Shown: positions 1-64,000 of the stretch, one piece after another
Position numbering within the stretch: the stretch's first letter is position 1
How the letters are laid out: each line of letters opens with the position of its first letter
From: Erysipelotrichaceae bacterium
GTDB taxonomy: Bacteria > Bacillota_I > Bacilli_A > Erysipelotrichales > Erysipelotrichaceae
Direction of reading: 5' to 3'
Length of the DNA: 64,000 nucleotides
NCBI GenBank assembly: GCA_017405785.1
Contig: JAFQZR010000011.1
Span: 1-64,000 of the forward strand
Program-made: the position numbers and the translations under genes
Notes under the pieces: generated by a model
The model's database searches: none
Told to the model about the DNA's origin: nothing
The model's input: only the letters and a program-made list of their open reading frames with translations

Positions 1-60
1 ATGATTGTCTCCTCCTTTATATTCTCTTGTGTAGTTTCGCAGGCCACACACGAAATTATA
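1..60 (-). promoter_or_regulatory. Leader and RBS of a leftward gene starting off the left edge
   Basis: On the minus strand AAAGGAGG (18 to 11) stands 8 nt before positions 2-1, which read AT. If the base left of the window is C on the plus strand, this is an ATG with an ideal Shine-Dalgarno. Upstream the RNA can form two crossing helices: TTTCG (55-51) with CGAAA (39-35), and TGTGT (50-46) with ACACA (32-28). This is an H-type pseudoknot. The gene itself is outside the window and is not identified. Confidence 0.5.
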
Positions 61-109
61 TCGCCAGGAGACTTTCTTTTCATTATCTCTCCGCTTAAGC
101 TTCTTTGGA

Positions 110-136
110 CCCCCAGACTATCTGGGGGTTTTAATT
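110..136 (+). terminator. Rho-independent terminator, rightward
   Basis: CCCCCAGA (110-117), a 3-nt loop and TCTGGGGG (121-128) form an 8-bp GC-rich stem followed by TTTTAATTT. The orientation fits a plus-strand transcript, but no plus-strand gene is visible in bases 1-109. The transcript therefore comes from outside the window or is a short RNA. Confidence 0.6.
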
Positions 137-142
137 TACAAT

Positions 143-172
143 AAAAAACGGACGTTTCACTGAAATGTCCGT
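143..172 (-). terminator. Terminator after lon
   Basis: Read leftward, ACGGAC/GTCCGT with an inner TTTC/GAAA extension forms a hairpin closed by a run of six T. It lies just downstream of the lon stop codon and ends the DUF3196–tig–lon transcript. Confidence 0.8.
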
Positions 173-185
173 TTTCATTTGTCTT

Positions 186-2513
186 TTACTTGCTTAAGGC
201 AAGGTTCAGTACTTCGTCCACAGTGGTTACCGGAACGAATTCCATGGCCTTTCTGACTGTTTCCGGAATGTCATCCAGATCCTTCAGGTTCTTCTGCGGA
301 ACGATGATCTTATGAATGTCACTGCGGTAGGCAGCCATGGACTTTTCTCTCAGGCCCCCGATCGGTAAGACGTTGCCTCTTAAGGTAACTTCACCGGTCA
401 TGGCTAAGGCACTGGAAACCGCTCTGTGGGTCAGAGCGCTGACAACAGCTGTTGTCAATGTAATACCGGCACTTGGTCCGTCCTTTGGAACGGCACCTTC
501 CGGAACGTGAATGTGGATGTCATGTGACTCGAAGAACTTCGGGTCGATGCCGTATTTCTCGGCATTGCTCTTGACATAACCGACAGCGATGGTGGCTGAT
601 TCCTTCATGACATCGCCTAAGGAACCGGTGATGATCAGTCCGCCCTTTCCGTCAAAGTATGTGACTTCGATAGGCAGAATGTCTCCGCCATAGGCGGTAT
701 ATGCCAGTCCGGTAGCTACACCGATCTGGTCCTGCTGTTCCTTTTCACCGAATTCGTAGATTTCCTTGCCCAGCCACTGCTGAATGAGTTCCTTGGTGAT
801 GGTTACACTTTCAAACTCACCCTTGGTGTAGGCTAAGGCTGTCTTACGGCACAGCTTGCCGATGTTTCTCTCCAGCTGTCTGACGCCGGCTTCTCTGGTG
901 TAGTGGCGGATGATGTAGAGCAGTTCATCTTCGTTAAGAGTGAACATCTCCTTCTTCAGTCCGTTGGCATCCAGTTCCTTCTGAATCAGATGCTCAAGAG
1001 CGATATGCATCTTTTCGTCTTCGGTGTATGATGACATCTCAATGATTTCCAGTCTGTCTCTTAAGGCATCAGGAATCGAATAGAGGTCATTGGCGGTAGC
1101 TATGAATAATACCTTTGACAGGTCATAAGGTTCTTCAATGTAGTTATCGGAGAACAGGCTGTTCTGTTCAGGGTCAAGAACTTCCAGCATGGCGCTGCTC
1201 GGGTCACCTTTATAATCTGAACCCAGCTTGTCGATCTCATCGATCAGGAAGACCGGGTTGATGGTTCCCGCACGCTTCATTCCCTGAATGATACGGCCCG
1301 GCATTGAACCCAGGTAGGTTCTTCTGTGTCCTCTGATCTCAGCTTCATCTCTGACACCGCCCAGGGAGATCTTGACGAACTTGCGGTCAAGGGCTCTGGC
1401 AATGCTCTTGGCTAATGAGGTCTTGCCTACTCCCGGAGGACCGGCCAGACACAGAATCGGGGCATTAAGCGAATTGGTCAGCTTCTTGACAGCGATGTAT
1501 TCCATGACTCTTTCCTTCGGCTTTTCCAGACCGTAGTGGTCTTCTTCCAGAATGCGGGAAATCTCATTGATGTCTTCTCTGTCTTCGGACTGCTGCCACC
1601 AAGGAACCTTTTCCAGCCAGTCGAGATAAGTTCTGATGACGGCTGCTTCCGGCGAACCGGTTGACATCATCTCAAGTCTGCTTATCTCGTCAAGAGCTTT
1701 CTTTCTGACGTTTTCCGGATAAGGATTGCTTTCGAATCTTTCCTTTAAGGCATCGATGTCGTTGCCGTCACCGACGTCATCGCCAAGCTCTCTCTTGATG
1801 GCTTTCAGTCTTTCACGCAGATAGTATTCCTTCTGGCTTTCATCAATGCTGTCCTTGACCTTTTCATTGATGTCGTTTTCGACCTGCTTTATCTCACGGG
1901 AAACCGCAAACTGCTGCAGAATAAGCATCAGTCTGTGATTGACGTCCAGAGCTTCCAGGATCTCCTGTCTGTCAGCGAGATTCATCGGCAGATACTGACC
2001 GAACTGGTCAGCCAGCACAACGCTGCTTACTCCGGATGACAGATGATTGATGAGTTCTTTAGGAACAGCACCGAAGTTAGGTGAGAGCTGTTCGAATTCC
2101 TCGATTACTCTCTTGACCAGTACTGTTTCTTCTTTATCGTCGCCGTAGATGTCATCAACAACAGTGATGTTGGCCATGAACATCTCGGCTGTCTTGGTTA
2201 TCGTGTTGCCCTGGGCTCTGGCAATGCCATGGAATTTGACTTTCATGATGCCGTTGTCCTGGCGGACATGCTTTATCGTGCACAGCGTACCGAAGCTGTA
2301 CATGTCGGAAACATCAGGTTCTTCAACCATGACGTCCTTCTGGGTTACCACCCAGATCATTGACTGGTATTGTTCTCTTGCTTTGTTAAGAGCGTTTACA
2401 CTCTTTCTTCTTCCCACATCGATAACGATATCCTGTTCCGGGAAGATGATGACTCCTCTGGTGCAGATCACCGGGAAATCAGCATTATTGTACATTTCAG
2501 AATATAAACTCAT
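186..2513 (-). CDS. lon: ATP-dependent Lon protease
   Basis: Cytosolic AAA+ serine protease that degrades misfolded and regulatory proteins. At 775 aa it has the usual LonA length. An N-terminal LON substrate-binding domain (about residues 10-200) is followed by a helical region, an AAA+ module with Walker A GPPGVGKTS and Walker B FLIDEIDK, and the C-terminal protease domain with catalytic Ser in PKDGPSAG and the later Lys of the Ser-Lys dyad. The ATG is preceded by AAAGGAG at good spacing. It is the last gene of an operon with DUF3196 and tig (54 nt after tig), behind a promoter overlapped by a CIRCE, so heat-shock control by HrcA is likely. Confidence 0.98.
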   Translation of the reverse strand: MSLYSEMYNNADFPVICTRGVIIFPEQDIVIDVGRRKSVNALNKAREQYQSMIWVVTQKDVMVEEPDVSDMYSFGTLCTIKHVRQDNGIMKVKFHGIARAQGNTITKTAEMFMANITVVDDIYGDDKEETVLVKRVIEEFEQLSPNFGAVPKELINHLSSGVSSVVLADQFGQYLPMNLADRQEILEALDVNHRLMLILQQFAVSREIKQVENDINEKVKDSIDESQKEYYLRERLKAIKRELGDDVGDGNDIDALKERFESNPYPENVRKKALDEISRLEMMSTGSPEAAVIRTYLDWLEKVPWWQQSEDREDINEISRILEEDHYGLEKPKERVMEYIAVKKLTNSLNAPILCLAGPPGVGKTSLAKSIARALDRKFVKISLGGVRDEAEIRGHRRTYLGSMPGRIIQGMKRAGTINPVFLIDEIDKLGSDYKGDPSSAMLEVLDPEQNSLFSDNYIEEPYDLSKVLFIATANDLYSIPDALRDRLEIIEMSSYTEDEKMHIALEHLIQKELDANGLKKEMFTLNEDELLYIIRHYTREAGVRQLERNIGKLCRKTALAYTKGEFESVTITKELIQQWLGKEIYEFGEKEQQDQIGVATGLAYTAYGGDILPIEVTYFDGKGGLIITGSLGDVMKESATIAVGYVKSNAEKYGIDPKFFESHDIHIHVPEGAVPKDGPSAGITLTTAVVSALTHRAVSSALAMTGEVTLRGNVLPIGGLREKSMAAYRSDIHKIIVPQKNLKDLDDIPETVRKAMEFVPVTTVDEVLNLALSK

Positions 2514-2567
2514 TACTTCACGCTCCTTTCAAGGCAGGACATGTAGAATGGTTGACGGTAAACGGAA

Positions 2568-3839
2568 TTATTTCTTTAACGCCTCCAGAGTCTTTCTCAT
2601 CTTGAGATCGTCAGATAAATAGGTATCCGGTACCAGTTCCTTGATCTTGTCTACTTCCATGCCATACTGCTTGGCCATTGCTTCGTATTCTTCTTTCAGA
2701 TCGTCTTCGGTTACTTCAACTTTCATGTCATCCGCAATGGCTTCCAGAATCAGTCTGATTCTGACTTTCTTTTCTGCTTCCGGCTTTAACTGTTCCTTAA
2801 AGCCCTTTTCGTCTGTGCCCATGATTCTGTAATACATATCCAGGCTCAGACCCTGCTGCTGAATACGTGCTGCATAGTCTTCAAAGGTACGCTGGGTCTC
2901 GTCTTCAATCATGATTTCAGGAATGTCGACCTTGCATACTTCACATAAGTCGTCTAACAGCTTGTTAGTGGCTTTTTCTTCGGCTTCACTCTTGCGCTGA
3001 GCCTTCATCTGTTCCTTCAGATGCTTGGTCAGTTCATCAACAGTCTTGACATCTTCGGCAATGTTGACTTCCTGAACGAATTCATCGTTGAGCTCAGGTA
3101 AGACTTTCTCTTTGATGCCGTCAACCTTGACGTGGAAGACAACAGGCTGGCCAGCCAGTTCTGCTACACCGTAGTTCTCAGGGAATGTGACGTTGATGTC
3201 CTTCTCTTCCTCGGTTTCCATGCCGATGATCTGTTCCTCAAATCCCGGAATGAAGGTTCCTGAACCGATCTCCAGGGCATATTCAACACCCTTGCCGCCT
3301 TCAAAGGCAACACCGTCCTTGAAGCCTTCAAAGTCGATGACGGCGATGTTGCCGTTTTCGACCTTGCCCTCTTCCTTCAGGACTTCTTCGGCGTGCTTCT
3401 GACGGATATTCTCGATTTCACGGTCAACATCCTTCTTCAGGACGGAAACCTTATCTTCCTTGTATTCAACAGCCTTATAATCGCCTAACTCAACATCAGG
3501 ATAAACTGTCAGCTTGAATAACAGAGAAACTGATTCTTCATCAAGTGCTTCGACATCCAGTAAAGGACGGTCGATCAGTCTGATTTCCTTGTATTCTTCC
3601 AGACCGAAATTGAAGGCTTCCTGAGCAACAGCGTCAACTGCCTCAGCCAGAACTTCTCTCGGGTTTACCCGCTTTCTGACCAGTTCAGCCGGTGCGTGGC
3701 CCTTTCTGAATCCCTTCAGCTGAAGATTCTGAGCGATCTTCTTAAAGGCTTTCTCCTGGGCCTTTTTCCAGGTTTCTCCGTCAACAGTGACTCTTAATTC
3801 TGCCTGACTGTTTCCTTTGGCTTCATATAATGCTTTCAT
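2568..3839 (-). CDS. tig: Trigger factor, ribosome-associated chaperone and prolyl isomerase
   Basis: Binds the ribosome near the exit tunnel and shields nascent chains. At 423 aa it shows the three family parts: an N-terminal ribosome-binding domain with the signature GFRKGHAPAELV (an F-R-K loop), a central FKBP-type PPIase domain (about 150-240), and a long helical C-terminal chaperone domain. An in-frame GTG 18 nt upstream could extend the protein, but AAGGAG lies between that GTG and the ATG at 3839, so the ATG (MKALYEAK) is the start. It sits 60 nt after the DUF3196 gene and 54 nt before lon and is probably cotranscribed with both. Confidence 0.97.
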   Translation of the reverse strand: MKALYEAKGNSQAELRVTVDGETWKKAQEKAFKKIAQNLQLKGFRKGHAPAELVRKRVNPREVLAEAVDAVAQEAFNFGLEEYKEIRLIDRPLLDVEALDEESVSLLFKLTVYPDVELGDYKAVEYKEDKVSVLKKDVDREIENIRQKHAEEVLKEEGKVENGNIAVIDFEGFKDGVAFEGGKGVEYALEIGSGTFIPGFEEQIIGMETEEEKDINVTFPENYGVAELAGQPVVFHVKVDGIKEKVLPELNDEFVQEVNIAEDVKTVDELTKHLKEQMKAQRKSEAEEKATNKLLDDLCEVCKVDIPEIMIEDETQRTFEDYAARIQQQGLSLDMYYRIMGTDEKGFKEQLKPEAEKKVRIRLILEAIADDMKVEVTEDDLKEEYEAMAKQYGMEVDKIKELVPDTYLSDDLKMRKTLEALKK

Positions 3840-3899
3840 ATAAATCTCCTTTTTCACACTGAATTATTATACAGTTAATCTTTTCCCCTTTGCAACCGC

Positions 3900-4610
3900 T
3901 TAGAACAATTCGGGGATTGCTTTTTCGTCAATGCCATATTCACTGACATATTCCTTCCAGCCTTCCTCATCGCCGTTGAGCCGGCATACGTATCTGACAA
4001 TCTGATCCGTCAGTTTTTCACTGTCCTTATCCAGCGGCTGCGGGTAGCGCAGATAGGCATATTCACCCAGCATCCCGAAGCATAACTGCATGAAACTAGG
4101 GTTGCGGTTTTCAAATCTTTCCTGCAGTAAGCCAAGTGTCCGGGCAAAGGTTTCATTGTCAGTGACATCTTCCAGCAAAGAAGGTCTGACACTGTGCCAG
4201 CATCCGTTATCACAGTACTGTAGCTCTCTTCCCACTTCCTGCTGACGGCACAGATCAAACAGAACAGATATGATCATGCGGTCAGTCTGATCTGACAGAA
4301 GGTATTCCTGAATGATGTCCAGATATTCCCTGATGTTGATCTTCTTGAGAAAGCTGATGGCCTGATAGGCGTTTTCCCCGCCTCTGCACAGGCCCTCAAA
4401 CACTTCCTTTTCTGACAGGAAACGGGCTGAAGGTTCTTTGGAAAGATAGCCCTTGATCTGATCACGGAAGCTGATCAGCCGGTCATAGGTATCCATGGGA
4501 ACATACGGCAGTTTCAGTTCTTCCTCAATCAGCTCACTGGCTTCCTGATATTCTTCCCTGCTTATGTGTTCTGCGATTCTGGTAATTAGTTCCTGATAAT
4601 AATTAGCCAA
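3900..4610 (-). CDS. DUF3196 family protein, first gene of the tig–lon operon
   Basis: A 236-aa soluble, mostly helical, acidic protein without signal peptide or membrane segment. Sequence style (paired helices, EEYQEASELIEEELKLPYVP near the N terminus) and position match DUF3196, the TPR-like family of Mycoplasma MG237. That gene also stands next to tig and lon. Function is unknown; the position suggests a link to protein quality control. The start is TTG, supported by AAAGGGG seven bases upstream. A strong promoter and CIRCE lie immediately upstream. The family assignment is from recall and is fairly but not fully certain. Confidence 0.75.
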   Translation of the reverse strand: MANYYQELITRIAEHISREEYQEASELIEEELKLPYVPMDTYDRLISFRDQIKGYLSKEPSARFLSEKEVFEGLCRGGENAYQAISFLKKINIREYLDIIQEYLLSDQTDRMIISVLFDLCRQQEVGRELQYCDNGCWHSVRPSLLEDVTDNETFARTLGLLQERFENRNPSFMQLCFGMLGEYAYLRYPQPLDKDSEKLTDQIVRYVCRLNGDEEGWKEYVSEYGIDEKAIPELF

Positions 4611-4631
4611 GGTAATCCCCTTTCGTTATAC

Positions 4632-4673
4632 ATTATATCATGTGTTTTAGCACTGTCAACCTTTAAGTGCTAA
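4632..4673 (-). promoter_or_regulatory. Sigma-A promoter overlapped by a CIRCE (HrcA) operator
   Basis: On the minus strand TTGACA (4659-4654), a 16-nt spacer and TATAAT (4637-4632) form a consensus promoter. A 27-nt inverted repeat TTAGCACT-N11-AGTGCTAA spans 4647-4673 and covers the -35 box. CIRCE consensus is TTAGCACTC-N9-GAGTGCTAA; here only the innermost pair of the arms deviates. HrcA binding would block RNA polymerase. The transcript carries DUF3196, tig and lon. Confidence 0.92.
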
Positions 4674-4714
4674 CGAGGCGCGGTGTTGGCTTTTTTGCCA
4701 ATTCCGGATAAAGA

Positions 4715-4737
4715 AAAAAGCACCTGAAGTGCTTTTT
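4715..4737 (-). terminator. Terminator after tRNA-Arg
   Basis: AAAAAGCAC and GTGCTTTTT around a 5-nt loop. Read leftward it ends in a T run just after the tRNA 3' end. The symmetrical A/T flanks would also let it work rightward. Confidence 0.8.
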
Positions 4738-4745
4738 CAAACAAA

Positions 4746-4822
4746 TGGCGCCCTCGGGGCGACTCGAACGCTCGACCGTACGCTTAGAAGGCGTATGCTC
4801 TATCCAGCTGAGCTACGAGGGC
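4746..4822 (-). tRNA. tRNA-Arg (anticodon TCT)
   Basis: A 77-nt cloverleaf on the minus strand. Acceptor arms GCCCTCG and CGAGGGC pair; the D arm carries AGCTCAGCTGGATAGAGC; the anticodon stem TACGC/GCGTA holds loop CTTCTAA with anticodon TCT (reads AGA/AGG). The T arm has GTTCGAGTC and the 3' CCA is encoded. Its own promoter and terminator flank it. Confidence 0.97.
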
Positions 4823-4833
4823 ATTGCTCATAT

Positions 4834-4862
4834 ATTCTAATGGAAAAAAAAGGTGATTTCAA
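4834..4862 (-). promoter_or_regulatory. Promoter of tRNA-Arg, interleaved with the typA terminator
   Basis: TTGAAA (4862-4857), a 17-nt spacer and TAGAAT (4839-4834) end 11 nt before the tRNA. The -35 box lies in the loop and 3' arm of the typA terminator hairpin, and the T run forms part of the spacer. Confidence 0.75.
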
Positions 4863-4872
4863 GTAAATCACC
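4844..4872 (-). terminator. Terminator after typA
   Basis: Read leftward: GGTGATTT, loop ACTTG, AAATCACC, then eight T. It shares bases with the tRNA-Arg promoter. Confidence 0.85.
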
Positions 4873-4890
4873 GAATTTTCTCAGACTTTT

Positions 4891-6723
4891 TTACGCAGTT
4901 TCCTCGAGTTTCCTCTTTTCACGGAATGCGTTCTTTCTATCCAGGGCAGTCAGATATCTCTTGCGCAGTCTGATAGCATCAGGAGTTACCTCTACCAGTT
5001 CATCGTCATCGATGAATTCCAGAGCGTATTCCAGCGTCAGCTGAATTGGCGGAACCAGCTTCATGGCTTCATCCCTGCCCTCACTTCTGACGGCGGTAGC
5101 CTTCTTGTTTTTGGTCGGGTTGACATCCATGTCCATGTCCTTTGAACAGACACCGACGATCATGCCTTCATATACCTCAGTCTGCGGTCCGATGAAGAAC
5201 ATGCCTCTTTCCTGCAGGTTCCAGATCGAATAGGTCATGGCTGTACCGTTGGCATTGGATACCATGACGCCGTTGCCTCTGGTATTGATCTCACCCATGT
5301 AAGGCATATAGTCCTCAAACTGACGGATCAGGATGCCTTCGCCTCTGGTCATGTTGATGAACTCACTGCGGAAGCCGATCAGCCCTCTGGTTGAAACAAG
5401 GAATTCAACATTGGAGTAATTGTTGCGGGCAGTGATGTTGACCATCTGTCCGTTACGCTGGTTCAGATGGGAAATGACTGCTCCTTCATACTGCTGAGGT
5501 ACTTCGCATATAACTCTTTCCACCGGTTCGCAGCGATGACCGTTAATGGTCTTGTATATTACCTGCGGCTTGGAGATGGCCAGTTCATAGCCTTCTCTTC
5601 TCATGTTTTCAATTAAGATCGTCAGACCCAGTTCACCGCGTCCGGATACCTTGAAGGTATCGGTGGTTTCCGTAGGCTCAACTCTTAAGCCGACGTTGAC
5701 TTCCAGTTCTCTTTCCAGTCTTTCCTTCAGGTTGCGGCTGGTGACGAAACGTCCCACTCTGCCGGCAAACGGTGAAGTATTGACCATGAAGTTCATGGAC
5801 AGAGTCGGTTCATCGATGTGGATCGGAGGCAGCGGATCTATGACATCCTTATCGCAGATGGTCTCTCCGATGGAAATGTCAGGAAGTCCTGCTACGATGG
5901 CGATGTCACCGCTGACAGCTACGTCAACAGGCTTTCTCTTGATGCCTTCATAGACGAACAGCTTGGTGATGGTGCACTTTTCCTGACGTCCGTCGTTTTT
6001 GCTCAAGACGACCTGCTCACCGGTTCTCAGTGTGCCTCTGAAGACACGTCCGATGCCCAGTCTGCCGATATAGTCATCATAAGCCAGGTTGCTTACCTGC
6101 ATCTGCAGTGGTTCCTGGTCCAGATCCTCAAACGGTCTGGCATAGTTGATGATCGTTTCGAATAACGGTTTGATGCCTTCATCTGGATCGTCAATGTTCT
6201 TCTTGACGATGCCTTCCTTGGCTATGCCGTATAATACCGGGAAGTTGATCTGTTCTTCATTGGCGTTAAGGTCAAAGAACAGTTCATATACCAGTTCAAT
6301 TACTTCTTCAATACGGGCATCCTTCTTGTCGATCTTGTTGATAAGTACGATAGGTCTTAAGCCCAGTTCCAGAGACTTTGACAGAACAAATCTGGTCTGC
6401 GGCATCGGACCCTCTGAAGAGTCAACCAGCAGGATGACGGTATCGACGGTCTGGATGATACGCTCAACCTCACTGGAGAAGTCAGCGTGCCCCGGAGTGT
6501 CAACGATGTTTATCTTATAATCTTTATAGAATACTGCGCAGTTTTTGGAATAGATCGTGATTCCTCTTTCCCTTTCCAGGTCATTGGAATCCATGATCAG
6601 TTCTCCCACTTCCTCATTAGGCTTGAAGACACCGGACTGGTTCAGAAAAGCGTCAACCAATGTTGACTTGCCGGCATCGACGTGAGCGATAACTGCGATG
6701 TTGATAATCTTCTGTTTTGCCAT
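4891..6723 (-). CDS. typA: Ribosome-associated translational GTPase TypA/BipA
   Basis: A 610-aa translation-factor GTPase that acts on 50S assembly and stress adaptation. The G domain shows G1 AHVDAGKST, the switch with RGITI, G3 DTPGHADF and G4 NKID. Elongation-factor domain II, domains III and V and the BipA-specific C-terminal domain follow. An upstream in-frame start exists, but AGGAAGGTG fits only the ATG at 6723, which also gives the family N terminus MAKQKIINIAVIAHVD. An extended -10 promoter (TG-T-TATAAT, 6763-6758) overlaps the stop codon of the phosphoesterase gene upstream. Confidence 0.97.
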   Translation of the reverse strand: MAKQKIINIAVIAHVDAGKSTLVDAFLNQSGVFKPNEEVGELIMDSNDLERERGITIYSKNCAVFYKDYKINIVDTPGHADFSSEVERIIQTVDTVILLVDSSEGPMPQTRFVLSKSLELGLRPIVLINKIDKKDARIEEVIELVYELFFDLNANEEQINFPVLYGIAKEGIVKKNIDDPDEGIKPLFETIINYARPFEDLDQEPLQMQVSNLAYDDYIGRLGIGRVFRGTLRTGEQVVLSKNDGRQEKCTITKLFVYEGIKRKPVDVAVSGDIAIVAGLPDISIGETICDKDVIDPLPPIHIDEPTLSMNFMVNTSPFAGRVGRFVTSRNLKERLERELEVNVGLRVEPTETTDTFKVSGRGELGLTILIENMRREGYELAISKPQVIYKTINGHRCEPVERVICEVPQQYEGAVISHLNQRNGQMVNITARNNYSNVEFLVSTRGLIGFRSEFINMTRGEGILIRQFEDYMPYMGEINTRGNGVMVSNANGTAMTYSIWNLQERGMFFIGPQTEVYEGMIVGVCSKDMDMDVNPTKNKKATAVRSEGRDEAMKLVPPIQLTLEYALEFIDDDELVEVTPDAIRLRKRYLTALDRKNAFREKRKLEETA

Positions 6724-6758
6724 GAAATCACCTTCCTGAAAAAAACACAACGTCAGTA

Positions 6759-7220
6759 TTATAACACTTTTCTTTTTACAGAATAAAGACCTGTTTCTTC
6801 ATTTATTTCCAGCACGATATAGCCAAGTTCATTATCATCTCTGTTATTGACCAGAGAACCCGGATTCAGCAGTCTGACTCCGTTGTATTCAGCGTCATAA
6901 TAACGGTGGCTGTGCCCGAAAACACATATCTGACAGTTCTTATCCCTGGCCATTTCCGACAGCTGTCTTTTCGTGCTCCAGATGCCATCCCCGTGTACCA
7001 TCAGAATGTGAATAACCCCGCAGTCGACAACGCGGTAATTAGGCATGTCAAAATCCCAGTCACAGTTACCTCTGACAAAGAAAACATCCGGATAATTACG
7101 GCTGTCAGAGCACAGATCACCGCAATGCAGAAAGAAATCAGCATCACGCTCATCGAATAAAACCTTATCTACTCGGCCATTACGTCCGTGTGAATCACTC
7201 ATAACAACAACTTTAATCAT
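6759..7220 (-). CDS. YfcE/MJ0936-type metallophosphoesterase
   Basis: A 153-aa calcineurin-like phosphodiesterase of the small bacterial/archaeal YfcE–MJ0936 group, probably hydrolysing small phosphodiesters with two divalent metals. Metal-binding motifs appear in order: SDSHG near the N terminus, HCGD, GNCD, VHGD, GHSHR, then NPGS. The native substrate is unknown. The ATG at 7220 gives the family N terminus (MIKVVVMSDSHG), but there is no Shine-Dalgarno; a -10 element ends 6 nt upstream, so the mRNA may be leaderless. typA follows from its own promoter. Confidence 0.88.
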   Translation of the reverse strand: MIKVVVMSDSHGRNGRVDKVLFDERDADFFLHCGDLCSDSRNYPDVFFVRGNCDWDFDMPNYRVVDCGVIHILMVHGDGIWSTKRQLSEMARDKNCQICVFGHSHRYYDAEYNGVRLLNPGSLVNNRDDNELGYIVLEINEETGLYSVKRKVL

Positions 7221-7226
7221 GGATAT

Positions 7227-7256
7227 AATATATAATAAAAAATCTTTTGTTGGCAA
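7227..7256 (-). promoter_or_regulatory. Promoter of the phosphoesterase gene, predicted leaderless start
   Basis: TTGCCA (7256-7251), an 18-nt spacer and TATATT (7232-7227), then 6 nt and the ATG at 7220. The expected +1 is the A of the start codon. The -35 immediately follows the terminator of the upstream gene. The AT-rich stretch offers other -10 registers, so this is less certain than at murE. Confidence 0.55.
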
Positions 7257-7258
7257 AT

Positions 7259-7286
7259 AAAAAAGCACAGATTTTAATCTCTGTGC
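7259..7286 (-). terminator. Terminator after the acidic repeat protein gene
   Basis: GCACAGA, 8-nt loop, TCTGTGC, followed leftward by TTTTTT. The 5' arm overlaps the last codons of the gene ending at 7274. Confidence 0.8.
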
Positions 7287-8032
7287 TTCTTCATTTCATA
7301 CCTGAACAGTTCCCTGATGTCGTCATCGTCCATGAACGGATAGGCTCCGTCAAAATCAAATTCATATTCACCGTTGAGATAACCTTTCAGCACTTTGTGC
7401 CAGCCGTCATCCGAAACAAACGGATACATGGCTTCGGAAGTCTTTTCCATCCTGGCCAGATAGCAGAACACCTCGTCAATGTCATCGTCATCCATAAACG
7501 GCATGATCGCTACAATATCCGGATTCTCTTCAAGTTCAACTACGATTCGTGCCAGTTTGCCGGCACCTTCTTCACTGACAAACGGCAGGATATCATGTAT
7601 CTTACCGCCCTGACGGTAGAGATCTACAGCGATGTCATCAACATCATCCTCATCCATAAACGGCAGCATCTTTGACAGTAACTTATCGGTAAAACCTCTG
7701 CCTTCCGCAATCATCTTTCTGGCAACATCACCGACATCGTCTTCATCCATGAACGGCAGTATGGCGGAAATGTCCGGATTTTCTTCATTCTCTATGACTT
7801 CCCTGGCCAGTCTGGCAGCCGTTTCCTCGCTGACAAACGGCAGAATACCGCTGACATAGCCTTCCTTATGATATATCTGTAAGGCGATGTCATCGACATC
7901 ATCCTCATCCATGAACGGCAGTAATTCCATCAGAGGAATTTCCTCATAATCAGGATTATCTTTAAGTATCTCTCTGGCAATTTCCCGGATATCGTCTTCA
8001 TCCATGAAAGCCAGCATCTTTTTCAGTGTCAT
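7274..8032 (-). CDS. Acidic nine-repeat protein of unknown function
   Basis: A 252-aa very acidic soluble protein made almost wholly of nine repeats of 26-31 residues. The repeats centre on F9, F40, F66, F94, F125, F151, F179, F205 and F233. Two alternating types exist: LPFMDEDDVDDIA and LPFVSEE..A..LA. Residues around 40-94 and 125-179 form a larger duplicated block offset by 85 residues. There is no signal peptide, no transmembrane segment and no catalytic motif I recognise. The ATG overlaps the stop of the Xre regulator gene by 4 nt (ATGA), so translation is coupled. A helical-repeat scaffold or metal-binding protein is possible; function is unknown. Confidence 0.85.
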   Translation of the reverse strand: MTLKKMLAFMDEDDIREIAREILKDNPDYEEIPLMELLPFMDEDDVDDIALQIYHKEGYVSGILPFVSEETAARLAREVIENEENPDISAILPFMDEDDVGDVARKMIAEGRGFTDKLLSKMLPFMDEDDVDDIAVDLYRQGGKIHDILPFVSEEGAGKLARIVVELEENPDIVAIMPFMDDDDIDEVFCYLARMEKTSEAMYPFVSDDGWHKVLKGYLNGEYEFDFDGAYPFMDDDDIRELFRYEMKKHRD

Positions 8033-8259
8033 ACATTTTCCTCCTTCGTCTTACGAAGGCACAGAAGCTCTTCCAGGCTGACATTGTATATGTCCAGCAG
8101 CATTATGCAGGACTCAATAGACGGCATCGTATTTCCTATTTCCCAGCTGCTGACAGCCTGACGGGAAACATACAGGGCTTCAGCCACCTGAGTCTGAGTC
8201 ATTCCGCTGGATTCGCGCAGATTACGCAGATTTTCAGCCACTTTACGGGTATCAAGCAT
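8029..8259 (-). CDS. Xre-family transcriptional regulator
   Basis: A 76-aa single-domain helix-turn-helix protein. The HTH_3 signature is clear: SGMTQTQVAEALYVSRQAVSSWE, with helix 2 around TQVAEAL and recognition helix SRQAVSSWE, then P-S-I-E-S and a short tail. There is no effector domain, so the coupled acidic repeat protein may be its partner or antagonist. The ATG has AGGAAGGA upstream. A promoter lies at 8287-8314. Confidence 0.9.
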   Translation of the reverse strand: MLDTRKVAENLRNLRESSGMTQTQVAEALYVSRQAVSSWEIGNTMPSIESCIMLLDIYNVSLEELLCLRKTKEENV

Positions 8260-8286
8260 AGCGTCCTTCCTCTCATTTCTACTTCC

Positions 8287-8314
8287 ATTATATTCCTAAC
8301 CGTTTTACTGTCGA
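8287..8314 (-). promoter_or_regulatory. Promoter of the Xre–repeat-protein operon
   Basis: TCGACA (8314-8309), a 16-nt spacer and TATAAT (8292-8287), about 28 nt before the Xre start codon. Confidence 0.65.
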
Positions 8315-8331
8315 GCAAGCCTTAATTGACA

Positions 8332-8865
8332 TCAGTCTTTACCTTTTCTGAACATAGAATAGATCACATATCCCAGATTGACTCCGGCAGTATTAAGCAG
8401 CAGATCGTCAACATCCGAGGTCCTTACCGCAAAAGGCAGCTGCAGTATTTCAATCGCCAGCGACATCAGAAAACCGGTCAGTACAATCTTGCCGAAACTG
8501 TTAAGTTTCTTATATATGATCGGAAGTATGATTCCGCTTGGTATGAACATTCCGATGTTACCGATCAGATTAAGTATCATGTGTTTCCTGTTATCATATT
8601 CCGCCAGATGAACAAACGGTTCCATATTGACCTTGAACGGGAAAACCTTATCTGCTTCAAAAATCAGAGGCTGAATCTTTCCGTTAATTCGGGCCATTGG
8701 GAAAAAGGCAAATCTGATGATCACCGCCAGATTTACATACATCAGTAACAGTAATGCTTCTCTTTTCCAGTCAATCTTTCCCTGTTTCAGCCAGGTTATA
8801 ACTCGGATGATCAGCCAGATGACTGAAAAGAAGAGTTCACCGGCTACAAAAGAGATCTTTGTCAT
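8332..8865 (-). CDS. VanZ-like family membrane protein
   Basis: A 177-aa integral membrane protein with about five hydrophobic segments. VanZ-family features include FPFKVNMEPF in the loop after the second segment, NLIGNIGMFIPSGIILP, the glutamate-containing SLAIEILQL, and the ending R-T-S-D-V-D-D-LLLNTAG. VanZ confers low-level teicoplanin resistance in enterococci, but most homologues have no proven role. An in-frame upstream extension exists; AAAGGA is placed for the ATG at 8865. Confidence 0.85.
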   Translation of the reverse strand: MTKISFVAGELFFSVIWLIIRVITWLKQGKIDWKREALLLLMYVNLAVIIRFAFFPMARINGKIQPLIFEADKVFPFKVNMEPFVHLAEYDNRKHMILNLIGNIGMFIPSGIILPIIYKKLNSFGKIVLTGFLMSLAIEILQLPFAVRTSDVDDLLLNTAGVNLGYVIYSMFRKGKD

Positions 8866-8886
8866 ATGCATTCCTTTTCTAAAGAA

Positions 8887-8909
8887 ACACCCGGACAGAA
8901 CCCGGGTGT
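8887..8909 (-). terminator. Terminator between the zinc-tail membrane protein and VanZ-like genes
   Basis: ACACCCGG and CCGGGTGT around a 7-nt loop, followed leftward by TTTCTTT. The stem is strong but the T tract is interrupted. Confidence 0.7.
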
Positions 8910-8936
8910 CTTGATTCATAAACTATTATCTTACGA

Positions 8937-9629
8937 TTAGTGCTGTGGTACGCAGAAGTCACATGGGTCGTTTCTGCCGGCATCCAGAGCTTCCTGAATA
9001 TTACCTTCAAATACGACTGAAGAATTCAGCAGAGCCTGGCAGTTAGGATCAAGGTGATATGATCTGCCCCATCTGGTGTAATAAACGGTTTCGGTTGAGT
9101 ACTCATTAATAGTCTCAGTCATTTCTTCTTCACTCATCGGGTTCCAGTCCCATGAGAACAGACCAGCGATGACCAGAGCGGCGGCGGCAACAGGAACGAG
9201 AATGTTCTTGGTCTTCTTGTCAAGATCCTTGTTGGAGATCAGCAGGATTACCAGCGGTGCCAGACAGATTGCGGCGGCAATCAAGCCCATCTGGTTCCAT
9301 AAGAAGAATTTAACTTTGTTTTCTTCGCTTGCCGGATCTACGTCATTGGCTCTCTTCCAGAACTGAGCGCCGATGATTACCAGGATGGCGTCAACGATGA
9401 TGAAGCCAAGCTGCCAGTACAGCATGCCCTTTTCAAAATACAGAGTCTTGTTGAGTGTTAAGATCAGTGCAACTTCACATGCCAGAGCCAGAAGCCAGAA
9501 TACTACGGCAGCTATTCTCTTGCCGGTAGCCTTTTCTCTTCTTTCCTGTTTGGTTCTAGGGGTGACGGCTGGATTCTTAACTTCCTTACCGCTGTCAGCC
9601 TTAACGAATTTTCTTTCTTTTACTGCCAT
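8937..9629 (-). CDS. Membrane protein with C-terminal zinc-binding tail
   Basis: A 230-aa protein of unknown function. A basic cytosolic N terminus (about 1-37) is followed by four hydrophobic segments (about 39-60, 70-88, 110-131, 143-160). A hydrophilic tail carries YHLDPNCQAL, an E-A-x-x-x-G helix and PCDFC. The H-x4-C-x2-L...PC-x2-C layout matches the small metal-binding tail found on Ada-like and nuclease proteins. The ATG has AGGAAGGA upstream. The promoter overlaps the end of uvrC. Confidence 0.8.
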   Translation of the reverse strand: MAVKERKFVKADSGKEVKNPAVTPRTKQERREKATGKRIAAVVFWLLALACEVALILTLNKTLYFEKGMLYWQLGFIIVDAILVIIGAQFWKRANDVDPASEENKVKFFLWNQMGLIAAAICLAPLVILLISNKDLDKKTKNILVPVAAAALVIAGLFSWDWNPMSEEEMTETINEYSTETVYYTRWGRSYHLDPNCQALLNSSVVFEGNIQEALDAGRNDPCDFCVPQH

Positions 9630-9662
9630 TATATAGTCCTTCCTTTCATAAAACTATTTAAT

Positions 9663-9690
9663 ATTATAACACATTCTCATGCTGTGTGAA
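9663..9690 (-). promoter_or_regulatory. Promoter inside the 3' end of uvrC
   Basis: TTCACA (9690-9685), a 16-nt spacer and TATAAT (9668-9663) with an extended TG. The -10 box contains the uvrC stop codon TAA. It drives the membrane protein gene at 8937-9629. Confidence 0.7.
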
Positions 9691-11427
9691 ATAATCATGT
9701 ATTATCACAGCCTGTTTATTGCCTACAATTTCACTTAGTTCTTCAACACTGGCTTCTTCTATGCGTTTCAGGGTACCGAAATGTCTCAGAAGCGCCTTTT
9801 TGCGCTTAGGTCCGATCCCAGGAATGTCATCAAGCTGGGAGTGTGTCATCTCCTTGCTTCTGACTTTCTTATGGAAACTTATCGCAAAGCGGTGGACTTC
9901 ATCCTGCATCTGGGTCAGCTGGAAGAACAGACGGCTGTCATGGTCGATCTCCAGCAATTCCAGATCACTGTTCATTAATGAAGCCGTCCGGTGCTTATCG
10001 TTTTTCACCAGACCGAAGACCCTGATGGAGTTCAGACGCAGCCGGCTTAGGATCTCGTTGGCTGCATTTATCTGAGAAGCACCGCCGTCCATGATGATTA
10101 TATCCGGCATGACTGTATGTTCCTTCAGAGCCCTGAAGAAACGTCTGTACAGCACTTCCTGCATGTTGGCGTAGTCGTTATTGCGGTTGTGGACACGGTA
10201 CAGTCGGTAATCCCTGCGGGAAGGCTTGCCGTCAAGATAAACGACCATGGCCCCTACCGCATACTCACCTGAGATGTGTGAGTTATCGTATAATTCAATT
10301 CTGTGGGTATCGCATCCCGTAAGCTCGGCCAGCTGTTCCATGACTTCCTCAATGTCTGATTCCTGCTTGCTGGCAATCTCGAATTTCTGTTCCAGATTGA
10401 TTCTGGCGTTTTCTTCAGCCAGAGCCATCTGCTTTCTCTTCTGGCCTCTTTGAGGCTGCTGAATGCGGCAGGACAGCACTTCTGACAGGCTGGTAATATC
10501 CATGGCCTTCGGAACAAACAGGATCTTAGGCTCCGGATTGCGGTTGTAGTACTGCATCAGGTAAGATTCAAAGGCCTCCTGCGGTTCTTCATACAGCGGT
10601 TTCAGAAACAGATGGCGGTGTAACAGTTTACCGCCTCTGAACAGTAAACCGACAATGGAAATAAAACCCTTATCCGCATACCAGGCAAAGAAGTCTTCAT
10701 CACGGCGGTCTTTTTCATTTTCAACCTGATTGCCGGAAGTGACATGCTCGATAGCCTTTAACAGATTCTGGCAGCGTCCGGCCTCCTCATACTTCAGATC
10801 CATGGCGTAAGCGTCTCTTTCCCTGGTCAGTTTATCGACCATTTCCGAGGTGTCACCCTTGATGAAACGGGTGATGCTGTCAGCCATTTCCTTATAAACA
10901 GCCGGATCGATGTCAAACTCACACGGACCCAGACATTTGCCCAGATGATAATATAAACAGACCTTGGAACCCATGGTGCGGCATCTTCTTAACGGATACA
11001 GCTCATGGATCAAATCGACCAGTTCACGGGCATATCCGGCATTTGGGTACGGTCCGAAATAAACGGCGTTCTTCAGTCTTCTGGCATCCCTGACCACCTT
11101 TAAGGTCGGATACTCTTCGACTGTCAGACGGATATACGGATAGGAAGCATCGTCCATGAATATGATGTTGAAGCGTGGGCGGTACTGTTTGATCAGATTG
11201 TATTCAAGAATGAAAGCCTCCTTTTCACTGGAGGCTACGATATAGTCAAAATCGGCCACATTGGAAACCATTTTTGTGGTCTTGTTGTCATGAGTACCCG
11301 TAAAGTACTGGGAAACTCGGTTTTTCAGTTTCTTGGCCTTGCCGACATATATTACTTCCCCGCGGCTGTTTTTCATCAGATAACAGCCCGGTGACATCGG
11401 CAGCGTAAGCAGCTTATCCTTCAACAT
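9664..11427 (-). CDS. uvrC: UvrABC system protein C
   Basis: A 587-aa excision nuclease subunit that makes both incisions around bulky DNA lesions with UvrB. The N-terminal GIY-YIG domain (SPGCYLMKN ... GEVIYVGKAK), a central Cys-rich stretch, a UVR motif, the RNase H-like C-terminal nuclease domain with the DNSHISG motif, and a helix-hairpin-helix near the end (IPGIGPKRKKALL) are all present. It follows mutS2 by 5 nt with AAGGAG before the ATG. No SOS box was seen. Confidence 0.97.
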   Translation of the reverse strand: MLKDKLLTLPMSPGCYLMKNSRGEVIYVGKAKKLKNRVSQYFTGTHDNKTTKMVSNVADFDYIVASSEKEAFILEYNLIKQYRPRFNIIFMDDASYPYIRLTVEEYPTLKVVRDARRLKNAVYFGPYPNAGYARELVDLIHELYPLRRCRTMGSKVCLYYHLGKCLGPCEFDIDPAVYKEMADSITRFIKGDTSEMVDKLTRERDAYAMDLKYEEAGRCQNLLKAIEHVTSGNQVENEKDRRDEDFFAWYADKGFISIVGLLFRGGKLLHRHLFLKPLYEEPQEAFESYLMQYYNRNPEPKILFVPKAMDITSLSEVLSCRIQQPQRGQKRKQMALAEENARINLEQKFEIASKQESDIEEVMEQLAELTGCDTHRIELYDNSHISGEYAVGAMVVYLDGKPSRRDYRLYRVHNRNNDYANMQEVLYRRFFRALKEHTVMPDIIIMDGGASQINAANEILSRLRLNSIRVFGLVKNDKHRTASLMNSDLELLEIDHDSRLFFQLTQMQDEVHRFAISFHKKVRSKEMTHSQLDDIPGIGPKRKKALLRHFGTLKRIEEASVEELSEIVGNKQAVIIHDYFTQHENVL

Positions 11428-11432
11428 GGCCT

Positions 11433-13742
11433 TTACTCCTTAAAGGTGACGATAGTGGCACCTGAACCGCCCTGAGAAGATGGGGCTGCCTCATATTTGG
11501 CAACATAGCTGCACTTCTTTAATCTGTCCCAGACCGCCTTTCGTAAGGCTCCGGTACCGAAACCGTGCACCACTCTGACAAACGGCGCCTTGGCCAGTAA
11601 GGCGCTGTCAAGGAACTTATCCAGTACCGGCATGGCTTCTTCCACGGTCATGCCGATAAGATTAAGTTCAACCTTGAAGTTATTGGTTCTGGCTGCCCTG
11701 TTACGTACAGTTACTTCCTTCTTGGTTTTCGGTCTTTCGGTCTTCACCAGATTATCAACCGACGATTTGATCCTGATGCCGTTACACAGAACCGTTGCCG
11801 TCTTGCGGTCCAGGGAAATGATCTCCCCACACTGGTTGGTAATGGTTATGCGGACATAGTCACCGACCCGGAAATTGCGGTCTTCCAGATCATGGAATTC
11901 TTCCGGAATCTCCTGCCGCAGTTGGGTAAGCTGATGCTTTATCTGAGCTACCTTGTTAAGGTCGTAGGTATTCTGCCGTTTGAGTTCTTCAATTATCTCT
12001 TCGGCCTCGTTGCGGGCTTCTTCGATGATCTCGGCAGCCTTATAGCGTGCCTCATCCATCTGATCCTTGCAGCTGTCATGGAACTTCTGTCTTTCCTTTT
12101 CAAACTCAGCCTTTTCCCGCATCAAAGCTGCGGTTTCCTTTTCCAGAAACTCGGTCTGCTGCACAGCCGTTTCCAGCTGCTTCTGCAGGTTTTCCATCAC
12201 GACATCTTCCGGTGCCTGCTGAGCCAGTTTAAAGCGCAGGGCGTCCTGGATAATCTCTTCAGAGAACCCATAGCGTCTGGCAATATCCAGAGCGTTGGAC
12301 TGCCCTACCGTGTTTTCCAGATAACGGTAAGTCGGCTTGAGCCGCTGGTGATCGAACTCAACGGAAGCCATCAGAATGTCATCATACTGCTGGCCGTAAG
12401 CCTTCAGTTTGGCATAGTGAGTAGTGGCCACGGTATATACCTGTTTCTTGCGGAAATATTCCAGTACGGCACTGGCAAGAGCCTGGCCTTCAACCGGGTC
12501 AGTTCCGCTGCCCAGTTCATCCACGATGACCAGTGAACGGTCTGTTGCCTTACGGCAGATCCAGGCCAGTTTCTTGATGTGGGCGGAGAACGTTGAAAGA
12601 TCTTCCCGGATCGACTGGTTATCGCCGATATCGTAGAAAATGTTGTCATATAAAGGTATTGATGCCTTATCGCAAGGTAAAGGCATGCCGCTTAAGTGCA
12701 TGACGGTAAACAGACCGATGAGTTTTAATGAAACAGTCTTACCGCCGGTATTAGGGCCGGTGATCAGAATGGTTCTGACCGGTTCAATGATGTGATAGCT
12801 GTTGGCTACGACCTTGGACTGATCGATCAGCGGATGTCTGCCTTTTTCAATGATCAGATCCATGTTGGAGCTGGTTTCACCGACAACGGCATCCATTTCC
12901 TTAGCCCACTGAGCCTTGGCGAAAATTGCATCCAGCATGCCCAGGGTTTCGTTATTGGCCAGGTACTTGGCCCCGTCTTTCTTGACAAGCTGTGATAATG
13001 TGAACAGAATACGCGCAATTTCCCTGTTTTCTTCCTCTTTCAGCAGGGATAATTCATTGTTGAGAGTTACTATAACCCGAGGCTCAATGTAGGTTGCGGC
13101 ACCTGATGCACTGGTTCCGTACTGTAAGCCCTGAACCGAATTCTTATAGGTATTCTTGATCAGAACCACATTACGGCCGTTACGGGTCGCAATTATGTCT
13201 TCCTGCAGATACTGGCCGTTTTTCTGCATGAATTCCGCCAGCTTTCCTGCTATGGAACCCTGAGTTCTGATGATCTGCTTCCTGATTCTGGATAGCCGCG
13301 GTGAAGCATTGTCATTGATCTCACCGGAGCGGGAGATGCATCTGGTTATTTCATCGGCACTCTTCTCCATGGTTTCCAGAGAATCGGTCAGTTCGCTTAT
13401 GGCATCCTTTTCACACTCACAGCCCTTCATGTAATCCTTGATGGTCTTTACCCCATAGCTGTGATCGGCAACATTTAAAAGATCCCGGGCTGTCAGGGTC
13501 GAATCCTTGAGAGCCAGAGATACCGGGTATGATATGTCTGTTATGCCGCCGAAAGGCATGCTTCCGTATTTATATGTACACTGTATGGCCTGTCTGACAC
13601 GCTGAAGCTGTGTTTCCAGCGGCAGACGGTAAAAGATCGGCCGGGCTTCTTCGATGTTCTTCTGTCCTAAGGAAAAACTGCAGAATCTGATGATCTGCTG
13701 TTTAACTTCAGAAAACTGTAAACCGGAGAATCTGTCAGCCAT
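11433..13742 (-). CDS. mutS2: MutS2 ATPase/endonuclease
   Basis: A 769-aa MutS2 protein that acts on branched DNA and, in Bacillus, also on collided ribosomes. Core and lever domains lead to the ATPase with Walker A TGPNTGGKT and signature DELGSGTDP. A long coiled coil (about 510-620), a KOW-like segment and a C-terminal Smr nuclease domain (HGFGTGALR) follow. Two starts are possible. ATG at 13742 overlaps the cvpA stop by 8 nt and has GGAAAA upstream; a TTG 12 nt further upstream is less likely. Confidence 0.95.
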   Translation of the reverse strand: MADRFSGLQFSEVKQQIIRFCSFSLGQKNIEEARPIFYRLPLETQLQRVRQAIQCTYKYGSMPFGGITDISYPVSLALKDSTLTARDLLNVADHSYGVKTIKDYMKGCECEKDAISELTDSLETMEKSADEITRCISRSGEINDNASPRLSRIRKQIIRTQGSIAGKLAEFMQKNGQYLQEDIIATRNGRNVVLIKNTYKNSVQGLQYGTSASGAATYIEPRVIVTLNNELSLLKEEENREIARILFTLSQLVKKDGAKYLANNETLGMLDAIFAKAQWAKEMDAVVGETSSNMDLIIEKGRHPLIDQSKVVANSYHIIEPVRTILITGPNTGGKTVSLKLIGLFTVMHLSGMPLPCDKASIPLYDNIFYDIGDNQSIREDLSTFSAHIKKLAWICRKATDRSLVIVDELGSGTDPVEGQALASAVLEYFRKKQVYTVATTHYAKLKAYGQQYDDILMASVEFDHQRLKPTYRYLENTVGQSNALDIARRYGFSEEIIQDALRFKLAQQAPEDVVMENLQKQLETAVQQTEFLEKETAALMREKAEFEKERQKFHDSCKDQMDEARYKAAEIIEEARNEAEEIIEELKRQNTYDLNKVAQIKHQLTQLRQEIPEEFHDLEDRNFRVGDYVRITITNQCGEIISLDRKTATVLCNGIRIKSSVDNLVKTERPKTKKEVTVRNRAARTNNFKVELNLIGMTVEEAMPVLDKFLDSALLAKAPFVRVVHGFGTGALRKAVWDRLKKCSYVAKYEAAPSSQGGSGATIVTFKE

Positions 13743-14460
13743 TTCGTTTTCCAATATTCTTTATAAGTTCATTGACCTTGTCAGGATCAATGCCGTATTT
13801 GATGAGGAATTCTGAGATCTGGTCAGCACTCAGCTTGGATTTGTTGAGCCATGATACGATGCTCTGGAGATCTTCTTGCGTCAGTGACAGCGGATCTGAC
13901 AGCATCTTCTGGATGGCTACGTTTTCCGAGAATGACCTGGAGACAATGGACATGGTCTTCTGAGAAGCCATCTGCACATATTTCAACCGGGTCGTTTCTA
14001 TGATGTCCTTGCCGTTGGAAATGACGGCTGAATTACAAACGTAAACCAGCAGGACAAAGAATACCATGGTCTTAATGCCGGAGAACCGGGCTCCGAATAT
14101 TCCGTTGATCTGCTTGAGAACCGGAAGTTCCGTTATCGCATTAAACAGCGGCTTCAGCAGCGCCAGGATGATCAGTATCGCAATGGTGATGATAATGAAC
14201 CAGACTATATAATTGAGACGGTTGTATACGATGGCACCGACACTGGTCCCCTTAAACGGAGCAGCGCTTTCCGGGAAGACCTTAATGATCTCGGCGATGC
14301 CCGGAGCAATTATCCAGGCAATGAAAATCGCCACGAGAACACCCAGTATGGACAGTATTTCCCATACGAAGCCTTTCTTATAGCCAATGGCCATGGAGAC
14401 CAGCAGCCACACTGCCAGTCCGATATTTATCAAAGGTATGACATTTTCAGGTATTGTCAT
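13735..14460 (-). CDS. CvpA family membrane protein
   Basis: A 241-aa protein with four hydrophobic segments within the first 150 residues and the family N terminus (a short loop then KKGFVWEILSILGVLVA). The cytosolic C-terminal part is predicted helical and repeats a D-Q/D-L pattern. CvpA was named for colicin V production in E. coli; its biochemical role is unknown. In Firmicutes the cvpA–mutS2 order is common. AAGGAG precedes the ATG. The promoter is an extended -10 at 14496-14491. Confidence 0.85.
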   Translation of the reverse strand: MTIPENVIPLINIGLAVWLLVSMAIGYKKGFVWEILSILGVLVAIFIAWIIAPGIAEIIKVFPESAAPFKGTSVGAIVYNRLNYIVWFIIITIAILIILALLKPLFNAITELPVLKQINGIFGARFSGIKTMVFFVLLVYVCNSAVISNGKDIIETTRLKYVQMASQKTMSIVSRSFSENVAIQKMLSDPLSLTQEDLQSIVSWLNKSKLSADQISEFLIKYGIDPDKVNELIKNIGKRNG

Positions 14461-14490
14461 TTTTCAGCTCTCCTTGTTCTTAACCTATGT

Positions 14491-14518
14491 ATTATAACAT
14501 ATCACAGGTAAATTGCGA
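14491..14518. promoter_or_regulatory. Overlapping divergent promoters of cvpA and rnhC
   Basis: Leftward: TG-T-TATAAT with the hexamer at 14496-14491, about 30 nt before cvpA; its -35 (TTCGCA) is poor. Rightward: the -35 TTGCGA of rnhC lies at 14513-14518. The two promoters share the same 60 bp, so simultaneous firing would interfere. Confidence 0.6.
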
Positions 14519-14542
14519 ATAACAACCCGGATATGATAGTAT
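14513..14542 (+). promoter_or_regulatory. rnhC promoter, predicted leaderless start
   Basis: TTGCGA (14513-14518), an 18-nt spacer, extended TG-A-TAGTAT (hexamer 14537-14542), then 6 nt (TTAGGT) and the rnhC ATG at 14549. The expected +1 is the A of ATG. TTAGGT is a poor, too-close Shine-Dalgarno. Confidence 0.65.
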
Positions 14543-14548
14543 TTAGGT

Positions 14549-15439
14549 ATGAACTACGTTTTCAAGGCAGATGGCGAAACAATCGAAAGAATAACAGGCT
14601 CCTTTGACAGGGAGTATTTCCGTGACCCTGTACCGTACCGGGATTACCGCATTGAATATGACAGCTGTGTCATAAACATCTACACTTCCGGCAAGGTGAT
14701 GTTCCAGGGTGAAAATGCCCGCACCTATGCGGCTTCTTTCTTTTCTCTGGAAGAAGTTGAGAAGCAGGAAGAAGAAAAGCAGGTCTCCCCTGTTTCATCA
14801 TTCCCACAGGCCGGCAGTGACGAAGTAGGCACCGGTGATTACTTCGGACCGATCTGTGTCTGTGCCTGTTATATGGACAGTAAGATCTACCGGAAAGTAA
14901 AACAGCTTAACTTAATTGACTCCAAACAATTAACAGACAAGCAGATCCTGGAGATAGCTCCTGAGTTATTGAAACATGTTCCTCACAGCCTTCTGATTCT
15001 GGATCCCTGGAAATACAATGAAGTGCATAAGCAATCCAATCTCAATAAGATAAAAGCCCTGATGCATAACAAGGCCTATCTGAATCTGAAGGACAAAGGC
15101 ATAAAGCTGCCGAAGCTTACCGTGATCGATCAGTTCTGTTCGATCAGCGCTTATTATAATTACGTCAGAGATGAACAGGAAATCGTTCGAAACATCACCT
15201 TCCAGACCAAGGCCGAAAACAGTTACGTTTCCGTAGCCTGCGGTGCCATAATCTCCCGTTATGCCTTCTTAAAGGAAATGGAAAAGATGAGTGAGAAATA
15301 CCGGATGCAGTTCCCTAAGGGTGCCGGCAGCAAGGTTGACATCTTCATTAAGGAATTCACTGACAGATACGGCATTGAAGAACTTAACAGGGTTGCCAAG
15401 ACCGATTACAAAAACACCGCCAAAGCATTATCGCAGTAA
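14549..15439 (+). CDS. rnhC: Ribonuclease HIII
   Basis: A 296-aa enzyme that cleaves the RNA strand of RNA/DNA hybrids. The N-terminal TBP-like substrate-binding domain (about 1-80) precedes the catalytic domain. SDEVGTGDYFGP carries the D-E-x-G-x-G signature of type HIII, DSKQLTD follows, and the later conserved Asp is in LTVIDQF. It is the only plus-strand gene in this stretch, divergent from cvpA and convergent with trmK. A second RNase H, rnhB, occurs at 49856-50464. Confidence 0.97.
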   Translation: MNYVFKADGETIERITGSFDREYFRDPVPYRDYRIEYDSCVINIYTSGKVMFQGENARTYAASFFSLEEVEKQEEEKQVSPVSSFPQAGSDEVGTGDYFGPICVCACYMDSKIYRKVKQLNLIDSKQLTDKQILEIAPELLKHVPHSLLILDPWKYNEVHKQSNLNKIKALMHNKAYLNLKDKGIKLPKLTVIDQFCSISAYYNYVRDEQEIVRNITFQTKAENSYVSVACGAIISRYAFLKEMEKMSEKYRMQFPKGAGSKVDIFIKEFTDRYGIEELNRVAKTDYKNTAKALSQ

Positions 15440-15440
15440 A

Positions 15441-15470
15441 AAAAGAAGCTCCTAATTAAGAGCTTCTTTT
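15441..15470. terminator. Bidirectional terminator between rnhC and trmK
   Basis: AAAAGAAGCTC (15441-15451) and GAGCTTCTTTT (15460-15470) around an 8-nt loop, with T runs on both sides. It contains the trmK stop codon and ends both the rightward rnhC and the leftward murE-to-trmK transcripts. Confidence 0.85.
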
Positions 15471-16102
15471 ACTGTTTCCAGCTGTTTCTGCAGTTTTTCT
15501 CTGTCAGGGTGCTGTTCAGGCAGAGAATCAATTATCATCTCCAGCTTTTCCGCCTTCCGGCTGTAGCAGTCGATGAAAGTCTGACTCTTTTCCCTTAACA
15601 GGACAGGTCCGAACCTTATCTGCATGTCATCCAGATGCATCTGTCCCTTGCAGACGATCAGTATCTCATAGTATTTATAATCTCTGATGATGACCTCATT
15701 TTCAATCATGAAGCTGTTTTCCATCAACCAGCAGCGCAGCCTGTCCATTTCGTGATTGATCTGGATGATTATCCTTTTATCAGCGAAATATTCAGGATCG
15801 TCACTGATGATTCCGGTCACGGTAGTCAGGCCCATTCCCGCGATCACCACGACATCTGCCGCAAAGTCTATGCCTCTGACTCCCGGGGTCAGATAGACTT
15901 CCACATCATCTATTCCCGCCTCTTCAAGATTCTTAACAGCGTTGTTGCGGGGACCCTTGCGCAGCTCGGTAGCTGCGATTTTTCCCCTGTGGCCGTTAAG
16001 TTTCAGCTGTATCGGCAGAAAGGCATGATCGGTACCGACATCCAGAACGTTTTCATCCGGATGAATCAGTCCCGCTATGGTCTTTATTCTCTTACTGATC
16101 AC
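15452..16102 (-). CDS. trmK: tRNA (adenine-22-N1)-methyltransferase TrmK
   Basis: A 216-aa Rossmann-fold SAM-dependent methyltransferase making m1A22 in tRNA. SAM motif I is NVLDVGTDHAFLPI, followed by ATELRKGP and the catalytic-region motif VIAGMGLTTV; the C-terminal helical coiled region (about 165-216) is typical of TrmK. The start is GTG with AAGGTG 4 nt upstream, 1 nt after the rpoD stop. It ends the large operon begun by murE. Confidence 0.93.
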   Translation of the reverse strand: MISKRIKTIAGLIHPDENVLDVGTDHAFLPIQLKLNGHRGKIAATELRKGPRNNAVKNLEEAGIDDVEVYLTPGVRGIDFAADVVVIAGMGLTTVTGIISDDPEYFADKRIIIQINHEMDRLRCWLMENSFMIENEVIIRDYKYYEILIVCKGQMHLDDMQIRFGPVLLREKSQTFIDCYSRKAEKLEMIIDSLPEQHPDREKLQKQLETVKEALN

Positions 16103-16103
16103 A

Positions 16104-17432
16104 CTACACCTTATCGATGAAATCCTTTAAGCGCTTGCTCTTGGTAGGATGCTTCAGCTTTCTCAAAGCCTTGGCTTCAATCTGTCTGATGCGCTCTCTG
16201 GTGACGTTGAATTCCTTGCCCACTTCTTCCAGGGTGCGGTTTTTGCCGTCGATAAGGCCGAATCTCAGCTTCAGGACCTTGCTTTCACGTTCAGTCAGTA
16301 ACTGCAGAACGTTGTCGATCTCATCCTTCAGCAGCTGCTTTGAGGCATATACATCAGGTGAATCGCTGTCCTTGTCTTCAATGAAGTCACCGACCTGGCT
16401 GTCATCTTCTTCACCGATTGGCTTTTCAAAGGATACCGGTTCCAGAGCGATCTTCTGGATCTCTCTGATCTTCTCAGGCGGGAACTGATCCCTTCCCATG
16501 ACATCGGATATCTCTTCAGCCGTCGGTTCGCGTCCCAGCTCCTGGACCAGCTGACGCTGGACCTTGGTCATCTTGTTGATGGTTTCAACCATGTGTACCG
16601 GAATGCGGATGGTTCTGGCCTGGTCAGCGATGGCTCTGGTAATGGCCTGTCTGATCCACCATGTGGCATAGGTAGAGAACTTGAAGCCCTTTTCATAGTC
16701 GAACTTGTCAACAGCCTTGACCAGGCCGACATTGCCTTCCTGGATCAGATCCAGGAATAACAGACCTCTGTTTGTATACTTCTTGGCTAAGGCTACGACC
16801 AGTCTCAGGTTGGCAGTGATCATCTTATCCTTGGCGCGCTTGATGATCTCCCGGTTCTGTTCTTCCAGTTCCGCGATCCTGGCACTGTTATCGCCTTTGG
16901 CTTTCTTGAGTTCAGCTATTTCGGCATTGATGACTTCATCACCTTCACGGGCAATGCGGGCAATCTCTCTTTCCTCGTCAGCCTTTAACAGCGGTACCTG
17001 GCCGATCTCCTTGAGGTACATCTTGACCGGGTCACTGACTCTGTCAGAAAGGGAGTCGGCATAATTAGCCTGCAGATCCTGCAGATCCAGATCACCCTCT
17101 TCAGCTGCCATGCTTTCGAGATCTTCATCGATCTCCTCGTCGTCATAGTCAACGGTGTCATCGATATCGATGTCCTCTTCTTCCAGCAGCGGCACATCCT
17201 TTTCATCCAGTTCGGTCGGTCCCTGGTTTCCATACCAGCTGATGATGGAATCCAGTTCCTCATCGCTGAGTTCCATGGTCTCCAGGAATTCCTTGACCTG
17301 GTTGATCTGTTCACTGTTCAGGCTGTACTTGTCCAGTTCGTCAGACAGCATTTCTTCGTCGATCATACGTCCTTCCCGACGGGCGGTCTTGAAGAATTCC
17401 TTAGCGTTTTCAAAATTAAACTTTGCTGCCAT
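16104..17432 (-). CDS. rpoD: Primary RNA polymerase sigma factor (SigA)
   Basis: A 442-aa housekeeping sigma-70 factor. Region 1.1 is at the N terminus, followed by a very acidic stretch (about 80-115), region 1.2 with [12 protein letters not shown], region 2 with the core- and -10-binding segment [17 protein letters not shown], region 3, and region 4 with the [23 protein letters not shown]. It lies in the standard dnaG–rpoD order, with its start overlapping the dnaG stop by 1 nt and AAGGAGG upstream. The consensus -35/-10 boxes in this window agree with its type. Confidence 0.98.
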
Positions 17433-19192
17433 TACTTATCCTCCTTCTTTTTCAGCTGCTGCTTGAGTTCTCTTATCTGCTGAGAGATCTCAACCAGCAC
17501 TATCGGATCACTCATGAAGGCTTTCTGCTGCTCCAGTTCGGCGATCTTCTTATCAATTTCTCTTTTTCTGTAATACAGACATAATTCGCCGATGGCATCG
17601 CTGTAGACCTCATCTGAAGGGTCCTTGTTGATGATATCGTATTTCTCGATGCCGTCAAGTATTTTCTTTTCATCTTCATCAATTAACTGATTGAAAGCTG
17701 TCATGTCGATGGCATCGTGATCGATGTAGTAATTGACGATCGTCTCAGCCAGGCGGTTTTCCGTGGCATGAGGCAACCGGTTGAGTCGGTTTTTGAACTG
17801 CTGGCATCTTTCACGGGATCTCATCATCCCGTTGATGACGGTCCATTCCGCAATTCTGACACCGCTGAAGTTGACACGGGTATTTTTTACCGGTTTTTTT
17901 GTCTCGGTTATCACCGGTGTAACCGGAGCATCCTTGATCAGCGCTGAAACGGTCAGTCCGGTCTTTTCTTCAAGTTTCTTAATGTAGTTCTGTCTGTCAA
18001 ACCGGTCAGAAAGGTTATTGATCTCCTCCATTACCCGGGTAGCGAACCGCTTGCGGGAGGTGTAGCTGGAGAGATCCTGCTTTCTTTCATAGTAGGCAAA
18101 GACAAATTCGATCCAGGTACGGGAATCTCTGACCATCTTCTTGAGAGCATCGCCTCCGTACTTGGTCACGATCTCATCCGGGTCATCCAGGGTATCGTTA
18201 CCCAGTACCTTTATGGTAAAGCCCTGTGCCATGGCCAGCTTGCCGGCCTTGAATATGGCATTCTGTCCCGCATCATCACCGTCATAAGCCAGTATCAGCT
18301 GACTGGTCAGCTTCTTCAGCAGTGCCAGCTGATCCTTCGTACATGCTGTACCCATGGTACATACCGCATTCTCGATGCCGGCCCTGTAAAAGGCCATGAC
18401 ATCCATCGGACCCTCGGCCATGATCACATATTTCATGCTCTTGATGGCCTGGGCGGCGCGGTGATAATTGAAGACGATGTTGCCCTTACGGAACAGGGCT
18501 GAATCCTTGCTGTTGATATATTTGCTGTCAGCGTTAGGATCAAGTGAACGGGCGGTAAACCCTATCGGATGACCTTCAGGATCGTGAATCGGTATCATCA
18601 GACGGTCATGGAAGACGTCTCTGACTCCCGATGATGTCAGTCTGGCCACATCAGCCCGAATGATGTCCTTTTCCGCAAAGCCTTTGGCTGTCAGATAGCG
18701 GTACAGAGCGTCACCGGAGGGATTGTAGCCCATTTCAAACTTATCGATCATGTCCTGACCGAGTTTTCTCTTTGCCAGGTATTCCTTTACTTTGAGCCCT
18801 TCCTGACTGTTAAGGGCATTACGGCAATACAGTACAGATTCCTTAAGAGCTTTGTGAACGTTGGTTTCAACGAAGGTATCTCTCTTTTCGTATGAACCGA
18901 AATCATAGTTGAAACCGATCAGTGAGGCAACTTTCTTTACTGCCTCAGGATAGCTCACCTTTTCATAGTTCATGACGAAGCTGAAGACATCTCCGCCGTT
19001 ACCGCACACAAAGCACTTGTACAGCTGTTTATCGGAAGAGATCTGAAGTGAAGGATCATGGTCATCATGAAAAGGACATATTGCCACATAGTTGCGGCCT
19101 TTCTGCTGCACGTCAATGTAGTGGCTTATGACATCTTCGATCTTGGCCTTGCGCCTTATCTGCTCAATTACTTCTTCCGGTATCTGTGCCAT
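17432..19192 (-). CDS. dnaG: DNA primase
   Basis: A 586-aa primase that makes RNA primers at the replication fork. The N-terminal CHC2 zinc finger ([10 protein letters not shown] ... [10 protein letters not shown]), the catalytic N-terminal subdomain, the Toprim motifs ([13 protein letters not shown] and LAYDGDDAG) and a C-terminal DnaB-binding helical domain are visible. AGGAG precedes the ATG. The gene lies 8 nt after glyQS and overlaps rpoD by 1 nt. Confidence 0.98.
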
Positions 19193-19200
19193 TAATTCTC

Positions 19201-20592
19201 CTAGAATTCGATTCTGCTGCCGATGAATTCCTTCAGATCCTCGATTCTGACTCTTTCCTGTTCCATGGAGTCACGGAATCTGACGGTTACGCTGCCGTCG
19301 TTTGCCGTATCACCGTCAACGGTGATGCAGAACGGGGTGCCGATGGCATCCTGACGGCGGTATCTCTTGCCGATGTTGCCTGATTCATCATAGACAGCAT
19401 CGTAATACTTGACGACCTGGGCATATACTTCCTTGGCCTTTTCGGTTTCGTTCTTTGTCAGAGGCAGTACGGCAGCCTTGATCGGTGCCAGAGCCGGATG
19501 CAGATGCATGACGATTCTGGTGTCCTGCTTGCCGTCAGCTCTGGTCAGGATCTCCTCGTCATATGCGTCACATACAAAGGCCAGGAATAATCTCTCAACG
19601 CCTACTGCCGGTTCCACACAGTACGGAACGTATTTTTCATTGGTATACGGATCAAGATACTGCAGATCCTGCTTGGAATGATCCATGTGTCTCTTGAGGT
19701 CATAATCGGTTCTGTCGGCTATGCCCCATAATTCACCCCAGGAAATGGTCGGGAACTTATACTCAATGTCAGCTGTTCCCTTGGAATAGAAGGCCAGTTC
19801 CTGCGGAGTATGATCTCTGAATCTCAGGTTCTCTTCGGTTAAGCCCAGCTTCAGCAGCCAATCCATGCAGAACTGACGCCAGTACGGATACCAGTAATCA
19901 TCGTCACCCGGCTTGCAGAAGAATTCCATTTCCATCTGTTCAAACTCTCTGGTACGGAAGATGAAGTTACCAGGAGTGATCTCGTTACGGAAACTCTTGC
20001 CGATCTGACCGATACCGAACGGCAGCTTCTTACGCATCGTTCTCTGGACGTTCTTGAAGTTTACGAACATGCCCTGAGCTGTTTCCGGGCGCAGGTAAAC
20101 GGCGCTGGAGGCGTCTTCTACGACGCCCTGGAAGGTCTTGAACATCAGGTTGAACTTTCTGATGTCTGTGAAGTCATGAGCTCCGCACTTCGGACAGGCA
20201 ATATTGTTTTCCCTGATGTATCTGACCATGTCGTCATCCTTCATCTCATCGGTATTAACGGTACCGTTGGTGACCTGATTGATCAGCTGGTCGGCACGGT
20301 ATCTGCTCTTGCAGTGCTTGCAGTCAATCAGCGGATCGGAGAAATTGGCCAAGTGACCCGTAGCGACCCAAACCTCAGGATTCATCAGAATGGCAGACTG
20401 AATGCCGACGTTGTTCAGGTCTTCCTGAATGAATTTCTTCCACCATGCCAGTTTGATGTTTTTCTTCAGGCTGGCACCCAGAGGGCCGAAATCCCAGGTG
20501 TTAGACAGACCGCCGTAGATTTCCGAACCCTGGAAAACATATCCGGAAGTCTTCAGATGGGTAACGATCTGTTCAAATGTAAAGTCTTTCAT
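19201..20592 (-). CDS. glyQS: Glycyl-tRNA synthetase, dimeric alpha2 type
   Basis: A 463-aa class II aminoacyl-tRNA synthetase of the single-chain type, as in Staphylococcus and Mycoplasma, rather than the GlyQ/GlyS pair. The N terminus ([21 protein letters not shown]) is diagnostic. Class II motif 2 is [19 protein letters not shown], a C-x2-C...C-x2-C zinc-like insertion is present near residues 86-140, and motif 3 and the C-terminal anticodon-binding domain follow. No T-box leader is present because the gene is inside an operon. Confidence 0.97.
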
Positions 20593-20606
20593 AATTCTCC
20601 TCCTAG

Positions 20607-21329
20607 TCAGTGATTGCCGCTGACACTGCGCCAGCTGATGACATTGAGACCGCTGTGAGTGATCACAAATTCCATCAGCACGGCACTCAGCCGGTAATCG
20701 TCAAGGCCTAAGCCCTGCAGTTTATCAAGCACCGCAAACGATGCCTTGTTAATGATTCTGAAACGGCGCAGAAACCGTGAATCCAGCGGTTTCAGATGCC
20801 GGTGGCGGTTGCAGTTGCGGCACAAAAATCCACCGTCCAGCACCGAGATGGTCTCGATTGCTGAGGTATTGCCGCACAGCACACAGCCGTCTACTTCCGG
20901 TGAGAGTCCCAAAACATCAAGGAACTGTACCAGAAACAGGTTGAATACCATGTAAGGTTCGGGATTGACATCCAGCCGGTGCAGTGTTGACTCCAACAGG
21001 TCATATACATTGTCATCCGGCAGATATCCCACCAGCTCTACCACCACACTGGCCAAAGCCAGTCGGTCATAGTCCCCTCTTATGCCCATGAATTCCTTCT
21101 TGAGAGTTGCCGTCTTCATCAGATGCATTGACTTCATCTGCGAAAGATCACACAGGAATTCACTGTAGTCAAACAGCTGACAGGCATACCGGTTACGGCT
21201 GGTGGACTTCTTTATCCCGCGGGCGTAAAGAGACAGATTGCCGTACTCCTTTGTATAAACATTGAGTATGACGTCGTTATCCTTCACTTCCGTGGTCTTA
21301 ATGACATATCCCGTTACTGTTTCATTCAT
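20607..21329 (-). CDS. recO: DNA repair protein RecO
   Basis: A 240-aa recombination mediator that works with RecF/RecR to load RecA on SSB-coated DNA. The N-terminal OB fold ([20 protein letters not shown]), a helical bundle and a C-terminal zinc site C-x2-C...C-x2-C (CVLCGNTS ... CRNCNRH) fit the family. The Shine-Dalgarno AAGAAAG is weak, but the gene overlaps the end of era by 8 nt, so translation is probably coupled. Confidence 0.93.
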
Positions 21330-22218
21330 CTTTCTTACTGTCCCAATAGCCGAACTGCTGCAGCTGGCTGACTCTGTTGCGCCAGTCTTCTTCCACTCTT
21401 ACAAAGGTCTCCAGATAGACCTTGGCGCCCAGTCTTTCCTCCAGTTCCTCACGGGCACTGGTTGATATCTTCTTGATCATGGCTCCCTTTTTACCGATGA
21501 TGATGGCCTTCTGGGAAGGCTTCTCCACGACGATGGCTACACGGACATAAACCACTGAAGGCTTGCGGGTTATCTCTTCCGTGACGACCGCAATGGAATG
21601 AGGCAGTTCCTCTTCGGTATTGAGCATGATCTTTTCTCTTACTATCTCCGAGAACATGAAGCTTTCCGGATAGTCAGAGATCATGTCATCAGGATAGTAC
21701 TGCACGTCTTCCGGCAGATACTTCTTAATGGTACTGACCAGTTCATCGATGTTCTTGCTCTTAAGAGCGGACAGCGGAATGATCTCGTCAAAGGCATCCT
21801 GATCGACCTTTTCCAGATATTCGATGAGATCCTTCTTGGTAACCTTATCGACCTTGTTGATGATAAGGAATTTTGGCTTGTTGATATCTCTGATGGATTC
21901 CATGATGATGTCATCACCCTTGTTCCAAGGCTTGGAAACATCCACCAGAAGAAGCAGAATGTCCACGTCATCTATGGCATCATAAGCTCTTTTCACCATG
22001 GCGGTATTGAGCTTGCCCTGTGATTTATGAATACCCGGGGTATCGACAAAGATGATCTGCGCATCATCAAGAGTCAGAATACCTCTGATATTGTCTCTGG
22101 TAGTCTGCGGTTTAGGTGTGGTGATGGCAACCTTCCGGGACAAAAGCGAATTCAGTAAGGTGCTTTTTCCCGTATTAGGTTTCCCTATCAGGGCTACGAA
22201 ACCTGCCTTAAAGCTCAT
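21322..22218 (-). CDS. era: Ribosome-assembly GTPase Era
   Basis: A 298-aa GTPase binding the 3' end of 16S rRNA during 30S maturation. G1 GKPNTGKST, G2 with TTRDNIRGI, G3 DTPGIHK and G4 NKVD are followed by the C-terminal KH domain with the IIGKKGAMIKKI loop. GGAGG precedes the ATG, which overlaps the cdd stop (TAATG). Confidence 0.98.
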   Translation of the reverse strand: MSFKAGFVALIGKPNTGKSTLLNSLLSRKVAITTPKPQTTRDNIRGILTLDDAQIIFVDTPGIHKSQGKLNTAMVKRAYDAIDDVDILLLLVDVSKPWNKGDDIIMESIRDINKPKFLIINKVDKVTKKDLIEYLEKVDQDAFDEIIPLSALKSKNIDELVSTIKKYLPEDVQYYPDDMISDYPESFMFSEIVREKIMLNTEEELPHSIAVVTEEITRKPSVVYVRVAIVVEKPSQKAIIIGKKGAMIKKISTSAREELEERLGAKVYLETFVRVEEDWRNRVSQLQQFGYWDSKKDE

Positions 22219-22616
22219 TACTGCAGATCCTCCGGACCAAAGGTCATAGGTAACAGCTCTCTCATGCAGGTAACGACGGTTTCCTCACCGGTTGAAAGCA
22301 CGATCGGGGTATCAGGATTCAGCAGTTCACTCAGGACCTGACGGCAGATGCCGCATGGTGCTGCGATCCTGTGGCCGTCGGAAACGATGGCCAGTTTTTC
22401 AATGTCATCCTTACGGACACCGTTGGAATAGGCGGCAAAAATCGCACTTCTCTCGCCGCAGTTGGTTGCGCCGTATGAAGCGTTCTCAATGTTGGCACCG
22501 AAGAAGTACCTGCCGTCCTTGCATGCAACACAGGCTCCGACATGGAAGTTGGAGTAAGGTGCATAGGAGTTTTCCATGGCCTTGAAGGCCAGTTCGATGA
22601 TTTCCTTGTTTTCCAT
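22218..22616 (-). CDS. cdd: Cytidine deaminase
   Basis: A 132-aa zinc enzyme of pyrimidine salvage converting cytidine/deoxycytidine to uridine/deoxyuridine. It is the homotetrameric short type. Substrate contacts are in YAPYSNFHVGA and NIENASYGATNCGERSA (Cys zinc ligand and catalytic Glu), and the second zinc motif is PCGICRQ. AGGAGG lies inside the end of dgkA and the start overlaps the dgkA stop by 1 nt. Confidence 0.97.
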   Translation of the reverse strand: MENKEIIELAFKAMENSYAPYSNFHVGACVACKDGRYFFGANIENASYGATNCGERSAIFAAYSNGVRKDDIEKLAIVSDGHRIAAPCGICRQVLSELLNPDTPIVLSTGEETVVTCMRELLPMTFGPEDLQ

Positions 22617-22996
22617 TAAAACATACCTCCTGTAATATGTCTCAGTATGAACATGATTCCTACGATCAGCGCAAACACTGAAGCGATCAGAACCCCGCCT
22701 GCCGCCATATCCTTGATGTGCTTGACGGCACGGGATATCTCAGGCTCTTCCAGGTTCATGATCCTTTCAATGCTGGAGTTGGTGTATTCCAGACCCAGTA
22801 TCAGACCGCAGAATAACAGCACGATTGCAAACTCTTCCGGGGTAAAGCGGAAGATCAGGCTCACGATAATGGCTATGATCGCACATATAAACTGTATCTT
22901 TATGCTGGAGTCGTACTTGATTCCATGTTTGATGCCGTGATAGGCATATTTGAATTTGCTAATTATCTTCTTTATCATCTTGACTGACCAGTTCAT
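22616..22996 (-). CDS. dgkA: Diacylglycerol/undecaprenol kinase family membrane protein
   Basis: Small membrane kinase of the DgkA fold with three transmembrane segments (about 33-52, 55-72, 97-121) and the signature GLILGLEYTNSSIERIMNL with the active-site Glu and Asn. In Gram-positive bacteria these enzymes mainly phosphorylate undecaprenol and so feed wall synthesis. There are two candidate starts: ATG at 22996 within ybeY, or ATG at 22978 (MIKKIISK). Neither has a strong RBS, so coupling to ybeY is likely. Confidence 0.9.
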   Translation of the reverse strand: MNWSVKMIKKIISKFKYAYHGIKHGIKYDSSIKIQFICAIIAIIVSLIFRFTPEEFAIVLLFCGLILGLEYTNSSIERIMNLEEPEISRAVKHIKDMAAGGVLIASVFALIVGIMFILRHITGGMF

Positions 22997-23426
22997 CCAA
23001 TATCTTCTTCTGCAAAAAGATCATTTCCTTTTCATCCTCAGGTTCCATGTGATCATAACCGCACAGATGCAGTAGGCCGTGAGTAAACAGGAAGCAGATT
23101 TCTCTTTTCAGAGAATGACCGTATTCCACTGCCTGTCTTCTGGCTGCATCGAGGTTGATGAAGATGTCACCGAGTTCCTCTTCGATGTAATCCCCTTCAC
23201 TGTCATTGTCTCTTAGGGCAAAGGAAATGACATCGGTAGTTCTGTCGACATTGCGGTAATCCCTGTTGATCTGATGGATCTGCGGATCATCCACGAATAT
23301 CACGCTTACCACCGTCCCTCTTCTGAGATCAACATACTTTTTGGCATTACGGAAAATCTGACTGAAATAAGCCTTATACTTGCTGAAACCTCTCTGAGTT
23401 GTCTGGTTGTAAACATTTAAAGCCAT
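22959..23426 (-). CDS. ybeY: Endoribonuclease YbeY
   Basis: A 155-aa zinc metalloprotein involved in 16S rRNA 3'-end maturation and ribosome quality control. The signature HGLLHLCGYDH carries the three zinc-binding His; the TDVISFAL and LGDIFINLD motifs are also present. AAGGAG lies ahead of the ATG. It sits between the C39-like gene and dgkA in the murE–trmK operon and overlaps dgkA. Confidence 0.96.
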   Translation of the reverse strand: MALNVYNQTTQRGFSKYKAYFSQIFRNAKKYVDLRRGTVVSVIFVDDPQIHQINRDYRNVDRTTDVISFALRDNDSEGDYIEEELGDIFINLDAARRQAVEYGHSLKREICFLFTHGLLHLCGYDHMEPEDEKEMIFLQKKILDELVSQDDKEDN

Positions 23427-23449
23427 AGTAAAAACTCCTTGTGTGTTTA

Positions 23450-23809
23450 TTATATCACACTGTATCTGAGTGACACATAATATTTACGCCAAAACAGGCG
23501 AAAAAACCAACGCCTCACTCTCACGTAACCCAGTAGCGGGTCACACATCCAGACATGACGGTCATCGCCAGATATCACCAGATAATAATGCCTGTACACT
23601 GCATCGTACATGATGTACGGGAAATCGTAGCAGACTTCCGGGTCGTAATAACCTTCACACACGATGCCGTGATCCCGCAACACTTCAATGATATCCTGCA
23701 TCGCCAACCCTCTGCGGGTGACTCTGCCGTCAAGCTCTTTAATTATACCACCGCTGTCAATACCCATCAGGCGCAGGTATTCGCGCACACAGAAAACACC
23801 GCAGTTCAT
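23450..23809 (-). CDS. Stand-alone C39-peptidase-like protein
   Basis: A 119-aa protein that looks like one C39 cysteine-peptidase domain. It begins N-C-G-V-F-C directly after Met (family: D-C-G-x-x-C/A with catalytic Cys). RRGLAMQDIIEVL matches the internal RG-x-S-L-x-D-L helix, and HYYLVISGDDRHVWMCDP supplies the H-Y-x-V and D-P catalytic elements. There is no signal peptide, transporter or membrane part. Role unknown: it could be an active intracellular protease or an inactive relative. The start codon lies in a hairpin loop and has no clear RBS. It lies between phoH and ybeY in the operon. Confidence 0.65.
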   Translation of the reverse strand: MNCGVFCVREYLRLMGIDSGGIIKELDGRVTRRGLAMQDIIEVLRDHGIVCEGYYDPEVCYDFPYIMYDAVYRHYYLVISGDDRHVWMCDPLLGYVRVRRWFFRLFWRKYYVSLRYSVI

Positions 23810-23828
23810 ATTACTTTATTGCGGTGTT
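23795..23828 (-). promoter_or_regulatory. Hairpin enclosing the start codon of the C39-like gene
   Basis: AACACCGCA and TGCGGTGTT (9 bp) flank a 16-nt loop that holds the ATG (23809-23807). Read leftward the 3' arm is followed by TTC, so it could be a partial terminator after phoH or a translation-controlling hairpin. The 3' arm encodes the presumed catalytic Cys motif. Confidence 0.6.
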
Positions 23829-23850
23829 TAATGTTAATTCCTTATTACTT

Positions 23851-24792
23851 TTATTTGTTCTCTTCCCGTTCGTAAGCTTCAATGATCTTCTGAACGACCG
23901 GGTGTCTGACAACGTCATTGCGGTGCATTTCCACCACAGCGATCTCTTCAATTCCCTTGACGATCTCTATGGCCTTTTTCAGGCCTGACTGACGGGAATT
24001 AGGCAGGTCGATCTGCGTTACGTCACCGGTGATAATCATTCGTGAATTGAATCCCAGACGGGTCAGAAACATCTTTATCTGCATGGCAGTGGTATTCTGC
24101 GCTTCATCGAGAATTACCACGGCATCGTTAAGCGTACGTCCTCTCATGTAAGCCAGAGGCGCAATCTCAATGACGCCCTTCTCCAGCAGCCTCTCTACTG
24201 AACCGGCGCCGAAGATGGCATCAAAGGAGTCATAGATCGGTCTGAGATACGGGTCGACCTTTTCCTTCAGATCGCCAGGCAGAAATCCCAGAGATTCCCC
24301 GGCTTCAACTACCGGTCTGGTCACGATGATCTTTCTGATCTTGCCCTTACGTAACTGATCACAGGCATAAATAACAGCCAGGAAGGTCTTTCCCGTTCCG
24401 GCCGGCCCTGTTACCAGGGTAATGTCATGAGTGCGGAATGCCTCATAAAGCTTCTTCTGTCCCGGTGTACGCAGATAGAACTTGCGTGAACCGTATCCGG
24501 TCATTACCGGTTCCCTGTAGAAGGATGAATCGACCTGATTGACCACGATGTTGGTCACATCTTCATAGTCGATGGAACCCTTGTTACTGTAGATGGCTAT
24601 CATGTCCTTAATTATCCGGGCCACTCTTTCCACGGTATGTTCATCCGAAGTCAGAATGCTGTCATTTTCCAGAAACAGACGGCAGTCCAGTTCCTTTTCG
24701 ATGAGTTCCAGATTGCGGTCCGATTCACCGCAGATGGCCATCACGGTTTCCATCTCAAGATCGGTTATATCAATTACCTGATATTTCTCCAA
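23851..24792 (-). CDS. phoH: PhoH family ATPase
   Basis: A 313-aa PhoH-type protein. An N-terminal KH-like region (about 1-80) precedes a P-loop ATPase resembling superfamily I helicases: Walker A GPAGTGKT, motif VTRPVVEAGESLGFLPGD, Walker B ILDEAQNTT, and TGDVTQIDLP. PhoH is linked to RNA metabolism and often stands next to ybeY, as here. The start codon is TTG with AAGGGGG about 10 nt upstream. Confidence 0.95.
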   Translation of the reverse strand: MEKYQVIDITDLEMETVMAICGESDRNLELIEKELDCRLFLENDSILTSDEHTVERVARIIKDMIAIYSNKGSIDYEDVTNIVVNQVDSSFYREPVMTGYGSRKFYLRTPGQKKLYEAFRTHDITLVTGPAGTGKTFLAVIYACDQLRKGKIRKIIVTRPVVEAGESLGFLPGDLKEKVDPYLRPIYDSFDAIFGAGSVERLLEKGVIEIAPLAYMRGRTLNDAVVILDEAQNTTAMQIKMFLTRLGFNSRMIITGDVTQIDLPNSRQSGLKKAIEIVKGIEEIAVVEMHRNDVVRHPVVQKIIEAYEREENK

Positions 24793-24806
24793 AAGATTAT
24801 TCCCCC

Positions 24807-26369
24807 TTACAGTCCCAGTTCACGGCAGGTCTTGCACACAAAGTCAATGTCGCTGTGAACGTATTTTACACCTTTTTCTTCCTGCCAGCTCTCGTGTCCC
24901 AGTCCGATGATGGTAATGATGTCACCTTCCTGTGCATTCTTTATCGCATAGGTAATGGCTTCCTGGCGGTTTTTGATAAGTATGTACTGCGGTTTGATTC
25001 CTGTTTCCTTTTCAACCTTTTCAAAGGAAGTCAGGGTATCAGCCGTTATTTTTTCATATGTTTCCCATCTTAAATGTCCCGAAGTGATTATCGACAGATC
25101 CGCCAGTCGGGCACTGGCTTCGCCCATGCCGTAACGGCGGTCAAGAGAACGGTTTCCGTCAGCGCCGAATACGCATACTACACGCTTAGGACGGTATTCT
25201 CTTAAAGCCCGCAGATGATGGAAAGTACTGTAGCCGTTGTGGGCAAAGTCAACGCAGACCTTGAAATGTCCGTTATCGAATACTATTTCAAAACGTCCCC
25301 TGATCAGCAGATGGGTCAGAGCTTCGTTGATCACATCAAATCCGATGTTTTCCATCTGGGCGATGGCGACACAAGGAAGAGCGTTTATCGCATTGAATTC
25401 ACCCGGAAGATTGATGTTGACCTCCCCTTCGATCTTGCCTGTCACCTCAAATCTGATGCCAGGATAACCGTCAAAGGTCTTTTCGATATTAATGCCGCGG
25501 TAATCGGCTTCTTCGCTTTCACCGTAATAATACAGGGTCTTGCCTTCATTGAGGAACGCCTTGAATCTGTCCAGGCTCTTATCATCAAGATTCAGGAAAC
25601 CGATCCTGCTCTGATTGATCATGTTGGCCTTGCAGCGGATCAGATCATTCTCGTCAGCGTGTTCCAGTCCGCCGATATGGTCGGTGAAATCCAGGTTGGT
25701 CCAGATGCCGTAATCGAATTCCATGCCGTCCACTCTGTGCATCTTCATGGCCTGGCTGGATACTTCAATGATGACATGAGTACAGCCGCTCTCTACCATC
25801 AGCGCCAGATACATCTGCATTTCCATGGCATCAGGAGTGGTATTAGCCAGTTCATAGACATAGTGTCCTGCCGTTTCCTCACAGATTATCGGCTTATACA
25901 GATCGGCATTGATGACTCTGTCTCTGGCTTCATCACAGATCGGCATGATGGCGCCGTTGGTGCCGATGGTACCGGTTTTAAATCCCCGCTTGCGGAAAAT
26001 GTCAGCCATCATGTGGGTCGAAGTAGTCTTGCCCTTGCTTCCGGTGATGGCTACGGTCTTCATCTTGGTAGCCGGATAACCGTAGAAAGCTGCCGCCAGT
26101 AACGGGCTGGCTTCACGTGAACTCTTTACCCTGATGGCACAGACGCCTTCAGGCAGTTCGACATCTTTCTCTACCACGATCAGTGATGCCCCCTTGGCAA
26201 CGACATCAGGTATCAGATCATGGCTGTCAAACCTGGTTCCGGCAATGCATATAAAGCCTTCCTGCGGTTTTAAAAGACGGTTGTCGTGAGACAGACCGCA
26301 TATTTCACCATCCAGGTCGCCCTGGAGATATTCGTAATCAATATTCTTTATCAGTTCTCTTATTTTCAT
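24807..26369 (-). CDS. murE: UDP-MurNAc tripeptide synthetase (MurE-type), unusual specificity motif
   Basis: A 520-aa cytosolic Mur ligase expected to add residue 3 of the peptidoglycan stem. The N-terminal UDP-binding domain contains GLSHDNRLLKPQEGFICI, the P-loop is TGSKGKTTSTH, the TNL..DH motif is present, and the carbamylated Lys lies in RCKANM. Where mDAP enzymes have DNPR, this one reads S-G-H-L-R, so its amino-acid substrate may be neither mDAP nor Lys. An in-frame extension upstream is not homologous. ATG 26369 follows a TATAAT by exactly 6 nt, so the mRNA may be leaderless. First gene of a 12-gene operon. Confidence 0.88.
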   Translation of the reverse strand: MKIRELIKNIDYEYLQGDLDGEICGLSHDNRLLKPQEGFICIAGTRFDSHDLIPDVVAKGASLIVVEKDVELPEGVCAIRVKSSREASPLLAAAFYGYPATKMKTVAITGSKGKTTSTHMMADIFRKRGFKTGTIGTNGAIMPICDEARDRVINADLYKPIICEETAGHYVYELANTTPDAMEMQMYLALMVESGCTHVIIEVSSQAMKMHRVDGMEFDYGIWTNLDFTDHIGGLEHADENDLIRCKANMINQSRIGFLNLDDKSLDRFKAFLNEGKTLYYYGESEEADYRGINIEKTFDGYPGIRFEVTGKIEGEVNINLPGEFNAINALPCVAIAQMENIGFDVINEALTHLLIRGRFEIVFDNGHFKVCVDFAHNGYSTFHHLRALREYRPKRVVCVFGADGNRSLDRRYGMGEASARLADLSIITSGHLRWETYEKITADTLTSFEKVEKETGIKPQYILIKNRQEAITYAIKNAQEGDIITIIGLGHESWQEEKGVKYVHSDIDFVCKTCRELGL

Positions 26370-26375
26370 AACTGA

Positions 26376-26384
26376 ATTATAACA
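26376..26384 (-). promoter_or_regulatory. murE promoter, predicted leaderless start
   Basis: Extended -10 TG-T-TATAAT with hexamer 26381-26376, then TCAGTT and the murE ATG at 26369. The predicted +1 coincides with A of the ATG. The -35 region is only a T-rich stretch. There is no purine-rich RBS between. Confidence 0.65.
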
Positions 26385-26420
26385 CTCGCAAACACGTAAA
26401 AAAAGCATACCGAAAAACAT

Positions 26421-26449
26421 TTGCAACATTATATTCATAAAAGTAGAAT
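26421..26449 (+). promoter_or_regulatory. Promoter of the lipoprotein–LTA synthase pair, predicted leaderless start
   Basis: TTGCAA (26421-26426), a 17-nt spacer and TAGAAT (26444-26449), then 6 nt and the ATG at 26456. No Shine-Dalgarno is possible in the remaining bases if transcription starts at +1. Confidence 0.7.
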
Positions 26450-26455
26450 ATATGT

Positions 26456-27175
26456 ATGAAAAAAATTAAGTTGTTACTGTCAGTCATTTTGACAGCCTCG
26501 CTGCTGACGGGATGTGCCAACATGCACACTCATCAGTGGAGCGAAGCCAATTATCAGTCCCCAAGCACCTGCTCGATCTGCGGTCTGACCAGAGGCAATC
26601 CTCTGACGGCCGATTTTGACCGTTATCAATTGAAGGCTGACATGCAGTTAAATGCCGGCAGAACATATCATACTATCTGCAGTGAAAGCGAAGATCCGAC
26701 TGAAGGCACGGTAACAGTTACCTCTGTCTCAACCGGTGAACCGTCAGATATATCAGGCTACGAAAACCAGACAGTTACCTTGACTGCCGTCTTTTCCGAT
26801 GCCGCCAGTAACGCTGCCGGCTTCCTGTATAACTATGTGATAACAGATTTCTATGACATTGAGTCATTTGAGGCTTCCTTCCGGTACAGTGAAGGAAACA
26901 TACATACCTTCACTGTTAACTATAATGGTCAGGACTATGACAAGTGCCATGTATCCGTTACAACAGGTTCCAGTGAATGGCTCAGAAAGAACGATGTCTA
27001 TGAAAAGACCGTAACCGTAACATGGAATCTGACAGTACCTCAGGGCTATGACGGCATCGTGGTCGGTTTAAGAAACAGCGGAATCGACAATTCCGGTAAG
27101 TACTTTATCTACGAATACTATAATGAAACAGACTTTCTTCTGTTCAGGGTGAACAATCATGAAAACGGTAATTGA
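26456..27175 (+). CDS. Secreted lipoprotein with zinc-ribbon-like N terminus
   Basis: A 239-aa predicted lipoprotein. Signal peptide MKKIKLLLSVILTASLLTGC has a K-rich start, hydrophobic core and lipobox L-T-G-C at about residue 20. The mature N terminus shows H-x-H-x-W...C-x2-C-G (HTHQW and CSICG), probably a metal site. The rest is Ser/Thr-rich and beta-type with no recognised domain. It overlaps the LTA synthase-like gene by 17 nt, which suggests a shared envelope job. Function unknown. Confidence 0.85.
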   Translation: MKKIKLLLSVILTASLLTGCANMHTHQWSEANYQSPSTCSICGLTRGNPLTADFDRYQLKADMQLNAGRTYHTICSESEDPTEGTVTVTSVSTGEPSDISGYENQTVTLTAVFSDAASNAAGFLYNYVITDFYDIESFEASFRYSEGNIHTFTVNYNGQDYDKCHVSVTTGSSEWLRKNDVYEKTVTVTWNLTVPQGYDGIVVGLRNSGIDNSGKYFIYEYYNETDFLLFRVNNHENGN

Positions 27176-29177
27176 TTTCCTCAGAAAGTTTGTTCGGTAT
27201 CCCGTAATGATCTTCGCGACGGAAATGGTCTTCCATGTGATGACCTTTGACGGGCAGCCTGACAAGTATCTGCTGTACTGCCGGTTAAGCGCCATCGCGA
27301 TCGGATCACTGATCAGCCTGCTATTGTCACTGTTTCCGGCAAAGGTCAGAAACGTGTTAAGCTGTATTGTTCTGTTTGTTCTGACACTGTATGTCTGCTT
27401 TGTAATGGTCTACTACCATATCTTCCACTCCTTCTTCCTGTGGAATACCATAGGACTGGCAGGAGATGTCACGGCTTTCTACCGTGAAGCCTGGCAGGGA
27501 ACCAAGGACAGTGCCCCGATGATCCGGGCAGCCTTTGTACCTCTGATTCTCTGGATCCTGATAACCATTAAGAACAAGGCCAAATACAAGATCGGCGAAA
27601 GAATTGCCCTGGCAGTCATCGTCATCGCTGTTGCCGGTGCCCTGACCTGGCAGGTTAAGACAGCTGACAACTACAAGACCTATGTCAGAATGCAGGCCAG
27701 CCCTACTAACGCCTATTATCAGTTCGGTTATGTGACATCTACTTCATTTGACATAACCCAGACATTATTCGGAGCTCCGGAAGACACTTCCGAAGTCATA
27801 GTCATTCCAGATCTGGAGCAGATCGGATTAACTGACGTAAGAGTCTCCGAAGAAAAAGTCATCCTGAAGAACATCGTGGAAATGGATACTGCAGCCCTGA
27901 TAGCCGCAGCCCCGAACAACACGATAAAGGATCTCAGCACCTACTTCACCAGCCAGTCAGGCTCAAAGCAGAATGACTATACGGGCATATTTGAAGGAAA
28001 GAACCTGATATTCCTGACTCTGGAAGGCTTCTCCTACAAGGCGGTTTCCGAAGAACTGACCCCTACCCTTTACAAGATGATGACTGAAGGCTTTGTCTTC
28101 AATAACTTCTATGACACCATCTGGGGCGGCAGTACCGCTACCGGTGAATATGCCAACATCACAGGAAACATCTATCCAAGTGCTTCCTGTCTGCCGGAAG
28201 CGGCCGGGAAGTTCAACTATTCCGCTATGGGCAACCTGTTCAAAAGAGAAGGCTACAGTACATATGCTTTCCATAACGGTTACTATTATTACTACAGCCG
28301 TGATGAATCGCATCCGGCCTTCGGTTACGATGTTTACAAAGGTGTCGGCAACGGACTGCAGTTAAGAAATCAGCTGTGGCCTAACAGCGATGAAGAGCTG
28401 GCTGAAGCTTCTGTTCAGTACTTCATCAACAGCGACAAGCCATTCCATGTATACTACATGACCATCTCCGGTCATACCTACTACTCCTGGTCAGGCAACG
28501 TCATGGCCAGAACCCATCAGAATGAAGTTCAGGGTCTTAACTACTCCGAAGGAGTCAAGGCTTACGTGGCCACGCAGATTGAAGTTGAACTGTGCGTCAA
28601 GTATCTCTGCAATGAACTTGAGAAAGCCGGCAAGCTGGAAGATACGGTATTTGCGATGTGCGCTGACCATTATCCTTACGGCTTAAGCGATGATGAACTG
28701 GCTGAACTGTACGGTTTGCCATTAAGCGATGTCAGAGGCAATCTGGAACTCTACCACAACGGATTTATTCTGTGGTGTGCTTCCATGGAAGAACCGGTCA
28801 TTGTTGATACACCATGTTCAAGCTATGATATTCTTCCTACCCTGGCCAACCTGTTTGGCTGCGATTATGATTCCCGCTTCATCACCGGGACCGATATCCT
28901 GGCACCGGAAGAAAAGATCGTCATTATCAACACCGGTACCCATACCGGAGGCATGTGGAACTGGATCACTACTGAGGGAACCTATCATACATACTCAAAG
29001 ACCTTTGAAAAATCGGATACCTGCACCCTGACAGACGAACAGGTCGAATACTATGTAGCGGCAACCACTGCCAAGGTCGATGCCATGAGAAAGTACTCGT
29101 ATGCCCTGTTCGATAATGACTATTACTCATATGTCTTCAACAAGGACGGTACTGCCAAGTATCCGCTGAAACAGTAA
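27159..29177 (+). CDS. LTA synthase-like sulfatase-family membrane protein
   Basis: A 672-aa protein with an N-terminal membrane part (about five segments within residues 1-165) and an extracellular sulfatase-fold domain. Motifs: IFLTLEGFSYKA near the metal site, WGGSTATGEYANITG with the presumed catalytic Thr, and late MCADHYPYG with metal-binding Asp-His. The architecture is that of LtaS, which polymerises glycerol-phosphate into lipoteichoic acid from phosphatidylglycerol. Phosphoglycerol transferases of other substrates look alike, so I give no symbol. AGGGTG precedes its ATG inside the lipoprotein gene. Confidence 0.85.
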   Translation: MKTVIDFLRKFVRYPVMIFATEMVFHVMTFDGQPDKYLLYCRLSAIAIGSLISLLLSLFPAKVRNVLSCIVLFVLTLYVCFVMVYYHIFHSFFLWNTIGLAGDVTAFYREAWQGTKDSAPMIRAAFVPLILWILITIKNKAKYKIGERIALAVIVIAVAGALTWQVKTADNYKTYVRMQASPTNAYYQFGYVTSTSFDITQTLFGAPEDTSEVIVIPDLEQIGLTDVRVSEEKVILKNIVEMDTAALIAAAPNNTIKDLSTYFTSQSGSKQNDYTGIFEGKNLIFLTLEGFSYKAVSEELTPTLYKMMTEGFVFNNFYDTIWGGSTATGEYANITGNIYPSASCLPEAAGKFNYSAMGNLFKREGYSTYAFHNGYYYYYSRDESHPAFGYDVYKGVGNGLQLRNQLWPNSDEELAEASVQYFINSDKPFHVYYMTISGHTYYSWSGNVMARTHQNEVQGLNYSEGVKAYVATQIEVELCVKYLCNELEKAGKLEDTVFAMCADHYPYGLSDDELAELYGLPLSDVRGNLELYHNGFILWCASMEEPVIVDTPCSSYDILPTLANLFGCDYDSRFITGTDILAPEEKIVIINTGTHTGGMWNWITTEGTYHTYSKTFEKSDTCTLTDEQVEYYVAATTAKVDAMRKYSYALFDNDYYSYVFNKDGTAKYPLKQ

Positions 29178-29186
29178 TTACAAAAG

Positions 29187-29215
29187 AATCCTGCATATGC
29201 AGGATTTTTATTTTG
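29187..29215 (+). terminator. Terminator after the LTA synthase-like gene
   Basis: Palindrome AATCCTGCATATGCAGGATT followed by TTTTATTTT in the plus direction. Confidence 0.85.
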
Positions 29216-29220
29216 GCACA

Positions 29221-29244
29221 AAAAAAAGTCAGTATGCACTGACT
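29221..29244 (-). terminator. Terminator after rpsU
   Basis: Leftward AGTCAG, 6-nt loop, CTGACT, then seven T. It overlaps the rpsU stop codon. Confidence 0.8.
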
Positions 29245-29419
29245 ATTTCTTTCTTGCCTTGCGGGCCGCTTCCTGTTTTAATTTGCGACGTACGCCTGGT
29301 TTTACATAGTATTCTCTTTTGCGAGCTTCAGCAAGAGTACCATTGCGGCTTACCTGTCTTTTGAAACGACGTAAAGCATCATCAAGCATTTCGTTTTCCT
29401 TAAGAACTACCTTTGGCAT
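29243..29419 (-). CDS. rpsU: 30S ribosomal protein S21
   Basis: A 58-aa, highly basic small-subunit protein. It begins [10 protein letters not shown], contains [13 protein letters not shown] and E-A-R-K-R-E-Y-Y, and ends in a Lys/Arg-rich tail. GGGAGGG is upstream of the ATG. Monocistronic here, with a consensus promoter and its own terminator; the usual Firmicutes neighbour yqeY is absent. Confidence 0.97.
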
Positions 29420-29466
29420 GAACTACCCTCCCTTCTGAAACCAGCAAATATCTTTGCAACGGTTCT

Positions 29467-29495
29467 ATTATATACAACTTAAAAATAAAATGCAA
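29467..29495 (-). promoter_or_regulatory. rpsU promoter and short hairpin leader
   Basis: TTGCAT (29495-29490), a 17-nt spacer and TATAAT (29472-29467). The 5' UTR that follows can fold AACC..GCAAA with TTTGC..GGTT just ahead of the RBS, a possible autoregulatory site. Confidence 0.8.
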
Positions 29496-29504
29496 TATCC
29501 CGTT

Positions 29505-30581
29505 TTACCACCTGACATTTTCCAGATAACGGCTGAATCGGTCACGGTAATTCTCGAATTCCGACTCCCGGGCCACACACAGTAATGTATAGAATCCGTC
29601 TTTGGTATCAAACAGTCCGAACATGACCTCGTGACCACTGTTATCAATGTATGTACCTGTAACCTTGTTCTTCTCATTCACTATGATCTGGTGAGAGACG
29701 ACATTGCTGCCCCGGTAATAACGGCTGCCGTAGTCATACAGATATCCGGTCCAGCCCATCTTGTCGATGTTGGCGCGCGGCTCCAGGATCAGTTCCAGAT
29801 AAGTCCGGTTATCCGTTAATGCTGCCACGGTACCCTTTACTTCTGCCGGCTGATATTCATGTCCGCAGCAGTATGTCAGGTTCTTGTATTTCTGAGGGAT
29901 CAGCACATCGTGCTTCACTACGGTAGTGCCTCCGAATCTCTCCATGTTCAGATTCAGGGATATGACTCCGTCAGATAATGAAAGCTGTTTTATGATACCG
30001 TTTTTATCGGCCTTTATCTCAAAGCCATAGGACTCTCCTGAAAGGTATTCGTATTCTTCAACAAGATATTCACTGACAGCCAGAAAACCCTTCAGATGCT
30101 CTGAAATCGCCTCTGACGGTATCCTGAAACTGTATACTGTACTTTCTTCATCAGAAACAACTTCTATGTCCTGCCAGCTGGCTGCAGCGGCTGAAAGCTG
30201 CCGGAAATCAATGTCGGTACTGTAGAACCGGACCAGGATATCGTTCACGGGATTCTCTTCCACGCTCTGTATCTTATTGTCTATTTCCAGATACATGGTA
30301 TCAGCCATGTAATCGGCTTTGACCTTGCGTCCGGAAGCTGCGGTTATTTCCAGCATCAGATCTGCACTGTTGCGGTTGGACACACCGTTGAGTTTGAAGC
30401 CGTTGTTACTGATAAGTCCGGTTCCCGAAACTTCAAAGTTTCCGTACCGGATACTGCCCAGGCCTTTGATGAACTCCGCCAGCTGCTGCTCCGGGGTCTT
30501 TGCCGGCTGGCTGCATCCTGAGGCGGTTATCAGCATTAACAGCACAATAAAAAGAGTGATTCCCTTTTTCAGTGAAACCAT
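29505..30581 (-). CDS. Predicted lipoprotein, last gene of the scpA operon
   Basis: A 358-aa protein with signal peptide from MVSLKKGITLF, hydrophobic core and lipobox A-S-G-C. The mature part alternates short beta-like stretches; no domain is recognised. It follows Mur ligase 2 in the same direction. Two starts are plausible. ATG 30581 with AGGGAAGA gives a normal signal peptide. ATG at 30623, right after the upstream stop, has GGAG at good spacing but adds an odd H-H-D-T-E-K extension. I prefer 30581. Confidence 0.75.
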   Translation of the reverse strand: MVSLKKGITLFIVLLMLITASGCSQPAKTPEQQLAEFIKGLGSIRYGNFEVSGTGLISNNGFKLNGVSNRNSADLMLEITAASGRKVKADYMADTMYLEIDNKIQSVEENPVNDILVRFYSTDIDFRQLSAAAASWQDIEVVSDEESTVYSFRIPSEAISEHLKGFLAVSEYLVEEYEYLSGESYGFEIKADKNGIIKQLSLSDGVISLNLNMERFGGTTVVKHDVLIPQKYKNLTYCCGHEYQPAEVKGTVAALTDNRTYLELILEPRANIDKMGWTGYLYDYGSRYYRGSNVVSHQIIVNEKNKVTGTYIDNSGHEVMFGLFDTKDGFYTLLCVARESEFENYRDRFSRYLENVRW

Positions 30582-30623
30582 TCTTCCCTTTTCAGTATCG
30601 TGATGTAAACTTAAAAACTTCAT

Positions 30624-32069
30624 TTACTGATCTCCATAAAGCTCTGCGATGATGCTTCTGACGACGTTGACATCGCCTTGCCAGTATTCCTTTTCACCGC
30701 GGATATACAGATAGTCCTCATTGCCCTTGCCCAAAATCAGAACCGTATCCTGCGGATTGGCCAGTTCCAGTGCCTGACGGATGGCGGTATAGCGGTCATC
30801 GATGTAAACCGTCGATGCGTCGGATATGCCCTTTCTGATGGCATCCGCAATATCCCGCGGCGATTCCATGCGGCAGTCCGAGACTGTAAGGATGATGAGG
30901 TCGCAGACTTCATCTGCCAGTTTTCCGTATTCCCGGCGGCGTCCGGTTTCCCTGCCTCCCGGTAAGGAGAAGACGCAGATGATGCGCTTGTTGTGACGGT
31001 TGATCTTGTCAACGTATTCCATGATCTTGGCAAAGGAGTCAAGCGTTCTGGTGGAGTCAACGATGATGTTGAACGGCTGACCGGCCTTGATGCACTGCAT
31101 GCTGCCTTCCATTACCGTCAGATTACGGCATAAAGGAACCAGCTGTTCCAGAGGATAGCCGTCCTCATGCAGAATGGCTAAGGCATTGACCAGGTTATAG
31201 ATGTTGAATCTGGCAATGAGATTCGAGTATATTTCATATCTTTTGCCCTTGTGCAGAAGAATGAATTCGGTGTGGTCAGGTTCCAGACGGACACCGGTAG
31301 CTCGGTAATCAGCTCTGGCATCAAAACCATAGGTGATCAGAGTACCGTTGGTCTGCTGCGCCAGACGCATGCCGTATTCGTCATCGATGTTGATGATGGC
31401 TTTCTGAGCGGTGTTCATGTTGGAGAACAGCTTGAGCTTGCTGGCGAAATAGCGGTCATCGGATTCAATGTAATCCATCTTGCTCTTATTCAGGTTGGTA
31501 AAGCTGATGTAGTCAAAGCGGATGCCGTCCATGAAACGGGCTTCCACATAACGTGTTTCGATTTCCATCGCCACGGCCGTACAGCCTTCCTTCTTCAGTT
31601 CCCGGCAGCTCTTCTGATAGTATATGTGGTTCATTTCATTGCGGGAAACCTCACGGGAAACATTGTCTCTTACCACTCTTCTGGAGCCGATGTAGGCGGT
31701 TGGTGTGAAGTGATTGGACAGACACTGAACGATCATGGCAACCGTTCCCTTGCCGTCAGAACCGGCAATGCCGTAGACTTTCAGATTGCGCGTCGGCTGA
31801 CCGTAGAAAACATCGGCGAAATCGTTAAGGGCTGCTACCGTATCGGAAACCATAATGTAGGTTATTCCCGGGATGTAATGCTCCAGTTCACGGGAGATCA
31901 CCACGCAGATGGCACCGTTTCTGACTGCTTCCTCAATGAAATCATGGCCGTCATACACCATTCCTCTGATGCAGAAAAAGATGCCTGCTTCACCTCTGAT
32001 GCGGGAATCAGTCATGATCGTCTTTACTTCAAGAGTAGGAGCGTTTTCGAAGATCTCACCGATATTCAT
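30624..32069 (-). CDS. Second MurE-like Mur ligase, divergent
   Basis: A 481-aa Mur ligase family member, paralogous to the murE at 24807-26369. N-terminal domain (TDSRIRGEAGIFFCIRG), P-loop G-S-D-G-K-G-T, the FTNLNKSKMDYIES region (family: TNL..DHLDYH) and a conserved Lys in YFASKLKLF are present. The Walker Thr/Ser directly after Lys is Gly, the usual His is replaced, and DNPR is replaced by D-C-R-M-E-S-P. It may add an unusual residue, act as a side-chain ligase, or be weakly active. GGAGG at the end of mtaB supports the ATG at 32069. Confidence 0.8.
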   Translation of the reverse strand: MNIGEIFENAPTLEVKTIMTDSRIRGEAGIFFCIRGMVYDGHDFIEEAVRNGAICVVISRELEHYIPGITYIMVSDTVAALNDFADVFYGQPTRNLKVYGIAGSDGKGTVAMIVQCLSNHFTPTAYIGSRRVVRDNVSREVSRNEMNHIYYQKSCRELKKEGCTAVAMEIETRYVEARFMDGIRFDYISFTNLNKSKMDYIESDDRYFASKLKLFSNMNTAQKAIINIDDEYGMRLAQQTNGTLITYGFDARADYRATGVRLEPDHTEFILLHKGKRYEIYSNLIARFNIYNLVNALAILHEDGYPLEQLVPLCRNLTVMEGSMQCIKAGQPFNIIVDSTRTLDSFAKIMEYVDKINRHNKRIICVFSLPGGRETGRRREYGKLADEVCDLIILTVSDCRMESPRDIADAIRKGISDASTVYIDDRYTAIRQALELANPQDTVLILGKGNEDYLYIRGEKEYWQGDVNVVRSIIAELYGDQ

Positions 32070-32070
32070 G

Positions 32071-33360
32071 TTAACATCCTCCGATGATATGTCCTTCCAG
32101 ATACTCACCCTCTGTACTGTCGTAGTGGACAGGAAGCATCAGGGAAGTGATATCCGTATCGCTTTTGACTTTTACTTCTATGTATTCGCTGTTATGGCCG
32201 AGGTAGTAACCGTCTGCTTCTCTTTCAAACAGTACCATGCCCTGCTTGCCAATGAATCTGTTGATAAACACATTATATAATTGCCGTGACAATGCGGTCA
32301 AATCGCTCACGCGCTGCCTCTTGGTAACCCCGTTTATCTGTCCCTTCATGGCAGCAGCCACGGTATGATCCTTGGCGGCATACGGGAACACGTGCAGGAA
32401 ACTCATTCCTGTCTTTTTTATGAATTCACAGCTGCTGATAAAGTCTTCATCGCTTTCCTGCGGGAAGCCGACGATGACATCACTGGATATGCTGATGTCA
32501 GGTAATTCAGCTCTGATGTTATCAAGCCACCTCATGAACCTGGCGGTATCATAAGGTCTGTGCATCAGCTTTAAGACCTTGTCACTTCCGGCCTGTAAAG
32601 GAATATGCAGATGACGGGCAACTCTTTCATCGCTGACCATCAGATCGATCAATTCATCGGTGACTTCCGTACCTTCAATTGAAGAAATGCGCAGTCTCTG
32701 CAGCCCTTCAACTTCACCAAGCAGTCTTCTTATCAGATCAGTAAGAGTAACGCCGTTACAGCTGTAGCGTCCGGTATGGATGCCGGTAAGAACGATCTCA
32801 CGGTGTCCGGAATTCACCAGATCTCTGGCAATAGCCACGGCTCTGTCAGGATCAAGTGATCTTTCCCTGCCTCTGGCAAAAGGAATGACACAGTAACTGC
32901 AGAACTGGTTACAGCCGTCCTGGATCTTCAGATAGGCTCTGGTCTGATTAAACTGTCTGATAGCCATTTCCTCGTAAGGACAGCGTTCAAACTCTTCAAC
33001 CATCACGATCTTCTCATGAGTTTCCAGAAATCTGTCAATCAGCTCAGGCAGTTCTGTCTTATGGTTGGACCCGATCAGAATGTCACAGTCATCAAAGATG
33101 CCTTCCTTCTGATACTCCATCTGGACGTAACATCCCACCACGACCAGTACGGCATCAGGGTTGAGCTTTCTGGCCTTATGCATCATCTGACGGGATTTTG
33201 ATCCGGCTGTATTGGTTACCGTACAGCTGTTGATAATGAAAATATCTGCCGGCTGCTCACCAAAAGGCACTTCCTGATATTTCTCAGAAAGCTGCTGACT
33301 GTACCAGTTTGCCTCATAGTTATTGACCTTGCAGCCAAGATTGCAGATACTGAATTTCAT
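32071..33360 (-). CDS. mtaB: tRNA t6A37 methylthiotransferase MtaB
   Basis: A 429-aa radical-SAM enzyme converting t6A37 to ms2t6A37 in ANN-decoding tRNAs. The N-terminal UPF0004 domain has three Cys (CNLGCKVN, INSCTVT, VVGCY) for one cluster; the radical-SAM core has QDGCNQFCSYCVIPFARGRERS; a C-terminal TRAM domain follows. It abuts rsmE and is 1 nt from Mur ligase 2. Confidence 0.95.
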   Translation of the reverse strand: MKFSICNLGCKVNNYEANWYSQQLSEKYQEVPFGEQPADIFIINSCTVTNTAGSKSRQMMHKARKLNPDAVLVVVGCYVQMEYQKEGIFDDCDILIGSNHKTELPELIDRFLETHEKIVMVEEFERCPYEEMAIRQFNQTRAYLKIQDGCNQFCSYCVIPFARGRERSLDPDRAVAIARDLVNSGHREIVLTGIHTGRYSCNGVTLTDLIRRLLGEVEGLQRLRISSIEGTEVTDELIDLMVSDERVARHLHIPLQAGSDKVLKLMHRPYDTARFMRWLDNIRAELPDISISSDVIVGFPQESDEDFISSCEFIKKTGMSFLHVFPYAAKDHTVAAAMKGQINGVTKRQRVSDLTALSRQLYNVFINRFIGKQGMVLFEREADGYYLGHNSEYIEVKVKSDTDITSLMLPVHYDSTEGEYLEGHIIGGC

Positions 33361-34062
33361 TTATTTCAAACCTTCTATTACACTTAACACAAACATGACC
33401 GCCGTTTCGGCTCTCAGTATCCTGGAGCCCAGGGAGACGGATGTGAACCCCTTTTCATTGAGGGAATCTATCTCATCTGCCGTAAATCCGCCTTCCGGAC
33501 CGATCACAAACGTGATTTCATCACTGCTGAGAGTTTCTCTAAGCTTAGTCTTTTCCTCGTTTTCATAAGCCACCAGATTGACTTCCGAACGGTATTTTTC
33601 GATCTGTGAGAGCGGAATCGGTCTTTCCACCACACATAATGAAGCGCGGTTGCATTGCTGGCAGGCCTGTAAGGCGATCTTGTTCCAGCGTTCCAGTTTC
33701 TTATTGATTTCCTTATCATCCAGATGGATTATCGTTCTGGATGTCACTAACGGAACTATTACCGAAGCCCCTAATTCACAGGCTTTCTGTATCATCAGTT
33801 CCCATTTTTCCTTTTTTATCATAGCAGCCGCCACAGTTATCTTTCCTTCAGGCAGGCTGTCACACTTTTCATCGATATCTGCCTTTACCACATTGCCTTC
33901 AAAGCGCAATGAGGCCAGAAATACATTCCCTTCACCGTCAGCCAGTCTGACAGTATCACCGCTTTTCATGCGCAGGACATCGGCAATGTGATGACTCTGA
34001 GGAACATCAAAAACCGTTTCGCTTCCAACATGCAGAGCTTCAGGCACATAGAACTGACGCAT
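33361..34062 (-). CDS. rsmE: 16S rRNA m3U1498 methyltransferase
   Basis: A 233-aa SPOUT-class methyltransferase. An N-terminal PUA-like domain (MRQFYVPE) precedes the trefoil-knot domain with IGPEGGFTADEID and SLGSRILRAETA, both typical of RsmE. AGGGAAG lies upstream, and the ATG overlaps the rluB stop. Confidence 0.95.
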   Translation of the reverse strand: MRQFYVPEALHVGSETVFDVPQSHHIADVLRMKSGDTVRLADGEGNVFLASLRFEGNVVKADIDEKCDSLPEGKITVAAAMIKKEKWELMIQKACELGASVIVPLVTSRTIIHLDDKEINKKLERWNKIALQACQQCNRASLCVVERPIPLSQIEKYRSEVNLVAYENEEKTKLRETLSSDEITFVIGPEGGFTADEIDSLNEKGFTSVSLGSRILRAETAVMFVLSVIEGLK

Positions 34063-34793
34063 TACTCTTCACTTCCCTTTTGAGCCATCTCTTTAAGAGA
34101 CTTGATCTCATGCGGCTTCAGACGGCGGTAGGATCCGCTAGGCATCTGATCGTCACGTACGCAGCCGTACTGAGTGCGGTGCAGCTTGGTTACCTCATAA
34201 CCGAGTGCTTCCAGCATTCTTCTGATCTGGCGGTTACGGCCTTCATATATCGTCATGTCCAGGGAAGTCTTTCCGTTAGGAATATCCTGGTTTGTTATCG
34301 TGACCTTGGCCGGAAGAGTCTTGATGCCGTCATCAAGGGTAACACCCTTTCTCAGCTTCTCTACATCGTTTCTCTCCAGTAAGCCGTTTACGGTTACGTG
34401 GTAGGTCTTTGGCAGATGATAGCGCGGATGCATCAGCAGGTTCGCAAATTCTCCGTCATTGGTCAGAATGATCAGTCCGCTGGAATCATAGTCCAGTCTT
34501 CCTACCGGGAAGATCCTGGCGGTAGTATCGATGAGATCGGTGATCTTCTTTCTGTCATGTTCATCATTAGCCGTGGAAACATATTTTCTCGGCTTGTTTA
34601 AAAGATAGTATTCCAGTTCCTCATGAGGCAGGGCTTTGCCGTCAACGGTGATAACATCGCCTTTTTCAACCTGGGTACCTAAAACAGTAACGGTTTTACC
34701 GTTGACCTTTACTCTGCCTTCCGTGATGAGTTCTTCAGCCTTGCGGCGGCTGGTCAGCCCTGATGCGGCTATTACCTTCTGCAGTCTTTCCAT
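34062..34793 (-). CDS. rluB: rRNA pseudouridine synthase RluB-type
   Basis: A 243-aa enzyme: N-terminal S4 RNA-binding domain (about 1-60, MERLQKVIAASGLTSRRKAEELI) and RsuA/RluB catalytic domain with GRLDYDSSGLIILTNDGE carrying the catalytic Asp. In Firmicutes the scpA–scpB–rluB order is standard, with uridine 2605 (E. coli numbering) of 23S rRNA the usual target. Confidence 0.92.
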   Translation of the reverse strand: MERLQKVIAASGLTSRRKAEELITEGRVKVNGKTVTVLGTQVEKGDVITVDGKALPHEELEYYLLNKPRKYVSTANDEHDRKKITDLIDTTARIFPVGRLDYDSSGLIILTNDGEFANLLMHPRYHLPKTYHVTVNGLLERNDVEKLRKGVTLDDGIKTLPAKVTITNQDIPNGKTSLDMTIYEGRNRQIRRMLEALGYEVTKLHRTQYGCVRDDQMPSGSYRRLKPHEIKSLKEMAQKGSEE

Positions 34794-35338
34794 CAGCCAA
34801 ACAGCTCCTCATTTTCATCAGGATTGCCATAGTCAGGCAATGACGGCAGTTCGTCCAGGCTCTTCAGCTTGAAGGTATCCATGAACTGCTCAGTTACAGT
34901 ATAGGTGAAAGGTCTGCCGGCTACTTCCAGTCTTCCAGCTTCCTTTATCAGATTACGGGCCAACAGCTTTCTGATCATCATGTCGCAGCTGACGCCTCTG
35001 ATCTCTTCGATCTCCACACGGGTGATCGGTCCCTTATAGGCAATGATGGCCAGGGTTTCCAGAGCGGCCTGGGAGAACGGTCTGGTCTCGGAAGACTCAA
35101 ACAGCTTCTGACAGTACGGATGGGAAATGGCTTTGGAAACAAGCTTGTAGCGTCCGCCATAGCAGACCATCTCAATGCCTCTTTCCTCATTTTCGGTATA
35201 TCCCAGCATCATCTTATCCAACAGCTGCTGCATCTCTTCCACGCTTATTTCCAGGGTGTCTGCGAGCTGATTCAAGTTGATGCCATCATCTCCTACCACA
35301 AATAAGATTCCTTCTGTAACGGCTTCCAGATTATTCAT
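34793..35338 (-). CDS. scpB: Segregation and condensation protein B
   Basis: A 181-aa winged-helix (kite) subunit of the SMC–ScpAB condensin. Family signatures include EGILFVVGDDGI at the N terminus, RPFSQAALETLAIIAYKGPITRVEIEEIRG in the middle (read in two parts) and LGYT. It overlaps scpA by 8 nt and rluB by 1 nt. Confidence 0.96.
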   Translation of the reverse strand: MNNLEAVTEGILFVVGDDGINLNQLADTLEISVEEMQQLLDKMMLGYTENEERGIEMVCYGGRYKLVSKAISHPYCQKLFESSETRPFSQAALETLAIIAYKGPITRVEIEEIRGVSCDMMIRKLLARNLIKEAGRLEVAGRPFTYTVTEQFMDTFKLKSLDELPSLPDYGNPDENEELFG

Positions 35339-36056
35339 ACTGCGCTCCCTTCACGAAATAAACTTCATCCTTTCTGACCTTGAAGGTCAGGGTTCCGTCA
35401 TGAACCATGTCCAGTAATGACAGGAAGGTTATGACGACCATATATACGCTCTTGCAGTCCTCCATTGACTTGGTCATGGTGAAACTGCCGTTCCATTCCT
35501 TTATCTTCTTTTTCAGCTGCTTGATGCGGTCATCGACCGTCAGTTCCTTGGTCGTGATCGATACTTCGTAAGGCTGAGACAGCTGAAGTCTCTTCAGCAC
35601 CTTCTCCATGGCCTTTATGAGCTCATACGGTGAGGTCTCCCTGAAGTTTTCCTCCACCTTGATCCATTCACCGGCAATCTCGCTTAACGGCTTGTCGTGC
35701 ATCTGTAAGCGCTGCTGGTAAAGGCTTTCGAAGTTCTCGGTAACTTCTCTGTATTTCTGGTATTCCAGCAGCCTGTTGACCAGTTCCTCAGATTCATCCT
35801 GATAATCGTCATCCAGAGAATCCTCATTCTTTGGCAGCAGCTTTCTGCTCTTATACTCAATCAGGGTCGCCAGCTCTACCATGTATTCGCTGGCCACATC
35901 CAGATGCAGCTGCTGCATGGCTCTGATGTAGTTGAGATACTGGTCTGTCAGTTTGACGATATCAAGCTGAAAAAGATCAAGCTGCTCTTCCTTGATAAGG
36001 TGCAGCATCAGATCCAATGGTCCGTCAAACTGATCAATAGTTACCTTAAAGCCCAT
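35331..36056 (-). CDS. scpA: Segregation and condensation protein A
   Basis: A 241-aa kleisin that bridges SMC heads in condensin. The N-terminal signature is FDGPLDLMLHLIKEEQLDLF; the C-terminal winged helix carries the VVITFLSLLDMV motif. An in-frame upstream extension is rejected because GAGG suits ATG 36056, and the promoter -10 falls within the extension. First gene of the seven-gene operon that runs to 29505. Confidence 0.96.
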   Translation of the reverse strand: MGFKVTIDQFDGPLDLMLHLIKEEQLDLFQLDIVKLTDQYLNYIRAMQQLHLDVASEYMVELATLIEYKSRKLLPKNEDSLDDDYQDESEELVNRLLEYQKYREVTENFESLYQQRLQMHDKPLSEIAGEWIKVEENFRETSPYELIKAMEKVLKRLQLSQPYEVSITTKELTVDDRIKQLKKKIKEWNGSFTMTKSMEDCKSVYMVVITFLSLLDMVHDGTLTFKVRKDEVYFVKGAQYE

Positions 36057-36074
36057 AGTAAAAACCTCAGTGAA

Positions 36075-36103
36075 ATTATAGCATAATTCCCTGATCACAT
36101 AAA
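36075..36103 (-). promoter_or_regulatory. Promoter of the scpA operon
   Basis: TTTATG (36103-36098), a 17-nt spacer and extended TG-C-TATAAT (hexamer 36080-36075). It sits directly downstream of the DUF4298 terminator and about 19 nt before scpA. Confidence 0.75.
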
Positions 36104-36108
36104 CCCAT

Positions 36109-36134
36109 AAAGAAAAGACGGTTTCCCGTCTTTT
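36109..36134 (-). terminator. Terminator after the thyA–pdp–DUF4298 operon
   Basis: AAAAGACGG, GAAA tetraloop, CCGTCTTTT then CTTT, read leftward. Confidence 0.85.
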
Positions 36135-36139
36135 AATTG

Positions 36140-36439
36140 TTATTTCAGATAGTCTCTGGCAGTACCCATCAGGGTCCGGATCATTTCCTTCTCGTCTTCC
36201 AGAAGGTCATAGACACCGTCCTCGCTCAGTACTCCCCTTTTCAGACCGGACGGCAGCTTGCCGTTTTCATCATCGGTGAAATCCTTGAGCCACAGTCTGC
36301 CTTCATAATAGGCGATAAGCTTTTCCAGATCCTTCTGGATATCCTTATATGCCTGAAGATCTCTGTTAAGATCATCTATGACTTTGCGTGATCTGTCATA
36401 GATGTCTTCCATTCTGGCGATTCTTTCAACCTGTTTCAT
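36140..36439 (-). CDS. DUF4298 domain protein
   Basis: A 99-aa soluble helical protein. It begins with an M-E-x-x-Y-D (RMEDIYD) helix and has a Y-Y-E-G-R-L-W-L-K-D-F segment and E-D-x-V-Y-D-L-L, the pattern of DUF4298. Function unknown. The ATG overlaps the pdp stop (TAATG) and the operon context is nucleotide salvage. Confidence 0.8.
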   Translation of the reverse strand: MKQVERIARMEDIYDRSRKVIDDLNRDLQAYKDIQKDLEKLIAYYEGRLWLKDFTDDENGKLPSGLKRGVLSEDGVYDLLEDEKEMIRTLMGTARDYLK

Positions 36440-37734
36440 TAGATTACCTTCTCAATAACCGGAGCCGGTTCAAACGGTTCATCAACAAGGCCTACTGCCT
36501 CATAGAATCTGGCCAGCCATTCTCTTTCCAATGGCTTGTTATGATAGACAAATGCCAGTTCCTCGCCTCTGGCGACAAAGTCTCCGACCTTCTTGTTCAA
36601 AACGATACCTACTGCCGGATCAACAACATCATCAATGTGCTCACGTCCGGCACCCAGATTCATGGCCAGAATGCCGATTGGTTTGGCCGGCAGATCGTGA
36701 ACATAGCCGTTTCTGTAGGATTTCAACTTGGTGACATAACGGGCCTTAGGCAAAAGATCAGGATCATCAACGACTCTCTCATCACCGCCCTGAGCCTTGA
36801 TCATGGCCTTTAAGACTTCCAGAGCACGGCCGCTGGAAATGCTGTCTTCCATCATGGCCACACACTCTTCTCTGGTGCCTACACCGGCCTGTTCCAGAAT
36901 TACCGCACCGGTAACAACACACAGTTCAGTGAAGTCCTTAGGTCCCTGACCCTTCAGGGTATCAATGGCTTCCCTGACTTCCAGAGCATTGCCTACCGCA
37001 TTGCCCAGAGGCTGGTCCATTGATGAGATGCAGGCCGCAACCTTCTTGCCGAAGGATTCGCCGATCCTGATCATCTGATAAGACAGTTCCTCTGCCTTTT
37101 CCATGGTTTCCATGAAGGCGCCGTTGCCGTATTTGACATCGAGAACGATGACATCGGCACCGCTGGCCAGTTTCTTGGACATGATGGAGCTGGCGATCAA
37201 AGGAATGGAGTCAACTGTACCTGTTACGTCTCTTAACGCATATATCTTCTTGTCAGCCGGTACCAGATTGGCAGTCTGCCCTATCAGGGCAATGCCGATA
37301 TCGCTGACCTGATTGACGAACTGTTCTTCAGTCAGGGAAATAGAGAAGCCCGGAATTGATTCCAGCTTGTCCAGAGTACCGCCGGTATGGCCTAAGCCGC
37401 GTCCGCTCATCTTGGCAACCTTGACGCCGCAGCTGGCAACCATAGGCATTAAAGATAATGATGTCTTGTCACCGACGCCGCCGGTGGAATGCTTGTCGAC
37501 CTTGACGCCTTCAATTGATGACAGGTCAATGATATCACCACTGTTCATCATGCATCTGGTCAATGTGGAGATCTCTCTGTCAGTCATGCCGTTGAGCACG
37601 ATGGCCATTAACAGAGCGCTTACCTGATAGTCAGGAATGCTGCCGCCTACATAGCCGCTGATCCAGAAGGCAATTTCTTCATCGGTCAGTTCTTCTTTTC
37701 TCTTCTTCTTTTCAATGATATCTACAAAATGCAT
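36439..37734 (-). CDS. pdp: Pyrimidine-nucleoside phosphorylase
   Basis: A 431-aa enzyme splitting thymidine, deoxyuridine or uridine to base and (deoxy)ribose-1-phosphate. Phosphate- and substrate-binding motifs KVDKHSTGGVGDKTS and SGRGLGHTGGTLDKLE are clear, as is the Lys/Ser region VIASSIMSKKLA (reads LIASSIMSKKLA). The length fits Pdp rather than the longer eukaryotic type. AAGGAAG precedes the ATG; it lies 15 nt after thyA. Confidence 0.95.
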   Translation of the reverse strand: MHFVDIIEKKKRKEELTDEEIAFWISGYVGGSIPDYQVSALLMAIVLNGMTDREISTLTRCMMNSGDIIDLSSIEGVKVDKHSTGGVGDKTSLSLMPMVASCGVKVAKMSGRGLGHTGGTLDKLESIPGFSISLTEEQFVNQVSDIGIALIGQTANLVPADKKIYALRDVTGTVDSIPLIASSIMSKKLASGADVIVLDVKYGNGAFMETMEKAEELSYQMIRIGESFGKKVAACISSMDQPLGNAVGNALEVREAIDTLKGQGPKDFTELCVVTGAVILEQAGVGTREECVAMMEDSISSGRALEVLKAMIKAQGGDERVVDDPDLLPKARYVTKLKSYRNGYVHDLPAKPIGILAMNLGAGREHIDDVVDPAVGIVLNKKVGDFVARGEELAFVYHNKPLEREWLARFYEAVGLVDEPFEPAPVIEKVI

Positions 37735-37749
37735 ACGTTTACTTCCTTT

Positions 37750-38622
37750 CTATACACTTACTTTACCTTTGATAGCCGGCCATGGATCGTAATCGACGAT
37801 CTTGAAGTCTTCATACTTGAAGTCTCTGATGTCCTTTACATCCGGATTGATTTCCAGCTTCGGAAGCTTTCTCGGTTCTCTGGAGATCTGTTCGTTGATC
37901 TGTTCGAGATGGTCGTTATAGATATGCAGGTCACCGAAGGTATGGACCATTTCATATGGTTCATAGCCGCAGACCTGAGCTACCATCGTCAGCAGCAGTG
38001 CATATGATGCAATGTTAAACGGCACACCCAGGAAGGTATCGGCGCTTCTCTGATACAGCTGCAGTGACAGCTTTTTCTTATCTGCTGACACATAGAACTG
38101 GAAGAAGGCATGGCAGGCCGGTAAGGCCATGTCCTTCACCTGAGCCGGGTTATAGGCAACCACGATATGTCTTCTGGAGAATGGATTGGTCTTCAGCTGT
38201 TCAATGACGTTCATCAGCTGGTCAGTGCCGAAGAAATCACGCCACTGCTTGCCATAGACCGGTCCTAAGTCTCCCCACTTCTCAGCGAATTCGTCATCAT
38301 TTTTAACCATTTCCACGAATTCTTCCATGGTTTCACCGTTATAGATGTCTGACTTCTTGAACTTTTCATATGGCCACTCGTTCCAGATCCTGACATTATC
38401 CTTTACCAGAGGCTGGATATTGGTTGAACCGGAAATGAACCATAATAACTCCTTGGCAATGCCCTTGAAGAATACCTTCTTAGTCGTTAACAGAGGGAAT
38501 CCCTCTTCCAGATTGTATCTGGTCTGATAGCCGAAAACGGAGATCGTACCGGTGCCTGTACGGTCTTCACGGTGCTGTCCGTTTTCCAGAATGTATTTAC
38601 ACATGTCGATATACTGTTTCAT
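37750..38622 (-). CDS. thyA: Thymidylate synthase (ThyA type)
   Basis: A 290-aa homodimeric enzyme that methylates dUMP to dTMP using methylene-THF. Catalytic Cys is in [12 protein letters not shown]; the phosphate-binding Arg loop [12 protein letters not shown] and [16 protein letters not shown] are conserved. GAGG is upstream of the ATG. Cotranscribed with pdp, so synthesis and salvage of thymidine are paired. Confidence 0.97.
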
Positions 38623-38688
38623 ATTATTTCCTCGCAGTTCTACATTTTATTTTAACAGTTATGGCAGATTTTTTCATTACTATCTTAT

Positions 38689-38710
38689 CAAAAAAGGGCC
38701 GAAGCCCTTT
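38689..38710 (-). terminator. Terminator after the flavodiiron–rubredoxin operon
   Basis: AAAGGGC, tetraloop TTCG, GCCCTTT then TTT, read leftward. Confidence 0.88.
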
Positions 38711-38716
38711 CAGTAA

Positions 38717-38875
38717 TTATTCTGCTTCAAACAGAGATTTGTCTACACCGCAAACCGGGCAGGTGAAGTCCTCAGGCAGCTCTTCGAATGGTGTGCCAGG
38801 TTCGATTCCCCGTTCAGGTACGCCCTTTTCAGGATCATAGACATAGCCGCAGACACTGCATACATACTTTTCCAT
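38717..38875 (-). CDS. Rubredoxin
   Basis: A 52-aa Fe(Cys)4 electron carrier. [18 protein letters not shown] and the second pair CPVCGVDK are textbook rubredoxin spacing (C-x2-C-G-Y ... C-P-x-C-G). GGAGG stands ahead of the ATG, 26 nt after the flavodiiron gene. It probably shuttles electrons to the flavodiiron protein or to desulfoferrodoxin. Confidence 0.96.
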
Positions 38876-38901
38876 GTGATCTCCTCCTTGTATGTTAATT
38901 A

Positions 38902-40905
38902 TTACATTTCAGCCGGTTCGAAGTCTTCCGGTCCGTGGTTGCACAGCGGACAGACGAAGTCGGCCGGTAAGGCATCACCTTCATACGGTTCGAAGTAACC
39001 GCAGACCTTGCAGATGAAGCCTTTCTTCTTCTCAATCTTCACAGCCGGAACGTACTCGAAGTCCTCCGGACCGTGGTTGCATAACGGACATAAGTAGTCA
39101 GCCGGTAATTCTGCTCCTTCATAGAAGTAACCGCAGACCTTGCATCTCCAGCCTTCCTTCTGCTCGGTGACAGCCTTTTTCTTAGGCTTGATATGAGCAT
39201 GATAGTAGGCATAGGTGGCACTTGGTTCTCTGTTAAGAGTTCTGGCTTCAATTACATCCGCAATAAACAGTGTACTCTTGCCCAGATCAAACTGAGCGAT
39301 GACCTTGCATCCGAAGACGGCATTGGTATGATACGGGAAGTAGATCAGACCGTTGCTCAGACGGGTATCGTAGTCAACATCAGCGAACTTGTCGACATAT
39401 CTTCCGGACTGGAAGCCATAGTGTTCAAATACCTTGAACGGTACGCTTTCGGTAAAGACGGAAACGTTGAACTCACCGGTCTTCTTGATCAGTTCGCAGG
39501 TATAGTTCCGGTTGATGACGGAGATGGCCATTTTCTTGACCTCACCTTCAGAAACCTGAGCGGCGCTGTTGATGATGCAGCCATAGTCTTTGCCATCATA
39601 TCTGGTAGTTAATAATTCCAGACCGTAGGTCAGATTGAAGAAGGCTTCAGGCTTAACCTCAGCCTTAACCAGTTCACCCTGTGCCGGCTTAGCCCGACTA
39701 CGCTGCGGATAGATATCGTTGGCGATAGCCTCAGCCATCCGTTCGATCTCATCCATGGTACTGGCCTTAGGGGCTGACTTGATGGTGATGCTGTTTTCAA
39801 TGAACTCTGTACCTGGAATACCAGAGAGTTTCTCTCTCAGCAGTCTTCCGGCCTGCGGAGCCCAGGAGCCGTTTTCAATGATGGCTACCTTGCGGTTGCG
39901 CAGGTTATGGGCGATCATGTCATGAACCAGAGCTTCCATGGTCACGAATAAGGAGTTATTATAAGTGGTTGATGCCAGAACAAGATGGGAATTCTTGAAG
40001 GCGCTGGCGATTATGTTGGAAGCAGGAATCATTGAAGTATCGAACATTTCGACGCTGACACCCTTGTCAACCAGCTTGCTGGCGAGGATGTTGGCGACGT
40101 TTTCAGTATGTCCGTATACTGAGGCATAAGCTAAGCAGACACCCTTGGTCTCATAGCCGTAGCTGCTCCAGATGCTGTACTTTTCCAGATAGTCACCGAA
40201 GTGTGAACGCCAGACAAAGCCGTGTAACGGACAGACATATTCGATCTGCAGAGTTGCGGCTTTCTTTAAGACAGCCTGAACCTGTGGTCCGTACTTGCCG
40301 ACGATGTTGGTATAGTATCTTCTGGCTTCATCCAGATAGTCGCGCATGAAATCCACTTCATCAGCGAACAGATGGCCGTTAAGAGCTCCGAAAGTACCGA
40401 AGGCATCGGCACTGAAGAGAATCTTGGCCTTGTCATCATAGGAGAACATTACTTCCGGCCAGTGAACCATCGGAGCATTGACGAAATGCAGAGTATGGTG
40501 TCCTGTCTCCAGAACTGAGCTCTCGTTAACGACCTGGACCTTTTCCTGGATCTCTTCGTCATAGAACTGACCCAGCATGGTCTTGGTCTTGTCATTACAG
40601 ATAATTACAGCTTCAGGATATCTGATAACCAGTTCCTGAATGGTGGCGGCATGGTCCGGTTCCATGTGGTGAACTACCAGGTAGTCCAGCTTGCGTCCGG
40701 CCAGTCCGTACTTCAGATTTTCAAAGAACTGCCGTCCAATGGCCTTGTCGACCGTATCAAAGACCACGGTCTTGTCATCAAGCAGCAGATAGGAGTTATA
40801 GGATACGCCATCCGGTACAGAATAGACACCTTCAAAGACAGGTACTCTTCTGTCATCGCCGCCGATCCATAACAGATCATCAAGCACTTTCTTTACACAG
40901 TACAT
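38902..40905 (-). CDS. Five-domain flavodiiron protein with flavin reductase and two rubredoxin domains
   Basis: A 667-aa O2/NO-reducing enzyme. A metallo-beta-lactamase diiron domain (about 1-250) has ligands H80-x-E82-x-D84-H85, H148, D167 and H228. A flavodoxin domain (about 255-400), a flavin-reductase domain (about 420-570) and two C-terminal rubredoxin modules follow, each C-x2-C-G...C-P-L-C. This joins in one chain what Moorella encodes as FprA plus Hrb, so it could take NAD(P)H electrons to O2 without partners. Expected role: oxygen detoxification in an anaerobe. GGAGG precedes the ATG; an extended -10 (TG-G-TATAAA) lies upstream. Confidence 0.93.
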
Positions 40906-40995
40906 TATTGTTCCTCCCGCTTCAGTTTATTACTGACTCTACCCTCTTTATACCATATAAATGACCTAATCACCAGCATTTAACCATAAAACCGC

Positions 40996-41026
40996 AGGAA
41001 TATGTCCTACACCTTACTAATAAGTA
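40996..41026 (+). promoter_or_regulatory. SigH/ComX-like bipartite promoter of ssb
   Basis: AGGAAT (40996-41001), 14 nt, ACTAATAAGTA (41016-41026), then C and TGA. The same arrangement occurs before dprA (49857-49827). AGGAAT fits the SigH -35 (AGGANNT); TAAT stands at the place of the SigH -10 GAAT. No sigma-A promoter is seen here. The transcript would start about 20 nt before the GTG and include AAAGGAG. Confidence 0.6.
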
Positions 41027-41044
41027 CTGAAAGGAGAACAGACA

Positions 41045-41347
41045 GTGTTTAATCAGATAGCTTTAGTCGGTGTTCTGAAGTCCCTACCCACCGCTTTTTC
41101 CAAAGACGGGCTTAAGTATTCCCACATTGATGTTGAGGTTGAAAGATCCTACCGCGACAGTAATTCCCAGCCCATCTATGATACTTTCACCATCTACCTG
41201 TGGCGCGGCATCAGCGATGTCATTACCGAAAGGTACCCGGTGGGAACAACCGTGGGAATCAAGGGCCGATTGGAAAAGGAAGATGGCAGATGCATCATCA
41301 TGGCCGAAAGAGTCAGCATCATTCAGCCAGAAGAAAAGATCCCTTAG
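41045..41347 (+). CDS. Short single-stranded DNA-binding protein, probably competence type
   Basis: A 100-aa OB-fold protein of the SSB family. It begins F-N-Q-I-A-L-V-G-V-L, has the T-F-T-I-Y-L-W strand and the V-G-I-K-G-R-L strand. The acidic C-terminal tail ending in D-D-I-P-F is absent, as in accessory, SsbB-like forms. The start is GTG with AAAGGAG. A competence-type promoter motif precedes it. The 3' end overlaps coaX tail-to-tail by 4 nt. Confidence 0.85.
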   Translation: MFNQIALVGVLKSLPTAFSKDGLKYSHIDVEVERSYRDSNSQPIYDTFTIYLWRGISDVITERYPVGTTVGIKGRLEKEDGRCIIMAERVSIIQPEEKIP

Positions 41348-42111
41348 GATCTGTTCTTGTCATAAATGATTTTCAAACCTTCCAGCATGAGGTTATTGTC
41401 AAGGGTGATGTCCCTTTCGCAATAAGGTATGATCAGTCTGGCCAACCCGCCGGTTGCGATGACCTTGCAGCTGTATCCCAACTCTTTCTCCATCTTTTCA
41501 ATGAGCCCGTCAAGCATTGAGGCCTGACCATAGACCATACCGGCACTCATGCACTCCTCAGTCGTCGTACAGACGACTTTTTTAGGTGCCGTGAGGTTTA
41601 TCTTAGGCAGCTTGGAAGTACCCGCAGACAGCGCGTTAAGAGACAGTGCCACGCCCGGCATGACCACTCCCCCGATGAAGTCGCCGTTTTTATCAACTAC
41701 AGTTACCGTTGTGGCTGTGCCCATATCAATGATTATGGCAGGTGCTCCATACAGATTCACTGCCGCTACCGCACCGACTAACAGGTCAGCACCCAGGGTC
41801 TTAGGATCATCGATTCTGATCCTGACACCGGTCTTGATGCCAGGTTCAACATTGAGAGGTGTAATTCCCGTGACTTTCTTGACTGCTTCTCTGATCTCAT
41901 TGGTCAGAGGCGGCACGACACTGGAAATGATCCCGCCTTCAATGGCTGAAACATCAACGTTTCTGATTTCAAAAATGGAATGGATCAGCACGGCGTATTC
42001 GCTGGCTGTCTTTCCCAAATCCGTGGCTATTCTTTCACTTAAAATGACTTCATTGTTATCGATGATGCCGATCTCAATGTTGCTGTTGCCCATGTCTATG
42101 GTTAATAACAT
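41344..42111 (-). CDS. coaX: Type III pantothenate kinase
   Basis: A 255-aa ASKHA-fold kinase that makes 4'-phosphopantothenate, the first step to CoA. MLLTIDMGNSNIEIG is the phosphate loop, DLLVGAVAA the central motif, and IIDMGTATTVTVVD the second phosphate motif. It overlaps the ECF S-component gene by 10 nt with AAGGAG, so uptake and phosphorylation of the vitamin are likely coupled. Confidence 0.95.
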   Translation of the reverse strand: MLLTIDMGNSNIEIGIIDNNEVILSERIATDLGKTASEYAVLIHSIFEIRNVDVSAIEGGIISSVVPPLTNEIREAVKKVTGITPLNVEPGIKTGVRIRIDDPKTLGADLLVGAVAAVNLYGAPAIIIDMGTATTVTVVDKNGDFIGGVVMPGVALSLNALSAGTSKLPKINLTAPKKVVCTTTEECMSAGMVYGQASMLDGLIEKMEKELGYSCKVIATGGLARLIIPYCERDITLDNNLMLEGLKIIYDKNRS

Positions 42112-42707
42112 AAGTTACTCCTTTCAGTCGATGGCTTTAAAACTCTCTTGACTACCGGTACCAGAACGGCATTAAGTGCCAGTTCAAACAGGAAGTTGCC
42201 GCCGATGATGCCGACCAGCAAGAACTTGGCAACATCACCGAAACCGTACTCACCTGCAAACTTTTCGGCAACCGGTAAGAACACTGTTACCAAAGCCAGG
42301 CAGAAAGCTCCGGTGTTGCATACAGGAGCGGCAATGGATGCCACTGCGGTCGCGACCAGATCGTTTCTATCCTTAAGAGCTTTATATAACAGAGCCGGAA
42401 CAACACCGGCTAATATGCCTTTTACCAGACAGATGCCTACCGTCATTACCGGATTCATCTGCATCATCATGGTGCTCATAGGTTCAGTACCTGATAAAAC
42501 GCCGATGATGACGATGATTCCGAAGACAGCACCTAAAAACCCGCCTACCAGCGGTCCGTATAACAAGGCACCGATGATGATCGGAATCAGAGACAGAGTC
42601 GGAGTGAAAGGTCCGATTCTGATACCGCTGGCTACGGTCTGCAGCACAACGATAACTGCCGTAAGCAACGCTGTTGTCACCAGTATCTTGGTATTCTTGT
42701 TTCTCAT
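42102..42707 (-). CDS. ECF transporter S component, probably for pantothenate
   Basis: A 201-aa membrane protein with about six hydrophobic segments. It starts with the S-component pattern (K-I-L-V-T-T-A-L-L-T-A-V) and has the IPIIIGALLYGPLVGGFLGA loop common in vitamin S subunits. It needs the shared EcfA/EcfA'/EcfT module encoded elsewhere. Substrate is inferred only from its coupling to coaX. GGAGG lies 7 T before the ATG. A short structured leader precedes it. Confidence 0.8.
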   Translation of the reverse strand: MRNKNTKILVTTALLTAVIVVLQTVASGIRIGPFTPTLSLIPIIIGALLYGPLVGGFLGAVFGIIVIIGVLSGTEPMSTMMMQMNPVMTVGICLVKGILAGVVPALLYKALKDRNDLVATAVASIAAPVCNTGAFCLALVTVFLPVAEKFAGEYGFGDVAKFLLVGIIGGNFLFELALNAVLVPVVKRVLKPSTERSNLCY

Positions 42708-42776
42708 AAAAAAACCTCCGCTTTCATTCCCGTAGTACGCTCTTCACGCCTCTTATAGGGATATGACTACTTTTCC
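42708..42776 (-). ncRNA. Short structured leader RNA upstream of the ECF S-component gene
   Basis: From the predicted +1 (about 42776) to the ATG is 69 nt. GTAGT pairs with ACTAC around a 30-nt loop that contains CCT-ATAAG-AGG, and GGGA after the stem could pair with TCCC in the loop, giving a pseudoknot near the RBS. It does not match the TPP, THF, preQ1 or fluoride consensus as I remember them. Candidate ligand: pantothenate or a CoA precursor. Confidence 0.45.
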
Positions 42777-42782
42777 GTCATT

Positions 42783-42811
42783 ATTCTATTCTTTTTTTGT
42801 CCGGGGTGCAA
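42783..42811 (-). promoter_or_regulatory. Promoter of the ECF–coaX operon
   Basis: TTGCAC (42811-42806), a 17-nt spacer and TAGAAT (42788-42783). It lies right after the tsf terminator. Confidence 0.8.
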
Positions 42812-42812
42812 T

Positions 42813-42840
42813 AAAAAAGAACAGCACATACGTACTGTTC
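42813..42840 (-). terminator. Terminator after rpsB–tsf
   Basis: Leftward GAACAG, 10-nt loop, CTGTTC followed by TTTTTTATT. Confidence 0.85.
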
Positions 42841-42854
42841 GATTTCAGGAAATT

Positions 42855-43745
42855 CTATAAATCCTTTACAGCTGCTGCGACTTCTTCAGCCCAGTTGTCA
42901 ACTTTCTTGTCAATGCCTTCACCTGTAGCATAGCGGATAAACTTTACTACTGCAGCATTGTTGGCCTTTAAGAAGGCGCTGACCTTTGAGCTGCCGTCAC
43001 GGAAGTAGATCTGGTCAACCAGGCATACTTCCTGTAAAGCCTTGGATACACGGCCTTCGATCATCTTAGCGATGATGTTTTCAGGCTTGCCGGCATTCTT
43101 AGGATCGTTCTTGGCGATTTCCAGCTGAATGCTTCTTTCATGTTCTACTTCACTCTGAGGCATGTGGTCTCTGTCGATGTAAGTAGGATTCATGCTGGCA
43201 ACCTGCATGGCTACGTCCTTGGCAACTTCGTCGCTGCCACCCTCAATTACGGCTAATGAAGCGATCTTGCCGCCCATGTGGATGTATGGTCCGAAATGCT
43301 GATCATCAGTCTTTTCAACGATTTCGAATCTTCTTAAATCCATCTTTTCACCGGTAGCAAATGAGATGGCAGCCAGTACTTCAGAAACTGGACCTTCGGC
43401 AGTAGCAACGCCCTTGGCTTCTTCCAGAGTCTTGGCATCACTGTTTAACAGGCCTTCGGCAACTGTCTTTACAGCGTGCAGGAATCTGTCGTTTCTGGCA
43501 GTGAAGTCTGTCTCGGAGTTGATCTCAACGATAACAGCCTTATTGCCGTCTACGGCTACGATTGAAGCGCCTTCAGCGGCAATTCTGTCACCCTTTGAAG
43601 CGCTCTTGGCAATGCCCTTCTGTCTTAACCAGTCAATGGCCTTGTCCATATCGAGATCAGAAGCTTCCAGAGCCTTCTTGCAATCCATCATGCCGGCGCC
43701 GGTTCTTTCTCTTAACTGCTGAACTAACTGAATTAAATTACTCAT
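42855..43745 (-). CDS. tsf: Elongation factor Ts
   Basis: A 296-aa nucleotide-exchange factor for EF-Tu. The N-terminal UBA-like domain ([19 protein letters not shown]) and the [12 protein letters not shown] motif are characteristic; the two core subdomains follow. An upstream in-frame extension is excluded by AGGAGG placed for ATG 43745. The ATG overlaps the rpsB stop by 8 nt, so the two genes are translationally coupled. Confidence 0.98.
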
Positions 43746-44700
43746 TTGTTTCCTCCTGGGTTTCTTCTGCTGGGATTTCGGCAGGTACGGCTTCGGCAAC
43801 TACCGGTGCTTCAGCTGCAGCTGCTTCTTCAGCCTTAGGCTGTTCGTTTCTTCTGTTGTTGAAACGACGCTGTGAACTGCGGTTGTTCTGCTGCTTTCTT
43901 TCTTCGAAACGCTGTCTTCTTCTTCTTTCGTTTTCAGCGGCGATTTCCTGGACGTTGACGATAACGTCTTCCATGGTAACTTCTGCACCTTCATCCGGTG
44001 TATAAGCGAATTCCAGGATACCCTGCTTTGCTTCAACGATGGCATCAGCCATGACACCTGTTAATAACTTGATGGCCTTAACAGCATCATCATTGCCGGC
44101 GATGGCATAGTCAACCAGAGCTGGGTCACAGTTGGTGTCGCAGATACCGAAGACTGGGATATGGAGCTTTCTGGCTTCCAGAACAGCATTGTAGTCTTCC
44201 TTAGGATCTACTACGAATACTGCATCAGGGAGCTTCTTCATTTCCTTGATACCGCCTAAGAAGTTTTCAAGTCTGGCCTTTTCCTTATTGATGTTGGCAA
44301 CTTCCTTCTTGGTATAGTTGTCAAATCCGCCGTTTTCTTCCATCTGTTCGATTTCCAACAGTCTTCTGATACGCTTCTGGATCGTGCGGTAGTTAGTTAA
44401 GGTACCGCCTAACCAGCGCTGAGTGACGTGGAATGAACCTGAACGTAAGGCTTCTTCCATGACGATGGCCTGAGCCTGCTTCTTAGTTCCGACAAACAGA
44501 ACTCTGCCGCCGTTCTCGGCGATTCTTCTTAAAGCTGCATAGGCTTCATCGATCTGTTCCTGAGTCTTTTCAAGGTTAATGATGTGGACTCCGTTCTTTG
44601 CTGTGTAGATGTTAGGTTTCTGCTTAGGATCCCATCTTCTTGTCTGATGGCCGTAATGTACACCTGCTTCTAACAGCTTACGCATTGTAACAACTGACAT
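43738..44700 (-). CDS. rpsB: 30S ribosomal protein S2 with C-terminal extension
   Basis: A 320-aa protein. The core (about 1-245) has [32 protein letters not shown] and [15 protein letters not shown]. About 70 extra residues follow: first an Arg/Asn/Gln-rich stretch ([15 protein letters not shown]), then an Ala/Glu/Pro-rich acidic tail. Typical bacterial S2 ends near 240-260. AGAGGAAAAAAG precedes ATG 44700; a longer in-frame extension upstream belongs to the leader. Confidence 0.97.
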
Positions 44701-44744
44701 TCTTTCTTTTTTCCTCTCTTTCCGTTGTTCCTCCACCATTTCCA

Positions 44745-44785
44745 ACGGCAATAACACCAAATCGAGTCTGATGCACGGATTGCCG
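44745..44785 (-). promoter_or_regulatory. rpsB leader with competing hairpins
   Basis: In the 5' UTR of rpsB, CGGCAAT (44785-44779) pairs with ATTGCCG (44751-44745). The same CCG also begins CCGTTG, which can pair with CAACGG closer to the start codon, and GGATT-CGGC-AATCC can form upstream. The helices are mutually exclusive, as expected of an S2 autoregulatory leader. Confidence 0.5.
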
Positions 44786-44837
44786 AATCCATGGTGTGTG
44801 TAATGGGCACATAAAAAAGTGCCTTATAAATAATATC

Positions 44838-44868
44838 ATAAAAAATATGTGCATGTACACACATATTT
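44838..44868 (-). terminator. Terminator after xerC
   Basis: AAATATGTG, 8-nt loop, CACATATTT then TT in the leftward direction, directly after the xerC stop. Confidence 0.75.
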
Positions 44869-44871
44869 TCA

Positions 44872-45762
44872 CTATTTTTCGAATGCTTTATCGTATGCTT
44901 CACGCAGATGATCCATGGAAACATGGGTATATATCTGCGTTGTAGACAGATTGGCGTGACCTAACAGCTCCTGGACGATCCTGATATCCACTCCTGCGGC
45001 TAACAGATGAGTCGCAAAGGAATGTCTTAAGGCATGCGGATGGATCTTCATCATCAGTCCGTGATCACGGACGGCGCCATCCAGAATGTATTCAATTCCC
45101 CTGCTGGTCAGCTGCTTCCCTCTCTGATTGACAAACACGTAGTCATGTTCTTCGCCGTTCATCAGTGACGGACGGATGTCTTTCAGATAATGCTGCAGCA
45201 GATCTCTGATCACCGGATAAAACGGAATGATGCGGGCCTTGGAGCCCTTGCCTACTACGGTGATGATGTCATTGTGGAAGTCAATGTCGCTGATCTTCAG
45301 CTTGGCAACCTCGGAAACACGCAGTCCGCAGCCGTACATGATCTCAAACATCGTGCGGTTACGGTATTCCATGTCATCACTGAGGTCAAAACAGCCCAGG
45401 AAACGGTCAATGTCATCCTCATAGAGGAAATCAGGAAGCTTTTCATTCTTCTTTGGTGACTTTACCGCCGCAAAGGGATTGCCCTGAGCATACCCTGCCT
45501 CATTGAGATAGCGGTAGAAAGAACGCAGTGAAGATAGATTGCGGGCCAGCGAACGGTCAGAAAGAGCCTTCTTGCCGGTACGCAGGTAATTGATGAACCC
45601 CATCACAATGGTACGGTCCACGTCATTGTAGCTCTCACAGCCTTCCACCACACAGTAGTCATTGAATCTTCTGATATCTCGGCGATAGGAGTCAGCGGTA
45701 TGCCGGGAGCCGGAATTGACGGTATTGAGATTAACCAGAAACTCTTCCAGATAGTCTTCCAT
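44872..45762 (-). CDS. xerC: Tyrosine recombinase XerC/XerD type
   Basis: A 296-aa site-specific recombinase resolving chromosome dimers at dif. The N-terminal SAM-like core-binding domain (about 1-85) is followed by the catalytic domain with Arg in CGLRVSEV, Lys in GKGSKAR, H-x-x-R in HPHALRHSFATHLL, His in LLGHANLSTT and the nucleophile Tyr in QIYTHV. The position after topA–trmFO is the same as codV/xerC in Bacillus, so it is a housekeeping gene and not a phage integrase. Confidence 0.93.
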   Translation of the reverse strand: MEDYLEEFLVNLNTVNSGSRHTADSYRRDIRRFNDYCVVEGCESYNDVDRTIVMGFINYLRTGKKALSDRSLARNLSSLRSFYRYLNEAGYAQGNPFAAVKSPKKNEKLPDFLYEDDIDRFLGCFDLSDDMEYRNRTMFEIMYGCGLRVSEVAKLKISDIDFHNDIITVVGKGSKARIIPFYPVIRDLLQHYLKDIRPSLMNGEEHDYVFVNQRGKQLTSRGIEYILDGAVRDHGLMMKIHPHALRHSFATHLLAAGVDIRIVQELLGHANLSTTQIYTHVSMDHLREAYDKAFEK

Positions 45763-45763
45763 T

Positions 45764-47056
45764 TTACCACTCCTGACTGTACTGTTTCAGCACTTCCAGC
45801 GCCTGGACGCTGTAGGCATCCTTGCGCTGTTTCTTAGGTACGTAGTGTTCCAGATTGAAGATGCCGAAGTTGGCATTCATCGGCTGGAAATACTTTTCAT
45901 CCGCATTGACGATGTAATGCGCCATGGCACCCATCATCGTGGTATCCGGTAATACTACCGGTTTTCTGCCTTCCATTAACAGAGCCATGTTATGGCCTGC
46001 CAGTAAGCCGGAAGCGGCGGATTCGCAATAGCCTTCCACCCCTGTCATCTGTCCCGCAAAGAACAGATCGTTTCTCAGTCTGCACTGATAGCTGGGCAGT
46101 AATACCTTCGGCGAATTGATATATGTATTGCGGTGCATTACCCCGTAACGCACTATCTCACAGTTTTCCAGTCCCGGAATAAGCGAGAAGATGCGCTTCT
46201 GCTCTCCCCACTTCAGATGGGTCTGGAAACCGACGATGTTATATAGGGTTCCGATGGCATTGTCCTGTCTTAACTGTACTACGGCATAAGGACGCTCTCC
46301 CTCCCTTTCCAGTCCGACCGGTTTCAACGGACCAAACGTCAGGGTCTGAGGACCTCTTTTGGCCATGACTTCCACCGGCATGCAGCCTTCAAAATATATT
46401 TCCTTATCAACGTCATGAACTTCAGCGGTTTCACCGTTGATCAGGGCATCATAGAAGATGTCAAACTGCTGCTTGCTCATCGGGCAGTTGATGTAGTCAG
46501 CATCGCCCTTGTCATATCTGCTCTTATAGTAAGCAATGTCCATGTTGATGGATTCCTTGGTAACGATTGGCGCTGCCGCATCAAAGAAGTAGAAGGAATC
46601 TTCCTGCAGCAGATTCTTGATGGCCTTGGCTAACGGTGAGCTGGTCAACGGTCCGGTCGCAATGATCGTCGGTCCCTCAGGAATCTCACTGACTTCTTCA
46701 TTGACGATCTCAACCAGCGGATGATTCCTTAATGTCTCCGTTATCTCACGGGCAAAGCCTTCACGGTCCACGGCTAAGGCACTGCCGGCCGGTAAGGCAT
46801 TATTGTCAGCGGCCTTCATCACCAGTGAATCCAGTTCCCTCATTTCCTGCTTTAACAGTCCTACCGCATTTGTCAGCATGTTGCTTCTCAAGCTGTTGGA
46901 ACATACCAGCTCGCTGAAATCACCGGTCTTGTGCGCCCCGGTGCTTTTCTGCGGTCTCATCTCATACAGCCTGACCTTTATGCCTTTTCTGATCAGCTGC
47001 CAGCAGGCTTCACTTCCGGCAAGTCCTGCTCCGATGACATTAACTGTTTTTTCCAT
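45764..47056 (-). CDS. trmFO: tRNA m5U54 methyltransferase (folate/FAD-dependent)
   Basis: A 430-aa flavoprotein making 5-methyluridine at tRNA position 54 with methylene-THF as carbon donor. The N-terminal FAD site is [15 protein letters not shown]; Cys motifs [10 protein letters not shown] and [12 protein letters not shown] are conserved, as are [13 protein letters not shown] and GAMAHYI. The start overlaps the end of topA by 17 nt with AAGAGAAG upstream. Confidence 0.97.
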
Positions 47057-49061
47057 AGCTTCTCTTTCTGCGATAGTAGCGGCGCGGTGAGGAAGGATCC
47101 TGCTTGGTGTACCGACAGCTCGGATAATTGGAACAGCCGATGAAGCTCTGGCCCTTACTATTGGTCTTTCTGACTAACGGAGCGCCGCACTCAGGACACA
47201 TTTCACCTGTTTCCTGATTGATGTTCTGCGTATAGCTGCACTTAGGATAATTGGCACAGCCGATGAACTCGCCCCAGGTTCCGGTCCTTAAGACCAGATC
47301 GCCTCCGCATAAAGGACACTTGTCACCGGTCTTTTCCGGTGCCGGTTTCTTCATGTTGACGTAGGCGTTCTGAACCAGCGGTTCAAAGGTGTTATAGAAA
47401 TCTCTGACAGCCTTGATATGGTCTTCGCGGCCCTCAGCGATGTCGTCCAGCTGCTTCTCCATATCGGCAGTATATTTTGTATTAATGATGGATGAGAAGA
47501 ATTCATCCAGTTTTTCGGAAGTCAGTGTACCTCTCTTGGTCGGAGTAAAGACCTTGACCTTGGAGCCCTTCGGGGCTGCCAGTTCAACGTATCCTCTTTC
47601 CACGATGGTATCCAGAGTTGAAGCGTAGGTACTTGGTCTGCCGATGCCCAGATCTTCCATGGTCTTGATCAGACGGGCTTCGGAATATCTTAAAGGCGGT
47701 TCGGTGAAATGCTGATGGCTTTCAACCTTGTCAGCCTTCAGTGATTCATTCAGTTCCAGAACCGGCAGATAGTGATCTTCACTGCCTTCATACTGACCGT
47801 AGACCTTCAGATAACCGTCAAAGAGTTCCTTGCGTCCGGTTGCCGTAAATTCATACGGCCCGTTTTCCATTCTGACCGTCAGTGACTGATACTTGGAATT
47901 CTTCATCAGGGCTGCCAGGGCACGGTAATAGATCATGCGATACAGCTTGTATTCATCGTTGGTCAGATATTCCTTGATGGTCTCAGGATTATTGTTGACA
48001 TCGGTAGGTCTGATGGCTTCATGAGCATCCTGAGCATTGGCACTGGTCTTGGAGCGGTAGTAACCCGCATATTCCTTGCCGTAGTTTTCAACTATGTACT
48101 GCTTCCCCTGAGCCATGAAGACATCGGACATGCGGACTGAGTCAGTACGCATGTAGGTAATAAGACCGGTTAAGCCGTTGCCTACATCCTTGCCTTCGTA
48201 TAAGGCCTGAGCGATCCTCATGGTCTTGGAGGCACTGAATCCCAGCTTATTGATGGCATCCTGCTGCAGGGTGGAAGTGATGAACGGCGGCTTAGGAGCT
48301 TTCTGCTTCACTTCGTCCTTGATGTCAGTTATTACAAACGGGTTATCAGAACAGTACTGTCTGATGACCTCGGCATCTGCTTCATTTTTAACGTCAGCCT
48401 TCTTGCCTGATACTTTGACCAGGGCTGCGGTGAACTTTTCCCTGTTCTTCTTAAAGGCAGCATCGATGGTCCAGTATTCTTCCGGAACAAAGGCAGCGAT
48501 CTCCTTTTCCCTGTCAACGATGAGCTTGAGAGCTACTGACTGAACTCTTCCGGCTGACTTGCTGTTGATGCGTCTCTGTAATAAGGTGGAGAGCTTGAAA
48601 CCGATGATGCGGTCATACATTCTTCTGGTTTCCTGAGAATCGACCATCTTCATGTCGATCTTATGAGGATGAGCAATCGCATTGGTAACAACAGGCTTGG
48701 TTATTTCACTGAAAACAACTCTGTTTTCCTGATCCAAAGGTATGTTAAAACGGTCGGCTATATGCCAGGCAATGGCTTCCCCTTCACGGTCCGGGTCAGT
48801 TGCCAGATAGACCTGATCAGCCTTCTTTATTTCCCTGCCCAGCTCCTTGATGACAGCTGCGGCATTAGGTTTTTTATCATTTGTAATATCGATGTAGGTG
48901 GGCTTGAAATTGTTTCTGATGTCAATGCCCAGACCCTCATGTCCGTTGGTGGCCAGATCTCTGATATGGCCTTTTGAGGATATGACATGGTAATCAGAAC
49001 CCAGATACTTTTCGATAGTTTTTGCCTTGGATGGCGATTCCACAATAACCAGTTTACTCAT
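47040..49061 (-). CDS. topA: DNA topoisomerase I
   Basis: A 673-aa type IA topoisomerase relaxing negative supercoils. The Toprim domain starts [18 protein letters not shown] and has [11 protein letters not shown]; the catalytic Tyr lies in [13 protein letters not shown]. Two C-terminal zinc ribbons end the protein (CPLCGGDL...CANYPKC and CPECGAPL...CSNYPSC). GGAGA precedes the ATG. A near-consensus promoter is at 49082-49110. Confidence 0.98.
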
Positions 49062-49081
49062 AATGCGTCTCCATTTAGATA

Positions 49082-49110
49082 TTTTTATGCATCAAAAGGG
49101 CATTTGTCAA
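49082..49110 (-). promoter_or_regulatory. topA promoter
   Basis: TTGACA (49110-49105), a 17-nt spacer and TAAAAA (49087-49082), 20 nt before the ATG. It lets topA–trmFO–xerC run independently of dprA. Confidence 0.65.
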
Positions 49111-49112
49111 CA

Positions 49113-49811
49113 CTAAAGAACAATAATCTCTGCTCCCTGCTGGATCAGACGGTTGCATCCCAGACCGTTTTCATCACCCAAACGGTACGGAACGACATAG
49201 ATGTCCCTGCCCAGATCCAGGGCTTCTTCCACCGTAACCATGGTGCCGCTTTTTTCCCGGGCCTGGGTAACGATTACCTTTTCAGCCAGAGCTGCCATGA
49301 TGCGGTTACGAAACGGAAAATGCTCCTTACGGGGAGCTGTCCCCAAGGGATATTCCGTAATCAGAAGCTGGTATTCCTTCATGTACTTATACAGAGCATC
49401 ATTACAGAAAGGATAATGAATATCAAGCCCGTTGCCCAGTACACCGACGGTTTTTCTGCTGTTGCAATGAGCTATGGCATCAATACCCTTAGCCATTCCC
49501 GAGACGATCACATATTTCTCCCCTATTAACCTGGCGATTCTCCGGGTTGCTTCAATTCCGTAATCACAGCTGTTACGGCTTCCCACAATAGCCACCATTT
49601 TCTGTCTCAGCAGTTCCTTATTGCCCTGCCAGAACAAAACAAAAGGAGGATATTTCAGTTGCAGAAGCACTGAAGGATAATCCTCGTCTACTATTGTCAG
49701 GGCCTGCTGTAAGGGAATATCACCGGGATCTTCCTGCTTTTTCAGGGCCTTTTTTATCTGATGGTAGCTGCCATGATACTTTATGGCCAGCCTTACTAGT
49801 AATTCTCTCAT
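49113..49811 (-). CDS. dprA: DNA processing protein A
   Basis: A 232-aa Rossmann-like protein that loads RecA on incoming single-stranded DNA during transformation. Core motifs: VAIVGSRNSCDYG, VSGMAKGIDAIAH, VGVLGNGLDIHYP, FPFRNRIMAALA, VTQAREKSGTMVTVE. It ends soon after the core, so it lacks the C-terminal winged helix of longer DprA. The ATG at 49811 has only a moderate GAGG; an upstream GTG has none. A ComX/SigH-like motif shared with ssb precedes it. Confidence 0.94.
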   Translation of the reverse strand: MRELLVRLAIKYHGSYHQIKKALKKQEDPGDIPLQQALTIVDEDYPSVLLQLKYPPFVLFWQGNKELLRQKMVAIVGSRNSCDYGIEATRRIARLIGEKYVIVSGMAKGIDAIAHCNSRKTVGVLGNGLDIHYPFCNDALYKYMKEYQLLITEYPLGTAPRKEHFPFRNRIMAALAEKVIVTQAREKSGTMVTVEEALDLGRDIYVVPYRLGDENGLGCNRLIQQGAEIIVL

Positions 49812-49826
49812 TGCTGCCTGCCTCAC

Positions 49827-49857
49827 TACTTATTAGTGAGAAAAGGCAGAGATTCCT
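49827..49857 (-). promoter_or_regulatory. SigH/ComX-like bipartite promoter of dprA
   Basis: AGGAAT (49857-49852), 14 nt, ACTAATAAGTA (49837-49827), then G and TGA. It is identical in all fixed positions and spacing to the motif before ssb. AGGAAT overlaps the rnhB stop codon. CTCACTA..TAGTGAG also forms a 7-bp hairpin that would include the start of the RBS. Confidence 0.6.
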
Positions 49858-50464
49858 AAAACAGTGTTGCCTGTAAGGTGTCCAGAACCGGACGGAAGCT
49901 CTTTCTGTGTATCGGTGTTGCCCCGTACTTTCTTAAGGCTTCCATGTGCCGTTTGGTTCCGTAACCCTTATGCCTGGCAAAGCCGTATTCAGGGTATTGT
50001 TTATCATATTCGATCATGATGCGGTCCCTGGTGACCTTGGCCAGAATGCTGCCGGCCGCAATTGAACAGCTCAGGGTATCCCCTTTTATCAGAGAAGTGA
50101 TATCTTTATCAATATACAAATCCACGGCATCAGTCAGAACGATGTCGGTCGGAGCAGCCAGAGCGATTCTGCTCATGGCCTGACGGTCAGCTTCCAGGAT
50201 GTTGATCCTGTCGATCTCCTCAGGCTCCACGATCTCGATCTGATAAAACAGAGCATCTCTGATGATGATGTCATATAACTCTTCCCTTTTCTTCTCCGTT
50301 AACTGCTTGGAGTCATTGATCTCACCGGAATCATAGCCAACCGGGAAAACCACACCGGCCACGACCAAAGGTCCGGCCAACGGCCCTCTTCCCGCTTCAT
50401 CTATTCCCACAACCGTCAGCCCTTTGGCCCAGGCTCTGTTTTCATATTCATTTGTTGTCTTCAT
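49856..50464 (-). CDS. rnhB: Ribonuclease HII
   Basis: A 202-aa enzyme that excises ribonucleotides from DNA. VVGIDEAGRGPLAGPLVVAGV contains the D-E-x-G-R-G catalytic signature; SKQLTEKKR and ILAKVTRDRIM follow. GGGAGAG supports the ATG at 50464, which overlaps the rbgA end by 17 nt. Confidence 0.97.
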   Translation of the reverse strand: MKTTNEYENRAWAKGLTVVGIDEAGRGPLAGPLVVAGVVFPVGYDSGEINDSKQLTEKKREELYDIIIRDALFYQIEIVEPEEIDRINILEADRQAMSRIALAAPTDIVLTDAVDLYIDKDITSLIKGDTLSCSIAAGSILAKVTRDRIMIEYDKQYPEYGFARHKGYGTKRHMEALRKYGATPIHRKSFRPVLDTLQATLF

Positions 50465-51317
50465 CCGGTCTCTCCCAGCTGATGTTACCCACAACACCGT
50501 TTTTTATTTCTCTGAACCGCAGTGAAACGGCTTTATCAAAATCCGGATCACCTTCATAATCCAGAAGCTTTCTGTTATCGGCAATACCCGCAATAATGGC
50601 ATCAGGACTGCTGAGATCTTCAATGCCGTATCTCTTCTTCAATAACTCTGGATATTGCCGTGACAGATAATTCAACGCATAATTGACTACTTCGTCGATC
50701 GGCAGGACATCTTCCTTTATGGAACCGCATAATGCCAGGATGATGGCAGTTTTCTGATCGTCAAACTTCGGCCACAAGACACCCGGAGTATCCATTAAGG
50801 CAACATCAGGAGAAACCTTGATCCATGACAGATTGCGGGTAACTCCCGGATGATCTGCTGTCTTAGCCCGTTTGCGGCGGGATACGCTGTTGATCAGCGT
50901 ACTCTTGCCGACATTAGGTATGCCGGTGACCATCGCCTTGATCTCAACATGCTTCAGACCTCTGGCCTTGCCTTTGGCGACCTTTTCCTTCATCAGATCC
51001 AGACAGGCATCAGAGATAAGCTTTGATACGTTATCCTTCAGCAAATCCAGAGCCAGAGCCTTGCATCCGTCACTTTCCAGCTGCTTTATCCAGCTGGTTG
51101 TAACTTCGTTATCAGCCTTGTCTTTCTTAGCTAAAACGATGAGCTTAGGCTTATTACCGGAGATTTCAGCCAGAACCGGATTGATCGAGCTTAAAGGAGC
51201 GCGTGCATCACGCAGCTCAATTACCATGTCTACCAGTTTGATCTTTTCTTCCATCTCTCTTCTGGCCTTGGTCATGTGACCAGGATACCAGTTGATGTTT
51301 GTCTTGTTTTCGCTCAT
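50448..51317 (-). CDS. rbgA: Ribosome biogenesis GTPase RbgA/YlqF
   Basis: A 289-aa circularly permuted GTPase needed for late 50S assembly. The N terminus INWYPGHMTKARREM is diagnostic; motifs occur in permuted order: G4 AKKDKAD, then G1 GIPNVGKST, G2, G3 DTPGVLWP. The C-terminal ANTAR-like RNA-binding domain follows. Cotranscribed with rnhB. Confidence 0.96.
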   Translation of the reverse strand: MSENKTNINWYPGHMTKARREMEEKIKLVDMVIELRDARAPLSSINPVLAEISGNKPKLIVLAKKDKADNEVTTSWIKQLESDGCKALALDLLKDNVSKLISDACLDLMKEKVAKGKARGLKHVEIKAMVTGIPNVGKSTLINSVSRRKRAKTADHPGVTRNLSWIKVSPDVALMDTPGVLWPKFDDQKTAIILALCGSIKEDVLPIDEVVNYALNYLSRQYPELLKKRYGIEDLSSPDAIIAGIADNRKLLDYEGDPDFDKAVSLRFREIKNGVVGNISWERPDEDNK

Positions 51318-51355
51318 CTTGTTTACCTGTTTTAATTCTACTATATCAGTATACC

Positions 51356-51377
51356 AAAAAACACCCGAAGGTGTTTT
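51356..51377 (-). terminator. Terminator after lepB
   Basis: AAAACACC, tetraloop TTCG, GGTGTTTT then TT, read leftward. It begins at the last base of the lepB stop codon. Confidence 0.85.
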
Positions 51378-51979
51378 CAGTTGCCGTTTCTGATACCGAA
51401 TTCGCTAAATGGATATATCACAAATATATTCGTGGCGATTATCTCGTCTTCCGTAAACGGCCCGTAGATACGGGAGTCAGCGGAGACAAGTCGGTTATCA
51501 CCCATGCAGAAGTACTCGTTACTGCCCAGAGTGTAAGTGAAGTCACCGGTAAATAGTTTGGTGCCTCCCGTCTGGGAAATGACATAATCCTGATCCAGGA
51601 AATCCTCGCTGTATTCCTGATCATTGATGTACAGCTTGCCCTGGGAATAGGTAATCGTCTCATTAGGCAGACCGATGACTCTCTTGATCAGATTCTTGCC
51701 GCGGTCTTCAGCATTGATGACCACGATGTCAAACCTTTCAATACCTGTCAGCTTGCGGGAAATGATGTTGGAAAAACCTATTGAACCGCTCTTGACGGTC
51801 GGATACATCGAGGTTCCTGAAACCACAACGATCTTGAAGAAGAAAGTGTTGATCAGAGTGACAACCAAAAGAGTCACTATCACGGTAGTGAAGATGTCCT
51901 TGATGTCTTCCCATGCCATCATCAGCCATAACAGGATGACGGCACCGATGTCCTTGAGTTTTTCCTTTAACGTTACCAT
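51377..51979 (-). CDS. lepB: Signal peptidase I
   Basis: A 200-aa membrane-anchored serine protease that removes signal peptides. One transmembrane anchor (about 31-50) is followed by catalytic Ser in VSGTSMYPT and Lys in KRVIGLPNE, then box D FCMGDNR and the late S-x-D-S-R. No Shine-Dalgarno is visible before the ATG (CTTTGTCTGTAAT); the gene may depend on coupling to rplS. Confidence 0.95.
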   Translation of the reverse strand: MVTLKEKLKDIGAVILLWLMMAWEDIKDIFTTVIVTLLVVTLINTFFFKIVVVSGTSMYPTVKSGSIGFSNIISRKLTGIERFDIVVINAEDRGKNLIKRVIGLPNETITYSQGKLYINDQEYSEDFLDQDYVISQTGGTKLFTGDFTYTLGSNEYFCMGDNRLVSADSRIYGPFTEDEIIATNIFVIYPFSEFGIRNGN

Positions 51980-51992
51980 ATTACAGACAAAG

Positions 51993-52014
51993 AAGAGCCG
52001 GTCTCCCAGCTCTT
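51993..52014 (-). terminator. Hairpin between rplS and lepB, possible weak terminator
   Basis: AAGAGC-TGG, loop GAGA, CCG-GCTCTT followed leftward by CTTTGT. Strong stem, poor T tract; likely attenuates rather than stops transcription into lepB. Confidence 0.5.
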
Positions 52015-52020
52015 ACCATC

Positions 52021-52368
52021 TTAACGTTTTTCTTCGATACGGCTGGCCTTGCCAGAACGTCCACGTAAGTAATAAAGTTTGCTTCTTCTTACCTTACCAT
52101 AGCGTACTACTTCGATCTTGTCGATGATTGGTGAATGAACTGGGAATGTTCTTTCTACACCAACACCGCTTGACATCTTACGTACGGTAAATGTCTTGGC
52201 GATACCGCTGCCGGTCATTCCGATGACGACGCCTTCGTATACCTGGATACGGGTCTTGTCGCCTTCCTTGATCTTGACATGTACTCTGGCTGTGCAGCCT
52301 GTACGCAGATCAGGAACGTCATTACGCATCTGGCTCTTGGTAATTTCCTTTACTAAATTCAGATTCAT
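52021..52368 (-). CDS. rplS: 50S ribosomal protein L19
   Basis: A 115-aa large-subunit protein near the 30S/50S interface. Signatures: V-K-E-I-T at the N terminus, [29 protein letters not shown] and [14 protein letters not shown]. The ATG is preceded by GGAAGAG. It has its own promoter and an L19-type leader. Confidence 0.97.
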
Positions 52369-52396
52369 CTTTTTCTCTTCCTTTCATGCATTATAT

Positions 52397-52446
52397 GGAG
52401 TAGTTCATGACCTAATTAACTGACAGCGGAACTATCCAGCTTTCGC
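52397..52446 (-). promoter_or_regulatory. L19 leader candidate
   Basis: In the rplS 5' UTR GGATAGTTC (52437-52429) pairs with GAACTACTCC (52406-52397) with one bulge. An L19 leader is a known autoregulatory RNA family in Firmicutes; assignment here rests on position and stem only. Confidence 0.5.
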
Positions 52447-52452
52447 CCGATT

Positions 52453-52481
52453 ATTCTATCATAATATAATCTGGCGTTCAA
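52453..52481 (-). promoter_or_regulatory. rplS promoter
   Basis: TTGAAC (52481-52476), a 17-nt spacer and extended TG-A-TAGAAT (hexamer 52458-52453), just after trmD. Confidence 0.8.
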
Positions 52482-52483
52482 GT

Positions 52484-53218
52484 TTATTTTTCTTCTGCGG
52501 CAAGTTCTTCTCTGATCTGTTCCAGCATCCTGCTTTCTTCGGCAGTCAGCTCGCGATTTTCCAACAGATCTGGTCTTAACTGCAGAGTCTTCTTGAGACT
52601 CTCGTAAAGACGGAACTTGCGGATGTTTTCATGGTGTCCTGACAGAAGAACTTCAGGCACCGTCTTTCCGTCATATTCGACAGGCTTTGTATACTGCGGG
52701 TATTCCAGCAATCCATTCTCAAAGGTCTCATCTTCGATGCTGTCAGCGGAGATAACTCCCTCTACCAGTCTGGTAACGGCATCGGTTATGACCATGGCCC
52801 CCAGCTCACCGCCGGTAAGAATATAGTCACCGATGGAGATCTCCTCATCAACGTAATCACTGATGCGGGCGTCATATCCTTCATAGTGACCGCAGATGAT
52901 GACGATATCATCATATTCCAGAAGCTGATGGGCCTTAGCCTGAACAAACTTCTCTCCCGTAGGATTGGTCAGAATGACATGGCTGTTTTCCCTTCTGACA
53001 TCATTTAGACAGTCAAGTATCGGCTGGCACATCAGTACCATTCCCTGGCCTCCGCCAAACGGATACTCATCCACACGGTGGTGCTTGTCCTTGGTGTACT
53101 GACGGAAATCAGCCACATTGATCTCCACGATGTTCTTCAGTCTGGCTTTCTTGATGATGGAAGTGTTCAAAAAACCCTCAAACATCTCCGGGAAAATGGT
53201 CAGAATGGTTATTCTCAT
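52484..53218 (-). CDS. trmD: tRNA (guanine-37-N1)-methyltransferase
   Basis: A 244-aa SPOUT-fold, SAM-dependent enzyme methylating G37 to prevent frameshifting. It starts MRITILTIFPEMF and has FGGGQGMVL, the knot motifs IICGHYEGYDARI and SIGDYILTGGELGAM, and LLSGHHENI. The ATG overlaps the rimM stop (ATGA). Confidence 0.98.
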   Translation of the reverse strand: MRITILTIFPEMFEGFLNTSIIKKARLKNIVEINVADFRQYTKDKHHRVDEYPFGGGQGMVLMCQPILDCLNDVRRENSHVILTNPTGEKFVQAKAHQLLEYDDIVIICGHYEGYDARISDYVDEEISIGDYILTGGELGAMVITDAVTRLVEGVISADSIEDETFENGLLEYPQYTKPVEYDGKTVPEVLLSGHHENIRKFRLYESLKKTLQLRPDLLENRELTAEESRMLEQIREELAAEEK

Positions 53219-53712
53219 AAGAACCCCTCAATCAGATTGACATCGATTCTCTTGGCTGTTACATCGATGTTCTTGACAAAGGCATCGACGTAAGGAACCA
53301 GGATCTCTTTGTCCTGTGTCTGAATTCTCAGTATGGTCTGATAACCTGATTCGACGTTTTCCACAGTACCGATGAAATGATTCTGATCATAGACCGAACA
53401 GCCTTTCAGCTGGAAGAAGTAATACTGACCGGCCGGCAGTTCATGGATGCGGTCCTTGGAAATGTAGACCAGATAGCCCTTGAATTGTTCTACCAGGTTG
53501 ATGTCTTCCATGTCCTTGAACGTGACTAGCAGAAAACCCTTGTGTTCCCTTTTGCGCAGAACGGTTACCGGCTGCAGACCCTTTTCACTGTCAATGTGCA
53601 GGATCTGCCCCTTGGCAAAACGCTCTTCCGGGAAATCGGTATATGATTCGATCTTAAGCTCACCCTTCAGTCCGAAGGTGTTGACTACTTTACCGATCTT
53701 AATGTATTCCAT
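53215..53712 (-). CDS. rimM: 16S rRNA processing protein RimM
   Basis: A 165-aa 30S maturation factor. The N-terminal beta-barrel starts IKIGKVVNTFGLKGELKI; the PRC-barrel part has YYFFQLKGCSVYD. AGGAGG favours ATG 53712 over a GTG one codon upstream. Operon rpsP–khpA–rimM–trmD. Confidence 0.95.
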   Translation of the reverse strand: MEYIKIGKVVNTFGLKGELKIESYTDFPEERFAKGQILHIDSEKGLQPVTVLRKREHKGFLLVTFKDMEDINLVEQFKGYLVYISKDRIHELPAGQYYFFQLKGCSVYDQNHFIGTVENVESGYQTILRIQTQDKEILVPYVDAFVKNIDVTAKRIDVNLIEGFL

Positions 53713-53744
53713 CACTACCTCCTGAAAAAGGATGCAGCGGCATC

Positions 53745-53993
53745 CTAATATGACTCAAACTTGATTGCGATGTGCTTGCTGTCCAGACGTGAACAGACTG
53801 ACATCAGCTGTCTGATGGCACTTGCCATGTTACCCTGACGGCCAATCAGACGGGCAATGTCTTCGCTCTTGGCGTAGACATAGATAATCTGCTCGTTTTC
53901 ATTGACGCTTTCCATGGTCTGGATCCTGACTGAATCAGGGTCGTCAACCATTGGCTTTACCAGGTCAAGTAATGTTTTCTCGTAATCAATCAT
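53745..53993 (-). CDS. khpA: KH-domain RNA-binding protein KhpA
   Basis: An 82-aa protein with one KH domain containing the RLIGRQGNMASAIRQL loop (G-x-x-G). With KhpB it acts as an RNA chaperone affecting cell elongation in Gram-positive bacteria. It overlaps the rpsP stop by 1 nt; the RBS is weak, so translation is coupled. Confidence 0.92.
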   Translation of the reverse strand: MIDYEKTLLDLVKPMVDDPDSVRIQTMESVNENEQIIYVYAKSEDIARLIGRQGNMASAIRQLMSVCSRLDSKHIAIKFESY

Positions 53994-54256
53994 TAGTGCT
54001 TCTGTTCATGAAATTTCTTCATGATTCCTTCTTTTGAGAGAATGCTTCTGACAGTCTCAGTTGGCTGAGCACCGTTGTTTAACCACTTTAAGATGTTTTC
54101 TTCATCAAGCTTGATTTCAGCAGGATTGCTTCTTGGATTGTAGAATCCTAAGATCTCGATGAAACGTCCGTCACGTGGAGCTCTTGAGTCAGCTGCGACG
54201 ATACGGTATGAAGGCTGCTTCTTGGCGCCCATTCTCTTTAAACGTAATTTAACCAT
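53993..54256 (-). CDS. rpsP: 30S ribosomal protein S16
   Basis: An 87-aa small-subunit protein. [27 protein letters not shown] and LGFYNPR are characteristic. AAGGAG lies upstream of the ATG. First gene of the rpsP–khpA–rimM–trmD operon, behind a promoter that uses part of the ffh terminator. Confidence 0.98.
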
Positions 54257-54293
54257 ATGTAATTTAACTCCTTTTTGTTTAATTCACCTAGAC

Positions 54294-54321
54294 ATAATAC
54301 CACAAAAAACAATGGTGTCAA
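54294..54321 (-). promoter_or_regulatory. rpsP promoter inside the ffh terminator
   Basis: TTGACA (54321-54316), a 16-nt spacer and extended TG-G-TATTAT (hexamer 54299-54294). The -35 lies in the loop-proximal 3' arm of the ffh terminator, and the T run forms part of the spacer. Confidence 0.85.
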
Positions 54322-54342
54322 GTATTTTTACTTAACACCATT
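54304..54342 (-). terminator. Terminator after ffh
   Basis: AATGGTGT..AAGTA and TACTTGACACCATT form a long stem, followed leftward by GTTTTTT. Confidence 0.85.
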
Positions 54343-54350
54343 TATAATCT

Positions 54351-55661
54351 TCAGAATCTGAATCCGCCGCCCATACGGCTCATCATGCGCTTCATTCTGT
54401 CAAAGTTATTCAGTAACTTATTGACTTCCTGAACGCTGGTTCCCGAGCCCTTGGCGATTCTGTTTTTATGAGATGACCTTAACATGCTAGGATCTCTTCT
54501 TTCTGCCGGAGTCATTGACAGGATGATGGCTTCTGTCTTCTTCATGGCTCCGTCCGTATCCTGGCCTTCCAGCATTGAACTGTACTGATTCATTCCCGGA
54601 AGCATCTTCAGCAAGCCTGATAACGGTCCCAGCTTCCTCATCTGACGCATCTGTACCAGCATGTCATTCAGGTCAAACTTGCCGTTCATCAGTCTCTGAG
54701 CGGCTTTTTCCATTTCTTCCTGGTCCAATTCCGCTTCAGCCTTTTCGATCAGTGACTGCAAATCGCCCATGCCCAGAATGCGGGAAGCCATTCTGTCAGG
54801 ATAGAAGATGTCAATGTCATCGATCTTTTCACCGGTACCGACAAACTTAACCGGTACATCAGTAATTGATCTGACGGATAACAAACCGCCGCCTCTGGCG
54901 TCGCCGTCAAACTTGGTGACGATCAAACCGGTGATATCCAGCAGATCATCAAAGCTCTTGGCTACGTTGACGATGTCCTGACCGGTCATGGCATCAACTG
55001 TCAGTAAGATCTCATCAGGAGAGAAACGGTCCTTCAGAGTCTTCAGTTCGCCCATCAGCTCATCATCGATGTGCAGACGGCCGGCGGTATCGATCAGTAC
55101 CGTATCATAGCCGTTCTTGCGGGCATGATCGAGACCCTGTCTGACTGCTTCCACAACATTGACTTCAGTTCCTAAAGTAAACACTTCAACATCGATCTGC
55201 TTACCTAAGGTCTGTAACTGCTCAATGGCAGCCGGTCTGATGATGTCAGCTGCGATGATCAGAGGTTTGCGGTTCTGTTTTTCCTTTAACAGCTTGGCGA
55301 TCTTGGCTACGGATGTGGTCTTACCAGTACCCTGCAGACCTACTACCATGATGGTCGTAATGCCTGATGTTCTGAAGTTGATCCCTGCCTGGGATTCCCC
55401 TAACAGTCTGACGATCTCGTCAGAAACGATCTTGTATACCTGCTGGTCAGGATTCAGGGCCTGTGATACCTGAACACCAACCATCTGTTCTTTAATTGTA
55501 TTGATGAAATTCTTGACTACCGAGTAGTTAACGTCAGCTTCCAGTAAGGCAACCCTGATCTCTCTTAACATGGCTTCCATGTTCTTTTCGGTCAGTTTAT
55601 CCTTGCCGGCAATATGCTTGAAAGCGCTGGTGAGTCTTGTACTTAATGATTCAAACGCCAT
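54351..55661 (-). CDS. ffh: Signal recognition particle protein Ffh
   Basis: A 436-aa GTPase that binds signal sequences and 4.5S RNA. N domain, G domain (G1 GLQGTGKTTS, DTAGRLHID, TKFDGDARGG) and Met-rich M domain (MRQMRKLGP ... NRIAKGSGT) are in order. An in-frame extension upstream is rejected because AAGGGAG fits ATG 55661 (MAFESLSTRL). The partner ylxM is not visible upstream. Confidence 0.98.
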   Translation of the reverse strand: MAFESLSTRLTSAFKHIAGKDKLTEKNMEAMLREIRVALLEADVNYSVVKNFINTIKEQMVGVQVSQALNPDQQVYKIVSDEIVRLLGESQAGINFRTSGITTIMVVGLQGTGKTTSVAKIAKLLKEKQNRKPLIIAADIIRPAAIEQLQTLGKQIDVEVFTLGTEVNVVEAVRQGLDHARKNGYDTVLIDTAGRLHIDDELMGELKTLKDRFSPDEILLTVDAMTGQDIVNVAKSFDDLLDITGLIVTKFDGDARGGGLLSVRSITDVPVKFVGTGEKIDDIDIFYPDRMASRILGMGDLQSLIEKAEAELDQEEMEKAAQRLMNGKFDLNDMLVQMRQMRKLGPLSGLLKMLPGMNQYSSMLEGQDTDGAMKKTEAIILSMTPAERRDPSMLRSSHKNRIAKGSGTSVQEVNKLLNNFDRMKRMMSRMGGGFRF

Positions 55662-55723
55662 ATGCTTCACTCCCTTACGAGATATTCTAACATAAATAAT
55701 CCGATTGGTCACCTTCATATACC

Positions 55724-55753
55724 TTGTCCAAAAGGCATTATTTAAAGTAAAAT
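55724..55753 (+). promoter_or_regulatory. Possible promoter of the desulfoferrodoxin gene
   Basis: TTGTCC (55724-55729), an 18-nt spacer and TAAAAT (55748-55753), followed by a normal leader with AAAGGAG. Moderate match. Confidence 0.5.
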
Positions 55754-55786
55754 ATAAGTGAACATAAATAAAGGAGCGAAAATAAT

Positions 55787-56167
55787 ATGTCAGTAAAGTT
55801 ACTCAAATGCAATGGCTGCGGCAAGATGGTACTGGAAGTTGTCGGAAGCAAGTGCCCTACCAAGTGCTGCGGCGAGCCAATGGTTGAAATGATCCCTAAT
55901 ACATCAGACGGTGCTGGTGAGAAACATGTTCCATTCGTCAAGGTCGAAGGAAACATCGTTACCGTTCAGGTCGGTGAAGTCATCCATCCTATGCTGGAAG
56001 CTCATCACATCGCCTTCGTCATTCTGGAGACGGAAAAAGGCTATCAGAAACATGACTTTGTCCCTGGCGAACAGCCAATTGCCGTATTTGCCTTAGCTGA
56101 AGGTGAAAAACCGGTCGCAGCTTACGAATACTGCAACCTGCACGGTTTCTGGAAAGCAGAGATCTAA
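55787..56167 (+). CDS. Desulfoferrodoxin (superoxide reductase)
   Basis: A 126-aa two-iron protein that reduces superoxide to peroxide without making O2. The N-terminal desulforedoxin-like site has Cys in KCNGCG and adjacent Cys-Cys in TKCCGEPM. The catalytic Fe(His)4Cys site uses the His in EKHVPF, IHPM and EAHHIAF, then YCNLHGFW. AAAGGAG precedes the ATG. Together with the rubredoxin and flavodiiron genes it shows an anaerobe with reductive oxygen defence. Confidence 0.95.
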   Translation: MSVKLLKCNGCGKMVLEVVGSKCPTKCCGEPMVEMIPNTSDGAGEKHVPFVKVEGNIVTVQVGEVIHPMLEAHHIAFVILETEKGYQKHDFVPGEQPIAVFALAEGEKPVAAYEYCNLHGFWKAEI

Positions 56168-56176
56168 ACAGAAATG

Positions 56177-56201
56177 AAGTGCCCGTCAGGGGCACTTTTT
56201 T
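56177..56201 (+). terminator. Terminator after the desulfoferrodoxin gene
   Basis: AAGTGCCC, loop GTCAG, GGGCACTT then TTTT, rightward. It ends at the stop codon of the convergent YwaF-like gene. Confidence 0.85.
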
Positions 56202-56940
56202 AGTGATTAAGTAATGAAAGCAATCCAAACAGTACTGCTGAGAATGCCGCAAATATCGGCATAACCGGCAGCATGTACAGCAGTTTTACCGGCAACAGTT
56301 TCCACATCTTCTCCAGGATGATGTTGTCCGGATACCAGGTAAATACATAATTTGACTTTTTATTCAGTCCGGTTTTTCTGAGAATGTAATTTACTATATG
56401 AGCTATTACCGCCAGAATGAAAGTCCAGATGGCCGGCCATAGACAGTCTGATATCTTTGGTATGTATAAGCCTAAGGTATAAAAGCTCAGACAGGTAACT
56501 ATCAGTAATCCGTGATACCCGTAAAAGCCATAAGCCTGCTTGGAAAAGACCAGCTGGTCTCTGTTGTAGCTATCAGGCATTACAAAGGCCAAGACAGCTC
56601 CCAGGGTGCCAACCGATACACAGTAAGCCATCAGGGTATTGTCTTTTATGATAGAGGCAATGATGCAGATAATGGTTGACTGATTGCACAGATAACACGG
56701 CAGTTCGTTATACCAGTTATAGTCATCCCTGATATCCTTTAAGGAATATTTATAAAGTCTTAATATAATAAGTTCCGCAATGCTGAGATAAAGAACCATT
56801 CGGTATCTTCCGTTTTCATCAAGCCCTCTGCCAAGCAGTGTTACCGCAGTTAAAACAACAGCTGTAAGAACCACATACATCCACCACCATTTGTTAAAGA
56901 CTTTTATTCTGGCATCTTTGTTAAGATGTTTCATCCTCAA
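56200..56940 (-). CDS. YwaF/TIGR02206-like integral membrane protein
   Basis: A 246-aa protein with six to seven hydrophobic segments. The LPCYLCNQSTI motif after the third segment corresponds to the L-P-x-H-L-C motif of the YwaF family. Function unknown. The start is unsure: TTG 56940 has GTGGGG at 4-5 nt, ATG 56934 is two codons later with poorer spacing. Confidence 0.7.
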   Translation of the reverse strand: MRMKHLNKDARIKVFNKWWWMYVVLTAVVLTAVTLLGRGLDENGRYRMVLYLSIAELIILRLYKYSLKDIRDDYNWYNELPCYLCNQSTIICIIASIIKDNTLMAYCVSVGTLGAVLAFVMPDSYNRDQLVFSKQAYGFYGYHGLLIVTCLSFYTLGLYIPKISDCLWPAIWTFILAVIAHIVNYILRKTGLNKKSNYVFTWYPDNIILEKMWKLLPVKLLYMLPVMPIFAAFSAVLFGLLSLLNH

Positions 56941-57001
56941 TTAACCCCACTTCAAATCATATTGTATCATCTCAGAACATTTATACAGTCATAAATGACC
57001 A

Positions 57002-57036
57002 ATAAAAAGGTAATGCAGACCAAGTCTCATTACCCT
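57002..57036 (-). terminator. Terminator after thiI
   Basis: GGTAATG-c-AGAC and GTCT-CATTACC around a 3-nt loop, then TTTTT leftward. Confidence 0.8.
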
Positions 57037-57057
57037 TTCTTCATTCATAATGTTTTC

Positions 57058-58260
57058 CTAGAGAATATCTTCTTCATCAAAAACAGTGGTCGGATAGATC
57101 ATGATATCTTCCGTTTCCTCAACGGCCTTATCGATCAATGGCTGCCAGTTGAATCTCTGTTCCTGGTTTTCAACCTTGTTGATGTGAGGTCTGGTTACCG
57201 GATTTTTCGGAGTGAAGATCGTGCAGCAGTCTTCATACGGCAGAATGGATACTTCATAGGTATGCAGTTTTTCAGCCAGGTCGATGATTTCCAGCTTATC
57301 ATAAGTGACCACCGGTCTGATAACCGGAATGTCAACTACCTTATTTATTACGGACATGCTCTCAAGAGTCTGGGAAGCAACCTGACCGATGCTTTCACCA
57401 TTGACAATAGCCAGACAGTCATTTTTCTCAGCTATCTTCTGGGCAATGCGGTACATCATTCTTCTCATGATGGTTATCGCATACTGCTCATCGCAGTTAC
57501 GGTAGATCTCCAGCTGAGTTTCGGTAAACGGCACGATGTGCAGCTTGATTCGGCCCTGATACCGGGAAATGATACGGGCCAGTTCCTTGACCTTGTTAAG
57601 AGCTTCCTGAGAAGTATACGGCATAGAAGCATAGTGAATGCACTCGATCTCCACACCCCTCTTCATGGTCAGATAACCTGCTATCGGAGAGTCAATTCCT
57701 CCTGATAACATCAGTAAGGCCTTCCCTCCTACACCTACCGGATAACCGCCCAAGCCCATGGTTGTTTCCGCCATCAGGTATGTGGCTTCGTTTCTGATCT
57801 CTACAATTAACGGATAATCAGGTTCATGAACATCAACCTTCAGTTCCGGTCCGTATTCATGTAATACCGCTGAAGCAACCTTGCGATTCATCTCATCGGA
57901 ATGGATCGGGAACTTCTTGTTGGCACGGCGGGTAATGACCTTGAAGGTCCCCTTCTTATCGGACATCAGTTTCCTGGCACCCTCAAGAATAGCTTCCTCA
58001 TTGTTTTCAACTTTAACGGTTGGCGCAAAGCTTCTCAAACCGAAGACATTCCGCAGAACCGGAGATATCTCTTTCGGGTCAACACCATTCAGGTGGATGT
58101 AGATATGGTCTCTGGTTTTCTCATACTTCAGCTGCGGGTAATCCTTAAGAGCCCTCTGCATGTTGAGGGTCAGTCTCTTAATGAAATCGTTTCTGTTTTT
58201 TCCCTTGGTGCTTAATTCGCCAAAGCGCACCAGTATGTATTCATATTTCAGTTCATCCAT
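57058..58260 (-). CDS. thiI: tRNA 4-thiouridine synthase ThiI
   Basis: A 400-aa enzyme adenylating U8 of tRNA for sulfur insertion. An N-terminal ferredoxin-like region, a THUMP domain and a PP-loop ATPase with LMLSGGIDSPIAGYL are present. There is no C-terminal rhodanese domain, as in Bacillus, where a dedicated desulfurase (NifZ) supplies sulfur directly. The gene overlaps that desulfurase gene by 8 nt here. Confidence 0.96.
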   Translation of the reverse strand: MDELKYEYILVRFGELSTKGKNRNDFIKRLTLNMQRALKDYPQLKYEKTRDHIYIHLNGVDPKEISPVLRNVFGLRSFAPTVKVENNEEAILEGARKLMSDKKGTFKVITRRANKKFPIHSDEMNRKVASAVLHEYGPELKVDVHEPDYPLIVEIRNEATYLMAETTMGLGGYPVGVGGKALLMLSGGIDSPIAGYLTMKRGVEIECIHYASMPYTSQEALNKVKELARIISRYQGRIKLHIVPFTETQLEIYRNCDEQYAITIMRRMMYRIAQKIAEKNDCLAIVNGESIGQVASQTLESMSVINKVVDIPVIRPVVTYDKLEIIDLAEKLHTYEVSILPYEDCCTIFTPKNPVTRPHINKVENQEQRFNWQPLIDKAVEETEDIMIYPTTVFDEEDIL

Positions 58261-59374
58261 AGACTCTGATTATCTCCTTGAGATCTTCAATCAATCCCTT
58301 TACATCATCCCAGCTTAAGGTGGCTGACAGTGATATTCTTACTGTTCCTTTCAGTCTCTTTTCATCCCTGTACATCCGGGAAATGACATGGGAAACCGCA
58401 ATGTTTGATTCGCAGGTGCTCTGGGCACTGACACAGTACCCTTTCATGTGCAGAGCGTTCATCATGACCTCACTCTGAATGGTTAGACATGAGAAGTTAA
58501 TTATATATGGCAGAGCATCATCAGGTGAGTTGATCACCACATTATCCATGCCTTTCAGGTTTTCAACAATATAGTCACGGTACTGTTTTACCAGTTCATA
58601 TTTCCTGTCAAGATCACTCAGAGCCAGTCTTAAGGTCTTGCCCCAGACCATGGCACTGCAGGAATCAACCGTACCGCCTCTTAAGCCCTGTTCCTGGACA
58701 CCTCCTGAGATCAGCGGTGCCATCATAACGGACTGCTTGCGGTACAGAACACCGCTGCCCTTCAATCCATAGATCTTATGAGCGGAGAATGACGCCATGT
58801 CGATACCCTTAAGATCAATATCGATCTTACCTAAGGCCTGGACACAGTCAACATGCAGAGCGCAGTTACGGTAACCTTTTACTATCTGCTTGACTTCATC
58901 GATCGGCTGAATGGCTCCGGATTCGTTATTGACATACATTACCGATACCAGAATGGTATCCTCTCTCATCAGCTTTCTCAGTTCTTCCGGATCGATCTTG
59001 CCCTGCTGGTTGACCTTCAGCCAGGATACTTCAAATCCGCCATAGGTTTCCAGCCAGCGGTAGCTGTTCAGAACACTGGAGTGTTCGATGACCGTTGTGA
59101 TGACATGCTTGCCCTTATCCTGATTCTTCAGACAGTACCCCTTGATGGCCATGTTGTTGGATTCACTGGCTCCGGAGGTAAAAATGATCTCATTAGGGTT
59201 AACACGCAATAAATCCGCCACTTGCCGGCGGGATTTACTGATCAGTTTATTGACTTCGAGTCCCTCTGGATAAAGGGACTCGGAGTTGACATAATACTTC
59301 TGCAGAACCTTCCCGTAGGTTTCCAGGACTTCCGGATTTACGGGAGTGGTTGACGCAAAGTCAAAATATTTCAT
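58253..59374 (-). CDS. Cysteine desulfurase, partner of ThiI
   Basis: A 373-aa PLP enzyme of the NifS/IscS class. YFDFASTTPVNPEV at the N terminus, GASESNNMA, VIEHSS, HVDCVQALGKI, the PLP Lys in SFSAHKIYGLKGSGVL and the Cys loop SAQSTCESN are present. Position between ezrA and thiI matches B. subtilis nifZ, so it most likely feeds 4-thiouridine synthesis. It overlaps the ezrA stop by 1 nt. Confidence 0.94.
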   Translation of the reverse strand: MKYFDFASTTPVNPEVLETYGKVLQKYYVNSESLYPEGLEVNKLISKSRRQVADLLRVNPNEIIFTSGASESNNMAIKGYCLKNQDKGKHVITTVIEHSSVLNSYRWLETYGGFEVSWLKVNQQGKIDPEELRKLMREDTILVSVMYVNNESGAIQPIDEVKQIVKGYRNCALHVDCVQALGKIDIDLKGIDMASFSAHKIYGLKGSGVLYRKQSVMMAPLISGGVQEQGLRGGTVDSCSAMVWGKTLRLALSDLDRKYELVKQYRDYIVENLKGMDNVVINSPDDALPYIINFSCLTIQSEVMMNALHMKGYCVSAQSTCESNIAVSHVISRMYRDEKRLKGTVRISLSATLSWDDVKGLIEDLKEIIRVYG

Positions 59375-61149
59375 TAATTACTACCTTTTTTCTTAGTTAA
59401 TTCGTCAATGGTTTCCGGATGTACCTTGCGGATGGTGTTCAGGGCGATAGTTAAGGCCTGAGTGTATTCACCGTTGCGGTATGCCAGTTCAGCTCTGGTG
59501 AGTTCGCTGTCGATCTCCGGATAACTTGAACGGTACATGTTGCCGATGACGATGGCATTCTCTGCCATGATGGCTGTTCCCAGAATGCGGTTGACGCTTT
59601 CATATAACTGAGAAACAAAGTCGACGGCGCTGTTCTTCATGGAGTTCACCAGTGAAACGTTGATTGGGACTTCCTTCAGCTGGTTTTCCAGTCTCTTGAT
59701 ATAATCTTCAGCCTTGACCAGGTCATTGTGATACTGATCGGAAATGCTTGGAATGCGGTTGTTATCGATCTTGGCCTTTACTTCGTTGAGAACGATTGAC
59801 AGCTTGGTCAGCTGTTCCTTGGCTTCCTTCTCATCTGCGGAAGCAGCCAAGACGCTTTCACTCATCTTGTTGATGTTGTTGAGAGCGACAGTGATCTCTG
59901 TGTTCATCTGATTCAGGTTGATCAGGCTGGTAGAAGCAGCGGCAGTGTTCTTCTGCAGGCTGTTCATCAGGATGTGGCATGAATCGTTCAGAGCCTTGAC
60001 CTTGTTGTTGCTGTCTTCCAGAACGTCACTGTAGTCATTTAAGCCATATCTGACAGTCAGATCATTGAAGTTTGCATTAAGGTTGTCAACGGTCTTATTG
60101 AGCTGATTCAGATTTTCGATAGTAACTTCTTTCAGTTTCTGCAGATCCTTGTAGGCTTCGTTTTCCTTTTCGATCTGACCCTTTAACTGGTTCAGTCTCT
60201 TTTCGCAGTCCAGCAGATGTGAATTAACATCAGCGATATCGCACTGCTTGATCTTTCTGAGGTCTTCCTGTAAGGAATCGTTGATCAACTGCAGATTGGC
60301 AGGAACCTGTAAGTGATCCAGGTAAGTACCCTGCTTCCTGCTGAGAGTATAGTTATTGCTGACTTCTTCGATCAGCATAGGGATCTCACTCTTTGATACA
60401 TTGATCAGTTCCGGAATGGACTCAACGATGGTGTTGAGGTTTTCGATTGAAGACTGGATCTCTTCAATCTTGCCAGGTGCCTGGTCAAACTTGGAGGTGG
60501 CCATGATGGTTTCAAACTCAGAGAACTTGTGGTCAATATCATTGATCTTTCCATCAAGAGCTTCCCAGCAGAACAGATACTGATCGGAATGCTGGTTGAT
60601 GTTCAGCTTGATGTTATGGTAAACCTCTTTGAGGTCATTGATCTTTTCTCTCTGGACATTTTCCTGTTCCAGGATCGTGCTTAAGGAGTTCTCCAGTTCA
60701 TCAACTGTCTTCTCTGTTTCCGTAAGCATCTTGTCGATCTTGACGTTGTTGTCCTTAGCCATGCCGTACTTGCGCAGCTGAACATATTCGTCAGTATCGG
60801 CGATCATGTCCTGTAAGGTCTTCAGGTTGGTCTGAACCAGATCAAACTTGCCCTGGTTTTCCTTGACGGTGGCATCGATGTCCTTGTTGACGCGGGCCAT
60901 TGCCATGGCACGGGAAATGTCAAAAGGCAGCGGTACGCTCTTGAGGTTATTCAGACGGAACTGATTGTCTTCGTTCTGCTTGACGACTTTCTTGCGGGCG
61001 CTGTTGCGGCTTGATGCCCATAATACCAGAATGATCAGCACAGCCAGTGCTGCATAGAAATATGGTGACTTGATGAATTCTTCGATCTGTGTCATGAAGT
61101 TATCAGTAGTAACTTCTGTTCCTGTTGTTTCAAATGTTGATATGACCAT
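59374..61149 (-). CDS. ezrA: Septation ring regulator EzrA
   Basis: A 591-aa membrane-anchored spectrin-like coiled-coil protein that tunes FtsZ ring assembly. One transmembrane segment lies at about 30-46, followed by 540 residues of heptad-rich helices. The C-terminal part has the conserved RILGTAIMAENAIVIGNMYR and YRNGEYTQAL motifs. AGAGG precedes the ATG. EzrA is confined to Firmicutes, which supports the taxonomic reading. Confidence 0.93.
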   Translation of the reverse strand: MVISTFETTGTEVTTDNFMTQIEEFIKSPYFYAALAVLIILVLWASSRNSARKKVVKQNEDNQFRLNNLKSVPLPFDISRAMAMARVNKDIDATVKENQGKFDLVQTNLKTLQDMIADTDEYVQLRKYGMAKDNNVKIDKMLTETEKTVDELENSLSTILEQENVQREKINDLKEVYHNIKLNINQHSDQYLFCWEALDGKINDIDHKFSEFETIMATSKFDQAPGKIEEIQSSIENLNTIVESIPELINVSKSEIPMLIEEVSNNYTLSRKQGTYLDHLQVPANLQLINDSLQEDLRKIKQCDIADVNSHLLDCEKRLNQLKGQIEKENEAYKDLQKLKEVTIENLNQLNKTVDNLNANFNDLTVRYGLNDYSDVLEDSNNKVKALNDSCHILMNSLQKNTAAASTSLINLNQMNTEITVALNNINKMSESVLAASADEKEAKEQLTKLSIVLNEVKAKIDNNRIPSISDQYHNDLVKAEDYIKRLENQLKEVPINVSLVNSMKNSAVDFVSQLYESVNRILGTAIMAENAIVIGNMYRSSYPEIDSELTRAELAYRNGEYTQALTIALNTIRKVHPETIDELTKKKGSN

Positions 61150-61254
61150 AGTTAAAACACCTCTTGATAATATTGTATCACAACAGCGTGTCTAAAGGTA
61201 TGAAATTATATAATAAAAAACACTGTTTTCGGTGCATATTTTGCAACTCTGCAA

Positions 61255-61284
61255 TTGACAAGCATTTAATGAAAATAATATAAT
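61255..61284 (+). promoter_or_regulatory. rpsD promoter
   Basis: TTGACA (61255-61260), an 18-nt spacer and TATAAT (61279-61284). Perfect hexamers; +1 expected near 61291. Confidence 0.85.
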
Positions 61285-61290
61285 AATCAA

Positions 61291-61449
61291 GCCGATTATT
61301 AGCAGCATACAGAGGTTGCCCCATAGCGTTGGCCAAGTATATGTATGTGAAGAGTAGCTTGCTGCTAAAAGTGAAAACACCCAGGGCCAACACTAAGGTA
61401 ATTGATCTGTACCTGTTGATGGCATTGCTATCAAGGAGGAAATTAGATT
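61291..61449 (+). promoter_or_regulatory. S4-type autoregulatory leader with pseudoknot
   Basis: TTAGCAGCA (61299-61307) pairs perfectly with TGCTGCTAA (61360-61368). GTTGGCC (61328-61334), inside that loop, pairs with GGCCAAC (61385-61391) outside it. The two helices cross, giving a pseudoknot as in known S4-binding leaders. AAGGAGG follows before the rpsD ATG. Confidence 0.75.
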
Positions 61450-62061
61450 ATGGCAAGAAACACAGGACCAGTATGGAAGCAGTCCAGAAGACTTAACTTC
61501 TCAGTATTGGAAACAGGTGAAGAACTGGTAAAGAGACCTTATATTCCTGGTCAGCATGGTTCTTCAACAAGAAGAGTCAAACTCTCATCTTATGGTCAGC
61601 AGTTAGCTGAAAAGCAGAAAATCCGTTTATTATACGGCTTAAACGAAAGACAGTTCGCTAACACCTTCTACAAGGCTGTCAAAGCCAAGGGTGTTACCGG
61701 CACAGTATTCCTGCAGTTACTGGAATCACGTCTGGACAACGTCGTATACAGAATGGGCTTAGCCAGAACCAGAAAAGGTGCAAGACAGTTAGTCAACCAT
61801 GGACATATTCTGGTTAACGGCAAGAAGGTAGACATCCCTTCATATTCATGCAAGCCTGGCGACAAGATCGAAGTCAAGGACAACATGAAGAATGCCGCTG
61901 TTATCAAGGAAGCTCTGGAAGTTACTCCACACACTCCTGATTTCGTTACATTCGATGCTAACAAGATGGCCGGCGAATTCGTCAGATTACCTGAACGTAA
62001 CGAACTGAATCAGCAGTTCAACGAATTACTGGTTGTTGAATACTACAACAGAAAGATGTAA
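61450..62061 (+). CDS. rpsD: 30S ribosomal protein S4
   Basis: A 203-aa primary 16S rRNA-binding protein. [15 protein letters not shown], the central [16 protein letters not shown] and the S4 domain [15 protein letters not shown] are typical. The N-terminal zinc-binding Cys are absent (C-minus form). Monocistronic with leader and terminator, convergent with the accessory genes to its right. Confidence 0.98.
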
Positions 62062-62072
62062 TTGAAGACAGA

Positions 62073-62099
62073 ACGGACCCAATGGTCCGTTTTTGTTTT
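62073..62099 (+). terminator. Terminator after rpsD
   Basis: ACGGACC, loop CAAT, GGTCCGT then TTTTGTTTT. Confidence 0.88.
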
Positions 62100-62335
62100 G
62101 CTTAATCCCAATTAATCTTTCATAACAGAACTAATTAGTTACAGTTTATAATCGCTACAATTGAAGTTGACAATAAACAGACAAGAGCATCTTCCTGCGA
62201 ACTTCACGTGTATCTATTAGACTTCCATAACAATTTAATAGACATAATTGTATGTAAATATAACCCTCTCATCCCAAGGCATTTCATATTACCAGCATTC
62301 ACAACAACCAGAAAAGTATTTATGTTATAACACGC
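62100..62335. other. AT-rich intergenic stretch
   Basis: 236 bp between the rpsD terminator and the convergent zinc-ribbon gene. The only structure seen is a 12-bp palindrome AACTAATTAGTT (62129-62140). No gene, tRNA or mobile-element end is visible. Confidence 0.5.
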
Positions 62336-63388
62336 TTAGTACCGCCAACGTCCGGTGATAGTTAAGCACAGTTCTTTAGTGCTTTTCCCGTTTTCAAACA
62401 CATAATAATCCTTATCTAGTCTAAAGCCATCAGCTATCCATTTTGAAGTAGAACTGTTAATGCTATACCAGACATAATTATCTCCATTTTCATATTGTTT
62501 ATAGTCTAGATATCGAACTTTAACCTGCTGACCTGTATCAAGCGACCCAACAATTTCTCCAGATAGGGATGGTTCCTTGCGTATATTCATCATAGAAGCA
62601 TTAACACTCTTAAGATAAATAGGATCCCCTGTCTTTTCTTGAACAGTTAATTGATACTTATTTCCCGGATTTGCGATTATACTGAATCTTATCATTTCAA
62701 AAGACATACGTTTTGATAATCCGTTTCCAACTAAATACACATAATAATAATCATAACTATGATCAGTCATTTGTCTGTAATTTAATACATCTGTTAAGTA
62801 ACCATTAAGGTAGTCTGTATGATTATCATTATAGTTTATTATAAAGTTTACAAATTCATCATTAACCACACTGTCTAGTTCAGCTTTTGTAAGATAAGAC
62901 TCTTCTTTATGAAAGAGGCCCATTTTTGAAGCGATTACAAAACCCATGATTATTAAAGCAACCACCGCACAAATAATGCCGAATACTTTTGTGCTTTTCT
63001 TCTTTGATTTATCCTGATCTATTGTTTTTGAAGTTGCTGAAGTGTCTGTTGGTGTAATTATGACTGCTTCCCTTTTTGCCTTTTGAACTCTTTGAGCAGA
63101 GATTTTATCTCCACAATTTGGGCAATATCTATCACTTCTGTCTATTGGATAACCGCACTTTTTGCATACTAGAGTTGATGTTTCCTTCTTCTCTTCTCTT
63201 ATTACTAAATTGTTTTGTTTGATTTTTGTACCACATTCAGCACAAAAAACATCACCTTCATTTATCAGCCGACCACATTTGGAACAATGTTGTTTTTCCT
63301 CTTTTTCTGTTATGGTTTTTTCAGAATCAGCTTCTGATTCTACATCTATACCAACATATAAAAACTCTACAAACAGTTTATTCATCAT
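62336..63388 (-). CDS. Membrane protein with two zinc ribbons and an SH3-like domain
   Basis: A 350-aa protein of unknown function. Two zinc ribbons stand at the N terminus (CSKCGRLINEGDVFCAECG and CKKCGYPIDRSDRYCPNCG), then a linker, one transmembrane segment (about 135-155) and an outside part whose end resembles a bacterial SH3 domain (SMMNIRKEPSLSGEIVGSLDTGQQV). The start is ambiguous by one or two codons; ATG 63388 overlaps the previous stop (ATGA). AT-rich codon use differs from the rest of the window. Confidence 0.75.
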   Translation of the reverse strand: MMNKLFVEFLYVGIDVESEADSEKTITEKEEKQHCSKCGRLINEGDVFCAECGTKIKQNNLVIREEKKETSTLVCKKCGYPIDRSDRYCPNCGDKISAQRVQKAKREAVIITPTDTSATSKTIDQDKSKKKSTKVFGIICAVVALIIMGFVIASKMGLFHKEESYLTKAELDSVVNDEFVNFIINYNDNHTDYLNGYLTDVLNYRQMTDHSYDYYYVYLVGNGLSKRMSFEMIRFSIIANPGNKYQLTVQEKTGDPIYLKSVNASMMNIRKEPSLSGEIVGSLDTGQQVKVRYLDYKQYENGDNYVWYSINSSTSKWIADGFRLDKDYYVFENGKSTKELCLTITGRWRY

Positions 63389-63750
63389 TCTACCATATTG
63401 CCACATTTTACACAGTATTTAGCGTTTTTCTTTAATGGCGTTCCGCAATATCGACATTTTAATGATTTCTCTTCTGTTTTTTCTTCTTTTTTCCGTTGAC
63501 TGAAATCCAGTTTTTGTATTATTTCTCTGGTCTTTTTGTCTGGCATCGCTATAGCCATAGCAATACCTAATGGCATAAGGAAAAAACAAACCCAGAAGAT
63601 TTTTGACCCATTATATCCTTTATCATCCGCATACGATTCAAATGATTTAGCGATTAAAATGTGAATTATTAAATATAATACCGCTATGGTTACAATATAC
63701 CAAAAATATGCTTCGAAAAACCAACGAATAAAATACCCAGAATTATTCAT
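63385..63750 (-). CDS. Small membrane protein with C-terminal zinc ribbon
   Basis: A 121-aa protein: two hydrophobic segments (about 13-33 and 51-68) and a C-terminal zinc ribbon CRYCGTPLKKNAKYCVKCG. GGGAGG supports the ATG. It is translationally coupled to the following two-zinc-ribbon gene and probably works with it. Unknown function. Confidence 0.75.
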   Translation of the reverse strand: MNNSGYFIRWFFEAYFWYIVTIAVLYLIIHILIAKSFESYADDKGYNGSKIFWVCFFLMPLGIAMAIAMPDKKTREIIQKLDFSQRKKEEKTEEKSLKCRYCGTPLKKNAKYCVKCGNMVE

Positions 63751-63791
63751 TACAACAAGCCTCCCAACTCATGTATTTTGACATCTCATAC

Positions 63792-63929
63792 TCATCGTTT
63801 TTTTAGTTCCTTAATCAACTTAAACAATGACCAGATAAAGTATAACGGCGCTAATATAGCACAAATCAACAATATTCCAAACAAGATTAAAGTTGCTAAT
63901 GAATGCATTTCAAAAAACCACTGCAACAT
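63792..63929 (-). CDS. Predicted 45-aa single-pass membrane peptide
   Basis: A small open frame (start M-L-Q-W-F-F, stop TGA) with one hydrophobic helix (about 11-34) and a basic end K-L-I-K-E-L-K-K-R. GAGAG lies 8 nt before the ATG. Same direction and AT-rich composition as the two zinc-ribbon genes downstream. Could be real or a chance frame. Confidence 0.5.
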   Translation of the reverse strand: MLQWFFEMHSLATLILFGILLICAILAPLYFIWSLFKLIKELKKR

Positions 63930-64000
63930 AATAAATACTCTCGTGAATCAAACACCTGAATCGAAAACCCATCTAAAATCAAAGATCATATCCTTTGTAC

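Follow-up and report, generated by a model that had tools for sequence, protein, structure and literature searches.

In a 64,000-nucleotide stretch of the genome of an Erysipelotrichaceae bacterium (hereafter the window), an identical two-block, promoter-like word stands before a short ssb gene and before dprA, which raises the question of whether an alternative sigma factor of the SigH/ComX type drives a late-competence regulon in this organism. Both predicted copies of the 35-base word (AGGAAT-N14-ACTAATAAGTA-N-TGA) were found with 0 mismatches, one at 40996..41030 on the forward strand and the other at 49823..49857 on the reverse strand. The identities proposed for the two genes also held: a 100-aa SSB (41045..41347, +), starting with GTG 14 nt past the word, matched the Pfam (E 2e-7) and NCBIfam SSB models, and a 232-aa DprA (49113..49811, -), starting with ATG 11 nt past the word, scored above the cut-off of TIGR00732. 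At dprA, the stop codon of rnhB overlapped the word, being the TAG of TTTTAGGAAT/TAGG. No further match to the strict word was detected in the 64 kb, even with three mismatches allowed, and 100 dinucleotide shuffles of the window gave a mean of 0.01 matches, with no shuffle containing two. The claim that the word occurs nowhere else in the window was right for this strict form but failed for the core AGGAA-N17-WAWWAAGTANTR, of which a third exact copy (23809..23842, -) lay directly upstream of an open reading frame (ORF) for a C39-like protease (119 aa, 23450..23809, -; Pfam C39 E 1.5e-4, at the cut-off). The C39-like gene was present in 9 of 96 family genomes, and the C, H and D of its presumed catalytic triad were conserved in relatives. 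The next gene, ybeY (22959..23426, -; assigned from its translation), is likely transcribed from the promoter of the C39-like gene, and the order of the two was the same in most relatives carrying the C39-like gene.

A first scan of the 1.96-Mb genome with up to three mismatches gave sites just upstream of comGA and comFA, from which the fixed bases were identified as AGGAA, 17 bases, WAWWAAGTA and N-T-R. The relaxed word AGGAA-N17-WAWWAAGTA-N-T-R had 13 exact matches in the genome, the ssb site among them, compared with about 0.03 expected from base composition; the reversed pattern, used as a control, and a pattern with the spacer lengthened by one base (N18) each gave 0 exact matches genome-wide. 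AGGAA was present in 13/13 sites, AAGTA-N-TGA was fixed after the -10 in the sites of this genome, and the strict 20-base word was merely one variant of the genome-wide word. As the word was relaxed after sites had been seen in the same genome, the count of 13 is partly post hoc, and independent support comes from other genera. A chance origin was ruled out by the reversed, spacer and shuffle controls. Most of the 13 sites lay where a competence or recombination operon begins, preceding comGA, comEA, comFA, radC, dprA, ssb and rpsF-ssb, so that their placement was not random with respect to competence genes, in line with the original prediction.

Exact words were followed by comGA with the pilus operon, comEA-comEC-holA, comFA-comFC, a small membrane ORF with radC, rpsF-ssb-rpsR, a gene for a 96-aa protein of the MG284/MPN403 family, and a three-gene ABC exporter (MacA-like membrane protein, ABC ATPase and permease; L172, C25:48839-51345). 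The word belonging to hpf lay within the preceding gene, 107 nt upstream. An intergenic site beside valS (L168, C15:5672-5705, -) was followed further on by a 34-aa ORF (MKKWFIKQIIKLYLIIQLRFGKMK...) that has a good ribosome site; this region could possibly supply the regulon with a small peptide or RNA. The site at C24:39126, where a polysaccharide gene ends, was probably a chance match. Three further sites matched the AGGAA-N17-WAWWAAGTA core and failed at the last two positions. Two of these were upstream of RelB-type antitoxin genes, one adjoining a YafQ-type toxin gene, and the third was upstream of an Rpn-type nuclease gene (antitoxin/nuclease sites L045 and L046, C7:6076 and C9:32749, and L047, C9:104938). 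Only 2 nt separated the word from the ATG of comEA and of the C39-like gene, whose mRNAs may therefore be leaderless. The reading frame of comFA extended upstream of its first ATG into a zinc-finger N-terminus (C-x2-C, C-x2-C; L165, C23:119749-119858), which had no ordinary start codon.

A survey using the Pfam Competence domain had reported Erysipelotrichaceae to have lost ComEC (PMC6299819), and PF03772 indeed had no match in the whole genome. However, the gene between comEA and holA (L164, G000:C25:31929-33734) matched TIGR00361 (ComEC/Rec2) at E 6e-44, below the cut-off of that model, and a two-sequence profile built with its counterpart between comEA and holA in another genus (L198, G069:C5:2076-4029) matched solved ComEC structures at E 2e-39. 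Absence of ComEC as judged by PF03772 was rejected as a false negative, and the PF03772 miss was taken as divergence, because ComEC homology was otherwise clear; the gene order was comEA-comEC-holA. This promoter-bearing operon contradicts the reported loss, the channel having escaped the Pfam model.

A SigH-like sigma gene, of the kind expected under the original prediction, was found at the SigH locus. Among six sigma region-2 matches in the genome, one was RpoD (in the window), four were small or ECF-like, and one (G000:C2:82930-83535, -) occupied position X in the order cysS-mrnC-rlmB-X-secE-nusG. The position rlmB-X-secE-nusG is the SigH locus of Bacillus. The encoded protein matched the SigH models of NCBIfam best (E 1e-17), with 63.9 of 212 bits, a score below all curated cut-offs. 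Among solved structures, its best relative was sigma-H (3mzy, E 1e-13). Synteny of the SigH locus across Firmicutes has been described (PMC3364868), and the SigH homologue adjoined secE/nusG in 20/22 family genomes. When compared with two species of the same genus, SigH identity was 37-39%, versus 71-74% for its neighbours RlmB and NusG; in the same comparison DprA had 56-57% and ComGA 59% identity. SigH thus diverges much faster than its neighbours, which, together with the changed word, makes co-divergence of the sigma factor and the word plausible. A broken sigH in the genus was considered and rejected, as an in-frame TGA in one species (G072) removed the last residues only. The 3′ end of sigH overlapped TTGAC, a -35-like sequence for the next gene, in G072 (L105; likely the -35 of rpmG) and in G023 (L108); in the G023 assembly, the reading frame of sigH changed near residue 69.

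The exact own-type word was near control level in 95 other family genomes, the exception being a member of another genus (G063) with an own-type word 8 nt upstream of comGA. Since the word was not conserved, relatives were examined one gene at a time, the upstream sequences of dprA and comGA being read in about 30 family genomes each. A de novo two-block motif fitted to 58 dprA/comGA upstream sequences of relatives, tAGGAwwT-N13/14-CGTATATA, scored 180.6, compared with 58-74 for six shuffled sets. Sites of at least 10 bits were present in 31/60 sense and 0/60 antisense upstream sequences, as scored on the motif's own training sequences. Sites upstream of dprA and comGA in two species of the same genus were weak or unclear. 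Another genus (G069) had a word of its own, AGGAAW-N15-CGTATATATAAGTAG, with 12 matches (control, 0), which preceded comGA, dprA, comEA, comFA, rpsF-ssb, a C39-like gene, Rpn-type nucleases and others, and also a ribbon-helix-helix antitoxin-like gene. Genes for RelB-type or ribbon-helix-helix antitoxins and for Rpn-type nucleases thus followed the word in two genera (L182, L184, L185 and L187 in G069). These comparisons supported the view that the gene set of the putative regulon is largely conserved across the family and that the -10 word is a species-specific dialect.

Listeria SigH sites consist of AAAGGATTT, 11 nt and GNNGAAT (PMC4754846), with which the predicted SigH-type -35 and spacing agreed. 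At SigH spacing, AGGAA stood in the 13 sites of this genome and AGGAwwT in the family motif, and the distance from AGGA to the -10 was 21 nt to GAAT in Listeria, 22 nt to TAAT here and 22 nt to GTAT in G069. The -10 did not fit GAAT (CGAATA in the cinbox), being TAAT, AATT or AATA here and CGTATATA in relatives; the prediction that TAAT takes the place of GAAT was borne out, TAAT aligning with the GTAT of relatives. Because of this unusual -10, the regulon was classed as a variant of the SigH/ComX type. A shared word upstream of the late operons (comG, comE, comF, dprA and ssb) was found here and also in the second genus. AAGTA-N-TGA occurs in no SigH consensus known to us; it probably spans the discriminator together with the start site.

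The gene placement and the SigH-locus gene support the predicted alternative sigma factor of a late-competence regulon, and we infer that SigH reads the word, where the transcripts start and that the cells are transformable. With a probability of roughly 0.84, a SigH/ComX-type factor encoded between rlmB and secE-nusG recognizes the word as the promoter of a late-competence regulon. AGGAA would be the -35 contact, CTAATA, CAATTA or CAATAA, ~22 nt downstream, would replace CGAAT/CGTAT as the -10, and the fixed AAGTA-N-TGA would make up the discriminator and start region. Active SigH would direct RNA polymerase to start just upstream of ssb, dprA, comGA, comEA-comEC, comFA-comFC, radC and others, and by this joint start the pilus for DNA uptake, the channel and the proteins that handle single strands would be made together.

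Some promoter sites could also fold. At dprA, a hairpin (49805..49857, -) was formed by the promoter spacer and the dprA leader, with the -10 in the loop (MFE -18.2, z -2.8; z -1.4 for a longer segment). Five of the seven own sites tested (dprA, radC, comEA, the C39-like gene and the ABC exporter) folded with the promoter spacer as the 5′ arm, the leader or gene start as the 3′ arm and the -10 in the loop; no hairpin was found at the other two, ssb and comGA. Across the family, z was below -2 at 11/29 dprA starts versus 1-4/29 at three control positions and 3/29 at comGA. Only read-through transcripts of the upstream gene would form this type of hairpin, which perhaps silences them; the evidence for this was suggestive and the feature not universal. 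A wider proposal, with CTAATAAGTA here versus CGTATATATAAGTAG in G069, is that the sigma factor and its word co-diverge fast, giving each genus or species its own dialect with a largely constant gene set, that antitoxin operons and Rpn-type nucleases were recruited, and that a subset of the promoters lies in hairpins silencing read-through RNA, so that only SigH-started RNA would be expressed. Taken jointly, these parts make a tentative scheme, to which we give somewhat less than even odds.

Strong hairpins at several sites, and their enrichment at dprA starts across the family, would also be expected if the word were an RNA-level signal, such as a leader or terminator element, rather than a promoter. 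However, the ssb and comGA sites had no hairpin, the pairing arms varied between genes while AGGAA and AAGTA were constant, and the comEA word ended 2 nt upstream of the ATG, so that we give this explanation hardly any credence. The 2-nt distance in comEA and the C39-like gene also leaves no space for another promoter, and the surroundings of the ssb site yielded no sigma-70-type promoter; both observations argue against the word being an operator at which a ComK- or ComR-like activator recruits the housekeeping sigma factor. Activator-driven competence does exist, ComK being the activator that drives it in Bacillus, and AAGTA-N-TGA is more strongly fixed than a usual -10 region, but the fixed two-block spacing fits a SigH -35 and -10 and the family consensus (AGGAwwT/CGTATATA) is SigH/ComX-like, which makes an operator unlikely. 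Reading of the word by one of the four further small or ECF-like sigma factors of the genome, instead of the SigH-locus factor, is very improbable: their genes are not at the SigH locus and, as far as read, have their own accessory genes or unrelated neighbours, whereas the promoter seen across the family is of a SigH-like kind, and most family genomes retain the gene at the SigH locus.

With a SigH-read promoter as the preferred reading, the new elements here are the dialects, the added members (C39-like protease, Rpn-type nucleases and RelB-type antitoxins) and a ComEC that its Pfam model fails to detect. The added members would hint at putative competence functions, and this natural set of sigma factors, each with its matching word, would be useful for learning how both change together. 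The regulon is also testable, and a literature search, which is weak evidence because subscription papers were mostly outside it, gave no account of how competence is controlled in this lineage.

Control of late competence genes by SigH or ComX is known from Listeria, L. sakei and pneumococcus (PMC4754846, PMC3364868, PMC3661451, PMC6560143). A further parallel, drawn from the description in a review (PMC9262362), is the sigma-20 (MG428) regulon of Mycoplasma genitalium, in which an alternative sigma factor controls recombination genes; an MG284/MPN403-family gene was a regulon member here. The streptococcal ComX/SigX regulon, with the cinbox TACGAATA (PMC3661451, PMC6560143), likewise has a single promoter word for dprA, ssbB, comFA-comFC, radC and pilus genes; unlike it, the organism studied here has its sigma gene at the SigH locus and no GAAT. 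The SigH regulons of Listeria monocytogenes, Lactobacillus sakei (PMC4754846, PMC3364868) and Staphylococcus aureus (PMC3486894) are also close and share with the present one a SigH-like factor at the conserved locus, an AGGA-type -35, the comG, comE and (in L. sakei) dprA operons, and similar spacing and distance to the gene. The putative regulon described here differs from them in its -10 (TAAT, AATT or AATA followed by the fixed AAGTA-N-TGA, where theirs is GAAT), in its extra members and in its strong drift between relatives.
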